Shown: positions 1 through 41,306 of the stretch, in pieces
How the letters are laid out: each line of letters begins with the position of its first letter
How positions within the stretch are numbered: the first letter of the stretch is position 1
IMG/VR virus record: IMGVR_UViG_3300037508_000029
Coordinates: 1 to 41,306 of that record
Length of the DNA: 41,306 nucleotides
From: a virus
Direction: 5' to 3' (one strand)
Notes under the pieces: generated by a model
What the model was told of the DNA's origin: nothing
Database searches by the model: none
What the model saw: the letters and a program-made list of their open reading frames with translations, nothing else
Position numbers and translations under genes: made by a program

Positions 1-254
1 AGCTTTGGAGCAGCAATTCCGTGAGGCGACGGCGCAGAAGGACCAGCGCATTGCTGACCTTGAAACCCGCGTCCGTGAACTTGAACTCGTCACGCCAGCC
101 GTGACCGCATTGGCTGAAATTGTCCATGACCCCGACTTGGTATTAAAGACCAAGTTGAGCAGCGATCAGATCGAACGCGACCCTGATGGCACCGTTGTTG
201 TGGTCGATGGCTACCAGCGGACCCCTGTCACCGAATGGGCCAAGTCGCTGCCGG
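1..254. repeat. Terminal overlap, left copy
   Basis: These bases are repeated at 41053-41306 with one difference: T at 127 against C at 41179. The scaffold-like reading frame passes through both copies in the same frame, and the mismatch is a synonymous His codon change (CAT/CAC). This is what a circular assembly, or a circularly permuted or terminally redundant genome, gives when the contig runs past its own start. A real short terminal repeat is the alternative and cannot be excluded from sequence alone. Confidence 0.93.
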
Positions 255-439
255 CATGGATGCAAAAGCAACCGCGTCCGCAAGGTTCTGGCGCACCATC
301 AGGTCAAGCTGTAGGCACCGTGCCAGCAGGCATGAAGAACCCATTTAGCAGGGATTCATTTAACCTGACCGAGCAATCACGGCTGTTCAAAACAGATCGT
401 GATTTGTACGACCGGTTGAAAGCTACAGCTAACCGCTAG
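2..439 (+). CDS. Scaffold-like protein, C-terminal part (cut by contig end)
   Basis: This is the 3' part of the gene that starts at 40820. Joining 40820-41052 to position 1 gives one uninterrupted frame of about 223 residues. The protein is acidic and strongly helical, with a long Glu/Gln/Arg-rich coiled-coil segment (LEQQFREATAQKDQR and onward) and a C-terminal tail rich in Pro, Gly and Asn. Its place directly before the major capsid gene, with the coiled coil and no enzyme motif, fits a capsid assembly scaffold. No protease gene is evident, so any maturation would be self-driven or host-driven. The function comes from position and composition, not from a recognised catalytic motif. Confidence 0.75.
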   Translation, partial: ALEQQFREATAQKDQRIADLETRVRELELVTPAVTALAEIVHDPDLVLKTKLSSDQIERDPDGTVVVVDGYQRTPVTEWAKSLPAWMQKQPRPQGSGAPSGQAVGTVPAGMKNPFSRDSFNLTEQSRLFKTDRDLYDRLKATANR

Positions 440-509
440 CATGTCGGCAACCGGCTGCGCTGGTGATCGGGCTGCGCCCACACCGTAAACCATTTCCCCG
501 AGATGAATC

Positions 510-1538
510 ATGGCGACTCTTCGCTCTGACATCATCATCCCCGAGATTTTCACGCCTTACGTCATTGAGCAAACCACTCTTCGCGATGCCTTCTTGGCTA
601 GCGGCGTGGTTCAACCGATGGCTGAGCTGAACGCTACCGAGGGTGGTGACTACATTAATGTTCCGTTCTTCAAGGCCAACCTGTCTGGCGACTTTGAAGT
701 GCTGACCGACAGCACCTCACTGACACCTGGCAAGATCACTGCTGACAAGCAAGTTGGTGTCATCCTGCACCGTGGCCGCGCTTTTGAGTCACGCGACCTC
801 GCAGCCCTTGCTGCTGGCGCTGACCCCATGGCTGCCATCGGCGCCAAGATCGCTGATTACGTTGCCAACCAGCGTCAGAAGGATTTGCTGTCTTGCCTTG
901 CTGGTGTCTTCGGCACCCTCGGCACTACTAGCTCATCTGCTGCTTTCTTTGGTCTTACCATCGACGGCGAATCTGGCGACACCCCTACGGTGTTGAGCCC
1001 CCGCCACGTTGCGGAAGCCCGCAGCCTGCTGGGTGATCAAGGTGACAAGCTGGCTGCTGTTGCCATGCACTCCAAGGTCTACTACGACCTAGTTGAGCGC
1101 AAGGCGATTGATTATGTCAGCACCCTTGACGCTCGCGGCACTACTACCACCCAATCAGGCGGCAGCATTGCTGGCGCATACGGTGGTGACAATTCCGTGC
1201 CTACCTACATGGGTCTGCGCGTAATCGTCTCCGATGATGTGCAAGTTGAAGGCACTGGCTCCACCAGTGAGTATGCCACCTACTTCTTCACCCAAGGCGC
1301 TGTTGCCTCTGGTGAGCAGATGGGTATGCAGACTGAAACCGATCGTGACATCCTCGCCAAGAGTGATGCCATGTCGATTGACCTGCACTACTGCTACCAC
1401 CCTGTTGGCAGCAAGTGGGGCGTGGCCACTCCTAACCCGACTCGCGCTCAACTGGCAACAGTTGGCAACTGGTCGAAGGTGTACGAACTCAAGAACCTTG
1501 GGATCGTGCGGGCTACAAACACCTCTAACTTCGATTGA
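510..1538 (+). CDS. Major capsid protein
   Basis: The 342-residue protein forms the icosahedral shell. The N-terminus (MATLRSDIIIPEIF) is followed by a 'GGDYINVPFF' segment and a central region typical of HK97-fold coat proteins of the P22-coat-like type. There is no long N-terminal delta domain, and the scaffold is a separate gene upstream. The ATG at 510 follows a purine-rich GAGATGA stretch, and a 70-base gap separates it from the scaffold gene. Small head and connector genes follow closely. I am confident it is the capsid protein from its length, position and start pattern; the exact family is from memory. Confidence 0.88.
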   Translation: MATLRSDIIIPEIFTPYVIEQTTLRDAFLASGVVQPMAELNATEGGDYINVPFFKANLSGDFEVLTDSTSLTPGKITADKQVGVILHRGRAFESRDLAALAAGADPMAAIGAKIADYVANQRQKDLLSCLAGVFGTLGTTSSSAAFFGLTIDGESGDTPTVLSPRHVAEARSLLGDQGDKLAAVAMHSKVYYDLVERKAIDYVSTLDARGTTTTQSGGSIAGAYGGDNSVPTYMGLRVIVSDDVQVEGTGSTSEYATYFFTQGAVASGEQMGMQTETDRDILAKSDAMSIDLHYCYHPVGSKWGVATPNPTRAQLATVGNWSKVYELKNLGIVRATNTSNFD

Positions 1539-1549
1539 GGTAACTAACC

Positions 1550-1948
1550 ATGGCACAACCTTCCCAGTTTGAACTGTCCACTGAGCAGTACCTCGAAGCC
1601 ACTTTTTACGGGGCGTCCTCGATTGCCGACGTGCAATTCTGGACCGCTCCCGTTAAATGTGAAGTGGTTGCAGTGCGTGAAGTTCACGCCACTGCTGGTA
1701 GCGATGGCAGCGCCGTAACCGGCACCATTCGTCGTTGCCAAGGCACTGAGGCCGCCACCGCTGGTGACGACCTGCTGAGCGCCACCATCAACTTCAAAGG
1801 CACTGCTCTCACCGAGCAAACTCCTGCCTTGACCGCCACCACTGCCGACCTCACCCTTGAGGTTGGTAACCGGCTGTCGCTGGACGTTACTGGTACCACC
1901 ACCGCATTGGCTGGTGTGATCCTGACCGTGCTACTGAAGCGCGTCTGA
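1550..1948 (+). CDS. Probable head decoration or head-associated protein
   Basis: This 132-residue protein is rich in Thr, Ala and Val, with alternating beta-type stretches and no enzyme motif. It lies 11 bases after the capsid gene, where siphoviruses commonly carry a capsid-decorating or cement protein. Its composition suggests a small beta-sandwich. Its stop overlaps the next start (TGATG at 1946-1950). The function is inferred from position; I do not recognise a named family. Confidence 0.7.
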   Translation: MAQPSQFELSTEQYLEATFYGASSIADVQFWTAPVKCEVVAVREVHATAGSDGSAVTGTIRRCQGTEAATAGDDLLSATINFKGTALTEQTPALTATTADLTLEVGNRLSLDVTGTTTALAGVILTVLLKRV

Positions 1949-2145
1949 TGGGGCTGTTCGCTTTCCGGCGACTGCGTGAACTGGAGGCTGCTGCTAACGC
2001 GGCGGCCTCTTTTTCTATTGCGGAGCCTACACCTACACTGGAACAACAGGAGCCACTGAACGATGCCAATAGCAATCGTGGCCACAATAGGGGCCGCCGA
2101 CGCAAACAGCTACCTGACGCTAGCGGAAGCGCAAGCGATCATTGA
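1948..2145 (+). CDS. Small head-region protein with basic C-terminus
   Basis: The predicted 65-residue protein has an amphipathic, Ala/Glu-rich N-terminal helix (FRRLRELEAAANAAA), a proline-containing linker and a very basic stretch (RGHNRGRRRKQ). It starts by TGATG overlap with the preceding gene, which supports translation. Its last 83 bases overlap the following connector gene in another frame, an unusually long overlap. The product may be shorter in practice, or the overlap may be genuine. Function is unknown. Confidence 0.55.
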   Translation: MGLFAFRRLRELEAAANAAASFSIAEPTPTLEQQEPLNDANSNRGHNRGRRRKQLPDASGSASDH

Positions 2146-2626
2146 TGGTTTCGTGCAGGATGCTGATGTAACCGCATGGGCATCGGCTACCACTGACCAG
2201 AAGAACCGGGCGTTATTTACAGCAACGCAACGCCTTGACCGCGAGCGGTTTCTAGGCGCTCGCGCTACTGATACGCAGGCATTGCAGTGGCCGCGTACCG
2301 GTGTCCGCAAGCCTGACACCTACATCAACACCTACGCCGTTGGCTTCCCGTTTCGCATTACGACGGACTATTACACCGACACCGAAATCCCGCAGCAGGT
2401 GCAGTACGCGCAAGTGGTGCTAGCAACGTACCTCAACAACAACCCCGATGGCATCGGCCTTAGCGGACTTGAGGACTACAAAAACGTCAAAATCGGCAGC
2501 ATTGACGTGACGCCAAACCTTGGCTACGGCGCCGTTGGTGCTGATAAGATTCCGCCAATTGTTGAGCGGTATCTGACAGGGCTTAGAATTAGCGGACCAG
2601 GCAATGTTGCCATTAAGCGGAGCTGA
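2063..2626 (+). CDS. Head-tail connector, DnaT-like family
   Basis: The 187-residue protein begins with a pattern (ANSYLTLAEAQAII) typical of the phage family annotated as 'putative DnaT-like ssDNA-binding protein'. In this genomic position that family acts as a head-completion adaptor below the portal. The QALQWPRTGVR motif near residues 73-83 is the second hallmark. A helical N-terminal half and the location between capsid and head-closure genes agree. The DNA-binding name is historical and I would not infer DNA binding here. Confidence 0.72.
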   Translation: MPIAIVATIGAADANSYLTLAEAQAIIDGFVQDADVTAWASATTDQKNRALFTATQRLDRERFLGARATDTQALQWPRTGVRKPDTYINTYAVGFPFRITTDYYTDTEIPQQVQYAQVVLATYLNNNPDGIGLSGLEDYKNVKIGSIDVTPNLGYGAVGADKIPPIVERYLTGLRISGPGNVAIKRS

Positions 2627-2628
2627 TC

Positions 2629-2856
2629 ATGGGTTACGCCTATCCCGGCGCTGAGTTCATTGATGACACAGCAGCACATGCTGGCCGTTTCGGCAAGATC
2701 GTTGCGCTTGAAGATTCAGTGATCGCCAGCCTGACAGCCCAAGACTGGACCGGCAATACGCTTAGCGCCATACCCTTTAAGGCAAGCACCGAACTTGAAG
2801 GCGTGTTTACCAGCATCACATTGACCAGCGGCACTGTCGTTGCCTACAGGCTTTGA
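2629..2856 (+). CDS. Small conserved structural-region protein
   Basis: The 75-residue protein has no enzyme motif and reads as a compact beta-rich protein ending in a hydrophobic strand (TLTSGTVVAYRL). It starts 2 bases after the connector gene and its TGA overlaps the next ATG (TGATG at 2854-2858). Its position suggests a virion or assembly component. I do not recognise a family. Confidence 0.65.
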   Translation: MGYAYPGAEFIDDTAAHAGRFGKIVALEDSVIASLTAQDWTGNTLSAIPFKASTELEGVFTSITLTSGTVVAYRL

Positions 2857-3065
2857 TGGCTTACGTTCTCCCTGGTGGCGGTGATGCGGTAGCACGCGAA
2901 GGGTTTGAAATCCCTACGCATGATTGCATTGTCAATACATACGACGGCGCAAACAACTTGCTAACTGCAACATACAAGCGTGGCGGCACAAGCGGCAAAA
3001 CCGTGGCAGTGCTGACAATGACCTACGACGGCAACAATAACCTGCTTACCGTTGTTCGGAGTTAA
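2856..3065 (+). CDS. Small beta-repeat structural-region protein
   Basis: The 69-residue product carries two short similar units, 'NTYDGANNLLTATYKRG' and 'MTYDGNNNLLTVVRS'. Such a pair of YD-G-NNLLT beta hairpins recalls the repeated strands of phage fibre or decoration proteins. The ATG at 2856 shares its first base with the TGA of the upstream gene, which decides this start over the TTG one codon earlier. A virion surface role is an inference. Confidence 0.65.
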   Translation: MAYVLPGGGDAVAREGFEIPTHDCIVNTYDGANNLLTATYKRGGTSGKTVAVLTMTYDGNNNLLTVVRS

Positions 3066-3068
3066 GCA

Positions 3069-3602
3069 ATGGCCTTTAAGCTGAATCCGTTTACAAGTGG
3101 CCTTGATACAGTTCGCAACCAAATGCTGTGGGGATCGTTTTACGACACCACAACGCAAACTGCACAGGCGGCCAATACGGCATATTCCGTCGGCATCAAC
3201 AGCGCCGACCCAGATAACAGAGGCATCAGCATTGCCAGCGAATCAAGGCTAACATTTTCCAGAAGTGGTGTTTACAGTATCACTTACTCTGTGCAATTTG
3301 TAAACAGCGGCAATTCTATTCACAACATCAACATCTGGCTGCGCAAGAACAATGAAAGCAGCGCTGGCGACGTGCCAGCTAGCGACAGCCGGTTTAGCAT
3401 CATTGCAAGGCATGGCAACGTTGATGGCCACGTTATTGGTTGCGTCAACTACGTTCTAAAACTTGCAGCTAATGATTATTTGGAGCTAATTTGGTCTACC
3501 ACAAACGTAGCCGCTAGCATCCAATCGCTTCCATCGTCGCCATCGGGACCAGCGCATCCGTCTGTTCCCGGCATTATCCTGACAGCAGTGCAAGTTGCGT
3601 GA
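3069..3602 (+). CDS. Head fibre or decoration protein with C1q/TNF-like fold
   Basis: The 177-residue protein has a short N-terminal anchor followed by a beta-rich domain. The strand pattern (GVYSITYSVQF, INIWLRKNN, YVLKLAANDYLELIW) is what I associate with trimeric C1q/TNF-like jelly-rolls on phage capsids and fibres. Its location among connector genes suggests a capsid-exposed or neck-exposed protein that may contact the cell surface or stabilise the particle. The fold is assigned from the pattern, without a structure search. Confidence 0.65.
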   Translation: MAFKLNPFTSGLDTVRNQMLWGSFYDTTTQTAQAANTAYSVGINSADPDNRGISIASESRLTFSRSGVYSITYSVQFVNSGNSIHNINIWLRKNNESSAGDVPASDSRFSIIARHGNVDGHVIGCVNYVLKLAANDYLELIWSTTNVAASIQSLPSSPSGPAHPSVPGIILTAVQVA

Positions 3603-3958
3603 TGACACTAGCCAGCCCGCTACGGAAGGTTGCCAGCAAGTTGATGGCAAAGTTTGGCGGCACGGCAACCATTCGCCGTGTAACGCTGGGCGCCTATAAC
3701 GCAACTACTGGCACCGCTGCTGAAACCACTACTGACACCGCCGTGCGTGGCGTATTGCAGGACGTGAATCTGCGTGAAGTGAATGATCTGATCCAAGCAG
3801 GCGACAAGCGGTTGCTGATTGCAGCGGCAGACCTTGCTAATGCGCCGACCACTGCTGACCGCGTGATCATTGCAAATATAGCCCATCAGGTGATTCAAGT
3901 GCAGACCATCGAGCAAGATAATATCGCCATCACCTACGAATTGATTCTGAGGGCATAA
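3602..3958 (+). CDS. Head-closure/neck protein
   Basis: The 118-residue protein has the layout of SPP1 gp16-like head-closure proteins: a short helical N-terminus, then beta strands with 'GTATIRRVTLGAYNATTG' and a later 'VRGVLQDV' segment. These proteins plug the connector and form the docking surface for the tail. The ATG at 3602 overlaps the upstream TGA (TGATG), so the GTG at 3599 is not preferred. The next gene starts inside its stop (TAATG). Confidence 0.65.
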   Translation: MTLASPLRKVASKLMAKFGGTATIRRVTLGAYNATTGTAAETTTDTAVRGVLQDVNLREVNDLIQAGDKRLLIAAADLANAPTTADRVIIANIAHQVIQVQTIEQDNIAITYELILRA

Positions 3959-4407
3959 TGGCACGCACCATCCGTGTTGCTGATATCGGCGACTACGCCA
4001 GCCAGCAGTTTGAGAAACTGCTGCGTGTTGCGGTGCTGGAAACTGACAGCCGCGTTAAGCTGCTAAGTCCTGTTGATACGGGGCGTTTTCGGGTTAGCTG
4101 GCAAGTGGGTGAAAACGCAGCACCAGGCGGGCAAAAGCCTGAAGGCAGCTACACGACCACAAAGTTTGGCAGTGCTCCCGCTGCACAAGCCGCAATTCCT
4201 ATTGAGCGGCTTGGCTACAGCCAAGAAAAACTCGGCAACATTTACAGCGTGCACAACAACCTGCCGTACGCCGAAAAGCTGGAAACTGCGCCGTTGAGCA
4301 AAGGTAGCAGTCTTCAAACTGACGGGCCGGGATGGGTGCAAGGCATTGCCAAAGACATCCAAGGGTTTGTGCAAGTCAATGCCGACCGCATCGGGAGGGA
4401 ATCATGA
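3958..4407 (+). CDS. Tail completion/neck protein, HK97 gp10-like
   Basis: The 149-residue protein contains the signature 'LLSPVDTGRFRVSW' at about residues 37-50 and a 'LPYAEKLE' segment near residue 102. Both are characteristic of the HK97 gp10 family of tail-completion proteins. Such proteins sit at the head-tail interface. The position between the head-closure and tail-terminator genes is exactly as expected. The last codons overlap the next start by 4 bases. Confidence 0.78.
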   Translation: MARTIRVADIGDYASQQFEKLLRVAVLETDSRVKLLSPVDTGRFRVSWQVGENAAPGGQKPEGSYTTTKFGSAPAAQAAIPIERLGYSQEKLGNIYSVHNNLPYAEKLETAPLSKGSSLQTDGPGWVQGIAKDIQGFVQVNADRIGRES

Positions 4408-4826
4408 GCAGCACCTACAACGACGTTCGCGCTGCCATCGAAGGGCGCATCGCAACTGAGCTGGCGGTAGCACCTGTATATCCGGTGAGCTATCAGAATG
4501 TACCATTCACGCCGCCTAACAACACGCCATGGGTGCAGGTGTTCATCCGCTTTGGCGATAATGCCTATGCAACGCTACGACCGATAGGTAGCGCTGGCTT
4601 CAACCGGCAGAACGGCACATTGGTGGTCAATGTCTTCACTCCCGTAGGCGTTGGGACTGCCGCTAACTTCACCATTGCAGAGCGGCTAAAGGACTTATTT
4701 GACCGCGTAAAGTTATCGAGCATTATCTTTGACGCCGCATCAGGCCCGGCGCAGGTAGCACCAGCAGCGCCTGAGGCGTATTATCAGACGCAACTTACGA
4801 TTACCTTTGAAGCCTATTTAGACTGA
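4404..4826 (+). CDS. Tail terminator protein
   Basis: The 140-residue protein begins 'MSSTYNDVRAAIEGRIAT' and contains 'PWVQVFIRFGD'. This pattern is seen in the DUF4128-type tail terminators (lambda gpU functional analogues) that cap the tail tube at the head end and fix tail length. The ATG at 4404 overlaps the upstream TGA as ATGA and is preferred over an in-frame upstream start at 4332. The tail tube gene follows 22 bases later. Confidence 0.75.
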   Translation: MSSTYNDVRAAIEGRIATELAVAPVYPVSYQNVPFTPPNNTPWVQVFIRFGDNAYATLRPIGSAGFNRQNGTLVVNVFTPVGVGTAANFTIAERLKDLFDRVKLSSIIFDAASGPAQVAPAAPEAYYQTQLTITFEAYLD

Positions 4827-4848
4827 CACAGCCACTACCGTTCACAAA

Positions 4849-5607
4849 ATGGCCGTCACTGTCCTGTCCGGTACGTCCGGCGCTCTCTACTACAAGCCCG
4901 CCGGCACCACCGGCACCTTCGGTGAAGCTGGCGTCAATGTCAGCACTGATGTCATCACCGTTGAGCCATACCTGAATTTCAAAGCTGGCGACCCGGTGAA
5001 GTTCCGCGTGATCAACAGCCAGACCGGCGGCTCTGGTACTGGCACGCTGCCCGCACCGATTGATGCAGCTACCACTTACTTCGTGTTGACCTATACGGCA
5101 GCGACTGGTGCGTTGACCGTTTCAGGCACGCTCGGCGGCACCATCCTCGCCATCACCGACGATGGCACTGCCGTAGCGCCCAACGAGTTTGAGGTTTACT
5201 ACGCAGCATTTGCCTCGGTTGGACAAGTGCAGTCATGGTCATTTGAAATCAGCCGCGCTGAAATCGACGTGACCACCATCGGCCAAGCTGCTGGCCAGTA
5301 TGCACCTTTCCGCGCTTACATCCCCGGCTTTGCTGATGGCACCGGCACCGCTACCGTCTACGTCACCAACGAAGACGCAGCGCTGTCGAACCGGATGGTC
5401 GAGGACGTGCTGCAGCGCCAGCAAGTTGGTTGCGGCTTCAAGCTGTACACCGACCTGCAGGCAACCGAGGCCCTTAGCCGCAGCATCGCCATGGATGCTG
5501 TACTGCTGAGCGCCAGCCTGAACATCAACCCAGACGATGCTCAGCAGGTGGAAATCACCTTCCGCCCGAGCGGTGCTCCTACGTTTGACTTCAGCACCAG
5601 CGCCTGA
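4849..5607 (+). CDS. Major tail tube protein
   Basis: The 252-residue protein is beta-rich. A Thr/Gly-rich N-terminal part (residues about 1-115) may be an added surface or Ig-like insertion. It is followed by the likely tube core, where 'SWSFEISRAEIDVTTIG' is a classic tube-protein pattern, and a C-terminal 'VEITFRPSG' strand. It is the only gene between the terminator and the chaperone. The gene is followed directly by a rho-independent terminator, as is common for highly expressed tube genes. Confidence 0.82.
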   Translation: MAVTVLSGTSGALYYKPAGTTGTFGEAGVNVSTDVITVEPYLNFKAGDPVKFRVINSQTGGSGTGTLPAPIDAATTYFVLTYTAATGALTVSGTLGGTILAITDDGTAVAPNEFEVYYAAFASVGQVQSWSFEISRAEIDVTTIGQAAGQYAPFRAYIPGFADGTGTATVYVTNEDAALSNRMVEDVLQRQQVGCGFKLYTDLQATEALSRSIAMDAVLLSASLNINPDDAQQVEITFRPSGAPTFDFSTSA

Positions 5608-5622
5608 TAAACCATTACATAC

Positions 5623-5650
5623 GCCCTCGGCTTGCGCTGGGGGCTTTTTT
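5623..5650 (+). terminator. Rho-independent terminator after the tail tube gene
   Basis: An 8-bp stem pairs GCCCTCGG (5623-5630) with CTGGGGGC (5637-5644), including two G-T wobbles, around the loop CTTGCG. Six T residues follow at 5645-5650. It lies 15 bases after the tube stop codon and before the tail chaperone. It should reduce read-through from the strongly expressed head and tube genes into the chaperone and tape measure genes. Confidence 0.85.
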
Positions 5651-5682
5651 ATGCTTAAAGTAATAGCGAATCACTGATATTC

Positions 5683-6042
5683 ATGGCAACCACGTCTGCG
5701 CTGTCACGCCTCAAGAAAGCAGCTAATCTGACGCCCGTTAAGCGTACGGTGAAGTTAAACGACGGCAGCGAGTTCGAGTTTTACTCAGCGCCGCTTACGA
5801 TGTCCGAACGCGAGCGGGCGCAAAAGATGCCTGGCGGCGATGACCCCAATGGGTTTGCATTGAACCTGCTGGTCACCAAAGCAGTAGATGATGCAGGGCA
5901 GCGATTGTTTGCTGCTGGCGAGATCGCTGAGCTGAAGAACGAGGTAATGGACGCCGACCTGCAGGCATTGATGCTGGCGATCATCACCAACCCCGAGGAG
6001 GAAGAGGTTGACATGAAAAGCACTCAAGCGGGAGCTAAGTAA
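5683..6042 (+). CDS. Tail assembly chaperone, short form (gpG-like)
   Basis: The 119-residue protein lies between the tube and tape measure genes, the fixed position of tail assembly chaperones. It has a small N-terminal beta part (VKLNDGSEFEFYSAPLT) and a helical C-terminus ending in an acidic stretch (NPEEEEVDM). A second coding frame without its own ATG, GTG or TTG near its beginning overlaps the 3' end, as expected for G/G-T type expression by ribosomal frameshift. It would coat the tape measure during tail assembly and leave before maturation. Confidence 0.82.
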   Translation: MATTSALSRLKKAANLTPVKRTVKLNDGSEFEFYSAPLTMSERERAQKMPGGDDPNGFALNLLVTKAVDDAGQRLFAAGEIAELKNEVMDADLQALMLAIITNPEEEEVDMKSTQAGAK

Positions 6043-6202
6043 AGACAACCTGCTACTGCTGCAACTTGGTATTGCGAAAGAGCTTGGCTACTCATTGGCC
6101 AAGCTCAACCAAGAGGTAACACTAGAAGAGTTGCTGGTATGGTCAGCTTATTTTGAGCTGCAGAACGAAGAGCAGGAACGTAGAATGAAGCGAAGACGGT
6201 AG
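6017..6202 (+). CDS. Tail assembly chaperone frameshift extension (gpT-like)
   Basis: This frame is +1 relative to the upstream chaperone and encodes about 61 residues. It opens after a TGA at 6014-6016 and reads KALKRELSKDNLLLLQ, then LEELLVWSAYFELQNEEQE and a basic RRMKRRR tail. That pattern is typical of the second half of siphophage chaperones. The first ATG/GTG/TTG in frame is well inside the domain, so independent initiation is unlikely. A slip of tRNA-Lys from AAA (6016-6018) to AAA (6017-6019) within ATGAAAAGC gives perfect re-pairing and enters this frame. The shift mechanism is inferred. Confidence 0.8.
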   Translation, partial: KALKRELSKDNLLLLQLGIAKELGYSLAKLNQEVTLEELLVWSAYFELQNEEQERRMKRRR

Positions 6203-6209
6203 GTCGGCT

Positions 6210-8756
6210 GTGTCGGTTGTCGCAAACGTTGCTATTAACGTTGACAGCCGTAATGCGGTCAGCAAGCTGCGGCAGGTTAATGACGCCGGCAGCAAACTTG
6301 AGCAAACATTCAAAGGCGTAGACGGCAAGCTGCGTGACGCAAACGGCAGGTTTATTAAACTTGGCGATTCGGCGCAGGCCTCTACTAGTAAGATCAATGT
6401 TCTCGCCCGCGCATTATCAAATCTAGGAACCGGCCTAGCGGTTGCAGATGTTGCAAGAAGGTATTTTAAAGGATTCAACGAAGCGGAAAAAGCTGCAGCG
6501 GCAGTCCGCACACTTGGGGTAGACAGCAAAGCATTAGAAGGCAATCTTTTAGGCTTAAGCCAAAAACTAGGAGGTCTTTATTCGCAAACTCAGTTGCTAA
6601 CAGCAGCCTATGATGTAGCTTCGTCTGGATTCGCCAATGCAGCGGATAACACAAAAGTCTTAGAAGCTGCAGCCAAAGGCGCAACAGGCGGGCTATCAGA
6701 CATTAACACCGTTGGCAATGCTGTAACCAGCGTTCTTAACGCTTACGGCAAGTCGGCGGATGATGCTGCATCGCTGGTAGATGGGTTTATACAAACTCAA
6801 AACGACGGCAAAATTATATTAAATGAATATGCAGGGCTTATAGGCCGACTTGCTCCTACTGCTAAGGCTGCAGGTGTTGGCATCAATGAAATGAATGCCG
6901 CCATAGCCACAATAACCGCGCAGGGCGTACCGGTTGAAGCAACATTTACCGGATTAAATCAAGCGTTGGTTTCAATTTTAAAACCTAGCCAAGAAGCTGA
7001 AGAGCTTGCAAAATCTTTGGGCATACAATTTAACGAAGCAGGATTACGCGCTAAGGGGTTTGGCGGTTTACTTGAGGAAGTAAAAACAAAAACAGGAGGC
7101 AGCACTACCCAGCTCGTTAAGTTGTTTGGCAGCGTAGATGCGCTTAAAGCAATTCTTCCGCTTGTCAATGATGATCTGGTTAAATATAATCAAAACGTTG
7201 CCAAGCAAGCCAACGCTAGCGGAGTAGCAGAAAAGGCAACCCAGGAGCTTGGCGGTACGGTGTCAAGTGAAATATCAAAAATGGTCAACCAAATTGGCAA
7301 TTTAACTAGAGCCCTTGATACAGTGCTGGGCCCGTCATTGGGCGGCATTGTTCGGCTTATTAACTTTGTAATCGCAGAAGCAACAAAAGGCATCCAAGTA
7401 TTAGGACAATTGTTTTCAATGAGCCCTAACAAAATGATTGCGCAGCAAGCTGTGCAGTCAGGGCAAATAGGAGCCGCACCAAGAACTCTTGCTGGCATTG
7501 ATGAAACAATTGGCGAAAAGCGCAGAAAGTCATTGCAGCAACAAGCTGGCGCTGGCACTGGCTTTTTGGGACTTGGAATGAATACAGAAAAGTTTATGCA
7601 ACTGCTAAAGCAGCAGCCTGAATTTAAGTCGCCTGTTGCATCCAAGCCAACACTGCCTGCGCTGCCCAATGCGCTTAATACGCCCTTAGGCGCTACGGTA
7701 GGCGGCGGCGGCGGCCGCAGTGCAGGCGGTGGTGGCGCCAGCAAAGCTGCTGACGAAGCCAAGCGGCTGGCGGATGAACTGCAGCGGTCAGTTGAGCGTG
7801 GTAATGACCTGTTCCGCCAATTCTCTCGCCAAGCCGTATTACTCGGCACCACATCCGAAATTGAACGCAAGCGACTCCAGATTCAATATGAGCATCAAGA
7901 TCGCCTGCGCGAAATAAATGAATTAAAAGATGCAGAGCAAAAAGTAAACTTAATGGCGGTTAATGATGAAATCAGAAGACTGCAAACATTAGAGCTGCAA
8001 ACCGAAGAACTTAAGAAGCAACTAGAAGTCTTTTATGAGCTTGCTGGCTTGTCAATGGGCGGGATGTTGCCCGGCGGCGCTGGTGCATTTAGAACAGATG
8101 TAAACCTTGATCCAAGTGATCGCGCACAGCAAAAGATTGATGAGTATAAAGCCAAGCTGGCTGAATTGCAAGATCCAATCAACATGGCGCAACGCGGCGC
8201 TCAGGGCATTGGTGATGCTTTTTCATCTTCATTCCAAGGAATCATCACAGGAACACAAAGCGTTCAGGAATCTTTGGCATCGTTCTTCCAAAATATAGCC
8301 AAGTCATTCATTGATATGGCAACTGAGATTATTGCTCAAATGGTTGTCATGTATGCTTTCAAGCAGTTGCTTGGGTTGTTTGGCGGCGGCGCAGGCATTG
8401 GCCCGGTTGGCAACTTCAGTGGTGCATTTAGCGGCACTGCATCATCGTTCAACCCATCATCGTTTGGGATGGGTTTGATCCCCGGTCGCGCCAAAGGTGG
8501 TCCGGTATCCAGCGGCCAGATGTACATGGTGGGCGAGCGTGGCCCCGAGCTGTTTGTGCCAGGCCGCAGTGGCACCATCGTCGCTAACGACAAGATGGGC
8601 GGCGGCAACACTAACGTGGTCGTCAACGTAGACGCCAAAGGCAGCAGCGTAGAAGGCGACGAGCAAGGCGCTAACCAGCTTGGCCGTGTCATCAGTGCTG
8701 CAGTACAGTCAGAGCTAATCAAACAACAACGCCCAGGCGGCATCTTGGCACGCTAA
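6210..8756 (+). CDS. Tape measure protein
   Basis: The 848-residue protein starts at a GTG (6210) and sets tail length. It has N-terminal coiled-coil and Ala-rich helical regions and a central domain typical of phage tape measures (residues about 100-370). A Gly-rich linker near 495-515 and another long helical segment (QIQYEHQDRLREINEL) follow. The C-terminus is hydrophobic and glycine-rich (MVVMYAFKQLLGLFGGG), followed by 'GERGPELFVPGRSG', a conserved tape measure C-terminal motif. At about 0.15 nm per residue it predicts a tail near 125 nm. Its AT content looks higher than that of flanking genes up to about 8.35 kb. Confidence 0.93.
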   Translation: MSVVANVAINVDSRNAVSKLRQVNDAGSKLEQTFKGVDGKLRDANGRFIKLGDSAQASTSKINVLARALSNLGTGLAVADVARRYFKGFNEAEKAAAAVRTLGVDSKALEGNLLGLSQKLGGLYSQTQLLTAAYDVASSGFANAADNTKVLEAAAKGATGGLSDINTVGNAVTSVLNAYGKSADDAASLVDGFIQTQNDGKIILNEYAGLIGRLAPTAKAAGVGINEMNAAIATITAQGVPVEATFTGLNQALVSILKPSQEAEELAKSLGIQFNEAGLRAKGFGGLLEEVKTKTGGSTTQLVKLFGSVDALKAILPLVNDDLVKYNQNVAKQANASGVAEKATQELGGTVSSEISKMVNQIGNLTRALDTVLGPSLGGIVRLINFVIAEATKGIQVLGQLFSMSPNKMIAQQAVQSGQIGAAPRTLAGIDETIGEKRRKSLQQQAGAGTGFLGLGMNTEKFMQLLKQQPEFKSPVASKPTLPALPNALNTPLGATVGGGGGRSAGGGGASKAADEAKRLADELQRSVERGNDLFRQFSRQAVLLGTTSEIERKRLQIQYEHQDRLREINELKDAEQKVNLMAVNDEIRRLQTLELQTEELKKQLEVFYELAGLSMGGMLPGGAGAFRTDVNLDPSDRAQQKIDEYKAKLAELQDPINMAQRGAQGIGDAFSSSFQGIITGTQSVQESLASFFQNIAKSFIDMATEIIAQMVVMYAFKQLLGLFGGGAGIGPVGNFSGAFSGTASSFNPSSFGMGLIPGRAKGGPVSSGQMYMVGERGPELFVPGRSGTIVANDKMGGGNTNVVVNVDAKGSSVEGDEQGANQLGRVISAAVQSELIKQQRPGGILAR

Positions 8757-9094
8757 TGGCTACCTTCCCCGACTACAAACCCCGCGTCGGCGCCAGCAAG
8801 AGCAGTGCGCCTACCGTGCGCTCTACCAAGTTTGGCGACGGCTACGAGCAGCGCGTACGGTTTGGCCTCAACCAAGACCCGAAGGAATGGACGCTTGAGT
8901 GGAATGTAACCGAGGAAGTATCCGACGAAATTGAAACATTCCTTGAGGCTCGCGCCGGTGCCGAATCATTTGACTGGACGCCACCGGATACCAGCACCAG
9001 CTACAAGTGGATCTGTAGCGAGTGGCAAAAATCAATCGATGAGCCATTTCGTGCTGTGATTCGCGCTACGTTCAAGCAGGTATTTGAACCCTGA
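8756..9094 (+). CDS. Minor tail protein, lambda gpM-like
   Basis: The 112-residue protein has the hallmarks of the phage minor tail family that includes lambda gpM: 'FPDYKPRVGASKSSAPTVRS' at the start, 'KFGDGYEQRVRFG' and 'FDWTPPDTS'. It forms part of the distal tail ring between the tube and the tip. It begins by TAATG overlap with the tape measure gene and ends by overlap with the gpL homologue, preserving the lambda order M-L-K-I-J. Confidence 0.88.
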   Translation: MATFPDYKPRVGASKSSAPTVRSTKFGDGYEQRVRFGLNQDPKEWTLEWNVTEEVSDEIETFLEARAGAESFDWTPPDTSTSYKWICSEWQKSIDEPFRAVIRATFKQVFEP

Positions 9095-10494
9095 TGGCTG
9101 TACCATTTTCCGACCTACAGGCCATTGCACCTAGCGCTGTAATCGAGCTGTTTCAGCTTGAGCTAAATGCAACGCAGCACGGTGTAAATGAGACTTATTA
9201 CTTCCACGCTGGCGTCAATGCTGACGGCAACGGCAATATCATCTGGAACAGCCAAACGTATCTGGCTTTCCCAATCGAGGCAACAGAGTTTGAATACACA
9301 GGCACGGGTTCGTTGCCACGCCCCAAGTTGCGCGTTAGCAATATCTTTGGCACCATCACGGCACTGATTTTGTCGTTACCTAATGGTTTAGAAGGCGCCA
9401 AGGTGACACGCATCCGCACGTTGGCACGTTACATCGACGGTGCTAACTTCCCCGGTGGCACCAACCCATACGGCACGCCGGACCCGACCGCCGAGTTCCC
9501 GCGTGAGATCTATTACGTCGATCGCAAGGCCGGAGAGAATAGAGATCTTATTGAATTTGAACTTGCCGCTGCGTTTGACCTTGTAGGTGTCAGAGCACCC
9601 AAGCGGCAATGCGTCAGCAATATATGCCAGTGGATCTATCGTGGCTCCGAATGCGGCTATACCGGCAACGCATACTTCAACTTCAATGATCAGCCAGTTG
9701 GGTCCATCGGGGAAGATGTGTGCGGCAAACGGTTGAACAGTTGCGAACTGCGGTTTGCACAACAGCGGCTTCTTGGCAACGTAACCACCGGCAGCAATAT
9801 CCTGACGCTTACGCAAGCCGTCAATTTTGACGTTGGCACTCCGGTGACGGGATTCGGCTTGCCAAGTGGCACCATCACCACCAATACAAACACCGCGCTA
9901 ATAACGCTAAGTCAAAACGCCAATGCATCAACAAACCGCAGTACGACGGGCACATTGCAGACCAACTTGAGCCAAATCATCGTGACAGACGCTACCGGTA
10001 TAGCCCCTGGGATGACAGTAACAGGCACATACCTAGCTGCTAATACTCAAGTGGTTGCAGTCTCTGGCACTACCTTGACCATTTCCCCGCCCGTGCCGGT
10101 AACAGAAACAATTCTTACTTTGACTGCTACAAGAACAACCAACCGAGCATTCAACGGAAGCACCGATAGGGCCTATTTTGCCGAAAGCGCCGCAATCTCA
10201 GTTGGCTGGTATGCAGCGTCCAGTGTGTTGCCGCTTAGCCGTTTGGCCCAAGTTACAAGCATAGGACAAGGTGTATTTGGTAGCTCAAAAGTTGGCGTGA
10301 CAAAAAGTAAAGTCGCTATTTTAAGTCAAACTTACGTGTCTGGGTCAAGCAACATTGCTTGGAGCTTTTATGTGCTGGGGTCCATTTCATCGGCTACCTA
10401 CACATTTTCTGCTACTGACCAGAATTACTCATTTAGGGCTAACGCTGCCATTCCATACGGCAGCTATCCCGGCGTTGGTACATTCTTCACATGA
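9094..10494 (+). CDS. Minor tail protein, lambda gpL-like, with inserted domain
   Basis: Residues 1-225 match the gpL plan: an N-terminal beta domain, then a cysteine cluster (Cys173, Cys178, Cys187, Cys210, Cys217, with '[14 protein letters not shown]'). In lambda gpL the equivalent cysteines bind a 4Fe-4S cluster. In relatives the RF motif runs almost directly into a short C-terminal glycine-rich end. Here residues about 226-448 intervene before '[14 protein letters not shown]'. The insert carries two similar beta units (about 228-276 and 287-336) with V-TG-G-L and TLTLS-like strands, then a domain with an aromatic-rich end. The protein is 466 residues against about 230 for lambda gpL. Confidence 0.85.
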
Positions 10495-11192
10495 CTTGGC
10501 AAGACGCGGCACTGGAACACGCTAAGGCCGAAGATCCACGCGAGTCTTGCGGGCTGCTCATCGTACGCAAAGGACGCCGCAAATACTGGCCATGTCAAAA
10601 CCTTGCAACCAGTCCTGATCAGTTCTTTGTGCTCAACCCAGACGACTGGGCCGCAGCAGAAGATGTCGGCGAGATCATCGCAGTGGTGCACAGCCACCCA
10701 GTCACTAACCCATTGCCGTCACCAGCAGATCGCGCTGCCTGCGAAACCAGCGGTTTGCCGTGGCATATCGTCAACCCCAAGACCGAGGCATGGGGCGAAT
10801 GCAAGCCATGCGGCTACAAGGCGCCACTAATTGGCCGTGAGTGGGTGTTTGGTGTGCATGACTGCTGGACACTAGCCCGCGACTGGTACGCCGAGCAGGG
10901 AATCATGCTGCGTGATTGGGACCGGTGCGCTAGCCCCGAGCAATTCCAAGCCGAGCCATATTTTGACCGTTGCTGGAAGGAAACCGGCTTCCGCGAGCTA
11001 ACCGAAGACGAAGGTTTGAAGCCGGGCGATGCCGTACTGATGGCACTCAATAGCACCGGCTTGAATCACGTTGGCGTTTACCTTGGCGAGCAAACCATCC
11101 TGCATCACATCCAAGGGCGGCTCAGCAGCCGCGACTTATATGGAAGCTGGCTCCTAAAATGTACTGGAAGGAGGTTGCGTCATGCTGCGTAA
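10491..11192 (+). CDS. Tail tip peptidase, gpK-like (JAMM plus NlpC/P60)
   Basis: The 233-residue protein combines two hydrolase domains, as in lambda gpK. Residues 1-100 carry a JAB/MPN metalloprotease motif: Glu18, HSHP (67-70) and SPAD (77-80), giving the H-x-H...S-x-x-D zinc set. Residues about 110-215 carry an NlpC/P60 domain with catalytic Cys125 in '[11 protein letters not shown]' and His193 in 'NHVGVYLG'. The second domain probably cuts peptidoglycan peptides during DNA entry. Both active sites look intact. Start and end overlap the L and I homologues. Confidence 0.88.
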
Positions 11193-11790
11193 GATCAAGC
11201 TGTACGGCAAGCTCGCCAAGTTCATCGGCCATCGCGTGCTTGAAGCGGATGTGGCAACTGCAGCCGAAGCGGTGCGGTTTTTGCTGGCCAACTGGCCCGA
11301 GCTTGAAGCGCACATGAGCGACCAGCATTACCGCGTCACCGTCGGCACTTATGACCTCGACCTAGAAGAGCTGCATCACCCTGCAGGGCAAGCGCCCATC
11401 AGCTTTGTGCCTGTAGTGGCAGGCGCGGGTGCGGTCGGGCGGATTTTGGCAGGTGTGGCGCTCATAGCACTAGCGTTTATACCCGGCATCGGAACTGCAA
11501 CTGCAGCGGCTATTGCGGCAGGTGCAAAAGCTGGATTTACGGTTGTTGGTACAGCATTGTTTGGCCTTGGCGCCAGCTTGGTGCTTGGCGGCGTCGCGCA
11601 GCTGCTCACGCCAACACCACGGGTAGCCCAAGGCGCCGACACCCAAGACGACCCACGCAAGAGCTACAGCTTCAGCGGCATCCAAAACACCAGCAGACAA
11701 GGCGTACCAGTGCCTATCGTCTACGGCGAAACGCTTGTCGGTAGTGTAGTCATCTCCGCTGGCATCGACACCGTACAGGTGGCAGCATGA
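11182..11790 (+). CDS. Tail tip assembly protein, gpI-like
   Basis: The 202-residue protein has an N-terminal ubiquitin-like beta-grasp domain ('[13 protein letters not shown]' and onward), a hydrophobic glycine/alanine-rich middle (about residues 75-140) that could span or insert into a membrane, and a C-terminal '[12 protein letters not shown]' motif. This is the lambda gpI arrangement. It helps build the tail tip and is thought to act with gpJ. It overlaps gpK by 11 bases and gpJ by 4. Confidence 0.85.
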
Positions 11791-14700
11791 CCAAACTTAT
11801 TGCTGGTGCAGGCGGCGGCGGTGGCGGCAAAGGTGGCGGTGGCGGTGGCGCTGCACGCACACCAACAACGGAACGTGACGGCCTCGACTCCCGCCAATAT
11901 GCTGAACTGATTGACCTAATCAGCGAAGGCGAAATCGCAGGCTTAAAAGATGGCCTAAAAAGCATCTACCTAGACAACACCCCGCTACAAAATACAGACG
12001 GCACTTTTAACTTCCAGAACGTAACGGTTTATACGCGCGAAGGAACGCAAAACCAAGACCTGATTCCTTTTGCTAGCGAAATTGAAGATGAGCGCTCAGT
12101 CAATGTAACTGTCCGCAATGATGGTCCCGTAACGCGCACCATCACCGATTCACAGACCGATGCAGTACGCATCACCATCACAGTCCCCCGACTGGAACAA
12201 ATCACCAACGAAGGCGACACCGTAGGGCAAAGTTTTAGCCTACAAATACAAATCCAGTACAACGGCGGTGGCTTTACCACCGTCATCAGTGACACCGTTT
12301 CGGGCCGCACTGGCGACCCGTACCAAAAGGCATACCTCGTAAATCTGAACGGCGCTTTCCCAGTAGATGTACGCATGGTGCGTACCACTGCAGATAGCGG
12401 CGACCTTCGGCTATCCAATGCGTTTACGTGGACAAGTTATACGGAAATCATTTATAGCCGCCTCGCCTACCCGAACAGTGCGCTGGTTGGCATCCGCGTT
12501 GATGCAGAACAGTTCAACAGCATCCCGCAACGCAGCTACCTGATTCGCGGCATCAAGGTAGCAATCCCCAGCAATGCAACTGTTGATTCAACTACAGGAC
12601 GGCTTACCTACGCCGGCATCTGGAATGGCACATTCGGCGCAGCGCAGTGGTGTTCTGACCCCGCGTGGATCCTATGGGATCTTATTACGTCTACGCGCTA
12701 TGGCCTAGGAGAACATCTTGATGCCGCCCAGCTAGACAAGTTTTCATTTTTTGCTGCTAGTCAGTATTGCAGTGAGTTGGTGCCTGATGGCTTTGGTGGC
12801 TTTGAGCCACGGTTTAGCTGTAACGTCAACATTCAAACCAGCGAAGAAGCGTACAAGCTCATTAATGACATGTGCTCGGTATTTCGAGCAATGCCGTATT
12901 GGAGCATCGGTTCGCTAACGGTTTCGCAAGACAAGCCGGTTGATCCTTCGTATCTGTTTACGCTGGCGAATGTTACTGCAGATGGTTTTAGCTACAGCGG
13001 CAGCAGCCTCAAAACACGGCCCAATGTCGCAGTTGTCAGCTACCTAGATTTGGCATTGCGCGACATCACTTACGAAGTGGTGGAAGACGCAGAAGCCATT
13101 GCTAAGTACGGCGTGGTGAAAACTGAAGTCAGCGCTTTTGCTTGTACGAGCAGAGGTCAAGCTCATCGCGTTGGCGAGTGGTTGCTGTATTCCGAGCGGT
13201 ACGAAGGTGAAACCGTTACGTTCAGCACCGGCATGGATGCTGGCGTCATCGTGCGCCCTGGGCAAGTCATCAGCATTGCCGATCCAGTAAAAGCTGGCGC
13301 CAGACGTGGCGGACGCATCACAAGCGCCACCACGATTGCCATCACAGTAGACAATGCCACCGGCCTAGCTGCACCTGGCACCATCTCGGTCGTGCTACCT
13401 ACGGGCACCGTTGAGTTGCGCGAAGTGCAAGGGATAAGCGGCAACATTATTACTGTTACCAACGCATTTAGCGCAGCACCAAGCGCAAACAGCGTATGGG
13501 TATATGAAACCAGCAATATCCAAACGTCAACATGGCGTGTGCTTGGCATTGCAGAGCAAGATGGATCTAGCTATGCAATTACTGCGCTGTCATATAGCAG
13601 CAGCAAATATGTCTACATCGAGCGTGACCAGCCGCTACAGCAACGGGACATCACCGATCTAAACATCGTTCCGCTGGCGCCCAATAACTTGTCAGCAACA
13701 GAGTTGCTTTATGACGCTGGTGGTACCGCTAAATCCAAGTTGGTTGTTGACTGGGACAGCGTAGAGGGAGTGCAGGAATATAGAATCCGCTGGCGTCCAC
13801 GCAACGGCAACTTTACGGACGAACGAATCAAGCGACTTGACTACGAAGTACTGGATACAACTCCCGGCGTTTACGAATTTGAAGTGTATGCAGTTGGCGC
13901 CAACTTGAGTACATCAGTCCTGCCTGCATCTTTAACTGTCGAAGCATTCGGCAAAACAGCACCTCCGAGTGATGTAGAGAATGCCAGCCTTATACCCGGC
14001 GACCAACTCAGCGGCATCCTTGCTTGGGATCGAGCAGTCGATTTAGATGTGCTGCTAGGCGGAAAGGTACTGATTCGCCACAGCACTTTGATGGTTGGCG
14101 CTACATGGGAAGAGTCGCAGGAGATTGTTGCTGCCGCTGCAGGATCTCAAACGCAAAAGCAAGTGCCGATGCTGGAAGGGACGTACCTGCTGAAGTTTGA
14201 AGATGATACCGGCAACCGCTCCACCAATCCCAGTTCCGTCATTGCTGATTTCCCAGAACCGCAGCCACGGTCGTTGTTCAAGCAATACGCCGAAGACCAA
14301 ACGGTTCCACCGTTTAATGGAACCCTGGCAGGACTGATCTATTCAGACGAATACGATGGTTTGATTATCGATAGCGGTCAACTTGTTGACGACATGGCGC
14401 TCGATGGCAACTGGGATGCACTTATAGCTATTGATGCCGTTGGTGGCATTAACCCACTAGGCGAATACGAGTTCGGCGCCACTTGGGATATGGGCGCCAC
14501 TTACGACGTAAACCTGCGTCGCCGTTTTACTACACGCCCGCTTGTGCCAGCAGCATTATGGGATGACAAGGTGGCACTAATAGACGAATGGCCCGACATT
14601 GATGAAGACAACATTGATAAGGTCAACGCTGCACTGTACGTTCGCACCACTACCGATGACCCATCTGGCACGCCTACCTATGGCGAATGGAATGAGTTCT

Positions 14701-15053
14701 CGAACGTTATCGCCCGAGGTCGCGGCTTCCAGTTCAAGGTAAGGGCAGTTTCAGAAGACCCCGACATCAACATCATCATCGACGAGCTTGGTTGCTTGAT
14801 GGAGCTGCAACTCCACACCGAGCAGTCAGGCACGCTAGCCAGTGGCGTTGGAGCGTATGCCGTGGTGTTCGATAATGCCTTCTACCAGCCGCCTAATGTC
14901 GGAATCACTGGGTTTAACATGGCTACAGGCGACTTCTTTACGGTGACGAGTGTGACGCGCACTGGTTTTACTGTAGAATTTAAGAACAGTGCTGGCACTA
15001 GCGTGAATCGTAACTTCACCTACACTGCGGTCGGCTATGGCCGAGAGGTTTAA
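11787..15053 (+). CDS. Central tail hub / host-specificity protein, gpJ-like
   Basis: The 1088-residue protein begins with an extremely glycine-rich stretch (residues about 7-24), then 'QYAELIDLISEGEIAGL', the standard gpJ entry motif. The N-terminal half forms the hub rings (for example 'DPAWILWDLITSTRYGLGE' near 290). The second half contains fibronectin-III-like segments ('YRIRWRPRNGNF', 'YEFEVYAVG') and C-terminal beta domains ending in a small fibre-attachment-like module. It is somewhat shorter than lambda J. It should hold the fibres encoded downstream and open the tail. Confidence 0.9.
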   Translation: MTKLIAGAGGGGGGKGGGGGGAARTPTTERDGLDSRQYAELIDLISEGEIAGLKDGLKSIYLDNTPLQNTDGTFNFQNVTVYTREGTQNQDLIPFASEIEDERSVNVTVRNDGPVTRTITDSQTDAVRITITVPRLEQITNEGDTVGQSFSLQIQIQYNGGGFTTVISDTVSGRTGDPYQKAYLVNLNGAFPVDVRMVRTTADSGDLRLSNAFTWTSYTEIIYSRLAYPNSALVGIRVDAEQFNSIPQRSYLIRGIKVAIPSNATVDSTTGRLTYAGIWNGTFGAAQWCSDPAWILWDLITSTRYGLGEHLDAAQLDKFSFFAASQYCSELVPDGFGGFEPRFSCNVNIQTSEEAYKLINDMCSVFRAMPYWSIGSLTVSQDKPVDPSYLFTLANVTADGFSYSGSSLKTRPNVAVVSYLDLALRDITYEVVEDAEAIAKYGVVKTEVSAFACTSRGQAHRVGEWLLYSERYEGETVTFSTGMDAGVIVRPGQVISIADPVKAGARRGGRITSATTIAITVDNATGLAAPGTISVVLPTGTVELREVQGISGNIITVTNAFSAAPSANSVWVYETSNIQTSTWRVLGIAEQDGSSYAITALSYSSSKYVYIERDQPLQQRDITDLNIVPLAPNNLSATELLYDAGGTAKSKLVVDWDSVEGVQEYRIRWRPRNGNFTDERIKRLDYEVLDTTPGVYEFEVYAVGANLSTSVLPASLTVEAFGKTAPPSDVENASLIPGDQLSGILAWDRAVDLDVLLGGKVLIRHSTLMVGATWEESQEIVAAAAGSQTQKQVPMLEGTYLLKFEDDTGNRSTNPSSVIADFPEPQPRSLFKQYAEDQTVPPFNGTLAGLIYSDEYDGLIIDSGQLVDDMALDGNWDALIAIDAVGGINPLGEYEFGATWDMGATYDVNLRRRFTTRPLVPAALWDDKVALIDEWPDIDEDNIDKVNAALYVRTTTDDPSGTPTYGEWNEFSNVIARGRGFQFKVRAVSEDPDINIIIDELGCLMELQLHTEQSGTLASGVGAYAVVFDNAFYQPPNVGITGFNMATGDFFTVTSVTRTGFTVEFKNSAGTSVNRNFTYTAVGYGREV

Positions 15054-15055
15054 CG

Positions 15056-15655
15056 ATGGCGCAACATGACTACATCATTGCCAACCAGTCCGGCGCTGCT
15101 TTCCGCGCTGACCTAAACAATGGCCTTGCTGCCATCGTCAGTCAGAACAGCGGCGCCACTGAGCCGGCAACGATGTACGCCTACCAGTGGTGGGCGGATA
15201 CCACTGCAGGGCTGCTGAAGCTGCGTAATGCGGCGAACAATGCGTGGATCACCGTTGGTACGCTGGCCACCGCCAACCTTGGATTGGCAACAACCGCCAG
15301 CCCGACGTTTAGCGGCACCGCCACATTCGGCGGTGATGTGCTGCTGACCGGTACCGGCGTGCTGGATCTGCCGGTTGGCACCACAGCAGAGCGGCCCGGA
15401 TCACCTAACTCAGGCATGATCCGGTTCAACACCACGCTCACTCAGTTCGAGGGCTATAACGGCACTGCATGGTCAAGCGTGGGCGGCGGTGCCACGGGCG
15501 GCGGTGCCGATACGGTGTTTTTTGAAAATAGCCAGACCGTAACGACCAATTACACTTTGAGTACCAACAAAAATGCTGTGACAGCAGGACCAATCACGAT
15601 AAACTCTGGGGTAACCGTCACGGTCCCCAGTGGCGCCTCTTGGGTGGTGGTGTAA
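15056..15655 (+). CDS. Tail fibre protein 1
   Basis: The 199-residue protein has an N-terminal anchor (about residues 1-75), a short repeat-like shaft ('ATTASPTFSGTATFGGDV') and a 'GTTAERPGSPNSGMIRFNT' module. That module is widespread in phage fibres ('GTTAxRP...GxIRFNTT..FEGYNGTAW'). The C-terminus is a small beta domain ending 'VTVPSGASWVVV'. It is the first of four fibre-like genes after the hub and may attach the others. It lacks any visible enzyme motif. Confidence 0.78.
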   Translation: MAQHDYIIANQSGAAFRADLNNGLAAIVSQNSGATEPATMYAYQWWADTTAGLLKLRNAANNAWITVGTLATANLGLATTASPTFSGTATFGGDVLLTGTGVLDLPVGTTAERPGSPNSGMIRFNTTLTQFEGYNGTAWSSVGGGATGGGADTVFFENSQTVTTNYTLSTNKNAVTAGPITINSGVTVTVPSGASWVVV

Positions 15656-15658
15656 GTC

Positions 15659-16090
15659 ATGCCAATCGCAATCAACGGATCAGGAACCATCACCGGCATC
15701 AGCGCAGGTGGTCTTCCTGATGACTGCATCACCACGGCTGACATTGCCGCCAATGCGGTCACCACCGCAAAGCTGGGCACCAGCGAGGCTTCGGGTCTGG
15801 CAAAAGCGTGGGTGAACTTCAACGGCACCGGCACCGTGGCAATCCGCGCTAGCTTCAATGTGAGCAGCATTACGGATAACGGGACGGGAGACTATACGGT
15901 GAACTTCACGACGGCGTTGGCGGATGCGAATTATGGTGTTAGTGGTGTTGCGGTTAGAACCACAGACGAAACATTTATTGGGCGTTACGGTGCGGCCCCA
16001 ACAACTACTGCGGTAAGATTTTCAACGTTTAACCGTAGCGCCGGAACACTGGTAGATTCTGACTACATCAACGTATCCATCTTCCGCTAA
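15659..16090 (+). CDS. Tail fibre protein 2
   Basis: The 143-residue protein has a fibre module 'SGTITGISAGGLPDDCITT' followed by 'DIAANAVTTAKLG', a trimeric shaft-type repeat, then a receptor-binding-like beta domain starting 'KAWVNFNGTGTVAIRASFNV'. This two-part layout is common in cyanophage-type fibres. It sits 3 bases after fibre 1. The distal half probably varies with host surface; no sugar-cleaving site is seen. Confidence 0.78.
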   Translation: MPIAINGSGTITGISAGGLPDDCITTADIAANAVTTAKLGTSEASGLAKAWVNFNGTGTVAIRASFNVSSITDNGTGDYTVNFTTALADANYGVSGVAVRTTDETFIGRYGAAPTTTAVRFSTFNRSAGTLVDSDYINVSIFR

Positions 16091-16093
16091 CCC

Positions 16094-16516
16094 ATGACCA
16101 CCATGAAACGAATCATCTACTCCACACCTGAAGGCGGCGTCGCGGTAATCATCCCAACCGAGTCCGTCGAACTGGCGCTCAAGGATGTTCCCGAAGGCGT
16201 TGCCTACGAAATCGTCGATGAAGCCGACATCCCTGCCGACCGCTTCTTCCGCAACGCGTGGACAATGGGCGATTGCTGCATCGAGCAAGACCTCGACCGC
16301 TGCAAAGAGATCGGCCACGACCTTCGCCGCACCAAACGTGCTGAGGAGTTCAAGCCCTTTGACGAAGTGATTATGAAACAGATTCCAGGTGCTGACGCTG
16401 CTGTAGCAGAAGAAGCCCGTCAAGCCATCCGCGAGAAATACAGCGACGTTCAGGATGCGATCGACGCAGCCGAAACCCCCGATGACATCAAAGCTGCCCT
16501 GGAGGTAACACCATGA
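16094..16516 (+). CDS. Probable tail fibre assembly protein
   Basis: The 140-residue protein differs in composition from the surrounding fibres: it is acidic, helical and has no Gly/Thr-rich beta repeats. It begins 'MKRIIYSTPEGGVAVIIP' (a second ATG at 16103 is equally good) and ends with a helical stretch 'EARQAIREKYSDVQDAIDAA'. A cytoplasmic fibre-folding or assembly helper between fibre genes fits this. Its last codon overlaps the next start (ATGA). The role is inferred from context. Confidence 0.62.
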   Translation: MTTMKRIIYSTPEGGVAVIIPTESVELALKDVPEGVAYEIVDEADIPADRFFRNAWTMGDCCIEQDLDRCKEIGHDLRRTKRAEEFKPFDEVIMKQIPGADAAVAEEARQAIREKYSDVQDAIDAAETPDDIKAALEVTP

Positions 16517-17142
16517 CCCTAAGACTTAATGGCGCCACCTCGGGCTTTACCGAGATCGACGCACCAGCAGTCGCTGGCTCAAACACGCTGGTGCTGCCCG
16601 GCGGGAATGGCAGCAACGGCAACATCCTCGGCACTGATGGTGCGGGTAACCTGAGCTGGGTTAATGGCCGCATGGTGCTGGACACCGCCAAGGCATCCAC
16701 CAGTGGCACCTCAGTGGACTTCACCGGCATCCCGAGTTGGGCGAAGCGGGTGACGGTGATGTTTGATGGGGTGAGTACAAATGGGACTTCGATTATTCAG
16801 ATTCAACTGGGTGACGCAGGCGGGGTGGAAATTACAGGTTACACGGCAGGTTCGTCCAGCTTTGGCGCAAGCTCTTTTGCGTCTACTTCATTCACTACCG
16901 GGTTCGGTATCAGAACCAGCAACACTGCTGCGGATACTTATCAAGGTTCAGTGACGTTTACTAATATCAGCGGCAATGCATGGGTTGCATTAGGGCTTAT
17001 GTTTTCTGCATCGAATTATTTTACTGCCTCTATGGGTGGTACGAAAACCCTCTCCGCCACCCTCGACCGCGTCCGCATCACCACCGTCAACGGCACCGAC
17101 ACCTTTGACGCCGGGTCGATCAACATTCTCTACGAGGGCTGA
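16513..17142 (+). CDS. Tail fibre protein 3
   Basis: The 209-residue protein starts with a short adhesion module ('MTLRLNGATSGFTEIDAPAV' then 'LPGGNGSNGNILGTDG'). It then has a beta domain opening 'SGTSVDFTGIPSWAKRVTVM', which I recognise as a frequent C-terminal module of phage fibres. It starts by ATGA overlap with the putative assembly gene and ends 2 bases before the S74 fibre. It is likely a trimeric receptor-binding or accessory fibre. Confidence 0.75.
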   Translation: MTLRLNGATSGFTEIDAPAVAGSNTLVLPGGNGSNGNILGTDGAGNLSWVNGRMVLDTAKASTSGTSVDFTGIPSWAKRVTVMFDGVSTNGTSIIQIQLGDAGGVEITGYTAGSSSFGASSFASTSFTTGFGIRTSNTAADTYQGSVTFTNISGNAWVALGLMFSASNYFTASMGGTKTLSATLDRVRITTVNGTDTFDAGSINILYEG

Positions 17143-17144
17143 TC

Positions 17145-18116
17145 ATGAGCACTTTATCAACCACAAACCTCAAGAACGCCAGCTCGGGCAGCAACAACAT
17201 TGTGTTGGATAGCTCCGGTAGGGTGTTAGTTGGCACGTCTACTGCGCGTAGTAATTTTTATGGCGGTAGCTTAACTGCTGCGCTACAAGTTGAAGGCACA
17301 ACTTATGGCACGTCATCACTTTCGATGATTGCTAATGGATCAAGTAGTGCGCAAAACCCGTATCCCATTCTTTATCTAGGCCGAAGCCGAAATGCCACTG
17401 TCGGCTTAAACACTGTTGTGCAAAGTGGTGACCAAGTTGGAGCGGTTGTCTTTACAGGTGCAGATGGAACAAACTTAATTCCTACTGCATCAATCGAAAG
17501 CTATGTAGACGGCACCCCAGGCACTAACGACATGCCGGGCAGGCTCGTCTTCTCTACCACCGCCGACGGAGCGAGCAGCTTGACGGAGCGGATGAGGATT
17601 AGCCAAAATGGCGATATGTTTATTAACTGCACAAGTGGATTCAGTGGGCAACTGACAATCGCCAGGAATGGTGAACGCTGTTTAACGCTACAGAACACGG
17701 CCACTGGTTCAACTTCGCAAGAAATTCAGAATTTCTATCGAAATAGTACGCAAGTTGGAAGCATAACAACAACAAATGCTGCTACTGCATACAACACTTC
17801 CTCCGACTACCGCCTCAAAGAGAACGTTGTCCCGCTGACAGGCGCCATTGGTCGCGTCAATCAGCTCCAGGTTCGCCGCTTCAACTTCATCGCAGACCCC
17901 GACAAGACCGTTGACGGATTCATCGCCCACGAAGCACAGGCCGTTGTCCCCGAGTGCGTCACCGGCGAGAAGGATGCAGTTGATGCTGACGGCAACCCCG
18001 TCATGCAAGGCATCGACCAATCCAAGCTGGTGCCTCTGCTGACGGCTGCGCTGCAGGAAGCCATTACTGAGATCGCATCCTTGAAGAATCGCGTTGCAGT
18101 CCTAGAAGCCTCGTAG
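17145..18116 (+). CDS. Tail fibre with S74 intramolecular chaperone
   Basis: The 323-residue protein has a fibre N-terminus ('NASSGSNNIVLDSSGRVLVG'), a beta-rich middle and a C-terminal S74 peptidase domain beginning at 'SSDYRLKENVVPL' (about residue 221). In this family a Ser-Lys dyad in the SDxRxKxxI/V motif cuts off the chaperone after it has trimerised the fibre. Here the Ser and Lys are both present. The domain continues through 'VDGFIAHEAQAVVPECV' to a C-terminal coiled coil. The mature fibre would therefore be about 220 residues. Confidence 0.9.
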   Translation: MSTLSTTNLKNASSGSNNIVLDSSGRVLVGTSTARSNFYGGSLTAALQVEGTTYGTSSLSMIANGSSSAQNPYPILYLGRSRNATVGLNTVVQSGDQVGAVVFTGADGTNLIPTASIESYVDGTPGTNDMPGRLVFSTTADGASSLTERMRISQNGDMFINCTSGFSGQLTIARNGERCLTLQNTATGSTSQEIQNFYRNSTQVGSITTTNAATAYNTSSDYRLKENVVPLTGAIGRVNQLQVRRFNFIADPDKTVDGFIAHEAQAVVPECVTGEKDAVDADGNPVMQGIDQSKLVPLLTAALQEAITEIASLKNRVAVLEAS

Positions 18117-18166
18117 TCCTACTCTCTACTGACCCCAGCTACAGTTCACCTATCCCCACCTGATCC

Positions 18167-18490
18167 ATGCCTACAACCACCGAGTACACCTGGAACATCG
18201 CCCAGATGGAACGCCACACCGCTGATGGCATCGTGTTCACAGTGCATTACACCGTCAACGCCACGTCCGGCGATGCGGTTTACACCAGCTCGGCGTACGG
18301 CTCTATCGGCTTGGAGCAACCTGAAGGCGAAGTTATCCCGTATGCCGACCTGACACCTGAACTGGTAATCGGCTGGGTGCAAGCCAAGCTTGGCGGCACC
18401 GAGAAGGTGGATGAAATTCAAGCTGCACTGCAAGCGCAGATCGACGAGCAGCGCACACCGACCACAGCTCAGGGTATGCCGTGGCAGTAA
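18167..18490 (+). CDS. Conserved small protein after fibre genes
   Basis: The 107-residue protein starts 'MPTTTEYTWNIAQMER' with a beta-rich 'ADGIVFTVHYTVNA', then 'VIPYADLTPELVIGWVQ' and 'ALQAQIDEQRTP'. I recognise this pattern from small proteins encoded near fibre or lysis genes of cyanophages, with no assigned biochemical role. It has no signal peptide and no membrane segment. The following small basic gene starts inside its last codons. Confidence 0.72.
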   Translation: MPTTTEYTWNIAQMERHTADGIVFTVHYTVNATSGDAVYTSSAYGSIGLEQPEGEVIPYADLTPELVIGWVQAKLGGTEKVDEIQAALQAQIDEQRTPTTAQGMPWQ

Positions 18491-18615
18491 AAGCAAAAGC
18501 CGGACTGTCGGGCACTATCCGCAAGGAGCCGGTGCAAAAGCTCACTCGCCAAGGTAGCGGCAGACGCAGTAAACCTCGCGGCGACCGCAAGCTCTACAGG
18601 GGTCAAGGTCGCTAA
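18481..18615 (+). CDS. Small basic protein (44 aa, GTG start)
   Basis: Starting at GTG 18481, the frame encodes 44 residues, with MAVKAKAGLSGTIRKEP at the start and SGRRSKPRGDRKLYRGQGR at the end. It is very rich in Lys, Arg and Gly. It overlaps the end of the preceding gene by 10 bases and fills what would otherwise be a 150-base gap. The highly basic composition suggests nucleic-acid or acidic-partner binding. I recall similar tiny proteins in cyanophages but cannot name a function. Confidence 0.68.
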   Translation: MAVKAKAGLSGTIRKEPVQKLTRQGSGRRSKPRGDRKLYRGQGR

Positions 18616-18639
18616 GATAGCTTTGTAGTCACTGCTGCC

Positions 18640-18888
18640 ATGATTGAAGTCGTTGCCGCAGTGGCTGGCGCCAGCATCTCAGTTGCGGCTATGGGCGCCA
18701 TGGGGTTTACCCGTAAGAGCGATGAAGCCCGTGATGCTGTGATCAGACTGACCAGCGCAGTTGAGCACATCGCCACGCAACTTGAAGTGTTGCACACCGA
18801 CATCAAAGACGACCGTCGGGAAACGTTTCAGCGACTTGGCGCGGTTGAGCAGCGTGTGACTAAACTAGAGGCACACCCCCGCGTGTAG
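18640..18888 (+). CDS. Small membrane protein, possible holin or lysis accessory
   Basis: The 82-residue protein has one N-terminal hydrophobic segment (residues about 2-22, VVAAVAGASISVAAMGAMGF) followed by a charged helical part likely to form a coiled coil ('AVEHIATQLEVLHTDIKDD'). The N-anchored, C-tailed layout and the position upstream of the endolysin suit a holin-like or lysis-regulator protein. An alternative is a virion-associated membrane protein. It has one membrane segment rather than the two or three of classical holins. Confidence 0.6.
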   Translation: MIEVVAAVAGASISVAAMGAMGFTRKSDEARDAVIRLTSAVEHIATQLEVLHTDIKDDRRETFQRLGAVEQRVTKLEAHPRV

Positions 18889-18890
18889 TC

Positions 18891-19031
18891 ATGGAATTTC
18901 TATCTCACCCTGCATTTTGGATTTGCGTTGCTGCCGCATCTGAGTTGGTTGCCCTGTCGCCACTTAAGAGCAACAGCATCATTCAGTTGGTGTTTCAGAT
19001 TCTGCGCCTGATCAAAGCAAAAAAGGTCTGA
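18891..19031 (+). CDS. Small hydrophobic protein (46 aa), possible holin
   Basis: The frame from ATG 18891 encodes 46 residues, MEFLSHPAFWICVAAASELV at the start and a second hydrophobic stretch SIIQLVFQILRLIKAKKV at the end. Two short hydrophobic stretches around a 'LSPLKSNS' turn and a basic C-terminus are a minimal class-II-holin-like plan. It starts 2 bases after the preceding gene and ends in CTGA, overlapping the next frame. Its place just before the endolysin supports a lysis role; this is inference. Confidence 0.62.
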   Translation: MEFLSHPAFWICVAAASELVALSPLKSNSIIQLVFQILRLIKAKKV

Positions 19032-19231
19032 TTGGTTTCGGTAAACTCGGCTGGCAAAAAACACTGCCAGCCAAGTTGGATAAGGCCGAAGCCGATTGGC
19101 AAGCAACGCAACCACCTGCCATGCCGCCACCAATCATGGTCGAGCATCCAATTGACGACACCTTGCAGACTGGTAACAGTCAATTGCTCGGCGGTCCAAT
19201 AAGCATCCATGCACCCTGGAAACGTGACTAA
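19028..19231 (+). CDS. Small proline-rich protein with apparent CTG start
   Basis: An open frame of 67 residues, (M)IGFGKLGWQKTLPAKLD then a proline-rich 'QPPAMPPPIMVEHP' and 'GGPISIHAPWKRD', fills the 178-base gap between the holin-like gene and the endolysin. The composition is that of a real protein. There is no ATG, GTG or TTG in frame at its beginning. CTG at 19028 overlaps the upstream TGA as CTGA, mirroring the ATGA junctions used elsewhere. The start is uncertain. Function is unknown; an accessory lysis role is possible. Confidence 0.5.
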   Translation: MIGFGKLGWQKTLPAKLDKAEADWQATQPPAMPPPIMVEHPIDDTLQTGNSQLLGGPISIHAPWKRD

Positions 19232-20282
19232 CAAGATTTGCCTGCTTGATCTTTGCAAGTATTACAAGGCATTACCTCACCAGATGGCCGGTATCGCCGA
19301 GCTAGAGGAGGCGATCAATAAAGCCAACCCGCACATCCTTGGTCGCGAGCAAGGTTGGTTTAAGACATGGAGCCAAGGCGGTTTGCAGCAGGATTACACG
19401 CCCGCGCTAAAGCTCATCAAAGAGTTTGAGGGCTGTCACCTGAGCGCTTACCCCGACCCGCTGCACGGCTGGGATGTCGCCACTATTGGCTACGGCACCA
19501 CGCGCTATCAAGACGGTCGTAAGGTAAAGCAAGGCGACAAAATCACCGTCATTGAAGCGGACCGCCTGCTGCTTGAGGAAGTCGAGCGTATCGCCGCCAA
19601 GCTGGGCAAGGATGTGCCTCACTGGAAGGAGATGGCTGATGAGCAGCAGTCTGCGCTGATTAGTTTTGCCTACAACCTCGGCGCCGGCTTCTACGGTGCT
19701 GCAGGTTTTGAAACCATCAGCAAGCGACTGCGTGAGAAAGATTGGGCTTCAGTACCTGATGCGCTGCTGCTTTACCGCAACCCTGGCACCAACGTCGAGG
19801 CGGGCCTCAAGCGACGCCGTATTGCTGAGGGCAAGCTATGGCGCGAAGGCTTGCCATCGGTCAAGGTGACGCCATCAAGCCCATTTGGCACAAGCCTTAC
19901 CGCCAACTTTACGCTTGGTGAATTTGCCTTAGGGCAGCCTGCTCGGCGATTCACAGAGCAGCATCAGGTAGATACTGCTATTGAGTTGGCTACCTTTTTG
20001 GAGCGCGTGCGCAGCGCATTTGGTGGCAAGCGCGTGACCATCACCAGCGGCTACCGTCCGGCGGCCATCAACCGTCAAGTTGGTGGCGCTTCGGCTAGCG
20101 AGCATTTGTACAATGCGGCTGATGTTGGCGCTGTTGATTTTTACATTGACGGCGCAGATATCAATAAAGTCCAAGCATGGTGCGATAAGGAATGGCCGTA
20201 TTCGCTCGGCTATGGCGCACCTAAGGGTTTCGTGCATCTAGGAATACGTCAAGGCCGGCCACGAGTCCGGTGGGACTATTAA
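19209..20282 (+). CDS. Two-domain endolysin: GH24 lysozyme plus M15 peptidase
   Basis: The 357-residue protein digests the cell wall. After a ~55-residue N-terminal helical segment, residues about 60-215 form a GH24 (T4/P21-type) lysozyme: catalytic Glu74 in 'KEFEGCHLSAYPDP', Asp83, Thr92 in 'ATIGYG' and the C-terminal 'AGLKRRRIAEGKLW'. Residues about 235-355 form an M15 zinc DD-carboxypeptidase-like domain with 'SGYRPAAINRQVGG', His299 and Asp305 in 'SEHLYNAAD', and His343 in 'GFVHLG'. It could thus cut both glycan and peptide bonds. GTG at 19224 is a plausible alternative start, giving an 8-base overlap with the upstream gene. Confidence 0.92.
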   Translation: MHPGNVTNKICLLDLCKYYKALPHQMAGIAELEEAINKANPHILGREQGWFKTWSQGGLQQDYTPALKLIKEFEGCHLSAYPDPLHGWDVATIGYGTTRYQDGRKVKQGDKITVIEADRLLLEEVERIAAKLGKDVPHWKEMADEQQSALISFAYNLGAGFYGAAGFETISKRLREKDWASVPDALLLYRNPGTNVEAGLKRRRIAEGKLWREGLPSVKVTPSSPFGTSLTANFTLGEFALGQPARRFTEQHQVDTAIELATFLERVRSAFGGKRVTITSGYRPAAINRQVGGASASEHLYNAADVGAVDFYIDGADINKVQAWCDKEWPYSLGYGAPKGFVHLGIRQGRPRVRWDY

Positions 20283-20316
20283 GTAGCTAGAGTTGCATCA
20301 ACGCATCTGCTGCGGC

Positions 20317-21459
20317 ATGGCTGACCAACTGGTGTTCACATGCCGCCGTCAACGGCGATGCCGCGAAAAACTACCAGCGGAAGACTTGCAGCGTGACCCG
20401 TCAACAGGTCAGCTATTTTGCAAGTCTGGATTTTGCCCTAACCATAAGTATCGCGAAGACAACGACGTTATCACGCTGCAACTTGAGGTACGGCGACTGC
20501 GCGACCAATTCAAGGTTGCCACAACAGACCGCGAACAGTTGCTAGGAAAACTTGCTGCAACGCAAGACCAACTCAATGCAGCGCTTGACATTCGAGAAAT
20601 TGATAATATCAAGCCAATTACAGCGGCAGCAGCCGGCACACGGTCTGAATCAGTTCCGGTGTTGCTGTGTTCTGATTGGCATTGCGGCGCAGTAGTCAAG
20701 CCTGAATCGGTCAATCAACTTAATGCTTATAACGTCGAGACATTTCACGACCGCGCCGCAGCGCTATTTCGTAATGCGATTAAAGTAATCGACATGGCGC
20801 GCACCAGCGTTGATATCAATACCATGGTGCTATGGCTTGGTGGTGACTTGATTGACAACCAGTTGCATCCTGATGCAACTCAGCAGCAGGACCTCACCCC
20901 AACGCAGCAGCTTGTTGAATGCGAACGCGCTATTGCTGCCGGCATTGATTACCTACTGGAACACGGCAAACTAGAGCGATTGATCGTACCATGCAGTGTC
21001 GGCAATCATGGCCGCACTACTGTTAAGCAGCAAAGTAACGCAACAGAAAACAGCTTCGAGTGGTTGATGTACCAATCACTGCGGCGTCATTTCCGCAATG
21101 AATCTCACGTCGAGTGGCAAATCAGTGACGGCAATATCCTTTATATTGACGTGCTAGGCCAGCGATTGCGCTTCCATCACGGTGACGCGGTTAAATACGG
21201 CGGCGGCGTTGGTGGCATCACGGTGCCCCTGACGAAATGGGTTTACCGACAGGATGTAGGCATCCGCGCTGACCATACATTTTTAGGGCATTTTCACACC
21301 TTAACCCTTGGAACTGGGTTTAGCATCAATGGCAGCCTTATCGGCCCAACTGCTTACAGCTTGAAGTTAGGATTTTCACCCGAACGCCCGCAGCAGTTAA
21401 TGCGCTTTATTGACAGCGAACGCGGCTTTACGTTAAGTGCTCCCATCTTGACCGATTGA
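20317..21459 (+). CDS. Calcineurin-like metallophosphoesterase
   Basis: From ATG 20317 the protein has 380 residues. The N-terminus carries several cysteines ('FTCRRQRRC', 'LFCKSGFCPNH') that may bind zinc, then a coiled coil (about residues 50-95). The phosphoesterase domain shows the metal motifs in order: 'SDWHCG', 'LGGDLIDN', 'SVGNHGR', 'FHHGD' and 'LGHFHT'. These bind two metals and hydrolyse phosphoesters, in DNA, RNA or nucleotides. The 'GNHGR' box replaces the usual GNHD/E. It precedes an HNH nuclease, which hints at a DNA-end or recycling role. The upstream in-frame TTG at 20293 is less likely. Confidence 0.85.
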   Translation: MADQLVFTCRRQRRCREKLPAEDLQRDPSTGQLFCKSGFCPNHKYREDNDVITLQLEVRRLRDQFKVATTDREQLLGKLAATQDQLNAALDIREIDNIKPITAAAAGTRSESVPVLLCSDWHCGAVVKPESVNQLNAYNVETFHDRAAALFRNAIKVIDMARTSVDINTMVLWLGGDLIDNQLHPDATQQQDLTPTQQLVECERAIAAGIDYLLEHGKLERLIVPCSVGNHGRTTVKQQSNATENSFEWLMYQSLRRHFRNESHVEWQISDGNILYIDVLGQRLRFHHGDAVKYGGGVGGITVPLTKWVYRQDVGIRADHTFLGHFHTLTLGTGFSINGSLIGPTAYSLKLGFSPERPQQLMRFIDSERGFTLSAPILTD

Positions 21460-21765
21460 ATGGATCATCGGATTGATGGTGCCGACCTGATCCCTAAACG
21501 CAATGCAAAACACCAATTTAGACAGCACATCTTTGAGGCGTGGCAGCACTGCTGCGCATATTGCGGCGCATCAGCAGATACGCTTGACCACATAAAGCCA
21601 CGCCATAAAGGCGGCGCAACCATTGTCAGCAACCTAGTGCCAGCTTGTAAAACCTGCAATCGCCGCAAGGGTAGTCAGCACTGGCAGGAGTGGTTCAAGC
21701 TACAAAGTTTTTGGTCCTCAAAATTGGAGGCACAGGTCCAACAGTGGATTGAGGATAATTGCTAA
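21460..21765 (+). CDS. HNH endonuclease
   Basis: The 101-residue protein has a complete HNH fold with a zinc-binding pair of CxxC motifs: 'CAYCGASADTLDHIKPRHKGG' from about residue 32, then 'NLVPACKTCNRRKG'. The His in 'DHI' and the Asn in 'SNLVPAC' are the expected catalytic residues. It starts at the base after the phosphoesterase stop. A free-standing HNH nuclease could act in packaging, as in HK97-type phages, or be homing-like. It lies far from terminase in the linear map. Its 3' end overlaps a leftward small gene. Confidence 0.9.
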   Translation: MDHRIDGADLIPKRNAKHQFRQHIFEAWQHCCAYCGASADTLDHIKPRHKGGATIVSNLVPACKTCNRRKGSQHWQEWFKLQSFWSSKLEAQVQQWIEDNC

Positions 21766-21889
21766 TCATCTGGTGATAGAAAACTAACGCTTGCCAGTCT
21801 TGCTGGTGTTCTTTGCACATTCCAGCAATACATACACGCCAGACATAACCTGAGCCCGTGTATATTCTTTCAATGGTAGGTTGCGGCAT
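21695..21889 (-). CDS. Small protein at the end of the leftward unit
   Basis: The ATG at 21889 follows a GGTGG ribosome-binding-like stretch and lies 26 bases after the sigma factor stop. It encodes 64 residues, MPQPTIERIYTGSGYVWRV at the start, with 'EHQQDWQALVFYHQMI' in the middle. It overlaps the 3' end of the HNH gene on the other strand by 71 bases. The beta-then-helix look and operon position make it plausible, but no family is recognised. A GTG at 21901 is an alternative start. Confidence 0.5.
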   Translation of the reverse strand: MPQPTIERIYTGSGYVWRVCIAGMCKEHQQDWQALVFYHQMISNYPQSTVGPVPPILRTKNFVA

Positions 21890-21915
21890 GACAGCCACCA
21901 ATTTCGACGGCTTGA

Positions 21916-22815
21916 TTAGCCTAGGCCGCCGAGCGGCGTTCCATTGAGTTCTTTTCCTTTGTTCAACATGAGTTTTAGCCTTAGCAAGGCAGCCCGCTCG
22001 ACCTGCTGCAGGCGCGTACCTGATACGCCAGTGGCAGTCTCTAGTTCACGCCATGACACCGGCTTTTGTAGCCTTCGATTTTTGATGACATACTTTGACC
22101 TATCGTCGAGGTACTCATCCATTAGGTCCATCATCTCTTGCGCTTGATGGCTGATACTTAGGTCGTCAAAGTCAACTGTTGATTGCGGGTCAGCGATAAG
22201 ATCAATCAACGTAACGCCATCATTGTTGATGGGTGACATATCCAAGCTGCATACCGCATAACTGCGTTGCATTGCATCATAAATTACATTGATGTCAATG
22301 CCGATGTGATTTGCCACTTCATGCAGCGTTGGCGTACGGCAGAACTGATGGCCAAGCTCTGTGTGTACCCTAGCTATTTTTGTTAAAAGGTCATGCAGGC
22401 CAGTCGGCAACCTGATCATCGAATCATTCTGCGACAAGGCGCGTTGTATGCCTTGCTTAATCCACCAGTATGCGTAGGTCGAAAATTTGTAGCCGCGTGA
22501 ATAATCAAACAACTCAACCGCACGCGCTAGGCCGATGTTGCCCTCTTGGATCAGGTCCATAATTTCAAGCGACTTGCGCTTGCGGTTTTCGTACTTCTTT
22601 GCTACATGCACCACAAGTTGCAGGTTGCATTGAATAAATCGCTCGCGTGCGCGTTGGCCGCTACGCACTAGCCGATCTTCTGCTGCTGTTAGGTCACGCT
22701 CTAACTGCTGCAGCTCACGCATTTTGGCAATGCGCCTACCGTATTGAATCTCTTGGTCCACCGTGAGCAATGGAAACCTTGCGATCTCATTAAGGTAGTC
22801 TTTTAGTGATGACAT
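21916..22815 (-). CDS. RNA polymerase sigma-70 family factor
   Basis: The 299-residue protein would redirect the host RNA polymerase. Region 1.2 is at the N-terminus (SLKDYLNEIARFPLLTVDQE). Region 2 spans about residues 58-132, with 'LVVHVAKKYENR', 'LDLIQEGNIGLARAVELFDY'-like sequence and 'GYKFSTYAYWWIKQGIQRAL' for -10 recognition. Region 3 follows at about 133-205 and region 4 at about 225-285, with an HTH in 'SWRELETATGVSGTRLQQVE'. It lacks the long N-terminal region 1.1 of RpoD, like cyanobacterial group-2 sigmas. The gene comes late in the leftward unit and could switch on late structural genes. Confidence 0.92.
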   Translation of the reverse strand: MSSLKDYLNEIARFPLLTVDQEIQYGRRIAKMRELQQLERDLTAAEDRLVRSGQRARERFIQCNLQLVVHVAKKYENRKRKSLEIMDLIQEGNIGLARAVELFDYSRGYKFSTYAYWWIKQGIQRALSQNDSMIRLPTGLHDLLTKIARVHTELGHQFCRTPTLHEVANHIGIDINVIYDAMQRSYAVCSLDMSPINNDGVTLIDLIADPQSTVDFDDLSISHQAQEMMDLMDEYLDDRSKYVIKNRRLQKPVSWRELETATGVSGTRLQQVERAALLRLKLMLNKGKELNGTPLGGLG

Positions 22816-23056
22816 GATGAATCCACTTGTTCATACGATGGAAGCACAATTTCATGGTGCTGCCAATGCAAGTGCATTACGCGAGCTGCATAAGCGTGGC
22901 GACATGAATGGGCTGCTGGAATATGCGTTGTTGTTGGCTGAGGCAGAAGCAAGCCAGCGGTCGCAAATCCATTGGCTGACGAAAGAAGCTGTTGCATCAT
23001 GCGGCAGCATCCAGCCGTGGCATCTCGACGCTGCTAAGGAATTGCTTGGACGATGA
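22814..23056 (+). CDS. Small protein encoded against the leftward unit
   Basis: The 80-residue protein reads as a helical protein: 'ASALRELHKRGDMNGLLEYA', then 'LLAEAEASQRSQIHW' and 'LDAAKELLGR'. It is more protein-like than the opposite-strand frames here. Its ATG (22814 or 22817) overlaps the start codon of the divergent sigma gene; ATG 22838 (MEAQFHG) is an alternative start. Its 3' end overlaps the dCTP deaminase gene by 60 bases. It is the only rightward gene within 10 kb of leftward genes. Function is unknown; control of sigma expression is only a guess. Confidence 0.68.
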   Translation: MMNPLVHTMEAQFHGAANASALRELHKRGDMNGLLEYALLLAEAEASQRSQIHWLTKEAVASCGSIQPWHLDAAKELLGR

Positions 23057-23554
23057 CACCAAAGCATCATTGTTGTAATGACCGACAGCGGCATAGCTGA
23101 TTGCTGGCGTGGTACTCATGCGGAAAAATACCATCTGACCAATCTTGAGCCCCGGATAAATCGGCAATGGTTGAAGCTGACGGGCGTTCTTTAGCTCAAG
23201 CGTTAAGGTGCTGCCGTGCCATCCCGGATCGGCGTAACCGGCGTGCAGGTTTTCATAGCCCTCTCGTGCGCGGCTGGATTTAAGGAAAAACAAGCCAGCG
23301 ATGTCTTCCGGCATGTGGAACACTTCTATGGTTTGCGCCAAGATGAATTGCCCCGGCACCAACTCGTATGGATGGTCGGCGGTGTAATGACTGATGTCCA
23401 GCGGGATCATCTGGTGTGATGTCACCGATTCAAGCATGATCAAATTGCCAAGTCGTAGGTCCAAGCTGGCGGGATTTATCAGCTCGCGGTCATGGTTTTG
23501 CACCATACCGTCATTGATCAAGGCAAGGATTTCGTAATCTGAAAGGATTGTCAT
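22997..23554 (-). CDS. dcd: dCTP deaminase
   Basis: The 185-residue protein belongs to the dCTP deaminase/dUTPase family and should convert dCTP to dUTP (or directly to dUMP if bifunctional). It shows 'INPASLDLRLG' (26-36), the 'SSRAREG' phosphate-binding motif (93-99) and 'ADPGWHGSTLTLELKN' (108-123) with catalytic Glu120. Length matches the family. It starts by ATGA overlap with the upstream gene. It supplies dTTP precursors for phage DNA synthesis. I see no thymidylate synthase in the genome, so the host enzyme would complete the route. Confidence 0.9.
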   Translation of the reverse strand: MTILSDYEILALINDGMVQNHDRELINPASLDLRLGNLIMLESVTSHQMIPLDISHYTADHPYELVPGQFILAQTIEVFHMPEDIAGLFFLKSSRAREGYENLHAGYADPGWHGSTLTLELKNARQLQPLPIYPGLKIGQMVFFRMSTTPAISYAAVGHYNNDALVSSSKQFLSSVEMPRLDAAA

Positions 23555-23799
23555 TGAGGTCTGGTGGTGGGTGTTCTGCCGTGTTTAGGCGCGTTTTCGA
23601 GGTCGGCGGCCATTTGCGCTGCAGCCCGCAGCATTGTACTAAGCGGGATGCCACGAATGGAGCGTTCTGCCATGTAACGCACGGCCAATCGGTAGCCGTG
23701 CGACGCATTACCATTGCCTAGCTTGCGGGCTAGTGCAATTTCATCATCTGTTACGCGGATGTTCAACGTGCGGTTGCGGATGCGTTTAGCTGTAGCCAT
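23551..23799 (-). CDS. Small DNA-binding-like protein (RHH-type pattern)
   Basis: The 82-residue protein begins with basic residues and a strand-like 'RTLNIRVTDDEIALARKLG' followed by a helix ('ASHGYRLAVRYMAERS'). This resembles a ribbon-helix-helix or other small DNA-binding protein. The ATG at 23799 shares a base with the upstream TGA (TGATG), which decides it over the TTG at 23802. It ends inside the dCTP deaminase start. A regulatory role in the leftward unit is an inference. Confidence 0.65.
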   Translation of the reverse strand: MATAKRIRNRTLNIRVTDDEIALARKLGNGNASHGYRLAVRYMAERSIRGIPLSTMLRAAAQMAADLENAPKHGRTPTTRPQ

Positions 23800-24005
23800 C
23801 AAGAGAATTTGATAATGCGGAATCCATCAACCCGCTGCATGGACTTGTTTTCCCAATGCACAGCTTCGTATGGCAGGACTATTTCCACCGCATAAAACAG
23901 ATGGGCGCAGTCCTTGCAAATACGCTGGCGGACAATGGTTTTGACGGTTTCTTGCCGAGTGTTCATAACTCGGCTGTACTTGCCGTTGCAGTTAGGGCAA
24001 TTCAT
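23799..24005 (-). CDS. NrdR-like zinc-ribbon protein
   Basis: The 68-residue protein has a zinc ribbon, 'MNCPNCNGKYSRVMNTRQE' with a second pair in 'RICKDCAHLFYAVE'. The CPxC...R(I/R)CxxC layout closely follows the DNA-binding zinc ribbon of NrdR, the ribonucleotide-reductase repressor. The ATP-cone domain that senses nucleotides in NrdR is absent. It could be a small regulator of phage or host genes, fitting its place next to dCTP deaminase. Ogr/Delta-type activators are an alternative. Confidence 0.72.
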   Translation of the reverse strand: MNCPNCNGKYSRVMNTRQETVKTIVRQRICKDCAHLFYAVEIVLPYEAVHWENKSMQRVDGFRIIKFS

Positions 24006-24141
24006 CCTGCATTAGCTCCATCAGGCGCAGCATGTATTCAGCAAAGGCAACGTGAGTCATTACTGCATGGGTGCCGGGAGGGCGCCCGTAGGACGCCTCC
24101 CACCACTCCTTAAATGCAATCTCAAGGGTGGTTTGGTTCAT
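23992..24141 (-). CDS. Small helical protein (49 aa)
   Basis: From ATG 24141, which overlaps the upstream stop as TAATG, the frame encodes 49 residues: MNQTTLEIAFKEWWEASYGR at the start and a C-terminal helix 'EYMLRLMELMQDELP'. It overlaps the zinc-ribbon gene by 14 bases. An upstream ATG at 24246 would add 35 residues lying inside the previous gene and is not supported. Function is unknown. Confidence 0.62.
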   Translation of the reverse strand: MNQTTLEIAFKEWWEASYGRPPGTHAVMTHVAFAEYMLRLMELMQDELP

Positions 24142-24443
24142 TACTTGGATGCCTCCTTGAATGCACGCACTTCCATCAATGCAAACGAAACGCGAGCATT
24201 TGTTTTTTGCTCTACAAATTGAATCCCAGTAGCGCCGCAAGGGCATATTGTGGTAAAATTGCTATCTGGTATATCAAAACGAGCATATTCGGCATTAAGA
24301 TAATTTCCCATCATGTAACAGTCTTCGAATTCACGATCAACAAGTTCATAGGCATCAATGCAAATCGTGCCGGGCTTTACGTTGAACCATTGGCCATGTG
24401 CGTAAATTGCCGTGATGTCGCCTGGGTTGATTGATAAAGACAT
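24141..24443 (-). CDS. Unknown protein with CxCG motif
   Basis: The 100-residue protein has a beta-type N-terminal half ('INPGDITAIYAHGQWFNV', 'GTICIDAYELVD') and a 'TICPCGATGIQFVE' segment that might bind a metal. Its DNA looks more AT-rich than the flanking SSB gene. It starts 5 bases after the SSB stop and is coupled to the next gene by TAATG. No family is recognised. A host-takeover or accessory protein is possible given its place in the early-type unit. Confidence 0.68.
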   Translation of the reverse strand: MSLSINPGDITAIYAHGQWFNVKPGTICIDAYELVDREFEDCYMMGNYLNAEYARFDIPDSNFTTICPCGATGIQFVEQKTNARVSFALMEVRAFKEASK

Positions 24444-24448
24444 TGGAA

Positions 24449-24796
24449 TTAAAACACGGGTTCATCGGTGGTGGCGCTATTGCGAGGCATGAACTCAAAG
24501 CGCTGAATGCTCAGGATATGTTTGCTGCGCTTGGCGCCGCTTTCCTTGTCGCTCCACTCTTGACGGCGAATGGCACCTGTTATAAGGATGCTGTCGCCTT
24601 TCTTGAGCTTATCGACAATCAACTCAGCGGGTTTGCCCCATGCTTCGCAGTCGATGGCGTTATTGATCCAATTGCCATCTTTGTCTTTGCCCTCCTGGAT
24701 GCCGCCAGCGAAGTTGGTGACGACAGTGCCGCTGTCAAAGGTGCGCATTGCAGGCTCAGTAATTAAGCGAACAATGCCAGTTGCGTAAAGACTCAT
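24449..24796 (-). CDS. ssb: Single-stranded DNA-binding protein
   Basis: From ATG 24796 the protein has 115 residues with an OB fold: 'MSLYATGIVRLITEPAMR', 'AIDCEAWGKPAELIVDKLKK' and 'GDSILITGAIRRQEWSD'. These follow the bacterial SSB pattern, including the W-K/G-AE and GD-I-I-G motifs. The C-terminus 'SATTDEPVF' is only weakly like the acidic DDxIPF partner-binding tail. The ATG is one base after the upstream stop. The in-frame codon at 24832 would overlap the HTH gene. It works with the Bet annealase and the primase-helicase. Confidence 0.88.
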   Translation of the reverse strand: MSLYATGIVRLITEPAMRTFDSGTVVTNFAGGIQEGKDKDGNWINNAIDCEAWGKPAELIVDKLKKGDSILITGAIRRQEWSDKESGAKRSKHILSIQRFEFMPRNSATTDEPVF

Positions 24797-24797
24797 G

Positions 24798-25007
24798 TCA
24801 GTTAAGTGGGGTGATGGAATTGGCCTCCTCAAAGGCCAGGACTTGGGCTAGTGGATACCGGACCCGTGGCGTACCAGCGGGGAAGCCGATACGAGGGATG
24901 GTGTAGTAGGTCGGCCCGATGCCGCGTGCGCGTTGGTTTTTGATGGCTGCTGGTTGCAGCCCCCAACGCGCTGCTAGTTGGTCAGTTGTGAGATACGGCT
25001 CAGTCAT
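24798..25007 (-). CDS. Small helix-turn-helix (AlpA/MerR-like) protein
   Basis: The 69-residue protein starts 'MTEPYLTTDQLAARWGLQPA' and continues 'AIKNQRARGIGPTYYTIPR' and 'RVRYPLAQVLAFEEA'. This is the winged HTH layout of excisionase/AlpA and MerR-type domains, with the strand 'VRYPLAQVLAFE' at the end. It overlaps the recombinase gene by 8 bases. It may be a transcription regulator. No integrase is present, so an excisionase role is unlikely. TTG at 25013 is a less likely start. Confidence 0.75.
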   Translation of the reverse strand: MTEPYLTTDQLAARWGLQPAAIKNQRARGIGPTYYTIPRIGFPAGTPRVRYPLAQVLAFEEANSITPLN

Positions 25008-25764
25008 CAGCAAATGGGTCCTCGTCTGCAGGTGCTGCTAGCTCGGTTTCCTTAGCCAGTGCAAGCTCCATAAGGGTGTTGTACTGCTCATCGCTCAGGC
25101 TGGCTTTACGCACCTCCATGCGATCAGTGACCTCCTTGAGCTTGTCCATGGTGTCAGCCTTGGCAATAGCTACCTTGCCGGCTTGGAACACTTTTGCGTC
25201 CCCCACTGCCTTGGCTGGCAGTGCTGGCGCAGCGGTACTGGTGACAGTGACGGGCTCAACCGCTTGGTCCATCTCATCAGTGCTGTAGACGCCTGAAAGG
25301 TCCGCAGGAAATGCCTTGCGAAGCGCTAGGGCCTCAGAGCATTTGGCAATCATGGCAGCAGGCATCTTGGACCACAAGCCTTGGCCAGCGTTGTAATCCG
25401 CAAACCGTGCCACGCCAACAAAAGGATGGCTAGCACCTTTGCGATGGATGACGGTCTTAGCTGCGGCAGGTGGCTTGCTGCCAAGCCATACATCAGACCA
25501 CTGGCCGTCTTCACCGCACCAATGCGTCTCGCTGCCATCGAGTTGGCCGGTGCGTTCAGCGATGCTGCGCAGGCCGTCGATGCCGGCTTGGATGGTCATC
25601 TTGCCGCCACGCTTGATGGCGTATATCTGCTTGCTGAACGGGTCAAGCCCAGTACGCTGGCAGGCATAGGCAAACAGCCGTAGCTCGTCATTGCTGCATC
25701 CAGGCGCAATGGTGGTTGAAATTAGCTGCGTTTGTTCTGGTGTCCAGAGGGTAAGCGTGCTCAT
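25000..25764 (-). CDS. bet: Phage recombinase Bet (RecT/Red-beta family)
   Basis: The 254-residue protein anneals complementary single strands. Motifs: 'YACQRTGLDPFSKQIYAIKR', 'GGKMTIQAGIDGLRSIAERT', then 'SKMPAAMIAKCSEALALRKAFP' and 'LSGVYSTDEM'. These are the core of the Bet family. A variable, acidic C-terminus (ADEDPFADD) follows. It is coupled by TGATG to the RecE-like exonuclease, making a two-component exonuclease/annealase recombination system with SSB downstream. Confidence 0.92.
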   Translation of the reverse strand: MSTLTLWTPEQTQLISTTIAPGCSNDELRLFAYACQRTGLDPFSKQIYAIKRGGKMTIQAGIDGLRSIAERTGQLDGSETHWCGEDGQWSDVWLGSKPPAAAKTVIHRKGASHPFVGVARFADYNAGQGLWSKMPAAMIAKCSEALALRKAFPADLSGVYSTDEMDQAVEPVTVTSTAAPALPAKAVGDAKVFQAGKVAIAKADTMDKLKEVTDRMEVRKASLSDEQYNTLMELALAKETELAAPADEDPFADD

Positions 25765-26543
25765 CAGAAGTCAATGGTTGGGGTCGTAGATAGCGCCCAT
25801 TTGGGCATTGCAATGGTGTCGCAGGTGGTTGTGTAACCGGGCCATTCATTGATGGCACGACAGTCGCTGATGGTTTGCAAGCCGATGCGGCATTGCTCAG
25901 CGCCAGCGGCCATGGCGTCAGCATCCAACTCGTACACGCCGACGGCGTAGGGATAGGTCTTCTCCACTGCGATGAAGACAAACCGATCCGCAAAGGTGCC
26001 GTTGAGGTAGTGGCTGGCTTGCGTATGGTAGCCGAAGGTAGCGCAAGCGCGAGCAAATGCGCTGGAACTTGCGTCTTGGCAGGTCTTGAGGTCCACGATG
26101 GTGGTGCCTTGATACCAGTCAGGGCGGCATTTGCACCGCTGACCGGTTGCCTTGTCATCCCACCAGAACGACTGCTCGGCCTTGCCATCGCTTAACAGCG
26201 CTGCGGCGTAGGGATGCTCGCGGACGCTGGCGGCCATACTCAGTGCAAGCGCCATGTCACTAGCAGTGACAGCCTCGATGCCAGCGCTAGCCATTTGCTC
26301 AGCTTGCTCCTTGCCGGCTTTGGTGTTGCGTGGCCCGCAGACGCCATAGCGCTTGCTTGTCTCGTCAGGCTCTAGCACTACGCAATGCACCAGCGAACCA
26401 AACCGCATGGCAGCGGTCGGCTCCACTAGAGGGCGCTGCGGGTTGACGAAACGACTCCAGTAGTGGTAGGGCGACTGCATTACCGCCTTGAGATGACTAG
26501 CGCTGACGGCTGGGTCGGCGTGGTAGTCGGCGTTGCTGGTCAT
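25764..26543 (-). CDS. PD-(D/E)XK exonuclease, RecE/exonuclease VIII-like
   Basis: The 259-residue protein starts 'DYHADPAVSASHLKAVMQSP', with 'MRFGSLVHCVVLEPDE' (His53), 'EQSFWW' (Glu123), 'RPDWY' (Asp142), 'TIVDLKT' (Asp151, Lys153) and 'YHTQASHYL' (Gln175). This is the exonuclease VIII/RecE C-terminal nuclease layout, expected to resect duplex ends 5' to 3'. All catalytic positions are present. It is directly coupled to bet, as in Rac recE-recT. Confidence 0.9.
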   Translation of the reverse strand: MTSNADYHADPAVSASHLKAVMQSPYHYWSRFVNPQRPLVEPTAAMRFGSLVHCVVLEPDETSKRYGVCGPRNTKAGKEQAEQMASAGIEAVTASDMALALSMAASVREHPYAAALLSDGKAEQSFWWDDKATGQRCKCRPDWYQGTTIVDLKTCQDASSSAFARACATFGYHTQASHYLNGTFADRFVFIAVEKTYPYAVGVYELDADAMAAGAEQCRIGLQTISDCRAINEWPGYTTTCDTIAMPKWALSTTPTIDF

Positions 26544-26740
26544 ACGACAGCCCCACTGCGCAGGCCTTGGTGCAGCCTGCTGGCGGTGCCGTAAGTGGCG
26601 ACCATTTCAGGGAATGCGTCAAGGATGCGGCGTTTGTTATTGGGGTCAGCCGCAAGGCCAGCATTACCCATTGCTTGGTAGAAGCTGCCGGCGTACTTGC
26701 TGGCAGTAACAAAGGTCCAGTAGATGTCAGATTCGCTCAT
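26540..26740 (-). CDS. Unknown small protein (66 aa)
   Basis: From ATG 26740 (ATGA overlap with the upstream stop) the protein reads MSESDIYWTFVTASKYAGSF then 'NNKRRILDAFPEMVATYG'. It is helical and soluble-looking, with no motif. Coupling to recE by ATGA (26540-26543) suggests it belongs to the recombination module. An upstream in-frame ATG at 26761 is less supported. Confidence 0.68.
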   Translation of the reverse strand: MSESDIYWTFVTASKYAGSFYQAMGNAGLAADPNNKRRILDAFPEMVATYGTASRLHQGLRSGAVV

Positions 26741-26880
26741 GGCTTGAGGTTGGTATTGCAAGCGGGATGGTTGTGATGCGCCAGTGTGGCTTGGTCGCGG
26801 CCACCGGAATAGCCAGCGGCGTAGATAGCGAACATCACCACTAAGACGGTGACGCGGTTAATCCAAGGGTTGGTGACCAT
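26737..26880 (-). CDS. Small single-span membrane protein (47 aa)
   Basis: From ATG 26880 the frame encodes 47 residues with one transmembrane helix (about residues 9-25, NRVTVLVVMFAIYAAGYSGG) and a polar C-terminus. It is the first gene after a promoter-like sequence at 26921-26948. A longer version from 27027 would run through that promoter and into the VRR-NUC gene. The role is unknown; small membrane proteins in early units are often superinfection or host-takeover factors, which is only an analogy. Confidence 0.62.
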   Translation of the reverse strand: MVTNPWINRVTVLVVMFAIYAAGYSGGRDQATLAHHNHPACNTNLKP

Positions 26881-26920
26881 GGTTCTCGGTGTGGGGTGCC
26901 GGGTCTTCCGGCTTGTGCGT

Positions 26921-26948
26921 ATCCTACACCATGCGCCGCCCTCGTCAA
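26921..26948 (-). promoter_or_regulatory. Sigma-70-type promoter within the leftward unit
   Basis: On the minus strand, TTGACG (26943-26948) is followed by a 16-base spacer and TAGGAT (26921-26926). The -35 hexamer matches the consensus at 5 of 6 positions and the -10 at 4 of 6. The predicted start near 26914 gives a leader of about 34 bases before the ATG at 26880. It lies in the only gene gap of this part of the unit and would drive the recE-bet-ssb block separately from the helicases. Confidence 0.6.
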
Positions 26949-27292
26949 CCGTCAGCAGTCGTAATCCGTAACGCATCCTCAACTGACCGCGCCACACCAG
27001 CAATGCCGCCGGCTGCCTGCACCGCATCCAGCCACTGCTGCTGCTCTGGCCTCAGCCTGCCGGTTGGGGTCTTTACCTCAATGCTGAGGAACACAGCCAC
27101 CTGAGTGCCGACCATGTCGGGCGTCACCGTGACCGTCCGCCAGCCGATCAGGTCAGCGCTGCCCTTGCATAGGCCAAACTGCACCGGGCGGCCGTTCGCA
27201 TCCTTGAGCGTGCCGGTGTTGTTGCGGAAAACTTTGGTATCGCCGTGGCTGATGGCCAGCCGGATCTCCTGCTGAATGCGCTGCTCGCTCAC
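26945..27292 (-). CDS. VRR-NUC domain nuclease
   Basis: The 115-residue protein is a stand-alone VRR-NUC (PD-(D/E)XK) nuclease. Conserved elements are Glu9, 'NGRPVQFGLCKGSADLIGW' (Asp47), 'FLSIEVKTPTGRL' (Glu72, Lys74) and 'QQQWL' (Gln84). This family includes the FAN1 nuclease domain and phage proteins proposed to cut branched DNA. It starts at GTG, overlapping the upstream stop as GTGA. It is encoded beside the helicases, with which such nucleases are often paired in phages. Confidence 0.9.
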   Translation of the reverse strand: MSEQRIQQEIRLAISHGDTKVFRNNTGTLKDANGRPVQFGLCKGSADLIGWRTVTVTPDMVGTQVAVFLSIEVKTPTGRLRPEQQQWLDAVQAAGGIAGVARSVEDALRITTADG

Positions 27293-27612
27293 ACGAAGTC
27301 ATCCATCCACATCTGCAATGCGCAATCTACAACATCACTAGCATCAGCATTTTGGCCATTCTCTTGCAGCCTGTTAACGTATCTTTTAAGTTTTGAGTAT
27401 GTCATTGGTCTAACATACCACGCGCATTGCTTCCATGTAGCTCTTTTGCTTTCGCCATCCGACGGCTTCAGCCCCCGTAAGCCAATTGCCTCTTTTTGTT
27501 CTTTACCGTCAACTTCAATAACTTGGGAATCATACCAAGCTTCAACTAGCGCAGATATGGCGTCAGGAAGTGATACGCCTTCAAGATTGAGTGAAAATGT
27601 GTAGCGGTTCAT
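27289..27612 (-). CDS. Unknown protein between helicase and nuclease genes
   Basis: From ATG 27612 (ATGA overlap with the helicase stop) the protein has 107 residues, MNRYTFSLNLEGVSLPDAIS then 'ALVEAWYDSQVIEVDG', 'RATWKQCAWYVRPMTYSKLK' and a helical end. Its DNA is visibly more AT-rich than the helicase and nuclease genes on both sides, which suggests a later insertion. It is coupled to the nuclease by GTGA. No family is recognised. Confidence 0.72.
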   Translation of the reverse strand: MNRYTFSLNLEGVSLPDAISALVEAWYDSQVIEVDGKEQKEAIGLRGLKPSDGESKRATWKQCAWYVRPMTYSKLKRYVNRLQENGQNADASDVVDCALQMWMDDFV

Positions 27613-28970
27613 TTGACTTTGCTCCATTGTCCTTTGGTTTGACGGGCGGCCATGACATGCTTTGCCCATGCCACTGGGTTTTTGTACCCCCGGCTTTGGC
27701 CTAGCGCAATCAGATCCTGCAGCGATTGCGCGCCACCTTGCTCCCGCTTGGCCTGCTGCCTTTGAAGCTCCACCAACTCCCCTTCAACCTGCTGCAGCTC
27801 GCGTACCTCAGCGGCGAAGGTATGGCCGCACTCACCGCATTGCTTAGCCTGGCTGGCCATTGCAGCGAAGCACTGCGGGCACACCTTGACGCTGGGCGCT
27901 TTCTCCCGGTCACGCTTGGCTAGGCCCTCTAAGGTCCACTCACGCGGCTCCAAGTGGTGGCCAAGCCTGAGCGTGTTGCCGACGTGATCCAACACCACTG
28001 CAGCAGCCTTGCCGGGTGATGGTCTGAGGCAGCGACCAATCATCTGCAGGTGCAGGCTGGTGCTAGCGGTAGGCCTTAACAGGATGCAGCCGCCGACTGA
28101 GGGCACGTCAACGCCCTCACCGATGAGCGCGCAACTGGTCAGCACCTTGAGCCGACCGGTACCTAACGCCTGCAGCAGGTCACGCCGTTGCTCGCTGGTC
28201 ATGCTGCCGTCGATGCTGGCGGCTGGGATGCCAGCACTTATAAATAGACGTGCCACCGCCCCGGCATGGGCCACTGAGCAGCAGAACGCAATTGCCGTCT
28301 GCCCTGGCAGGTGTTTGCGGTAATGCGACAGGCAGTCGCCCATGATCGTGCCGATCCGGTGCTCAGCCTCACGGGTGTCGAAGTCACCCATCCGCTTGCG
28401 CAGGCCGATGGTGTCAAAGCCCGGTGGCGCTAGCACTCGTGCAGGCGCAAGGTAGCCGTTATCGGTCAGCCACTGCGCGCTGGGGCCTTCCACCATTGCC
28501 TGGTAATGCTCGCTAAGGCCGCGGCCATCAAGCCTGATTGGCGTTGCGGTGACGCCCAGCAGATGCGCTTGGTGGAAGTGCTCAAGCACCTTGGCCCAGG
28601 TGCCTGCATTGCTGTGGTGCGCCTCGTCGATGATCACTAACTGGAAGAAGTCACGCGGCAGTTTGTGGAGCCTGCGGGCAAGGGTTTGAACTGATGCCAC
28701 CTGCACTGCTGCACTCAAATCCATGGCTCGGTTGGCGGCAATCACACCATGAGGCATTGGCAATGCGCGGCACGCCTGGTCCAGCAGCTCCTGACGGTGC
28801 ACCGCGATCAGCACGCGGTTGCCCTTTTTGGCGGCAGCCTGGGCGATGTAGCTGAAGCACACCGTTTTGCCGCCACCGGTCGGCAGCACTGCCAGTACTG
28901 TGCGCTTGCCGAGTTGGTACTGCAGGCGGATGTCGGTGATGAGCTGTTGTTGGTAGGGGCGGAGGTTCAC
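27609..28970 (-). CDS. SF2 DEAH-box helicase with zinc ribbon
   Basis: The 453-residue protein is an SF2 helicase of the type III restriction/UvrB-like fold: Walker A 'LPTGGGKT' (29-36), DEAH (115-118), TATP (141-144), then 'LTSCALIGEGVDVP' and 'QMIGRCLRPSPGK' for motifs V and VI. Near residues 380-400 a CPQC...CGEC zinc ribbon follows, then a charged coiled coil. It probably unwinds or remodels phage replication or recombination intermediates. It starts at GTG (28970), overlapping the upstream stop by 4 bases. Confidence 0.9.
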   Translation of the reverse strand: MNLRPYQQQLITDIRLQYQLGKRTVLAVLPTGGGKTVCFSYIAQAAAKKGNRVLIAVHRQELLDQACRALPMPHGVIAANRAMDLSAAVQVASVQTLARRLHKLPRDFFQLVIIDEAHHSNAGTWAKVLEHFHQAHLLGVTATPIRLDGRGLSEHYQAMVEGPSAQWLTDNGYLAPARVLAPPGFDTIGLRKRMGDFDTREAEHRIGTIMGDCLSHYRKHLPGQTAIAFCCSVAHAGAVARLFISAGIPAASIDGSMTSEQRRDLLQALGTGRLKVLTSCALIGEGVDVPSVGGCILLRPTASTSLHLQMIGRCLRPSPGKAAAVVLDHVGNTLRLGHHLEPREWTLEGLAKRDREKAPSVKVCPQCFAAMASQAKQCGECGHTFAAEVRELQQVEGELVELQRQQAKREQGGAQSLQDLIALGQSRGYKNPVAWAKHVMAARQTKGQWSKVK

Positions 28971-31225
28971 ACCAGCTCTCCCTGCTTATGCGACTCAACC
29001 GACTGCAAATTCTTGACTGCGCAGTTGAAGTAGCTGGGCTTCAGTTCAAAGCCGACGAAGCGTCGCTGCATTTGCAGGCTGACGTAACCCTCGCTGCCGA
29101 TGCCAGCGAACGGGCTGAGCACCAGATCGTCTGGATTGCTCCATAACTGCAGGCCGCGGCGGATCACCTCAAGCTGCAGCGGGCAGATGTGGCGCTCGTC
29201 CTCATTGGCGCGGGCGCTGCGGTACTGCAGCGTGTCTGATGGGTTGATGTCCATCCACACCGGGCTGGCGTAGCGCTGCCAGATGTTGATGCTGTCTTTG
29301 ATGGCGTCGCCTGTTTTGGCTGGTGGGTTCTCACCAGCAAACTCAGTGAACGGCCCTGCGCATGGCTCGGGGTTGTCGCCCAGCTTGCGCACAGTCACCA
29401 GATAGTCAGGGATGCCCTGGCGGCTCAGGGCTGAGTCCTTGCGCACTTGCTTGTGCAGCAGGCCGATCGCCTTGGTGCGCTGCATGGCCGTGACGGGATC
29501 CTTCCAGATGCAGACCTCTGAATGGAAGACAAAGCCAGCCGCCTGGAAGATGCGCAGCATGTCACCACGGAAATCCTTCACGCCGATAAAGCCATCGCGT
29601 TCTTTGCTACTGGGCAGGTTCATGCAGTGGAAGCTGATCAGCCGGCCAGGCATCAGCACGCGATGCAGCTCCTTGGCCAGGTAGACAAAGTGATCAAAGA
29701 ACTCCTGATCGTTGCGGCTGTTGCCCATGTCGCGGTCGCTGTTGGAGTAGGTATACAGCGACGCAAACGGCGGACTAAAGATGCTGTAGTGGATGCTATC
29801 CGCGTCAAGTTGTTTGATGCTCTCCACGCAGTCGCCCATGTACATATCCCAGTTGTCGCCTGACTGGTGCTCCGTAATGTGCGGCGCAACCTGACGCTGG
29901 ATCTTCTTGAGCTGTTCCATTGTTTGTTGTTTCATGATGACGACCATTGATTCAGCCATGGCGATGCTGTCCGCTTCTTTGCGGCGGATGTTCTCGATGA
30001 CGCGGCCCTCGGCCACGTCGTAGATGATGTGCGCATTAACTGGTTGCTGCTGGCCAAATCGCCAGCACCTACGGATGGCCTGATAGAAAGCCTCGTAGCT
30101 GTGGGATAGGCCAACAAACGCGACGTTGTGACAGCCCTGGAAGTTGAGGCCGAAGCCGAAGATGCTGGGCTTACTGACAAGTACGCGAATCTTGCCATCC
30201 TGAAAGTCGATCGCAGCACGGCGCTTGTGATCATCGTTGTCGCTGCCTGACACCTCGACCGCGCCATTAATGGCAGCAGTCAGCGCTTTGGACTCATCAT
30301 TGAGATCACACCAGATCAGCCATTGCTCAGTGCTGTCATTGGCTAGGGCTGCGGCTGCATCGACGCGCATCTGCAGCGATGCCTTGCGGACGTGCCGCTG
30401 ATCGCTCAGAGTGCGGGCTTCCATGGCGAACAGCGCCATCTGGCCAGCGTCATCGGCCATGGCCTCGCGTGGTGTCTCAACTGTGCAGTCTTGAATGGAT
30501 AGCTCGGGCAGGATGAAGTTGCCGTCGTCGTAGCCCAGGTCTGACGGCTTGCGGATGGTGACGGCCCAGCTGCAGACCCACTCCCAGAACTTGGACTGCG
30601 CGTGTCCCTTGAGCCGCCACTTACTGGTGTCGCCGCCGTCATGGACGAAGAACATGGCCAGCATCTCGGTCCTGGTCATCACGCCGATGAACTCGGCATG
30701 GTTGCCCAGCTCCATGTGATCGTTGGGTGCTGGCGTGGCTGAGCAGGCCAACCGGAATGGCGTTTGGCTGAAGCTGGAGATGATCTGGTTGCGGATCTTG
30801 CCGGTGTACGCCTTGAGGATGCTGCTCTCGTCGAGCACCACTCCATCGAATGCGGTCGGGTCGAAATGGCTGAGCTTTTCGTAGTTGGTGATCGTGATGC
30901 CGGGCTTGACCTCGGCCTGGGTTGCAGCGAACGCGCACGGAATGCCGAACTTGCCGCCCTCGCGGACGGTCTGGTGGGCTACAGCTAGTGGTGCCAGGAC
31001 CAACACGTTGCCGCCTGTGTGCTGATGCACCTGATGCGCCCATTCAAGCTGCATAGCGGTTTTGCCCATGCCGCAATCAGCCCAGATGCAAAACCTGCCA
31101 ACACGGCAGGCCATGGTCACGATGTCCCGCTGAAATGGGAACAGCGGCGCAATGAAGCTAGGCGGGTCAAATCCTGCAGGCGCGCAGGCAGTGGATTTTG
31201 AAGCTAGGAAGTCTTGGTAAGTCAT
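28967..31225 (-). CDS. SNF2-type helicase fused to DNA methyltransferase
   Basis: The 752-residue protein joins two enzymes. Residues about 20-430 are a SNF2/SF2 ATPase: Walker A 'CGMGKT' (51-56), DESS (132-135), 'CSATP' (161-165), 'GFGLNFQGC' (357-365) and 'QAIRRCWRFGQ' (382-392). Residues about 455-740 are an amino-methyltransferase with motif IV 'SPPF' (484-487) before the SAM motif 'FAGIGS' (706-711), the beta-class order. The product would be N4-methylcytosine or N6-methyladenine. No separate restriction enzyme is seen beside it, apart from the VRR-NUC two genes on. It is the first gene of the leftward unit, so it is expressed early. Confidence 0.92.
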   Translation of the reverse strand: MTYQDFLASKSTACAPAGFDPPSFIAPLFPFQRDIVTMACRVGRFCIWADCGMGKTAMQLEWAHQVHQHTGGNVLVLAPLAVAHQTVREGGKFGIPCAFAATQAEVKPGITITNYEKLSHFDPTAFDGVVLDESSILKAYTGKIRNQIISSFSQTPFRLACSATPAPNDHMELGNHAEFIGVMTRTEMLAMFFVHDGGDTSKWRLKGHAQSKFWEWVCSWAVTIRKPSDLGYDDGNFILPELSIQDCTVETPREAMADDAGQMALFAMEARTLSDQRHVRKASLQMRVDAAAALANDSTEQWLIWCDLNDESKALTAAINGAVEVSGSDNDDHKRRAAIDFQDGKIRVLVSKPSIFGFGLNFQGCHNVAFVGLSHSYEAFYQAIRRCWRFGQQQPVNAHIIYDVAEGRVIENIRRKEADSIAMAESMVVIMKQQTMEQLKKIQRQVAPHITEHQSGDNWDMYMGDCVESIKQLDADSIHYSIFSPPFASLYTYSNSDRDMGNSRNDQEFFDHFVYLAKELHRVLMPGRLISFHCMNLPSSKERDGFIGVKDFRGDMLRIFQAAGFVFHSEVCIWKDPVTAMQRTKAIGLLHKQVRKDSALSRQGIPDYLVTVRKLGDNPEPCAGPFTEFAGENPPAKTGDAIKDSINIWQRYASPVWMDINPSDTLQYRSARANEDERHICPLQLEVIRRGLQLWSNPDDLVLSPFAGIGSEGYVSLQMQRRFVGFELKPSYFNCAVKNLQSVESHKQGELV

Positions 31226-31240
31226 AGGCCGTGTCAGGCC

Positions 31241-31268
31241 TTGCCAGCGTAGCAGCCGCTGCTACAGT
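31241..31268 (+). promoter_or_regulatory. Rightward promoter of the divergent control region
   Basis: TTGCCA (31241-31246) and TACAGT (31263-31268) are separated by 16 bases, close to a sigma-70 promoter. It would start transcription near 31275, 17 bases before the GTG of the RHH gene. The -10/-35 interval contains most of a perfect palindrome. No other gap in this region could hold the promoter for the replication genes. The hexamers are imperfect, so it is a candidate only. Confidence 0.5.
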
Positions 31269-31274
31269 GTGCAA
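31246..31274 (-). promoter_or_regulatory. Leftward promoter of the divergent control region
   Basis: On the minus strand, TTGCAC (31269-31274) and TACGCT (31246-31251) lie 17 bases apart, pointing toward the SNF2-methyltransferase start at 31225. The -10 is weak (3 of 6). It overlaps the rightward candidate, so the two would compete for polymerase. The 66-base gap leaves little other room for a promoter. Confidence 0.4.
31249..31265. promoter_or_regulatory. Palindromic operator candidate
   Basis: GTAGCAG-CCG-CTGCTAC is a perfect 7+7 bp inverted repeat with a 3-base centre. It sits between the -35 and -10 of both divergent promoter candidates. A protein bound here could repress both units at once. 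The RHH protein encoded 27 bases downstream is the obvious candidate ligand, by analogy with Arc/CopG-type autorepression. Confidence 0.55.
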
Positions 31275-31291
31275 GCACCTAGCCCAGCACC

Positions 31292-31453
31292 GTGCGCCTG
31301 AGCCACCCAACCCATATACGTCTAACCGCCGACCAGATGCAGCGCCTTGACTCTTGGCGTGGTGACCGCATGAATCGTGCTACGGCCATCCGCCTGCTAT
31401 TGGATCAATCGCTGCGGTTGCATCTGGACGGCATCTTGCCAGCAACCAAATGA
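31292..31453 (+). CDS. RHH (Arc/CopG-like) regulator, GTG start
   Basis: A 53-residue frame from GTG 31292 reads MRLSHPTHIRLTADQMQRLD then 'SWRGDRMNRATAIRLLLDQS'. The strand 'HIRLTADQMQRLDSW' followed by 'NRATAIRLLLDQSLRL' is the ribbon-helix-helix pattern, with the second helix at 'RATAIRLLLDQS'. Its TGA overlaps the ATG of the primase gene (ATGA at 31450-31453). As the first gene downstream of the divergent control region it is a good candidate for an early-gene repressor. Confidence 0.75.
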   Translation: MRLSHPTHIRLTADQMQRLDSWRGDRMNRATAIRLLLDQSLRLHLDGILPATK

Positions 31454-33516
31454 CGACTCTTGACGAACTAGCCCGTCTGCCTGACGGGTGGGGTTTTGTT
31501 GCGGTTGATGGTGAGAAGCGCCCATACCAACCCGAATGGCAGAAGAAGCCCCTATCCAAAGCCAAGCTGGCGGCTGAATTAAAAGCCGGTCGCGCCCGTG
31601 CTATCGGCGTCTGCTGCGGCGTGCCATCAGGTGGTTTGCTGTTCCTTGACCACGACGGCAAGTCAGCCAGCACCATCCTCCGCGACTGGGGGTGCCCCAT
31701 GTCGTCATTGCCGCGTAGCTGGACCGTTACCTCAGGCCGCGACGGCAGGTTTCAGGTCATCTACCAAGTACCGGAGCACTACTGGGATGGCATCGCCACA
31801 CGCAAATACAAAACCGGCGTTACCGATGCCGAAGGCAAGCCCGAGCAAGTTGAACTTCGCTGGACCGGCTGCCAATCCGTCGTAGCAGGTGACCACCCAC
31901 TCACGCCTGGTTACCGCTGGGTCCGTGGTTACGCTCCTGGCGACCTGCCAATTGCCGAGGCGCCGCCCGAACTACTGGAGCGGATGCTTAAACCCGTACC
32001 TGCTGCAGTGGTAACACCAGAGCCGCGTGCTGCTGCTGGCAGTGATGACACCACTAGGGCACGTTCATACCTCGACGCATTGGACGCCGCTAGGGCTGAT
32101 GACTACGACGACTGGTTGGCCGTTGGCATGGCGCTCCATAGCCTCGGTGATGACACGCTCTTAGATGACTGGGAACAGTGGTCAGCGCAGTCCGGTAAGC
32201 ACAAGCCCAGTGACTGTCAGCGCAAATGGCGCAGTTTTAAGAAGTCCGGCATCACCCTTGGCACCCTTGGCGATATGGCCAAGAAAGACGGCTGGCGTAG
32301 TTCCGCTGTTGTCAAGCGCGTTGTGGGTGGCAGAAGCGGTGGCAATCCGGAGGCTGATACCCCGCCGATCATCACAAAACCCGAGAAGCTTGAAACCGCA
32401 GAGCTGCTGGCATTTCTCCGCAGCAAATGCGATGACATCCGCTACAACACCTTTACCCAGCAAATCGAAATCAAAGAGCAAGTCGTAGAAGGCGCCGACC
32501 GTTTCTACCTCAAGCTGGCGGAGATGGGCTACAAGGTGAGCAAGGAACTTGCAATCGACTGCCTTGTGCAGGTAGCTAACGAAAACCCATATGACCCCGT
32601 CCGCGAATACCTCGAATGGTGCGCTAATACCACTGAACCCGCATACATCGACCGACTATCAACCGCATACCTGCGCCCTAGCGATGAGGGCCATCCAGAG
32701 CCCACCATCTACGACGAGATGCTAAAGCGCACCCTCATCGGTGCTGTGGCGCGTGCCTTTAATCCCGGCTGCAAGCATGACACCGCTTGCGTCATCATGG
32801 GCGATCAAGGCGCATACAAATCCAGCTTTTGGCAGTGCCTCGGTGGTCCATTCTTTAGTGATGCGCTTGGTGACATCACAACCAAAGATGACATCATGGT
32901 GCTACACCGCTCATGGATGATGGAATGGGCCGAGCTAGACCACATCACCAATCGCAAGCACGCCGGACAAGTCAAGGCGTTCTTATCCCAAGCGGTAGAC
33001 CTACTCCGCGTGCCCTACGGCAAAGCTGTTGAATCATTCCCTCGCCGTGGCATCATCGTCGGTACAACTAACAAAACCGCAGGCTTTTTGGTTGATGAAA
33101 CTGGTAACCGCCGCTTCTGGGTTATCCCTACCACCAAGACGCAGCAGGACCAAATCAATACCGCTGCACTATTGCTAGAGCGCGATGCCATATGGGCTGC
33201 TGCTGTCAAGATGTACCGCGACGGTGAGTCCAGTCGCTTACCCGCTGCGATGGAAAATCGCATTACCGAAGAGAACAACACCTACCTAATCGACTCCCCA
33301 TGGCGTAGCCCTATCATCGAATATCTTGACCGTCGCGCAAAGGTTGAACTGCTTACATCTGAGGAGATATTGGAATATGCAATCAAGAAGCCGCTAGAGC
33401 GTCAAAGCCGCGCTGACCAGATGCAGGTGGCATCCATTCTCAAAGATCTTGGGTGGGTCAAGAAACGAGAGGCGACAGGACGTAGGAGGTGGCATTATTG
33501 CAGGTCAGACGGTTAG
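31450..33516 (+). CDS. Primase-helicase: Prim-Pol-like, PriCT-2-like, VapE-type ATPase
   Basis: The 688-residue protein combines replication functions. Residues about 10-180 resemble the bifunctional primase/polymerase N-domain, with 'GGLLFLDHDG' (61-70) as a possible metal site. Residues about 203-285 resemble a PriCT-2 linker ('DWLAVGMALHSLGDD', 'KWRSFKKSG'). Residues about 420-600 are a VapE-type SF3-like ATPase with Walker A 'GDQGAYKSS' (451-459), 'MMEWAELD' for Walker B and 'TGNRRFWVIP' (551-560) as the arginine-containing sensor. It should prime and unwind at the origin. The iteron cluster begins inside its 3' end. Confidence 0.88.
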   Translation: MTTLDELARLPDGWGFVAVDGEKRPYQPEWQKKPLSKAKLAAELKAGRARAIGVCCGVPSGGLLFLDHDGKSASTILRDWGCPMSSLPRSWTVTSGRDGRFQVIYQVPEHYWDGIATRKYKTGVTDAEGKPEQVELRWTGCQSVVAGDHPLTPGYRWVRGYAPGDLPIAEAPPELLERMLKPVPAAVVTPEPRAAAGSDDTTRARSYLDALDAARADDYDDWLAVGMALHSLGDDTLLDDWEQWSAQSGKHKPSDCQRKWRSFKKSGITLGTLGDMAKKDGWRSSAVVKRVVGGRSGGNPEADTPPIITKPEKLETAELLAFLRSKCDDIRYNTFTQQIEIKEQVVEGADRFYLKLAEMGYKVSKELAIDCLVQVANENPYDPVREYLEWCANTTEPAYIDRLSTAYLRPSDEGHPEPTIYDEMLKRTLIGAVARAFNPGCKHDTACVIMGDQGAYKSSFWQCLGGPFFSDALGDITTKDDIMVLHRSWMMEWAELDHITNRKHAGQVKAFLSQAVDLLRVPYGKAVESFPRRGIIVGTTNKTAGFLVDETGNRRFWVIPTTKTQQDQINTAALLLERDAIWAAAVKMYRDGESSRLPAAMENRITEENNTYLIDSPWRSPIIEYLDRRAKVELLTSEEILEYAIKKPLERQSRADQMQVASILKDLGWVKKREATGRRRWHYCRSDG

Positions 33517-33709
33517 ACGGCAGTCAGGGACTGGGTTTTCGCCGTCCTAACCTCCCAACCCGACCGACCTACCTAGAAGAGTTTCCCTAACCCCCCTCCT
33601 CCCCCCTTTTACTTATTCTTCTTAAGAGGTTAGGTTGGTTAGACGGTTAGGTAAAGCCAGTCCACGACAGGCGTCTAACCGTCCAAACCTCCGAAAACAG
33701 GTCAGACGG
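33503..33709. other. Iteron-like repeat cluster, probable replication origin
   Basis: The motif GGTYAGACGG occurs directly at 33503-33512, 33511-33520, 33637-33646 and 33700-33709, and inverted at 33672-33681 with one mismatch. Half-sites GGTTAG occur at 33628 and 33645. Copies at 33637 and 33672 can form a 9-bp stem. Between them lies a pyrimidine-rich tract, about 33582-33623, with C-runs then T-rich sequence. Apart from its first 14 bases the cluster lies in the largest noncoding stretch (33517-33716), next to the primase-helicase gene. That is the classic layout of a phage origin; an operator array for the downstream RHH-like protein is the alternative. Confidence 0.6.
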
Positions 33710-33716
33710 CTACAAA

Positions 33717-33989
33717 ATGCAAGAAATCAAGGTCCGATTTAACCCCGAAGACATCCAACACCTAGAACGCCAAGCTGCTGCCGCTGGAACCAGCCGCGCT
33801 GCTCTCATTCGTGACAGAGCGTTAAGCCTCCCTGTTGCACGGTTGACCACGGTGGAGTACAATGCGCTCGTGGCTGATGCCGCCGCCTACATGCGCGGCG
33901 ATTTGCCCAAGCTGCAAGTTGAAACACTCACCGCTTATGTCATCACCCGACTTCATCAACATCAACGCCAAGCAGACGCCAGTCATTAA
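33717..33989 (+). CDS. MobC/RHH-like small DNA-binding protein
   Basis: The 90-residue protein begins with a strand 'QEIKVRFNPEDIQHLERQA' and the helix pair 'AAAGTSRAALIRDRALS'. It resembles the ribbon-helix-helix domain of MobC-like relaxosome accessory proteins and CopG-type regulators. The C-terminal half is helical. The ATG is 8 bases after the last iteron copy, so this protein may bind those repeats as an initiator accessory or autoregulator. That link is inferred from position. Confidence 0.7.
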   Translation: MQEIKVRFNPEDIQHLERQAAAAGTSRAALIRDRALSLPVARLTTVEYNALVADAAAYMRGDLPKLQVETLTAYVITRLHQHQRQADASH

Positions 33990-34149
33990 TCGACTTCATG
34001 AAGCAATGACGCAGGCGCTTGCCTACGCCCATGCCATTCGTGACAATGCTCAAGATGACGGCACACCCATCCCGTTGGACCTCGTGGCATCTTTTCAAGA
34101 CACCTACGAGCAAATCATTTCCGCCCTCGCCGAAGCCGCCAGTGTCTGA
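33937..34149 (+). CDS. Small helical protein, function unknown
   Basis: From ATG 33937 the product has 70 residues: MSSPDFININAKQTPVINRL then 'MTQALAYAHAIRDNAQDDG' and 'IPLDLVASFQDTYEQIISAL'. It overlaps the preceding gene by 53 bases; an internal ATG at 34006 would remove that overlap, giving 47 residues. The helical C-terminal half is the best-supported part. The next gene starts inside its end. Confidence 0.6.
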   Translation: MSSPDFININAKQTPVINRLHEAMTQALAYAHAIRDNAQDDGTPIPLDLVASFQDTYEQIISALAEAASV

Positions 34150-34357
34150 TCCGGTTAATCACCCTGATCACTACACCGCCGGCAGCATCGAATGCATCGA
34201 TGCCATCCAAGCTGCGCTAACCCCCGAGCAGTTCATCGGCTACTGCCGTGGCAATGCCATCAAATACATCTGGCGCACCGACCGCAAAGGCGGCATCCAA
34301 GACCTTCAAAAAGCAATCTGGTATCTCAACCGTGCAATTCACAACCTGTCAATTTGA
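34142..34357 (+). CDS. DUF3310 family protein
   Basis: The 71-residue protein starts at GTG 34142, overlapping the upstream stop by 8 bases. It shows 'VNHPDHYTAGSIECIDAIQA', 'FIGYCRGNAIKYIWRTDRKG' and 'DLQKAIWYLNRAI', the hallmark of the DUF3310 family found widely in phages, sometimes labelled nucleotide kinase without solid evidence. A role in phage nucleotide metabolism is plausible but unproven. The 5' end of the clamp gene overlaps its 3' end. Confidence 0.85.
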   Translation: MSDPVNHPDHYTAGSIECIDAIQAALTPEQFIGYCRGNAIKYIWRTDRKGGIQDLQKAIWYLNRAIHNLSI

Positions 34358-35360
34358 CCTTGACAACGCCTTACGCACCATCGCGCCAGCAATTGGCGTT
34401 CGCAGCAGTCACCCAATCCTTGACTGCTGTCTGATTACCGCCGCCAACGGCACCATGTCCGTTACCGGCTTCAACCTAGACCTCGGCATCACCGTTACCG
34501 CACCAGCCGTCGTTGAAACCGCTGGCACCATCGCATTGCCGTATCGGCTTCTAGCGGGCCTTGTGAGCCGCATGGAGGCCGATGAGGCCGTCACCGTGCG
34601 TGATGGGGCTATCACGGCTTCTGGCGCGTCCTACGGCCTTGCAGGGCAGGATGCAGCGGATTACCCGGCGATGCCTGCTGTAGAGGCTCCTAGCGCTGAG
34701 CTAGCACTATCGGCTGGTGTACGCGCTTGCATGACCGCTGCCAGCACCGATGCAAGCAAGGCACTGCTGCAAGGCATTCACCTCGCTAACGGCTATATGC
34801 AGGCAACCGACGGTCATCGCCTCATGCGCTATGCCGTTGACCTGCCCGATGGCATCGACCTTGTGCTACCCGCCAGCACCATGAAGCTGCTGCAGGACCA
34901 CACCGTCACCATTGCCCACGCTGGTGGCCAAGCCGTCATCACAACCGACGATGGCATCACCATCTACAGCCGCATCCTTGACGGCACCTATCCCGATGTA
35001 GCCAAGCTCATTCCGCCAACCTTTGAGCACACCATCACCCTTGATCGCCTTCGCCTTACCCGTGCGCTAGAGCGTGTCGCCATCATCGGTGAAGTGGTCA
35101 AACTAGAGGCCACCACTGGCGCTATTGCCATCACCGCTGAAGCTGATGCCAACAATGGCAAGGAGCTTCTACTCGTTGAAGGCACCGCCAAAGGCACTTG
35201 GGCATTTAACGTCCATTACCTACTGGATGGCCTCAAGGCTTTCAAGGGGCATGACGCCGTTACGCTGTCAGCCAATGCGGCAACCACTCCCGTGGTATTG
35301 ACGCCTGCCGGCGTAGATGGTGTAACGTATCTTGTAATGCCTGTGCAAATTCGCACTTAA
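34332..35360 (+). CDS. dnaN: DNA polymerase III beta sliding clamp
   Basis: From GTG 34332 the protein has 342 residues with the three-domain clamp layout. Markers are 'MQFTTCQFDLDNALRTI' with 'SSHPILDCCLITA' in domain 1, 'LLQGIHLANGYMQATDGHRL' in domain 2 and 'YLVMPVQIR' at the C-terminus, matching the usual Y-x-MP-x(R/ )L-like end. It encircles DNA and tethers polymerase. A longer start at 34248 overlaps DUF3310 by 110 bases and is not supported by the alignment pattern. It is slightly shorter than bacterial clamps. No phage polymerase is seen. Confidence 0.88.
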   Translation: MQFTTCQFDLDNALRTIAPAIGVRSSHPILDCCLITAANGTMSVTGFNLDLGITVTAPAVVETAGTIALPYRLLAGLVSRMEADEAVTVRDGAITASGASYGLAGQDAADYPAMPAVEAPSAELALSAGVRACMTAASTDASKALLQGIHLANGYMQATDGHRLMRYAVDLPDGIDLVLPASTMKLLQDHTVTIAHAGGQAVITTDDGITIYSRILDGTYPDVAKLIPPTFEHTITLDRLRLTRALERVAIIGEVVKLEATTGAIAITAEADANNGKELLLVEGTAKGTWAFNVHYLLDGLKAFKGHDAVTLSANAATTPVVLTPAGVDGVTYLVMPVQIRT

Positions 35361-35363
35361 TAG

Positions 35364-35687
35364 GTGGCCAAAAAAAGCACCAACGTGGAGATCGACGAAC
35401 GGGTAAACACCGTTTACGATCTCCTTTTGCGTGCTAACAGCAGGACGCAAATTCTGCGATATGCGGCGGAGACATGGGGCTGCGGTGAGCGCACTGCTGA
35501 AACTTACATGTCTCGCGCCCGTCAACTTATGGCGCTTGATGCCGAGCTAGAACGCCCGCAGTGGCTGGCTGCCGCTGTAGCCCGACTGCAGGATTACGAA
35601 CGCTTGGCGCGAGATAAAGGCAACCTGAGCATTGCGATTAAAGCCCTCGAAGACCAAGCCAAGCTGCTGCGGTTTGAGATGTCATGA
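35364..35687 (+). CDS. Terminase small subunit (probable)
   Basis: The 107-residue protein starts at GTG 35364, 3 bases after the clamp gene. It has a helix-turn-helix-like 'ILRYAAETWGCGERTAETYM' and C-terminal helices ('RLQDYERLARDKGNLSIAIK'). Its stop overlaps the large terminase start as ATGA. Position and size fit the DNA-recognition subunit of the packaging motor. Confidence 0.78.
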   Translation: MAKKSTNVEIDERVNTVYDLLLRANSRTQILRYAAETWGCGERTAETYMSRARQLMALDAELERPQWLAAAVARLQDYERLARDKGNLSIAIKALEDQAKLLRFEMS

Positions 35688-37033
35688 GTCTGCTGGCTGG
35701 CATTGTTGAACCCGGCAAGTTGCTTGGGTTTATGGATGTTGCCACGCAGGAAGACACAGGCCACCTATTGCAACGCATCCGCAATGACCTGCATCCAGGG
35801 CAGCTTGCGTTTGTCAATGACGACACCACCGAAATCATTGGCATCAGTGCTGGTTATGGCGCCGGCAAGACCCGTGCGCTATGCGCCAAGGCGGTGATGC
35901 TTGCCGCGGCCAATCAAGGCTTTATCGGTGCGGTGATGGAGCCCACCGGCCCGTTGATTCGTGACATCTGGCAGAACGACTTTGAGCAGTTCCTAGAGGC
36001 GTACGAAATTCCGTACACCTTTCGCGCCAGCCCATTGCCGGAGTACATGCTGCACCTGCCAGGCGGTGACACCAAGATCCTGTGCCGTAGTTTCGAGAAC
36101 TGGTCACGCATTATTGGCCTCAACTTGGCATGGGTGCTTGCTGACGAGATTGACACCGTGACACCCAGCATTGCCAACAAGGCATTCCCCAAGATCCTTG
36201 GTCGCTTGCGGTCTGGCAATGTCAGGCAGTTTGGCGCCGCCAGTACACCCGAGGGCTTCCGCTGGATGTGGAACACGTTTGGCAGCGAAGAGGCGCAAGG
36301 TCGCGAGGACCGCAAGCTGATCAAGATGCGGTCAGTGGATAACCCACACCTGCCGCCGGACTTCATCGAGAGGCTGCAGGCCAACTACGACCCGACGATG
36401 TTGCGGGCATACCTCGATGGCGACTTCGTCAACCTCGCTACAGGCACTGTCTACGACCGCTTTGATCGCAGCAAGCATGTAACAACTGAGCTGCCGGACC
36501 TTGACCGCGAACCGTTGCGCATCGGCGTTGACTTTAACGTCGGCAACATGTCTGCCGTTATCGCCGTACGCATGGGCGACAAGCTGCTAATCATTGATGA
36601 AATATCAGGTGCACATGACACCGACGCCATGGCACAGGAAATCAAAAGTCGCTACCCACATCGGCGGATGTACGTCTACCCAGATGCCAGCGGCGGTAAC
36701 CGCAGCACCAATGCAACCCGCACTGACATCCAGATCCTTGAGTCCTACGGGATGTCTAACCAGTCACCTAAGGCAAACCCTCCCGTTCGTGATCGCGTCG
36801 CTGCTGTTCAGGCTTTGCTGGAAAATGGCAAAGGTCAAGTCAGGATGCAAGTGTCAGAAACTTGCAAGCGGCTTATCGAATGTCTAGAGCTGCAGTGCTA
36901 CACCGAAAAAGGTGACCCCGACAAGGACGGCGGCCATGACCACATGAATGATGCGCTCGGCTATCTGATCTGGCGTGAGTTCAACCCGCTGCACGCTGGC
37001 GCTGGACGAGGCACTGGCATCAGGTTGTATTAA
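35684..37033 (+). CDS. Terminase large subunit
   Basis: The 449-residue protein is the packaging motor and nuclease. Walker A 'GYGAGKT' is at 57-63 and Walker B 'VLADE' at 151-155. The coupling motif lies near 'GAASTPEGF'. The C-terminal RNase H-like nuclease has 'IGVDFNVG' (first metal Asp), 'YPDASGG' and 'DHMNDALGYLIW' (last Asp). This is a terminase_3/6-type fold. Packaging strategy cannot be told from the sequence; the circular contig fits either headful packaging or cohesive ends joined in assembly. Confidence 0.93.
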   Translation: MSLLAGIVEPGKLLGFMDVATQEDTGHLLQRIRNDLHPGQLAFVNDDTTEIIGISAGYGAGKTRALCAKAVMLAAANQGFIGAVMEPTGPLIRDIWQNDFEQFLEAYEIPYTFRASPLPEYMLHLPGGDTKILCRSFENWSRIIGLNLAWVLADEIDTVTPSIANKAFPKILGRLRSGNVRQFGAASTPEGFRWMWNTFGSEEAQGREDRKLIKMRSVDNPHLPPDFIERLQANYDPTMLRAYLDGDFVNLATGTVYDRFDRSKHVTTELPDLDREPLRIGVDFNVGNMSAVIAVRMGDKLLIIDEISGAHDTDAMAQEIKSRYPHRRMYVYPDASGGNRSTNATRTDIQILESYGMSNQSPKANPPVRDRVAAVQALLENGKGQVRMQVSETCKRLIECLELQCYTEKGDPDKDGGHDHMNDALGYLIWREFNPLHAGAGRGTGIRLY

Positions 37034-37065
37034 GTGCGTAAACTGTTGGCATCGCAGGCGGTCTA

Positions 37066-38511
37066 ATGTACACCGGCTATAACTTTTACGACAGGCCGCT
37101 TGCTCAACGGCAGGTTACAAATGTCAATGACCCCAACACCGTTTGGTATGCGCAAGAGCCGCATTGGATCTTAATTGAAGACCTACTGCAAGGCACCTAC
37201 GGGATGCGCCGCAAGCATCGCCGATACCTGCCACAGGAACCACGGGAGCTAGATGAGTCCTACGACAACCGCCTAGCGCGTAGCGTCTGCCCGCCGTATT
37301 ACGCACGCCTTGAGCGGATGCTGGCTGGGATGCTGACCCGTAAACCCGTAAGGCTTAACGACACATCAGACACCATCCGCGAGCAGTTGTTTGATGTCAA
37401 CCTGATGGGTGATGACCTCAACGTATGGACTTATGAAACCGCACGCAAGATGGTCCGCTATGGCCACATTGGTACATTGGTGGATGCACCATCTGATGGG
37501 GGTAGACCCTATTGGGTGACATATACCCCAAGGCAAATCCTTGGTTGGCGGTCTGAACTGCAAGATGGCCAGCAGAAACTGACCCAACTGCGGCTGCTGG
37601 AATCCACCATCGTGCCTGATGGCGAATACGGCGAAAAGGCCGTTGAGCAAATCCGTGTACTGACGCCTGGTGAATACCAGTTGCATCAGAAAGACGACCA
37701 AGGCGACTTCAAGATCATTGATGAAGGCCGAACCAGTCTTAGCGATATTCCGTTTAGCGTCGCCTACGCCAACCGGCATGGTTATCTGGAGTCACGGCCA
37801 CCGCTTGAGGACATCGCCGAGCTGAACCTAAAGACCTATCAAGTGCAGTCGGACCTTGATAACCAGTTGCACATCTCAGCAGTGCCGATGCTGGCGTTTT
37901 ATGGCTTCCCGTCAGCAGCAGAGGAAGTTTCCGCCGGCCCCGGAGAGGCGATTGCATTTCCTGCTGATGGTCGCGCCGAGTACATCGAACCCGGTGGCAG
38001 CAGCTTCGACTATCAGTTCCGTCGGCTTGAGCAACTGGCAGCGCAAATCAATGAACTCGGCCTGTCGGCAGTGCTCGGTCAAAAGCTATCGGCTGAAACC
38101 GCTGAAGCCAAACGAATCGACCGCAGTCAAGGTGACAGCACGATGATGGTCATTGCGCAAAACGTGCAGGACATGATCGACAACAGCCTGCAATTTCATG
38201 CGCAATTCCTTGGGCAAAATGAAGCTGCCGGTAGCTGTCACGTCAACCGTGACTTCATCGGTGCACGGCTTGACCCGCAGGAAATCCAAAGCCTGCTGCA
38301 GCTTTACACTGCTGGCACCATCACCCAAGAAACGCTCCTTCAGCAGCTTGCTGACGGCGAGGTGCTGGGTGATGACTTTAACGTAGAGGAGGAGCTTGAG
38401 GCCACGGCCAATGCGGGAATGGATTTACAACCTATTGGACTGGCTAACCGACAGGCTGATCGAGATGATGGAGAAACTGGAACCGATTCCTCCGAGGAAG
38501 CAAGAGCTTGA
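37066..38511 (+). CDS. Portal protein (DUF4055-like)
   Basis: The 481-residue protein has the pattern of the DUF4055 portal group: 'RKHRRYLPQEPRELDESYDN', 'MLAGMLTRKPVRL', 'VRYGHIGTLVDAPS' and the 'LNLKTYQVQSDLDNQLH' helix that lines the channel. The C-terminus is acidic. It forms the dodecameric ring for DNA packaging and tail attachment. It follows terminase by 32 bases. Its 3' end overlaps the next small gene by up to about 100 bases. Confidence 0.88.
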   Translation: MYTGYNFYDRPLAQRQVTNVNDPNTVWYAQEPHWILIEDLLQGTYGMRRKHRRYLPQEPRELDESYDNRLARSVCPPYYARLERMLAGMLTRKPVRLNDTSDTIREQLFDVNLMGDDLNVWTYETARKMVRYGHIGTLVDAPSDGGRPYWVTYTPRQILGWRSELQDGQQKLTQLRLLESTIVPDGEYGEKAVEQIRVLTPGEYQLHQKDDQGDFKIIDEGRTSLSDIPFSVAYANRHGYLESRPPLEDIAELNLKTYQVQSDLDNQLHISAVPMLAFYGFPSAAEEVSAGPGEAIAFPADGRAEYIEPGGSSFDYQFRRLEQLAAQINELGLSAVLGQKLSAETAEAKRIDRSQGDSTMMVIAQNVQDMIDNSLQFHAQFLGQNEAAGSCHVNRDFIGARLDPQEIQSLLQLYTAGTITQETLLQQLADGEVLGDDFNVEEELEATANAGMDLQPIGLANRQADRDDGETGTDSSEEARA

Positions 38512-38731
38512 TTATCACGTTTCATTGCTACCTGACGAAATCCTCGCCATTGTGCGCGTCACTTGGTATCGCAACGGCAAGGCTGATGAGGTAGACCAAG
38601 TGGTGCTGCATGAAGATGGGCAAAATGGCTACGACGCCTTTGCGGCCTTAGTGCAGTCTGCATTAAAGAAAGGCGCTAATGTCAGCATCCGATCGGGGTA
38701 TGCGCCACAGGACTTAGGCATCTACCAATGA
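38411..38731 (+). CDS. Small protein between portal and MuF genes
   Basis: From ATG 38411 the product has 106 residues: MREWIYNLLDWLTDRLIEMM, an amphipathic helix, then a beta part 'EILAIVRVTWYRNGKADEVD'. An upstream GGAGGAGCTTGAGG tract offers a ribosome site. The overlap with portal is about 100 bases; ATG 38465 would shorten it to 47. It ends in ATGA overlap with the next gene. The beta half looks like a small domain of unknown function; the start is unsure. Confidence 0.65.
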   Translation: MREWIYNLLDWLTDRLIEMMEKLEPIPPRKQELDYHVSLLPDEILAIVRVTWYRNGKADEVDQVVLHEDGQNGYDAFAALVQSALKKGANVSIRSGYAPQDLGIYQ

Positions 38732-39942
38732 GCACACCTGAGGCGCTATATCGCAATGCCATCGACCTGAACCGTTATAGCAACAGCGTTGCGCGTAGGG
38801 TCATCAATGCGTATAACGACATCATCATTGATGCAACTAATCAACTGCGCACTATTGATGAGCTAGCGGCACCTGTAAAGGCAGCACGACTGCGGGCAAT
38901 CTTGGCGCAACTGAAGGAGTCGCTTGGTACATGGGCAGGTGATGCAACTGAGCTGACGGCATTGGAACTGCAAGGCTTGGCGGAACTGCAATCGGAGTTC
39001 GTTACTGAGCAGTTGCGCCGTGCGCTGCCAGTTGGCGCCCGCGATGCAGTACGCACTGTTGAGATCAGCCCGCAATTTGCGCAGTCGGTTGTGACGACAG
39101 ACCCGACGCAACTAAACGTGGTTGCGCTGAGCGATGACCTGTTTGCAGCAGTGCAAGGCGCACCAGCAACATTCAGCCTTACCGCTGCCCAAGGTGCGAC
39201 TATCACGTTGCCTAATGGCGAGGTGATCAGCAAAGCATTTCGCGGCGTTGCTGTTGACCAAGCGGAGAGGTTTTCGCAGGTGGTACGACAAGGACTGCTA
39301 ACAGGTGAAACCACACCGGATATTGCCAAGCGGTTGATAGGCAGCTTGCAATTTGGCGAGGAAGCTAAGACCGTCCGGCAATTGGTCGCCGCAGGCGGGC
39401 AGTCAACGGCTATAGCCGACAACCAAATCGTGACCCTTGTCCGCACTAGCATCAATCAAGTAGCAAATACCGCCAGCCAGCAGGTATATGAAGCAAATCA
39501 AGATATCACTAAAAAGTATCGCTATGTGGCAACACTGGATACCCGCACCAGCAGCATTTGCCGTGCATTGGATGGTCAGCAGTTTCCATACGGCAAAGGG
39601 CCAACTCCGCCGCAGCACTTCAACTGCCGATCAACGACAGTGCCGGTGATCGATTACGAAGGGCTTGGCTTCACGCCTCCGCCGCCCGCCAAACGTGCAT
39701 CAGCAGGCGGGCAAGTGCCAGCGGACGTGTCTTACGGCAACTGGCTGGCAAATCAGCAAAAGGGCGAATCTAAAACTGATCTGCTGACTAGGCAAACAGA
39801 AGCACTTGGTGCGGAAAAGGCCAAATACTTTAGAAGGCTTGCAAAAGATAACGGACCAGATCAAGCCATCGCCAAGTTGGTGCGCGATGATGGCTCTGAG
39901 TTAACCTTAGAACAACTAAGCAAACGATATGGACCTGCCTAG
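38728..39942 (+). CDS. Head morphogenesis protein, MuF/SPP1 gp7-like
   Basis: The 404-residue protein has a helical N-terminal half and the MuF signature 'YVATLDTRTSSICRALDGQQ' followed by 'GPTPPQHFNCRSTTVPV' at about residues 269-310. The paired Cys and the PPxHxNCRS motif are the conserved core. In SPP1, gp7 binds the portal and stays in the head. No toxin domain follows the MuF core: the C-terminus is a ~90-residue charged segment. Confidence 0.9.
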   Translation: MSTPEALYRNAIDLNRYSNSVARRVINAYNDIIIDATNQLRTIDELAAPVKAARLRAILAQLKESLGTWAGDATELTALELQGLAELQSEFVTEQLRRALPVGARDAVRTVEISPQFAQSVVTTDPTQLNVVALSDDLFAAVQGAPATFSLTAAQGATITLPNGEVISKAFRGVAVDQAERFSQVVRQGLLTGETTPDIAKRLIGSLQFGEEAKTVRQLVAAGGQSTAIADNQIVTLVRTSINQVANTASQQVYEANQDITKKYRYVATLDTRTSSICRALDGQQFPYGKGPTPPQHFNCRSTTVPVIDYEGLGFTPPPPAKRASAGGQVPADVSYGNWLANQQKGESKTDLLTRQTEALGAEKAKYFRRLAKDNGPDQAIAKLVRDDGSELTLEQLSKRYGPA

Positions 39943-40225
39943 CCTGCGGCATTTTCGCAATACCGGCATCTATAGCGACCCCGTTGAGGCGCTTGTCGGT
40001 GAGGCATGGGTGCCAGCGATTTATACCGACAAAGGCTGGGCAACCGCAGACGGCGCTAGCCTGTTGACAGGTATCCAGGAATGGCGTCATGCCGCTGAAG
40101 CGGGGCAAGTCACAGAGTGTAATCTCAGCCAACATCAAGGCGGAGATGAAAGCGGGCAAGCCGCAAAAGCAGGCAATCGCAATCGCGCTGTCAAAAGCCG
40201 GAAAATCACGCAAGCCAAAGGGTAA
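39929..40225 (+). CDS. Small head-region protein overlapping another frame
   Basis: The frame encodes 98 residues: [20 protein letters not shown] then '[19 protein letters not shown]' and '[13 protein letters not shown]'. The first ~54 residues look like a real compact domain. The last ~45 codons overlap, in another frame, a recognisable small basic protein (40089-40232) and look like low-quality protein there. Either the genes truly overlap, or a frameshift near 40090 separates what was one gene. Function is unknown. Confidence 0.6.
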
Positions 40226-40232
40226 GAAGTGA
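40089..40232 (+). CDS. Small basic phage protein (47 aa)
   Basis: From ATG 40089 the protein reads [20 protein letters not shown] then '[20 protein letters not shown]' and 'RKPKGKK'. The I(K/A)[12 protein letters not shown](I/V)AIALSxAGKS pattern is one I recognise in many phages as a very small conserved protein between portal/MuF and scaffold genes. It is too short for standard ORF cut-offs. Its TGA overlaps the next ATG as TGATG. Function is unknown; strong positive charge suggests binding of DNA or acidic proteins. Confidence 0.8.
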
Positions 40233-40300
40233 TGCCTAAGTACACCGGACCAGCCAAGCCTCAAAAGCCCATGCCCAAGAAAGGTGGCAAGAAGAAATGA
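40232..40300 (+). CDS. Lysine-rich micro-protein (22 aa)
   Basis: A 22-codon frame, [20 protein letters not shown] and two further lysines, is joined to the preceding gene by TGATG at 40230-40234 and to the following gene by ATGA at 40297-40300. Exact coupling at both ends, with no other use for this 69-base stretch, supports translation. It would be extremely basic. Function is unknown. Confidence 0.6.
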   Translation: MPKYTGPAKPQKPMPKKGGKKK

Positions 40301-40518
40301 AACGCGGTGACCGGGTTAGCTGGAACTACCAAGGCAAACGCACCTTTGGCGTTGTCACCAGCATTGGCGGTGAACGGGCGACCATACCCACGCGCAGTGG
40401 CGGTAGCGTCACCCGCGTTGGAAGCATGGATGATCCGATCGTGCGGATTAAGTCCGAGTCAACCGGCAATGCGGTTATCAAAAAGCGGTCAGAGTTGAAA
40501 CCTGCACCACGGCGATGA
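40297..40518 (+). CDS. HVA1/TUDOR-like (DUF2945-type) small protein
   Basis: The 73-residue protein reads 'MKRGDRVSWNYQGKRTFGVV', then 'GSMDDPIVRIKSESTGNAVI' and 'KKRSELKP'. This is the GDxVxW...G(x)V...DDPxxxI(K)S..G....(K)xSEL pattern of small beta-barrel (TUDOR-like) proteins annotated DUF2945 or hypervirulence-associated. No enzymatic role is expected. ATGA couplings bind it to both neighbours. Confidence 0.78.
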   Translation: MKRGDRVSWNYQGKRTFGVVTSIGGERATIPTRSGGSVTRVGSMDDPIVRIKSESTGNAVIKKRSELKPAPRR

Positions 40519-40787
40519 TCACCTATCGCGGCGAGCAATTCGAGGGCTACAACAAACCCAAGCGGACGCCTAAGCATCCGAAGAAATCGCACGCGGTACT
40601 AGCTAAGGAAGGTGATACGGTAAAACTTATCCGTTTCGGCCAGCAGGGCGTATCTGGCTCACCAGCACAAAAAGGAGAATCGGCAGCAGACAAAGCTAGA
40701 AGGGCATCATTTAAGGCGCGCCATGCCAGCAACATAGCTAAAGGCAAAATGTCGGCTGCATTTTGGGCTGACCGCGAAAAATGGTAA
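40515..40787 (+). CDS. Conserved basic phage protein with RFGQQGV motif
   Basis: The 90-residue protein has 'GYNKPKRTPKHPKKSHAVLA', 'VKLIRFGQQGVSGSP' and 'ASFKARHASNIAKGKMSAAF' followed by 'WADREKW'. I recall this combination as a recurrent phage protein near portal and capsid genes, without assigned function. It is strongly basic. It is the last gene before the scaffold gene. Confidence 0.75.
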   Translation: MITYRGEQFEGYNKPKRTPKHPKKSHAVLAKEGDTVKLIRFGQQGVSGSPAQKGESAADKARRASFKARHASNIAKGKMSAAFWADREKW

Positions 40788-40801
40788 CCTAGGCATGTAC
40801 T

Positions 40802-40816
40802 TAAGCCTGCGGCTTA
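40802..40816 (+). promoter_or_regulatory. Hairpin just upstream of the scaffold start
   Basis: TAAGCC (40802-40807) pairs perfectly with GGCTTA (40811-40816) around the loop TGC. The hairpin ends 3 bases before the ATG at 40820 and occupies the place where a ribosome-binding site should be; no Shine-Dalgarno sequence is evident. It could modulate scaffold translation. No T-tract follows, so it is not a terminator. Confidence 0.45.
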
Positions 40817-40819
40817 TCC

Positions 40820-41306
40820 ATGTCAGATGAAACACAAACCCAAGAGCCTGCGGCTGCTGGGGGCAACAACGAAGCATTGCAACGCAGTGTTGAGGCACTT
40901 GAACGCAAAAATCAAGAGCTGATTGCTGAGTTGCGTGCGGCCAAGTCAAAGAAACTACCGGATGGCGTAGATGTCGATGAGCTACTTGAGTTCAAGCGAC
41001 GCGCCGAACAAACTGAGCTTGAATCGCAAGGAAAATACTCCGAAGCAAGACAAGCTTTGGAGCAGCAATTCCGTGAGGCGACGGCGCAGAAGGACCAGCG
41101 CATTGCTGACCTTGAAACCCGCGTCCGTGAACTTGAACTCGTCACGCCAGCCGTGACCGCATTGGCTGAAATTGTCCACGACCCCGACTTGGTATTAAAG
41201 ACCAAGTTGAGCAGCGATCAGATCGAACGCGACCCTGATGGCACCGTTGTTGTGGTCGATGGCTACCAGCGGACCCCTGTCACCGAATGGGCCAAGTCGC
41301 TGCCGG
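40820..41306 (+). CDS. Scaffold-like protein, N-terminal part (cut by contig end)
   Basis: The frame starts at ATG 40820 (MSDETQTQEPAAAGG) and runs off the end of the window after 162 codons. The 41053-41306 part repeats 1-254, and the gene continues at 255-439. The N-terminus is acidic and disordered, followed by a coiled coil ('ALQRSVEALERKNQELIAEL'). It is located between small basic genes and the major capsid gene. See the entry at 2-439 for the complete product. Confidence 0.78.
   Translation, partial: MSDETQTQEPAAAGGNNEALQRSVEALERKNQELIAELRAAKSKKLPDGVDVDELLEFKRRAEQTELESQGKYSEARQALEQQFREATAQKDQRIADLETRVRELELVTPAVTALAEIVHDPDLVLKTKLSSDQIERDPDGTVVVVDGYQRTPVTEWAKSLP
41053..41306. repeat. 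Terminal overlap, right copy
   Basis: Identical to 1-254 except for C at 41179 (T at 127). The unit genome therefore ends at 41052. The mismatch is a synonymous third-position change in the scaffold-like gene, so it may mark variation within the sampled phage population or a read error. Confidence 0.93.

Follow-up and report, generated by a model that had tools for sequence, protein, structure and literature searches.

A fused SNF2-type motor and beta-class DNA methyltransferase in an S-CBS3-like phage, from a family whose two halves stay together

Why should a phage carry a helicase-like ATPase and a DNA methyltransferase in a single chain, and is such a chain a genuine protein? The question is raised by the window analysed here, a stretch of 41,306 nucleotides (IMG/VR record IMGVR_UViG_3300037508_000029) from a phage akin to Synechococcus phage S-CBS3, in which a minus-strand ORF (31225–28967) runs from an ATG through 752 codons with no internal stop. 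Pfam recognizes ResIII (2.5e-6), Helicase_C (3.2e-7) and N6_N4_Mtase (PF01555, 4.1e-15), and the ORF, the Pfam matches, full-length homologues and structure prediction together define a fused SNF2-type ATPase and beta-class DNA methyltransferase of 752 residues. An earlier note, made from the letters alone, had described SF2 motifs followed by a complete amino-methyltransferase in one chain, and every motif lies where it had been placed. The ATPase half (residues 1 to ~440, 29906–31225; all features of the protein are on the minus strand) contains Walker A GMGKT (52–56, 31058–31072), motif II LDESS (131–135, with DESS at 132–135; 30821–30835), SATP (162–165) and motif VI QAIRRCWRFGQ (382–392, 30050–30082). 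The methyltransferase half (458–752, 28970–29854) contains motif IV SPPF (484–487, 29765–29776) and motif I FAGIGS (706–711, 29093–29110), the AdoMet-binding motif, assigned from the sequence and a homologue alignment. Among 43 fused homologues, G52, G54 and K55 of Walker A, D132 and E133 of motif II, Q382, R386, R389 and Q392 of motif VI, and S484, P486 and F487 of motif IV are all invariant.

The fusion is no artefact. Eighty IMG/VR contigs encode the same chain at 90–100% identity, nearly all matches spanning residues 1–752, and gp40 of Synechococcus phage S-CBS3 is likewise fused, 85% identical over the full length; this recurrence excludes a chimeric join as well as a sequencing error uniting two genes, the mishap against which the earlier note had warned. 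At the DNA level, megablast identity to S-CBS3 is confined to the fused gene (9% of a 24-kb query, 82% identity). Across 76 sequences, median dN/dS stands at 0.086 in the helicase half and 0.073 in the methylase half; with values of about 0.08 in each, both are maintained by selection. The catalytic residues of helicase and methylase are intact and conserved, and purifying selection is strong on both.

An AlphaFold2 model built from 43 aligned homologues (mean pLDDT 85.6, pTM 0.78) predicts both folds, separated by a long helix (404–439) and a dip in pLDDT at 442–446. This boundary (residues 404–457, 29855–30016) is the least conserved stretch between the halves, with a top-residue frequency of about 0.3 in blocks 421–460, and is modelled as a helical linker. 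For residues 20–435 the best structural matches are the Ino80, ISW1, SNF2h and CSB motors (Z 28–32), and VIA-align superimposes the ATPase half on the Ino80 ATPase over 375 residues (Z 32.1, RMSD 3.1); Mot1 and RapA are also among the fold matches. DEAD-box and RIG-I-like helicases match as well, reflecting the shared SF2 core. The predicted SNF2 fold, with its SF2 motifs present, places the ATPase half among SWI2/SNF2 translocases and points to a double-stranded DNA translocase rather than an unwinding helicase. Because SNF2 motors are established to track dsDNA without unwinding it, as argued in PMC5512222, 'helicase' is best read here as 'translocase'. The modelled methylase half resembles TTHA0409 (Foldseek target-normalised TM 0.81), which is also the top match of a PDB profile search (2.3e-26). 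The structure prediction that the earlier note had proposed thus returns an SNF2-type motor and a TTHA0409-like methylase.

Do the halves belong together beyond this group? Phage records, IMG/VR and prokaryote genomes sampled at one per species yielded 523 loci, counting the window's own. The methylase lies in or beside the helicase gene at 519 of them: 296 fused, 219 in the order helicase–methylase and 4 reversed (Alteromonas phage XX1924 and L192–L194). The four exceptions are cut by contig ends; two contigs finish 97 or 283 bp past the helicase ORF, and in the other two the contig end truncates the helicase and the methylase is present. Three of the collecting scans were queried with a helicase half alone, so the pairing does not stem from how the loci were sought. 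Because a number of contigs had been retrieved twice, clusters are the better measure: at 80% identity the loci form 201 of them, of which 111 are fused and 90 split, with none mixed. With 111 of the 201 clusters fused, fusion is not unusual, and the pairing of the two halves is obligate in the hundreds of loci, phage and prophage, that were compared. An SNF2-type ATPase followed by a PF01555 methylase, homologous over its whole length, makes the window protein a member of this dyad family (S-CBS3 gp40 / PHROG 16–67 type).

The two states have interchanged repeatedly. In a 68-row SPPF-subfamily tree, well-supported branches require at least 11 switches between fused and split forms, and parsimony requires 19; in the smallest well-supported set that includes the window, 16 members are fused and 14 split. 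Over 151 members the distance matrices of the two halves correlate at r 0.79, whereas 500 shuffles reached no more than 0.16; part of this correlation comes from the shared descent of neighbouring genes, and it implies that the halves move as a pair and seldom exchange partners. At the split junctions of 88 clusters the frame offset varies (50, 24 and 14 clusters in the three classes) and 31 of the 88 show a 4-nt start/stop overlap. The varying offset and the overlaps led us to reject programmed frameshifting or stop readthrough as the general origin of split forms, which are ordinary translationally coupled genes. Conserved pairing, repeated switching and agreeing trees mark an obligate two-part machine.

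What would the methylase half modify? Motif IV precedes motif I and opens with serine, the beta-class N4-cytosine pattern, and the class and domain order given in the earlier note stand. Serine at this position is typical of N4-cytosine enzymes, and M.PvuII, an N4-cytosine enzyme, has SPPF at motif IV in our alignment. The family motif reads SPPF in 151 clusters, and the other 50 have S[I/V/S/L]PF, giving S-x-P-F in 201 of 201. Judged from these sequences, the methylated base is probably N4-cytosine; motif IV by itself is not proof of the base, and because the PDB profile matches of this half include both m6A and m4C enzymes, N4-methylcytosine is a product that we infer. Strong variability in the methylase is limited to a short segment at about 614–645 (29291–29386), sited where a target recognition region would be, with a conservation minimum of 0.22 in block 621–640. 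Elsewhere, the surface that might take part in recognition is conserved across cyanophage, methanogen-associated and other family members, which hints at a target that is shared or relaxed, rather than at mimicry of one host's enzyme.

The genomic setting was as the earlier note had described, with one insertion. The fused gene is first in a leftward unit, separated by 224 bp (31226–31449, the presumed start of the unit) from a divergent VapE/PriCT-2 primase-helicase gene at 31450; a scan of this intergenic region for sigma-70-like sites found none on the minus strand. Its stop overlaps by 4 nt the start, a GTG, of the gene for a RadD/YejH-like SF2 helicase (453 aa, 27609–28970, minus strand; NCBIfam RadD 1.5e-38, below the model's own cut-off). 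A 126-aa ORF of unassigned function and without a Pfam match (27289–27669, minus strand) then intervenes before a 115-aa VRR-NUC domain protein (26945–27292, minus strand; PF08774, 4.7e-12), three genes downstream of the fused gene; a RecE-like exonuclease, RecT and SSB lie farther along the unit. The RadD-like gene follows in 72 of the 72 close relatives that have 1.5 kb of downstream DNA. By tblastn it lies near 9 of the 201 family clusters, a lower bound given short flanks and a single query sequence.

The best explanation, to which we give about an even chance, has the protein mark phage DNA as a translocating methylase, most likely to shield it from host restriction. Expressed from the first gene of a replication and recombination unit, the protein would grip dsDNA through its N-terminal SNF2-type ATPase and move along it by ATP hydrolysis, while the C-terminal beta-class amino-methyltransferase, tethered by the helical linker, would mark the tracked DNA, probably as N4-methylcytosine. 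Newly replicated phage DNA would most likely be the DNA so marked, and host restriction enzymes would then not cut it. The position ahead of the RadD-like helicase, VRR-NUC, RecE-like exonuclease and RecT counts for this account, in which we infer translocation, the N4-cytosine product, the phage DNA substrate and the protective benefit alike. Points on the other side include the short variable segment in the methylase and the undefined mechanism of DarB from phage P1, whose protection has been described without a defined mechanism and whose plasmid tests are confounded (PMC11109961).

The same neighbourhood would also suit a dyad that regulates replication, repair or transcription. In this reading, which leaves restriction out, the motor would remodel replication or recombination intermediates and the methylase would mark origins, packaging sites or promoters. 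The gene heads a unit with the RadD-like helicase (constant among close relatives), VRR-NUC, RecE-like exonuclease, RecT and SSB, opposite a VapE-like primase-helicase. Moreover, AH14a_p05, an m4C methylase of a phage, has no counterpart among host restriction enzymes (PMC4936722), so protection need not be a phage methylase's purpose. Yet across the family the neighbours vary, as the few clusters with a RadD-like helicase illustrate, while the dyad is constant, and we consider regulation unlikely. A role in which the protein obstructs restriction complexes by sitting on DNA or travelling along it, methylation being secondary, draws on the capacity of SNF2 motors to displace DNA-bound proteins, on the Mot1 and RapA fold matches and on DarB, whose protection acts in cis (PMC5512222, PMC11109961). 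Such a non-catalytic role is harder to reconcile with the invariant S484, P486 and F487 and with purifying selection on the methylase half equal to that on the motor, and seems to us quite improbable.

The earlier note had offered two functional readings, a translocase-coupled methylase modifying phage DNA and a modification/degradation pair; the former survives as the best reading, and the pairing with VRR-NUC falls. In such a pair the methylase would mark phage DNA while VRR-NUC and a helicase destroy unmarked host or rival DNA. Of 80 close relatives, 69 do have the nuclease no farther than about 4 kb away, and it also lies near the split pair of S-LBS1 and the reversed pair of XX1924, but among 118 diverse loci of the family it was found at only 5 (flanks of about 4–5 kb searched) and was not detected in S-CBS3, which has the same fusion. 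VRR-NUC is, besides, a common nuclease of phage replication modules. On these counts we rejected it as a conserved partner: the dyad is the conserved unit and the nuclease a local neighbour, leaving the degradation scheme very improbable.

Returning to the translocating methylase, a bolder form of it can be sketched, which we put forward tentatively as possible: a nuclease-free, motor-driven DNA-marking machine, in which a processive N4-cytosine methylase has an SNF2 motor in place of a large target-recognition domain and would modify phage DNA broadly, in hosts from cyanobacteria to methanogens, its halves having been fused or split at least 11 times. Unions of SNF2 motor and methylase are frequent in phages, and our literature search found no demonstration of motor-driven methylation for any of them, nor a paper testing the function or activity of any dyad-family member. 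The window family is compact (about 750 aa), nuclease-free and non-polyvalent, its motor and methylase can be mutated separately and it offers natural fused and split forms, all of which make the translocating-methylase idea directly testable. Whether the pair is one gene or two makes little difference in the dyad family, so annotation pipelines should treat it as one functional unit.

Likeness to known systems is closest among phages, where the search for the same fusion order advised in the earlier note succeeded in S-CBS3, IMG/VR and actinophages. S-CBS3 gp40 (754 aa, annotated 'DNA methylase', ADF42498.1) shares the fusion and domain order and is 85% identical throughout, although, unlike in the window, neither a RadD-like helicase nor VRR-NUC is detectable in that phage. 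In SEA-PHAGES actinophages the same domains occur in the same order as 'DNA helicase/methylase' or as adjacent 'DNA helicase' and 'DNA methylase', with pairs such as those of Ramsey and Holliday at about 43–46% identity; PHROGs 16, 62 and 67 likewise hold the two domains in this order, fused or adjacent. Identity falls to about 30% for the SuperGrey/RR1-A/CF63a branch, in which the methylase is longer and S[I/V/S/L]PF stands in place of SPPF. Freshwater Synechococcus phage S-LBS1 encodes the pair as two genes, A50 and A49, with a 4-nt overlap, amid neighbours similar to those of the window (a second SF2 helicase, VRR-NUC and an annealing protein); PMC6157547 mentions its helicases and its methylase as distinct genes. 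A figure legend of PMC5050341 assigns DEXDc, HELICc and N6_N4_Mtase domains to DNMT-1, and intein-bearing mycobacteriophage members of the family appear to be the proteins of that paper.

More distant systems were also compared. DISARM, like the fused protein, combines an SNF2 helicase (DrmD) with a methylase (DrmMI). A PADLOC scan of the leftward-unit proteins gave marginal motor matches to BrxHI (0.0019) and DrmD (0.0026) and no further DISARM match (core genes DrmA, DrmB and DrmC); filing under DISARM or BREX is unsupported by these marginal matches. In type III restriction–modification, too, an SF2 motor works with a methylase, but EcoP1 Mod and Res are separate genes and Res has an endonuclease domain (PF19778); Pfam finds no nuclease domain in the fused protein, and we rejected membership. 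P1 DarB, which is packaged in the virion, also unites an SNF2-type ATPase and an amino-methylase in one phage protein. It differs in having an N-terminal gamma-class N6_Mtase with the ATPase behind it, in 2255 aa; against the window-family profiles its methylase gave no match and its ATPase a weak one, and with methylase class and domain order differing and the methylase halves unrelated by profile, membership was again rejected. DarB is nonetheless the archetype of the 'DNA methylase-helicase dyad' to which PMC5512222 devotes a section in its treatment of polyvalent proteins, reporting that in phages ATPases of this kind widely share a polypeptide with a methylase or have one encoded next door, and proposing a comparable role, a translocating methylase, for DarB-type dyads. 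The helicase–methylase pairing as a kind is therefore already known, from the published dyad and from actinophage annotations; new here are the census of loci, the count of switches between fused and split forms and the agreement between the trees of the two halves.

A second subfamily of the helicase–methylase dyad (loci L096, L097, L098, L099 and L324–L402) is set apart at methylase motif IV, which reads SIPF, SVPF, SSPF or SLPF, with loss of the first proline, and by a methylase longer by about 80 residues; helicase and methylase are fused in 47 of its 50 clusters (80% identity groups). In four fused loci (L349, L358, L395 and L396) and in the fused homologues of Mycobacterium phages Squirty and Dante (H97 and H98), the match exceeds the usual length by about 1 kb. 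This extra sequence is possibly an intein, an element that PMC5050341 describes in N6_N4 methylases of mycobacteriophage clusters E, F1 and F3. Among split pairs, the methylase precedes the helicase in Alteromonas phage XX1924 (L087, 2995–6370) and in L192, L193 and L194, the two genes nonetheless lying near each other. In Flavobacterium phage snusmum6-3 the helicase and methylase genes are separated by an endonuclease gene (L095, 4527–5018), which looks like the insertion of a homing gene.

Directly after the fused gene of the window lies a second helicase, RadD/YejH-like and bearing a cluster of cysteines at its C terminus (27609–28970, minus strand). It is found 3′ of the fused gene in all close relatives (L003–L082) with enough DNA; a search for it in Synechococcus phage S-CBS3, which shares the fusion, detected none. 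The window also encodes a homologue of the DNA polymerase III β-clamp (34248–35360, plus strand; three Pfam clamp domains), a type of sliding clamp uncommon in phages, and the genome carrying it is that of a lambda-like siphovirus. The leftward unit includes a sigma-70 family factor (21916–22815, minus strand; regions 1.2, 2 and 3 matched); S-CBS3 likewise encodes a sigma factor, named 'group 2 RNA polymerase sigma factor'.

Follow-up and report, generated by a model that had tools for sequence, protein, structure and literature searches.

The window, meaning the whole stretch of DNA analysed, comprises the 41,306 bases of a virus record. It contains a gene of a replication protein with an AEP PrimPol domain (residues ~1–185), a PriCT_2 domain (PF08707, E 6e-22, residues 204–277), a VapE-type helicase (PF05272, E 3e-62, residues 414–612) and a C-terminal winged helix (residues ~615–688). 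Structural alignment of the AlphaFold (AF2) model gave Z 12–13 for the N-terminal PrimPol fold against the PrimPol of pRN1; residues 308–688 aligned with PriRep1 of a staphylococcal island (7pds_B) with Z 17.1 and rmsd 5.4 over 329 residues, and the SaPI5 primase-helicase was a poorer structural match than PriRep1. In the AF2 models the winged helix comprises a helix at residues 654–666 and wing strands at 669–673 and 681–685, with pLDDT of ~80–93. A fold search with the C-terminal domain alone returned general winged-helix matches only (Z 5–7), which supports the fold and points to no particular family.

Downstream of the replication gene lies an iteron array (Table 1), followed by genes of an RHH protein, small ORFs, a beta-clamp homologue and TerL, the latter starting ~2 kb from the array. 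The terminase large subunit is thus encoded in the window, which does not correspond to satellite status in the sense of PICI-like helper dependence. Among annotated isolates the closest is Synechococcus phage S-LBS1, which has a homologous primase (~60% identical) and a complete genome of the tailed-phage kind, capsid and tail genes included. A gene for a sigma-70-type factor is present both in the window (21916–22815, minus strand) and in S-LBS1. Upstream of the primase gene and divergent from it, a single ORF (28967–31225, minus strand) encodes a fused SF2 helicase and N4/N6-type DNA methyltransferase, which are represented by separate genes in S-LBS1. A lone iteron-like site, GGTTAGACGT, occurs between these divergent genes (31318–31327, minus strand); no equivalent 8-mer was found upstream of the primase in other relatives.

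Table 1. Features of the replication gene and the adjacent iteron array (positions in the window)
Feature	Position	Strand	Remarks
Replication protein gene (PrimPol-PriCT_2-VapE)	31450–33516	+	688 aa; stop at 33516
Coding stretch of the predicted iteron reader, residues 611–688	33280–33513	+	
Iteron GGTCAGACGG	33503–33512	+	within 3' end of primase gene
Iteron GGTTAGACGG	33511–33520	+	at primase stop
Left inverted half-site cluster GGTTAGGACG, GGTTGGGAGG, GGTCGGGTTG, GGTCGGTCGG, GGTAGGTCGG	33543–33573	-	relatives have equivalent
GAGTTTCCC element, then C-rich block	33579–33606	+	
AT-rich block	33606–33627	+	candidate melting site; immediately 5' of direct iterons
Right direct iteron cluster GGTTAGGTTGGTTAGACGGTTAGGTAA	33628–33654	+	full iteron 33637–33646
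Inverted iteron GGTTAGACGC	33671–33680	-	one mismatch
Iteron GGTCAGACGG	33700–33709	+	7 bases 5' of RHH start codon
Inverted-repeat arms, 31 nt, 84%	33508–33538 and 33653–33683		large single-strand stem-loop possible
RHH (NikA-like) protein gene	33717–33989	+	PF21983, E 1e-7

The sequence-only reading had described four direct copies and one inverted copy of GGTYAGACGG. The four direct copies are exact and are the only ones in the 41.3 kb, all of them on the plus strand and in the array; the inverted copy, however, carries one mismatch. With one mismatch allowed, 11 matches were found in the window against 3.1 expected, a number reached in none of 100 shuffles. The core GGTNRG occurs 14 times in the 220 bp from position 33481, seven times on each strand, while the next densest 220 bp of the window contain five; across 370 bp of the array region, 13 cores stand against 2.5 expected (z 7.3). 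The repeat cluster is not a product of chance. It is organized as a plus-strand pair at the primase stop, with the other left cores inverted, then the tract, then right cores in direct orientation; the inverted half-sites at 33543–33592 had not been listed as such before. The 60-mer starting at 33564 is the most strand-asymmetric in the window, and the 20-mer at 33606 has a GC content of 20%, within the lowest 0.15% of the window. The borders were described correctly, the first iterons overlapping the primase stop codon and the last repeat ending 7 bases short of the RHH start, but the array does not occupy the largest noncoding stretch, since 33517–33716 comprises 200 bp and 31226–31449 comprises 224 bp. 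No intrinsic terminator was detected inside the array. A G-quadruplex in the C-rich tract was considered and rejected, the strict motif occurring in 14 of 50 relatives but not in the window. The heptamer TTGGTTA (33635–33641), which occurs once in the window, within the array, resembles the site TTTGGTTA of the NrS-1 PrimPol (PMC8718748); it is left as a lead because the array core varies among lineages.

The search for relatives, in three scans over viral contigs and one over genome contigs, yielded ~200 loci, reduced to ~127–130 distinct ones and to a non-redundant set of 50. In ~125 related viral contigs, including the isolate S-LBS1, an iteron cluster lies 3' of the same primase-helicase gene; the prediction that would have counted against an origin, absence of the repeats from relatives with the same primase, thus fails in those examined. 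The sequence of the iterons depends on lineage: GGTTAGACGG in the window and GGTAGGAC, GGTAGGGCA, GGTTGGCAA, GGTTGGAA, GGTTGGGACA and GGTGGGGTAC elsewhere. Enrichment of the GGTNRG core was found in 44 of the 50 non-redundant relatives and missed at p 0.05 in the other six, two of which, L145 and L146, have a changed core of the GATAGGACGG type. The top repeat 8-mer of each locus is ~340 times denser in the array region than in the rest of the locus, a ratio inflated because the 8-mer was picked from the array region, and hardly occurs 5' of the primase gene.

The 3' flank of the primase gene follows a shared plan, with iterons near the stop codon, a C-rich and then AT-rich tract, and further iterons beyond it. 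Among 48 relatives, the 25 nt 5' of the first direct iteron are on average 70% AT and the 30 nt preceding them 50% C; the C-rich block is present in nearly all relatives, and a TTTCC/TTACC-like element accompanies it in 20 of the 48. The gene that follows the array varies (RHH in 11 of 50 relatives, other genes elsewhere), while the array stays 3' of the primase. The RHH gene is therefore a neighbour of the array and probably not a defining part of the origin. In the array flanks of relatives, a small inverted repeat of the type CTTGC..GCAAG recurs between direct and inverted iterons, for example in L014, L035, L106 and L116.

Iteron type and the C-terminal domain of the replication protein were found to covary. 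The more the C-terminal domains of two loci diverge, the further apart their iteron profiles tend to be (r 0.48–0.52; partial Mantel p 0.001); no such relation holds for the PrimPol domain (r 0.07) or the helicase (r 0.08). In 30-residue sliding windows, with iterons counted strictly 3' of the stop codon, r does not exceed 0.14 up to residue 615 and is 0.25–0.52 past it, with a sharp step near residues 601–616. Residues 611–686, which hold 68 of the 578 variable columns, contain 16 of the top 20 iteron-associated columns, among them K671, A675, R679, R680, H682 and Y683 of the predicted wing. Of the pairs formed by the 127 loci, 403 share a C-terminal identity of 85% or more, and the iteron difference exceeds 0.22 in only 16 of these pairs.

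The covariation could result in part from physical linkage: the C-terminal codons adjoin the array and recombine with it as a block, so that recombination alone would carry both along. However, residues 571–615, encoded less than 350 bp from the array, showed no correlation with iterons, and the lack of signal in codons just 5' of the domain boundary argues, short of proof of binding, that the domain itself matters. Fourfold sites, which are probably saturated, did not correlate with iterons either. Judging from these sequence comparisons, the iterons are probably read by the protein's own C-terminal winged helix. The RHH protein, which the sequence-only reading had named for a binding test along with the primase-helicase, is not favoured as the binder.

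A pair of loci, L100 and L108, shows how the two parts may move together. Their helicases are 99% identical, while their C-terminal domains share 49% identity, their tracts have opposite orientations and their iterons differ (GGTAGGGCA vs GGTTGGCA). DNA identity is mostly 84–100% up to ~220 nt before the stop codon, falls to 40–70% across the C-terminal domain and the array, and returns to 80% at ~320 nt past the stop and ~70–80% beyond. From this profile, the pair is a natural joint replacement of the predicted reader domain and the array, in which the flanking DNA is homologous on either side. On the helicase tree, where two of the orientations were corrected by hand and one locus was left without assignment, tract orientation changed at least four times, which whole-block replacements would explain; in-place inversion was considered for the opposite orientations and set aside, since whole-block replacement in L100/L108 accounts for at least one case. 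At L050 (8064–8400), iterons of one lineage are followed by an RHH start that by eye resembles another lineage, which suggests recombination between the array and the RHH gene. The chances appear about even that the origin and its reader form a swappable cassette (~540 bp in L100/L108), exchanged whole at the boundary between helicase and C-terminal domain and diversified, with competitors that target the origin, satellites or incompatibility as conceivable selective forces.

The change of GC skew anticipated for an origin was recovered in part. No skew switch was found in the window, the cumulative minimum of which lies at 36.7 kb, or in its closest relatives, but five relatives, S-LBS1 among them, have their circular cumulative minimum 0.2–1.2 kb from the array. 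In two of these genomes, G014 and G011, third-position GC skew reverses at the array, although the genes on either side are co-directional. The designation of the cluster as a probable replication origin is accordingly supported by its conserved place in relatives and the nearby skew minimum in five genomes.

Other functions of the array were considered. Repeats at their own promoters are frequent targets of RHH repressors, and the RHH start 7 bases past the last repeat, together with the NikA-like RHH fold, would fit operator sites serving autoregulation, with no origin involved. This is quite improbable: 39 of the 50 relatives keep the array with no RHH gene downstream, so the protein cannot be its general partner; iteron type tracks the primase C-terminus; array and primase of L050 are of one type while its RHH start, by eye, resembles another group; and no sigma-70-like promoter was found in 33400–33800. 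Iterons of plasmids can also act in handcuffing and copy control, and a true iteron array bound by the primase-helicase could serve as such an element or a partition-like one, the origin being elsewhere. The missing skew shift in the clade of the window agrees with this, whereas the AT-rich block adjoining the iterons, the SaPI precedent and the skew minimum that the sister clade shows at the array speak against it, leaving it a similarly slim chance. The position between replication and terminase genes, with TerL ~2 kb downstream in the window and the S-LBS1 record starting with the gene of the terminase small subunit, would suit a packaging (pac/cos) site, but the array accompanies the primase gene whichever gene comes next, iteron type follows the primase C-terminus, and the termini of S-LBS1 are predicted at position 25,643, away from the array (PMC6157547); of these possibilities it is the most remote.

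The most serious alternative is an origin of the pRN1 type, with a large stem-loop downstream of the gene, and not the iterons, as the structure that the protein recognizes. Replication of pRN1 depends on a 100-nt stem-loop situated 3' of its PrimPol-helicase gene, and the same was proposed for phage BIP-1 (PMC4234260); the 31-nt inverted repeat around the tract of the window, with a DNA fold z of −4.57, is compatible with such a structure. A conserved large stem-loop lacking iterons is nevertheless not what the 50 relatives present: fold z is below −2 in only 35 and around zero or higher in several, against 44 with enriched iteron cores, and inverted iterons produce pairing by themselves. This alternative is therefore unlikely, though less so than the others.

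The region at ~33503–33709 is very probably a SaPI-like, initiator-adjacent iteron origin, the upstream protein serving as its own initiator and reading the iterons with its C-terminus. The computational observations behind this interpretation are the conserved position and layout, the specific covariation of the C-terminal domain with the iterons, and the joint replacement in L100/L108; binding, melting, priming, origin activity and bidirectionality we infer from sequence. In the proposed mechanism, the PrimPol-PriCT_2-VapE protein would act at the array downstream of its gene, where the winged helix (~615–688) would bind iterons on both sides of the tract, the wing adding specificity. The recognized iteron would consist of the GGTNRG core and a lineage-specific tail of 3–4 nt, ACGG in the window. 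Helicase rings would be loaded on the two iteron clusters, the AT-rich block would melt, and the PrimPol domain would then prime synthesis, while the reader domain and the array would constitute one block exchangeable by recombination.

Similar organization is known for several mobile elements. The C-terminal domain of SaPI Rep proteins binds iterons immediately 3' of their own gene (PMC7581432), and in chromosomal islands of the SaPI/PICI kind two iteron sets flank an AT-rich candidate melting region (PMC6092414). As in the pri-rep-ori of these islands (PriRep1, 7pds; SaPI5, 7om0/7ola), an AEP primase is combined with a VapE/Rep helicase, the putative origin lies directly 3' of the initiator gene with the cluster overlapping the stop codon, and left (inverted) and right (direct) clusters surround a tract with a 20-mer of 20% GC. 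The differences are that the window belongs to a tailed cyanophage with terminase genes and not to a satellite, that a PriCT_2 domain is present, that the tract is C-rich and then AT-rich with strong strand asymmetry, and that the iteron sequences are different. With pRN1 ORF904 and BIP-1 the cyanophage protein shares the PrimPol-helicase-winged-helix composition and a candidate origin immediately 3' of the gene (PMC4234260); those origins were described as iteron-free stem-loops, whereas iterons are the conserved feature in the cyanophages, and inspection by eye revealed no comparable iteron array 3' of the BIP-1 primase gene.

In the RepA_N/ori system of Vibrio cholerae PLE, the DNA-binding domain of the initiator and the iterons covary and swap together (PMC8263062), as reader domain and iterons do here, but the PLE initiator belongs to an unrelated family, its DNA-binding domain is N-terminal, and PLE is a satellite. 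The alpha protein of phage P4 is likewise a primase-helicase with a winged helix, which binds origin repeats (ori/crr; summarized in PMC4234260), although its primase is of the Toprim type. In SCCmec, Cch2 uses its C-terminal domain to bind direct repeats located 3' of the helicase gene and does not need the inverted repeats for this (PMC7581432); the C-terminal domain, the repeats and the putative downstream origin are comparable, while the separate polymerase/primase, the presence of three short iterons only and the staphylococcal nature of the element are not.

Initiator-adjacent iteron origins read by the initiator C-terminus (SaPIs) and joint swapping of reader and origin (PLEs, PMC8263062) are thus already known; what is new within the literature searched is that a broad family of tailed cyanophages has this arrangement, with numerous matched variants of reader and iterons and one natural swap. 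A candidate origin and its cognate initiator domain are thereby proposed for freshwater cyanophages of a large group that has hardly been studied and includes S-LBS1, the satellite-type layout of initiator gene followed by iteron origin is extended to tailed phages, and the findings bear on whether replicons with PrimPol-helicases use a stem-loop or sequence repeats. If the cassette interpretation is true, dozens of matched reader/iteron pairs are available from which a recognition code could be read; such pairs, if confirmed, would be useful for compatible replicons in cyanobacteria.

Two phage-like contigs containing the module, L086 and L087, were assigned by binning to a beta-proteobacterium and to a Planctomycetota bacterium; they are possibly mis-binned cyanophage contigs or a sign of wider hosts. 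In S-LBS1, ~119 bp of the array recur at the very end of the record (L084:22183–22300 and L084:22435–22553), and the deposited genome may end inside the iteron array by an assembly artefact or may have a true long repeat.
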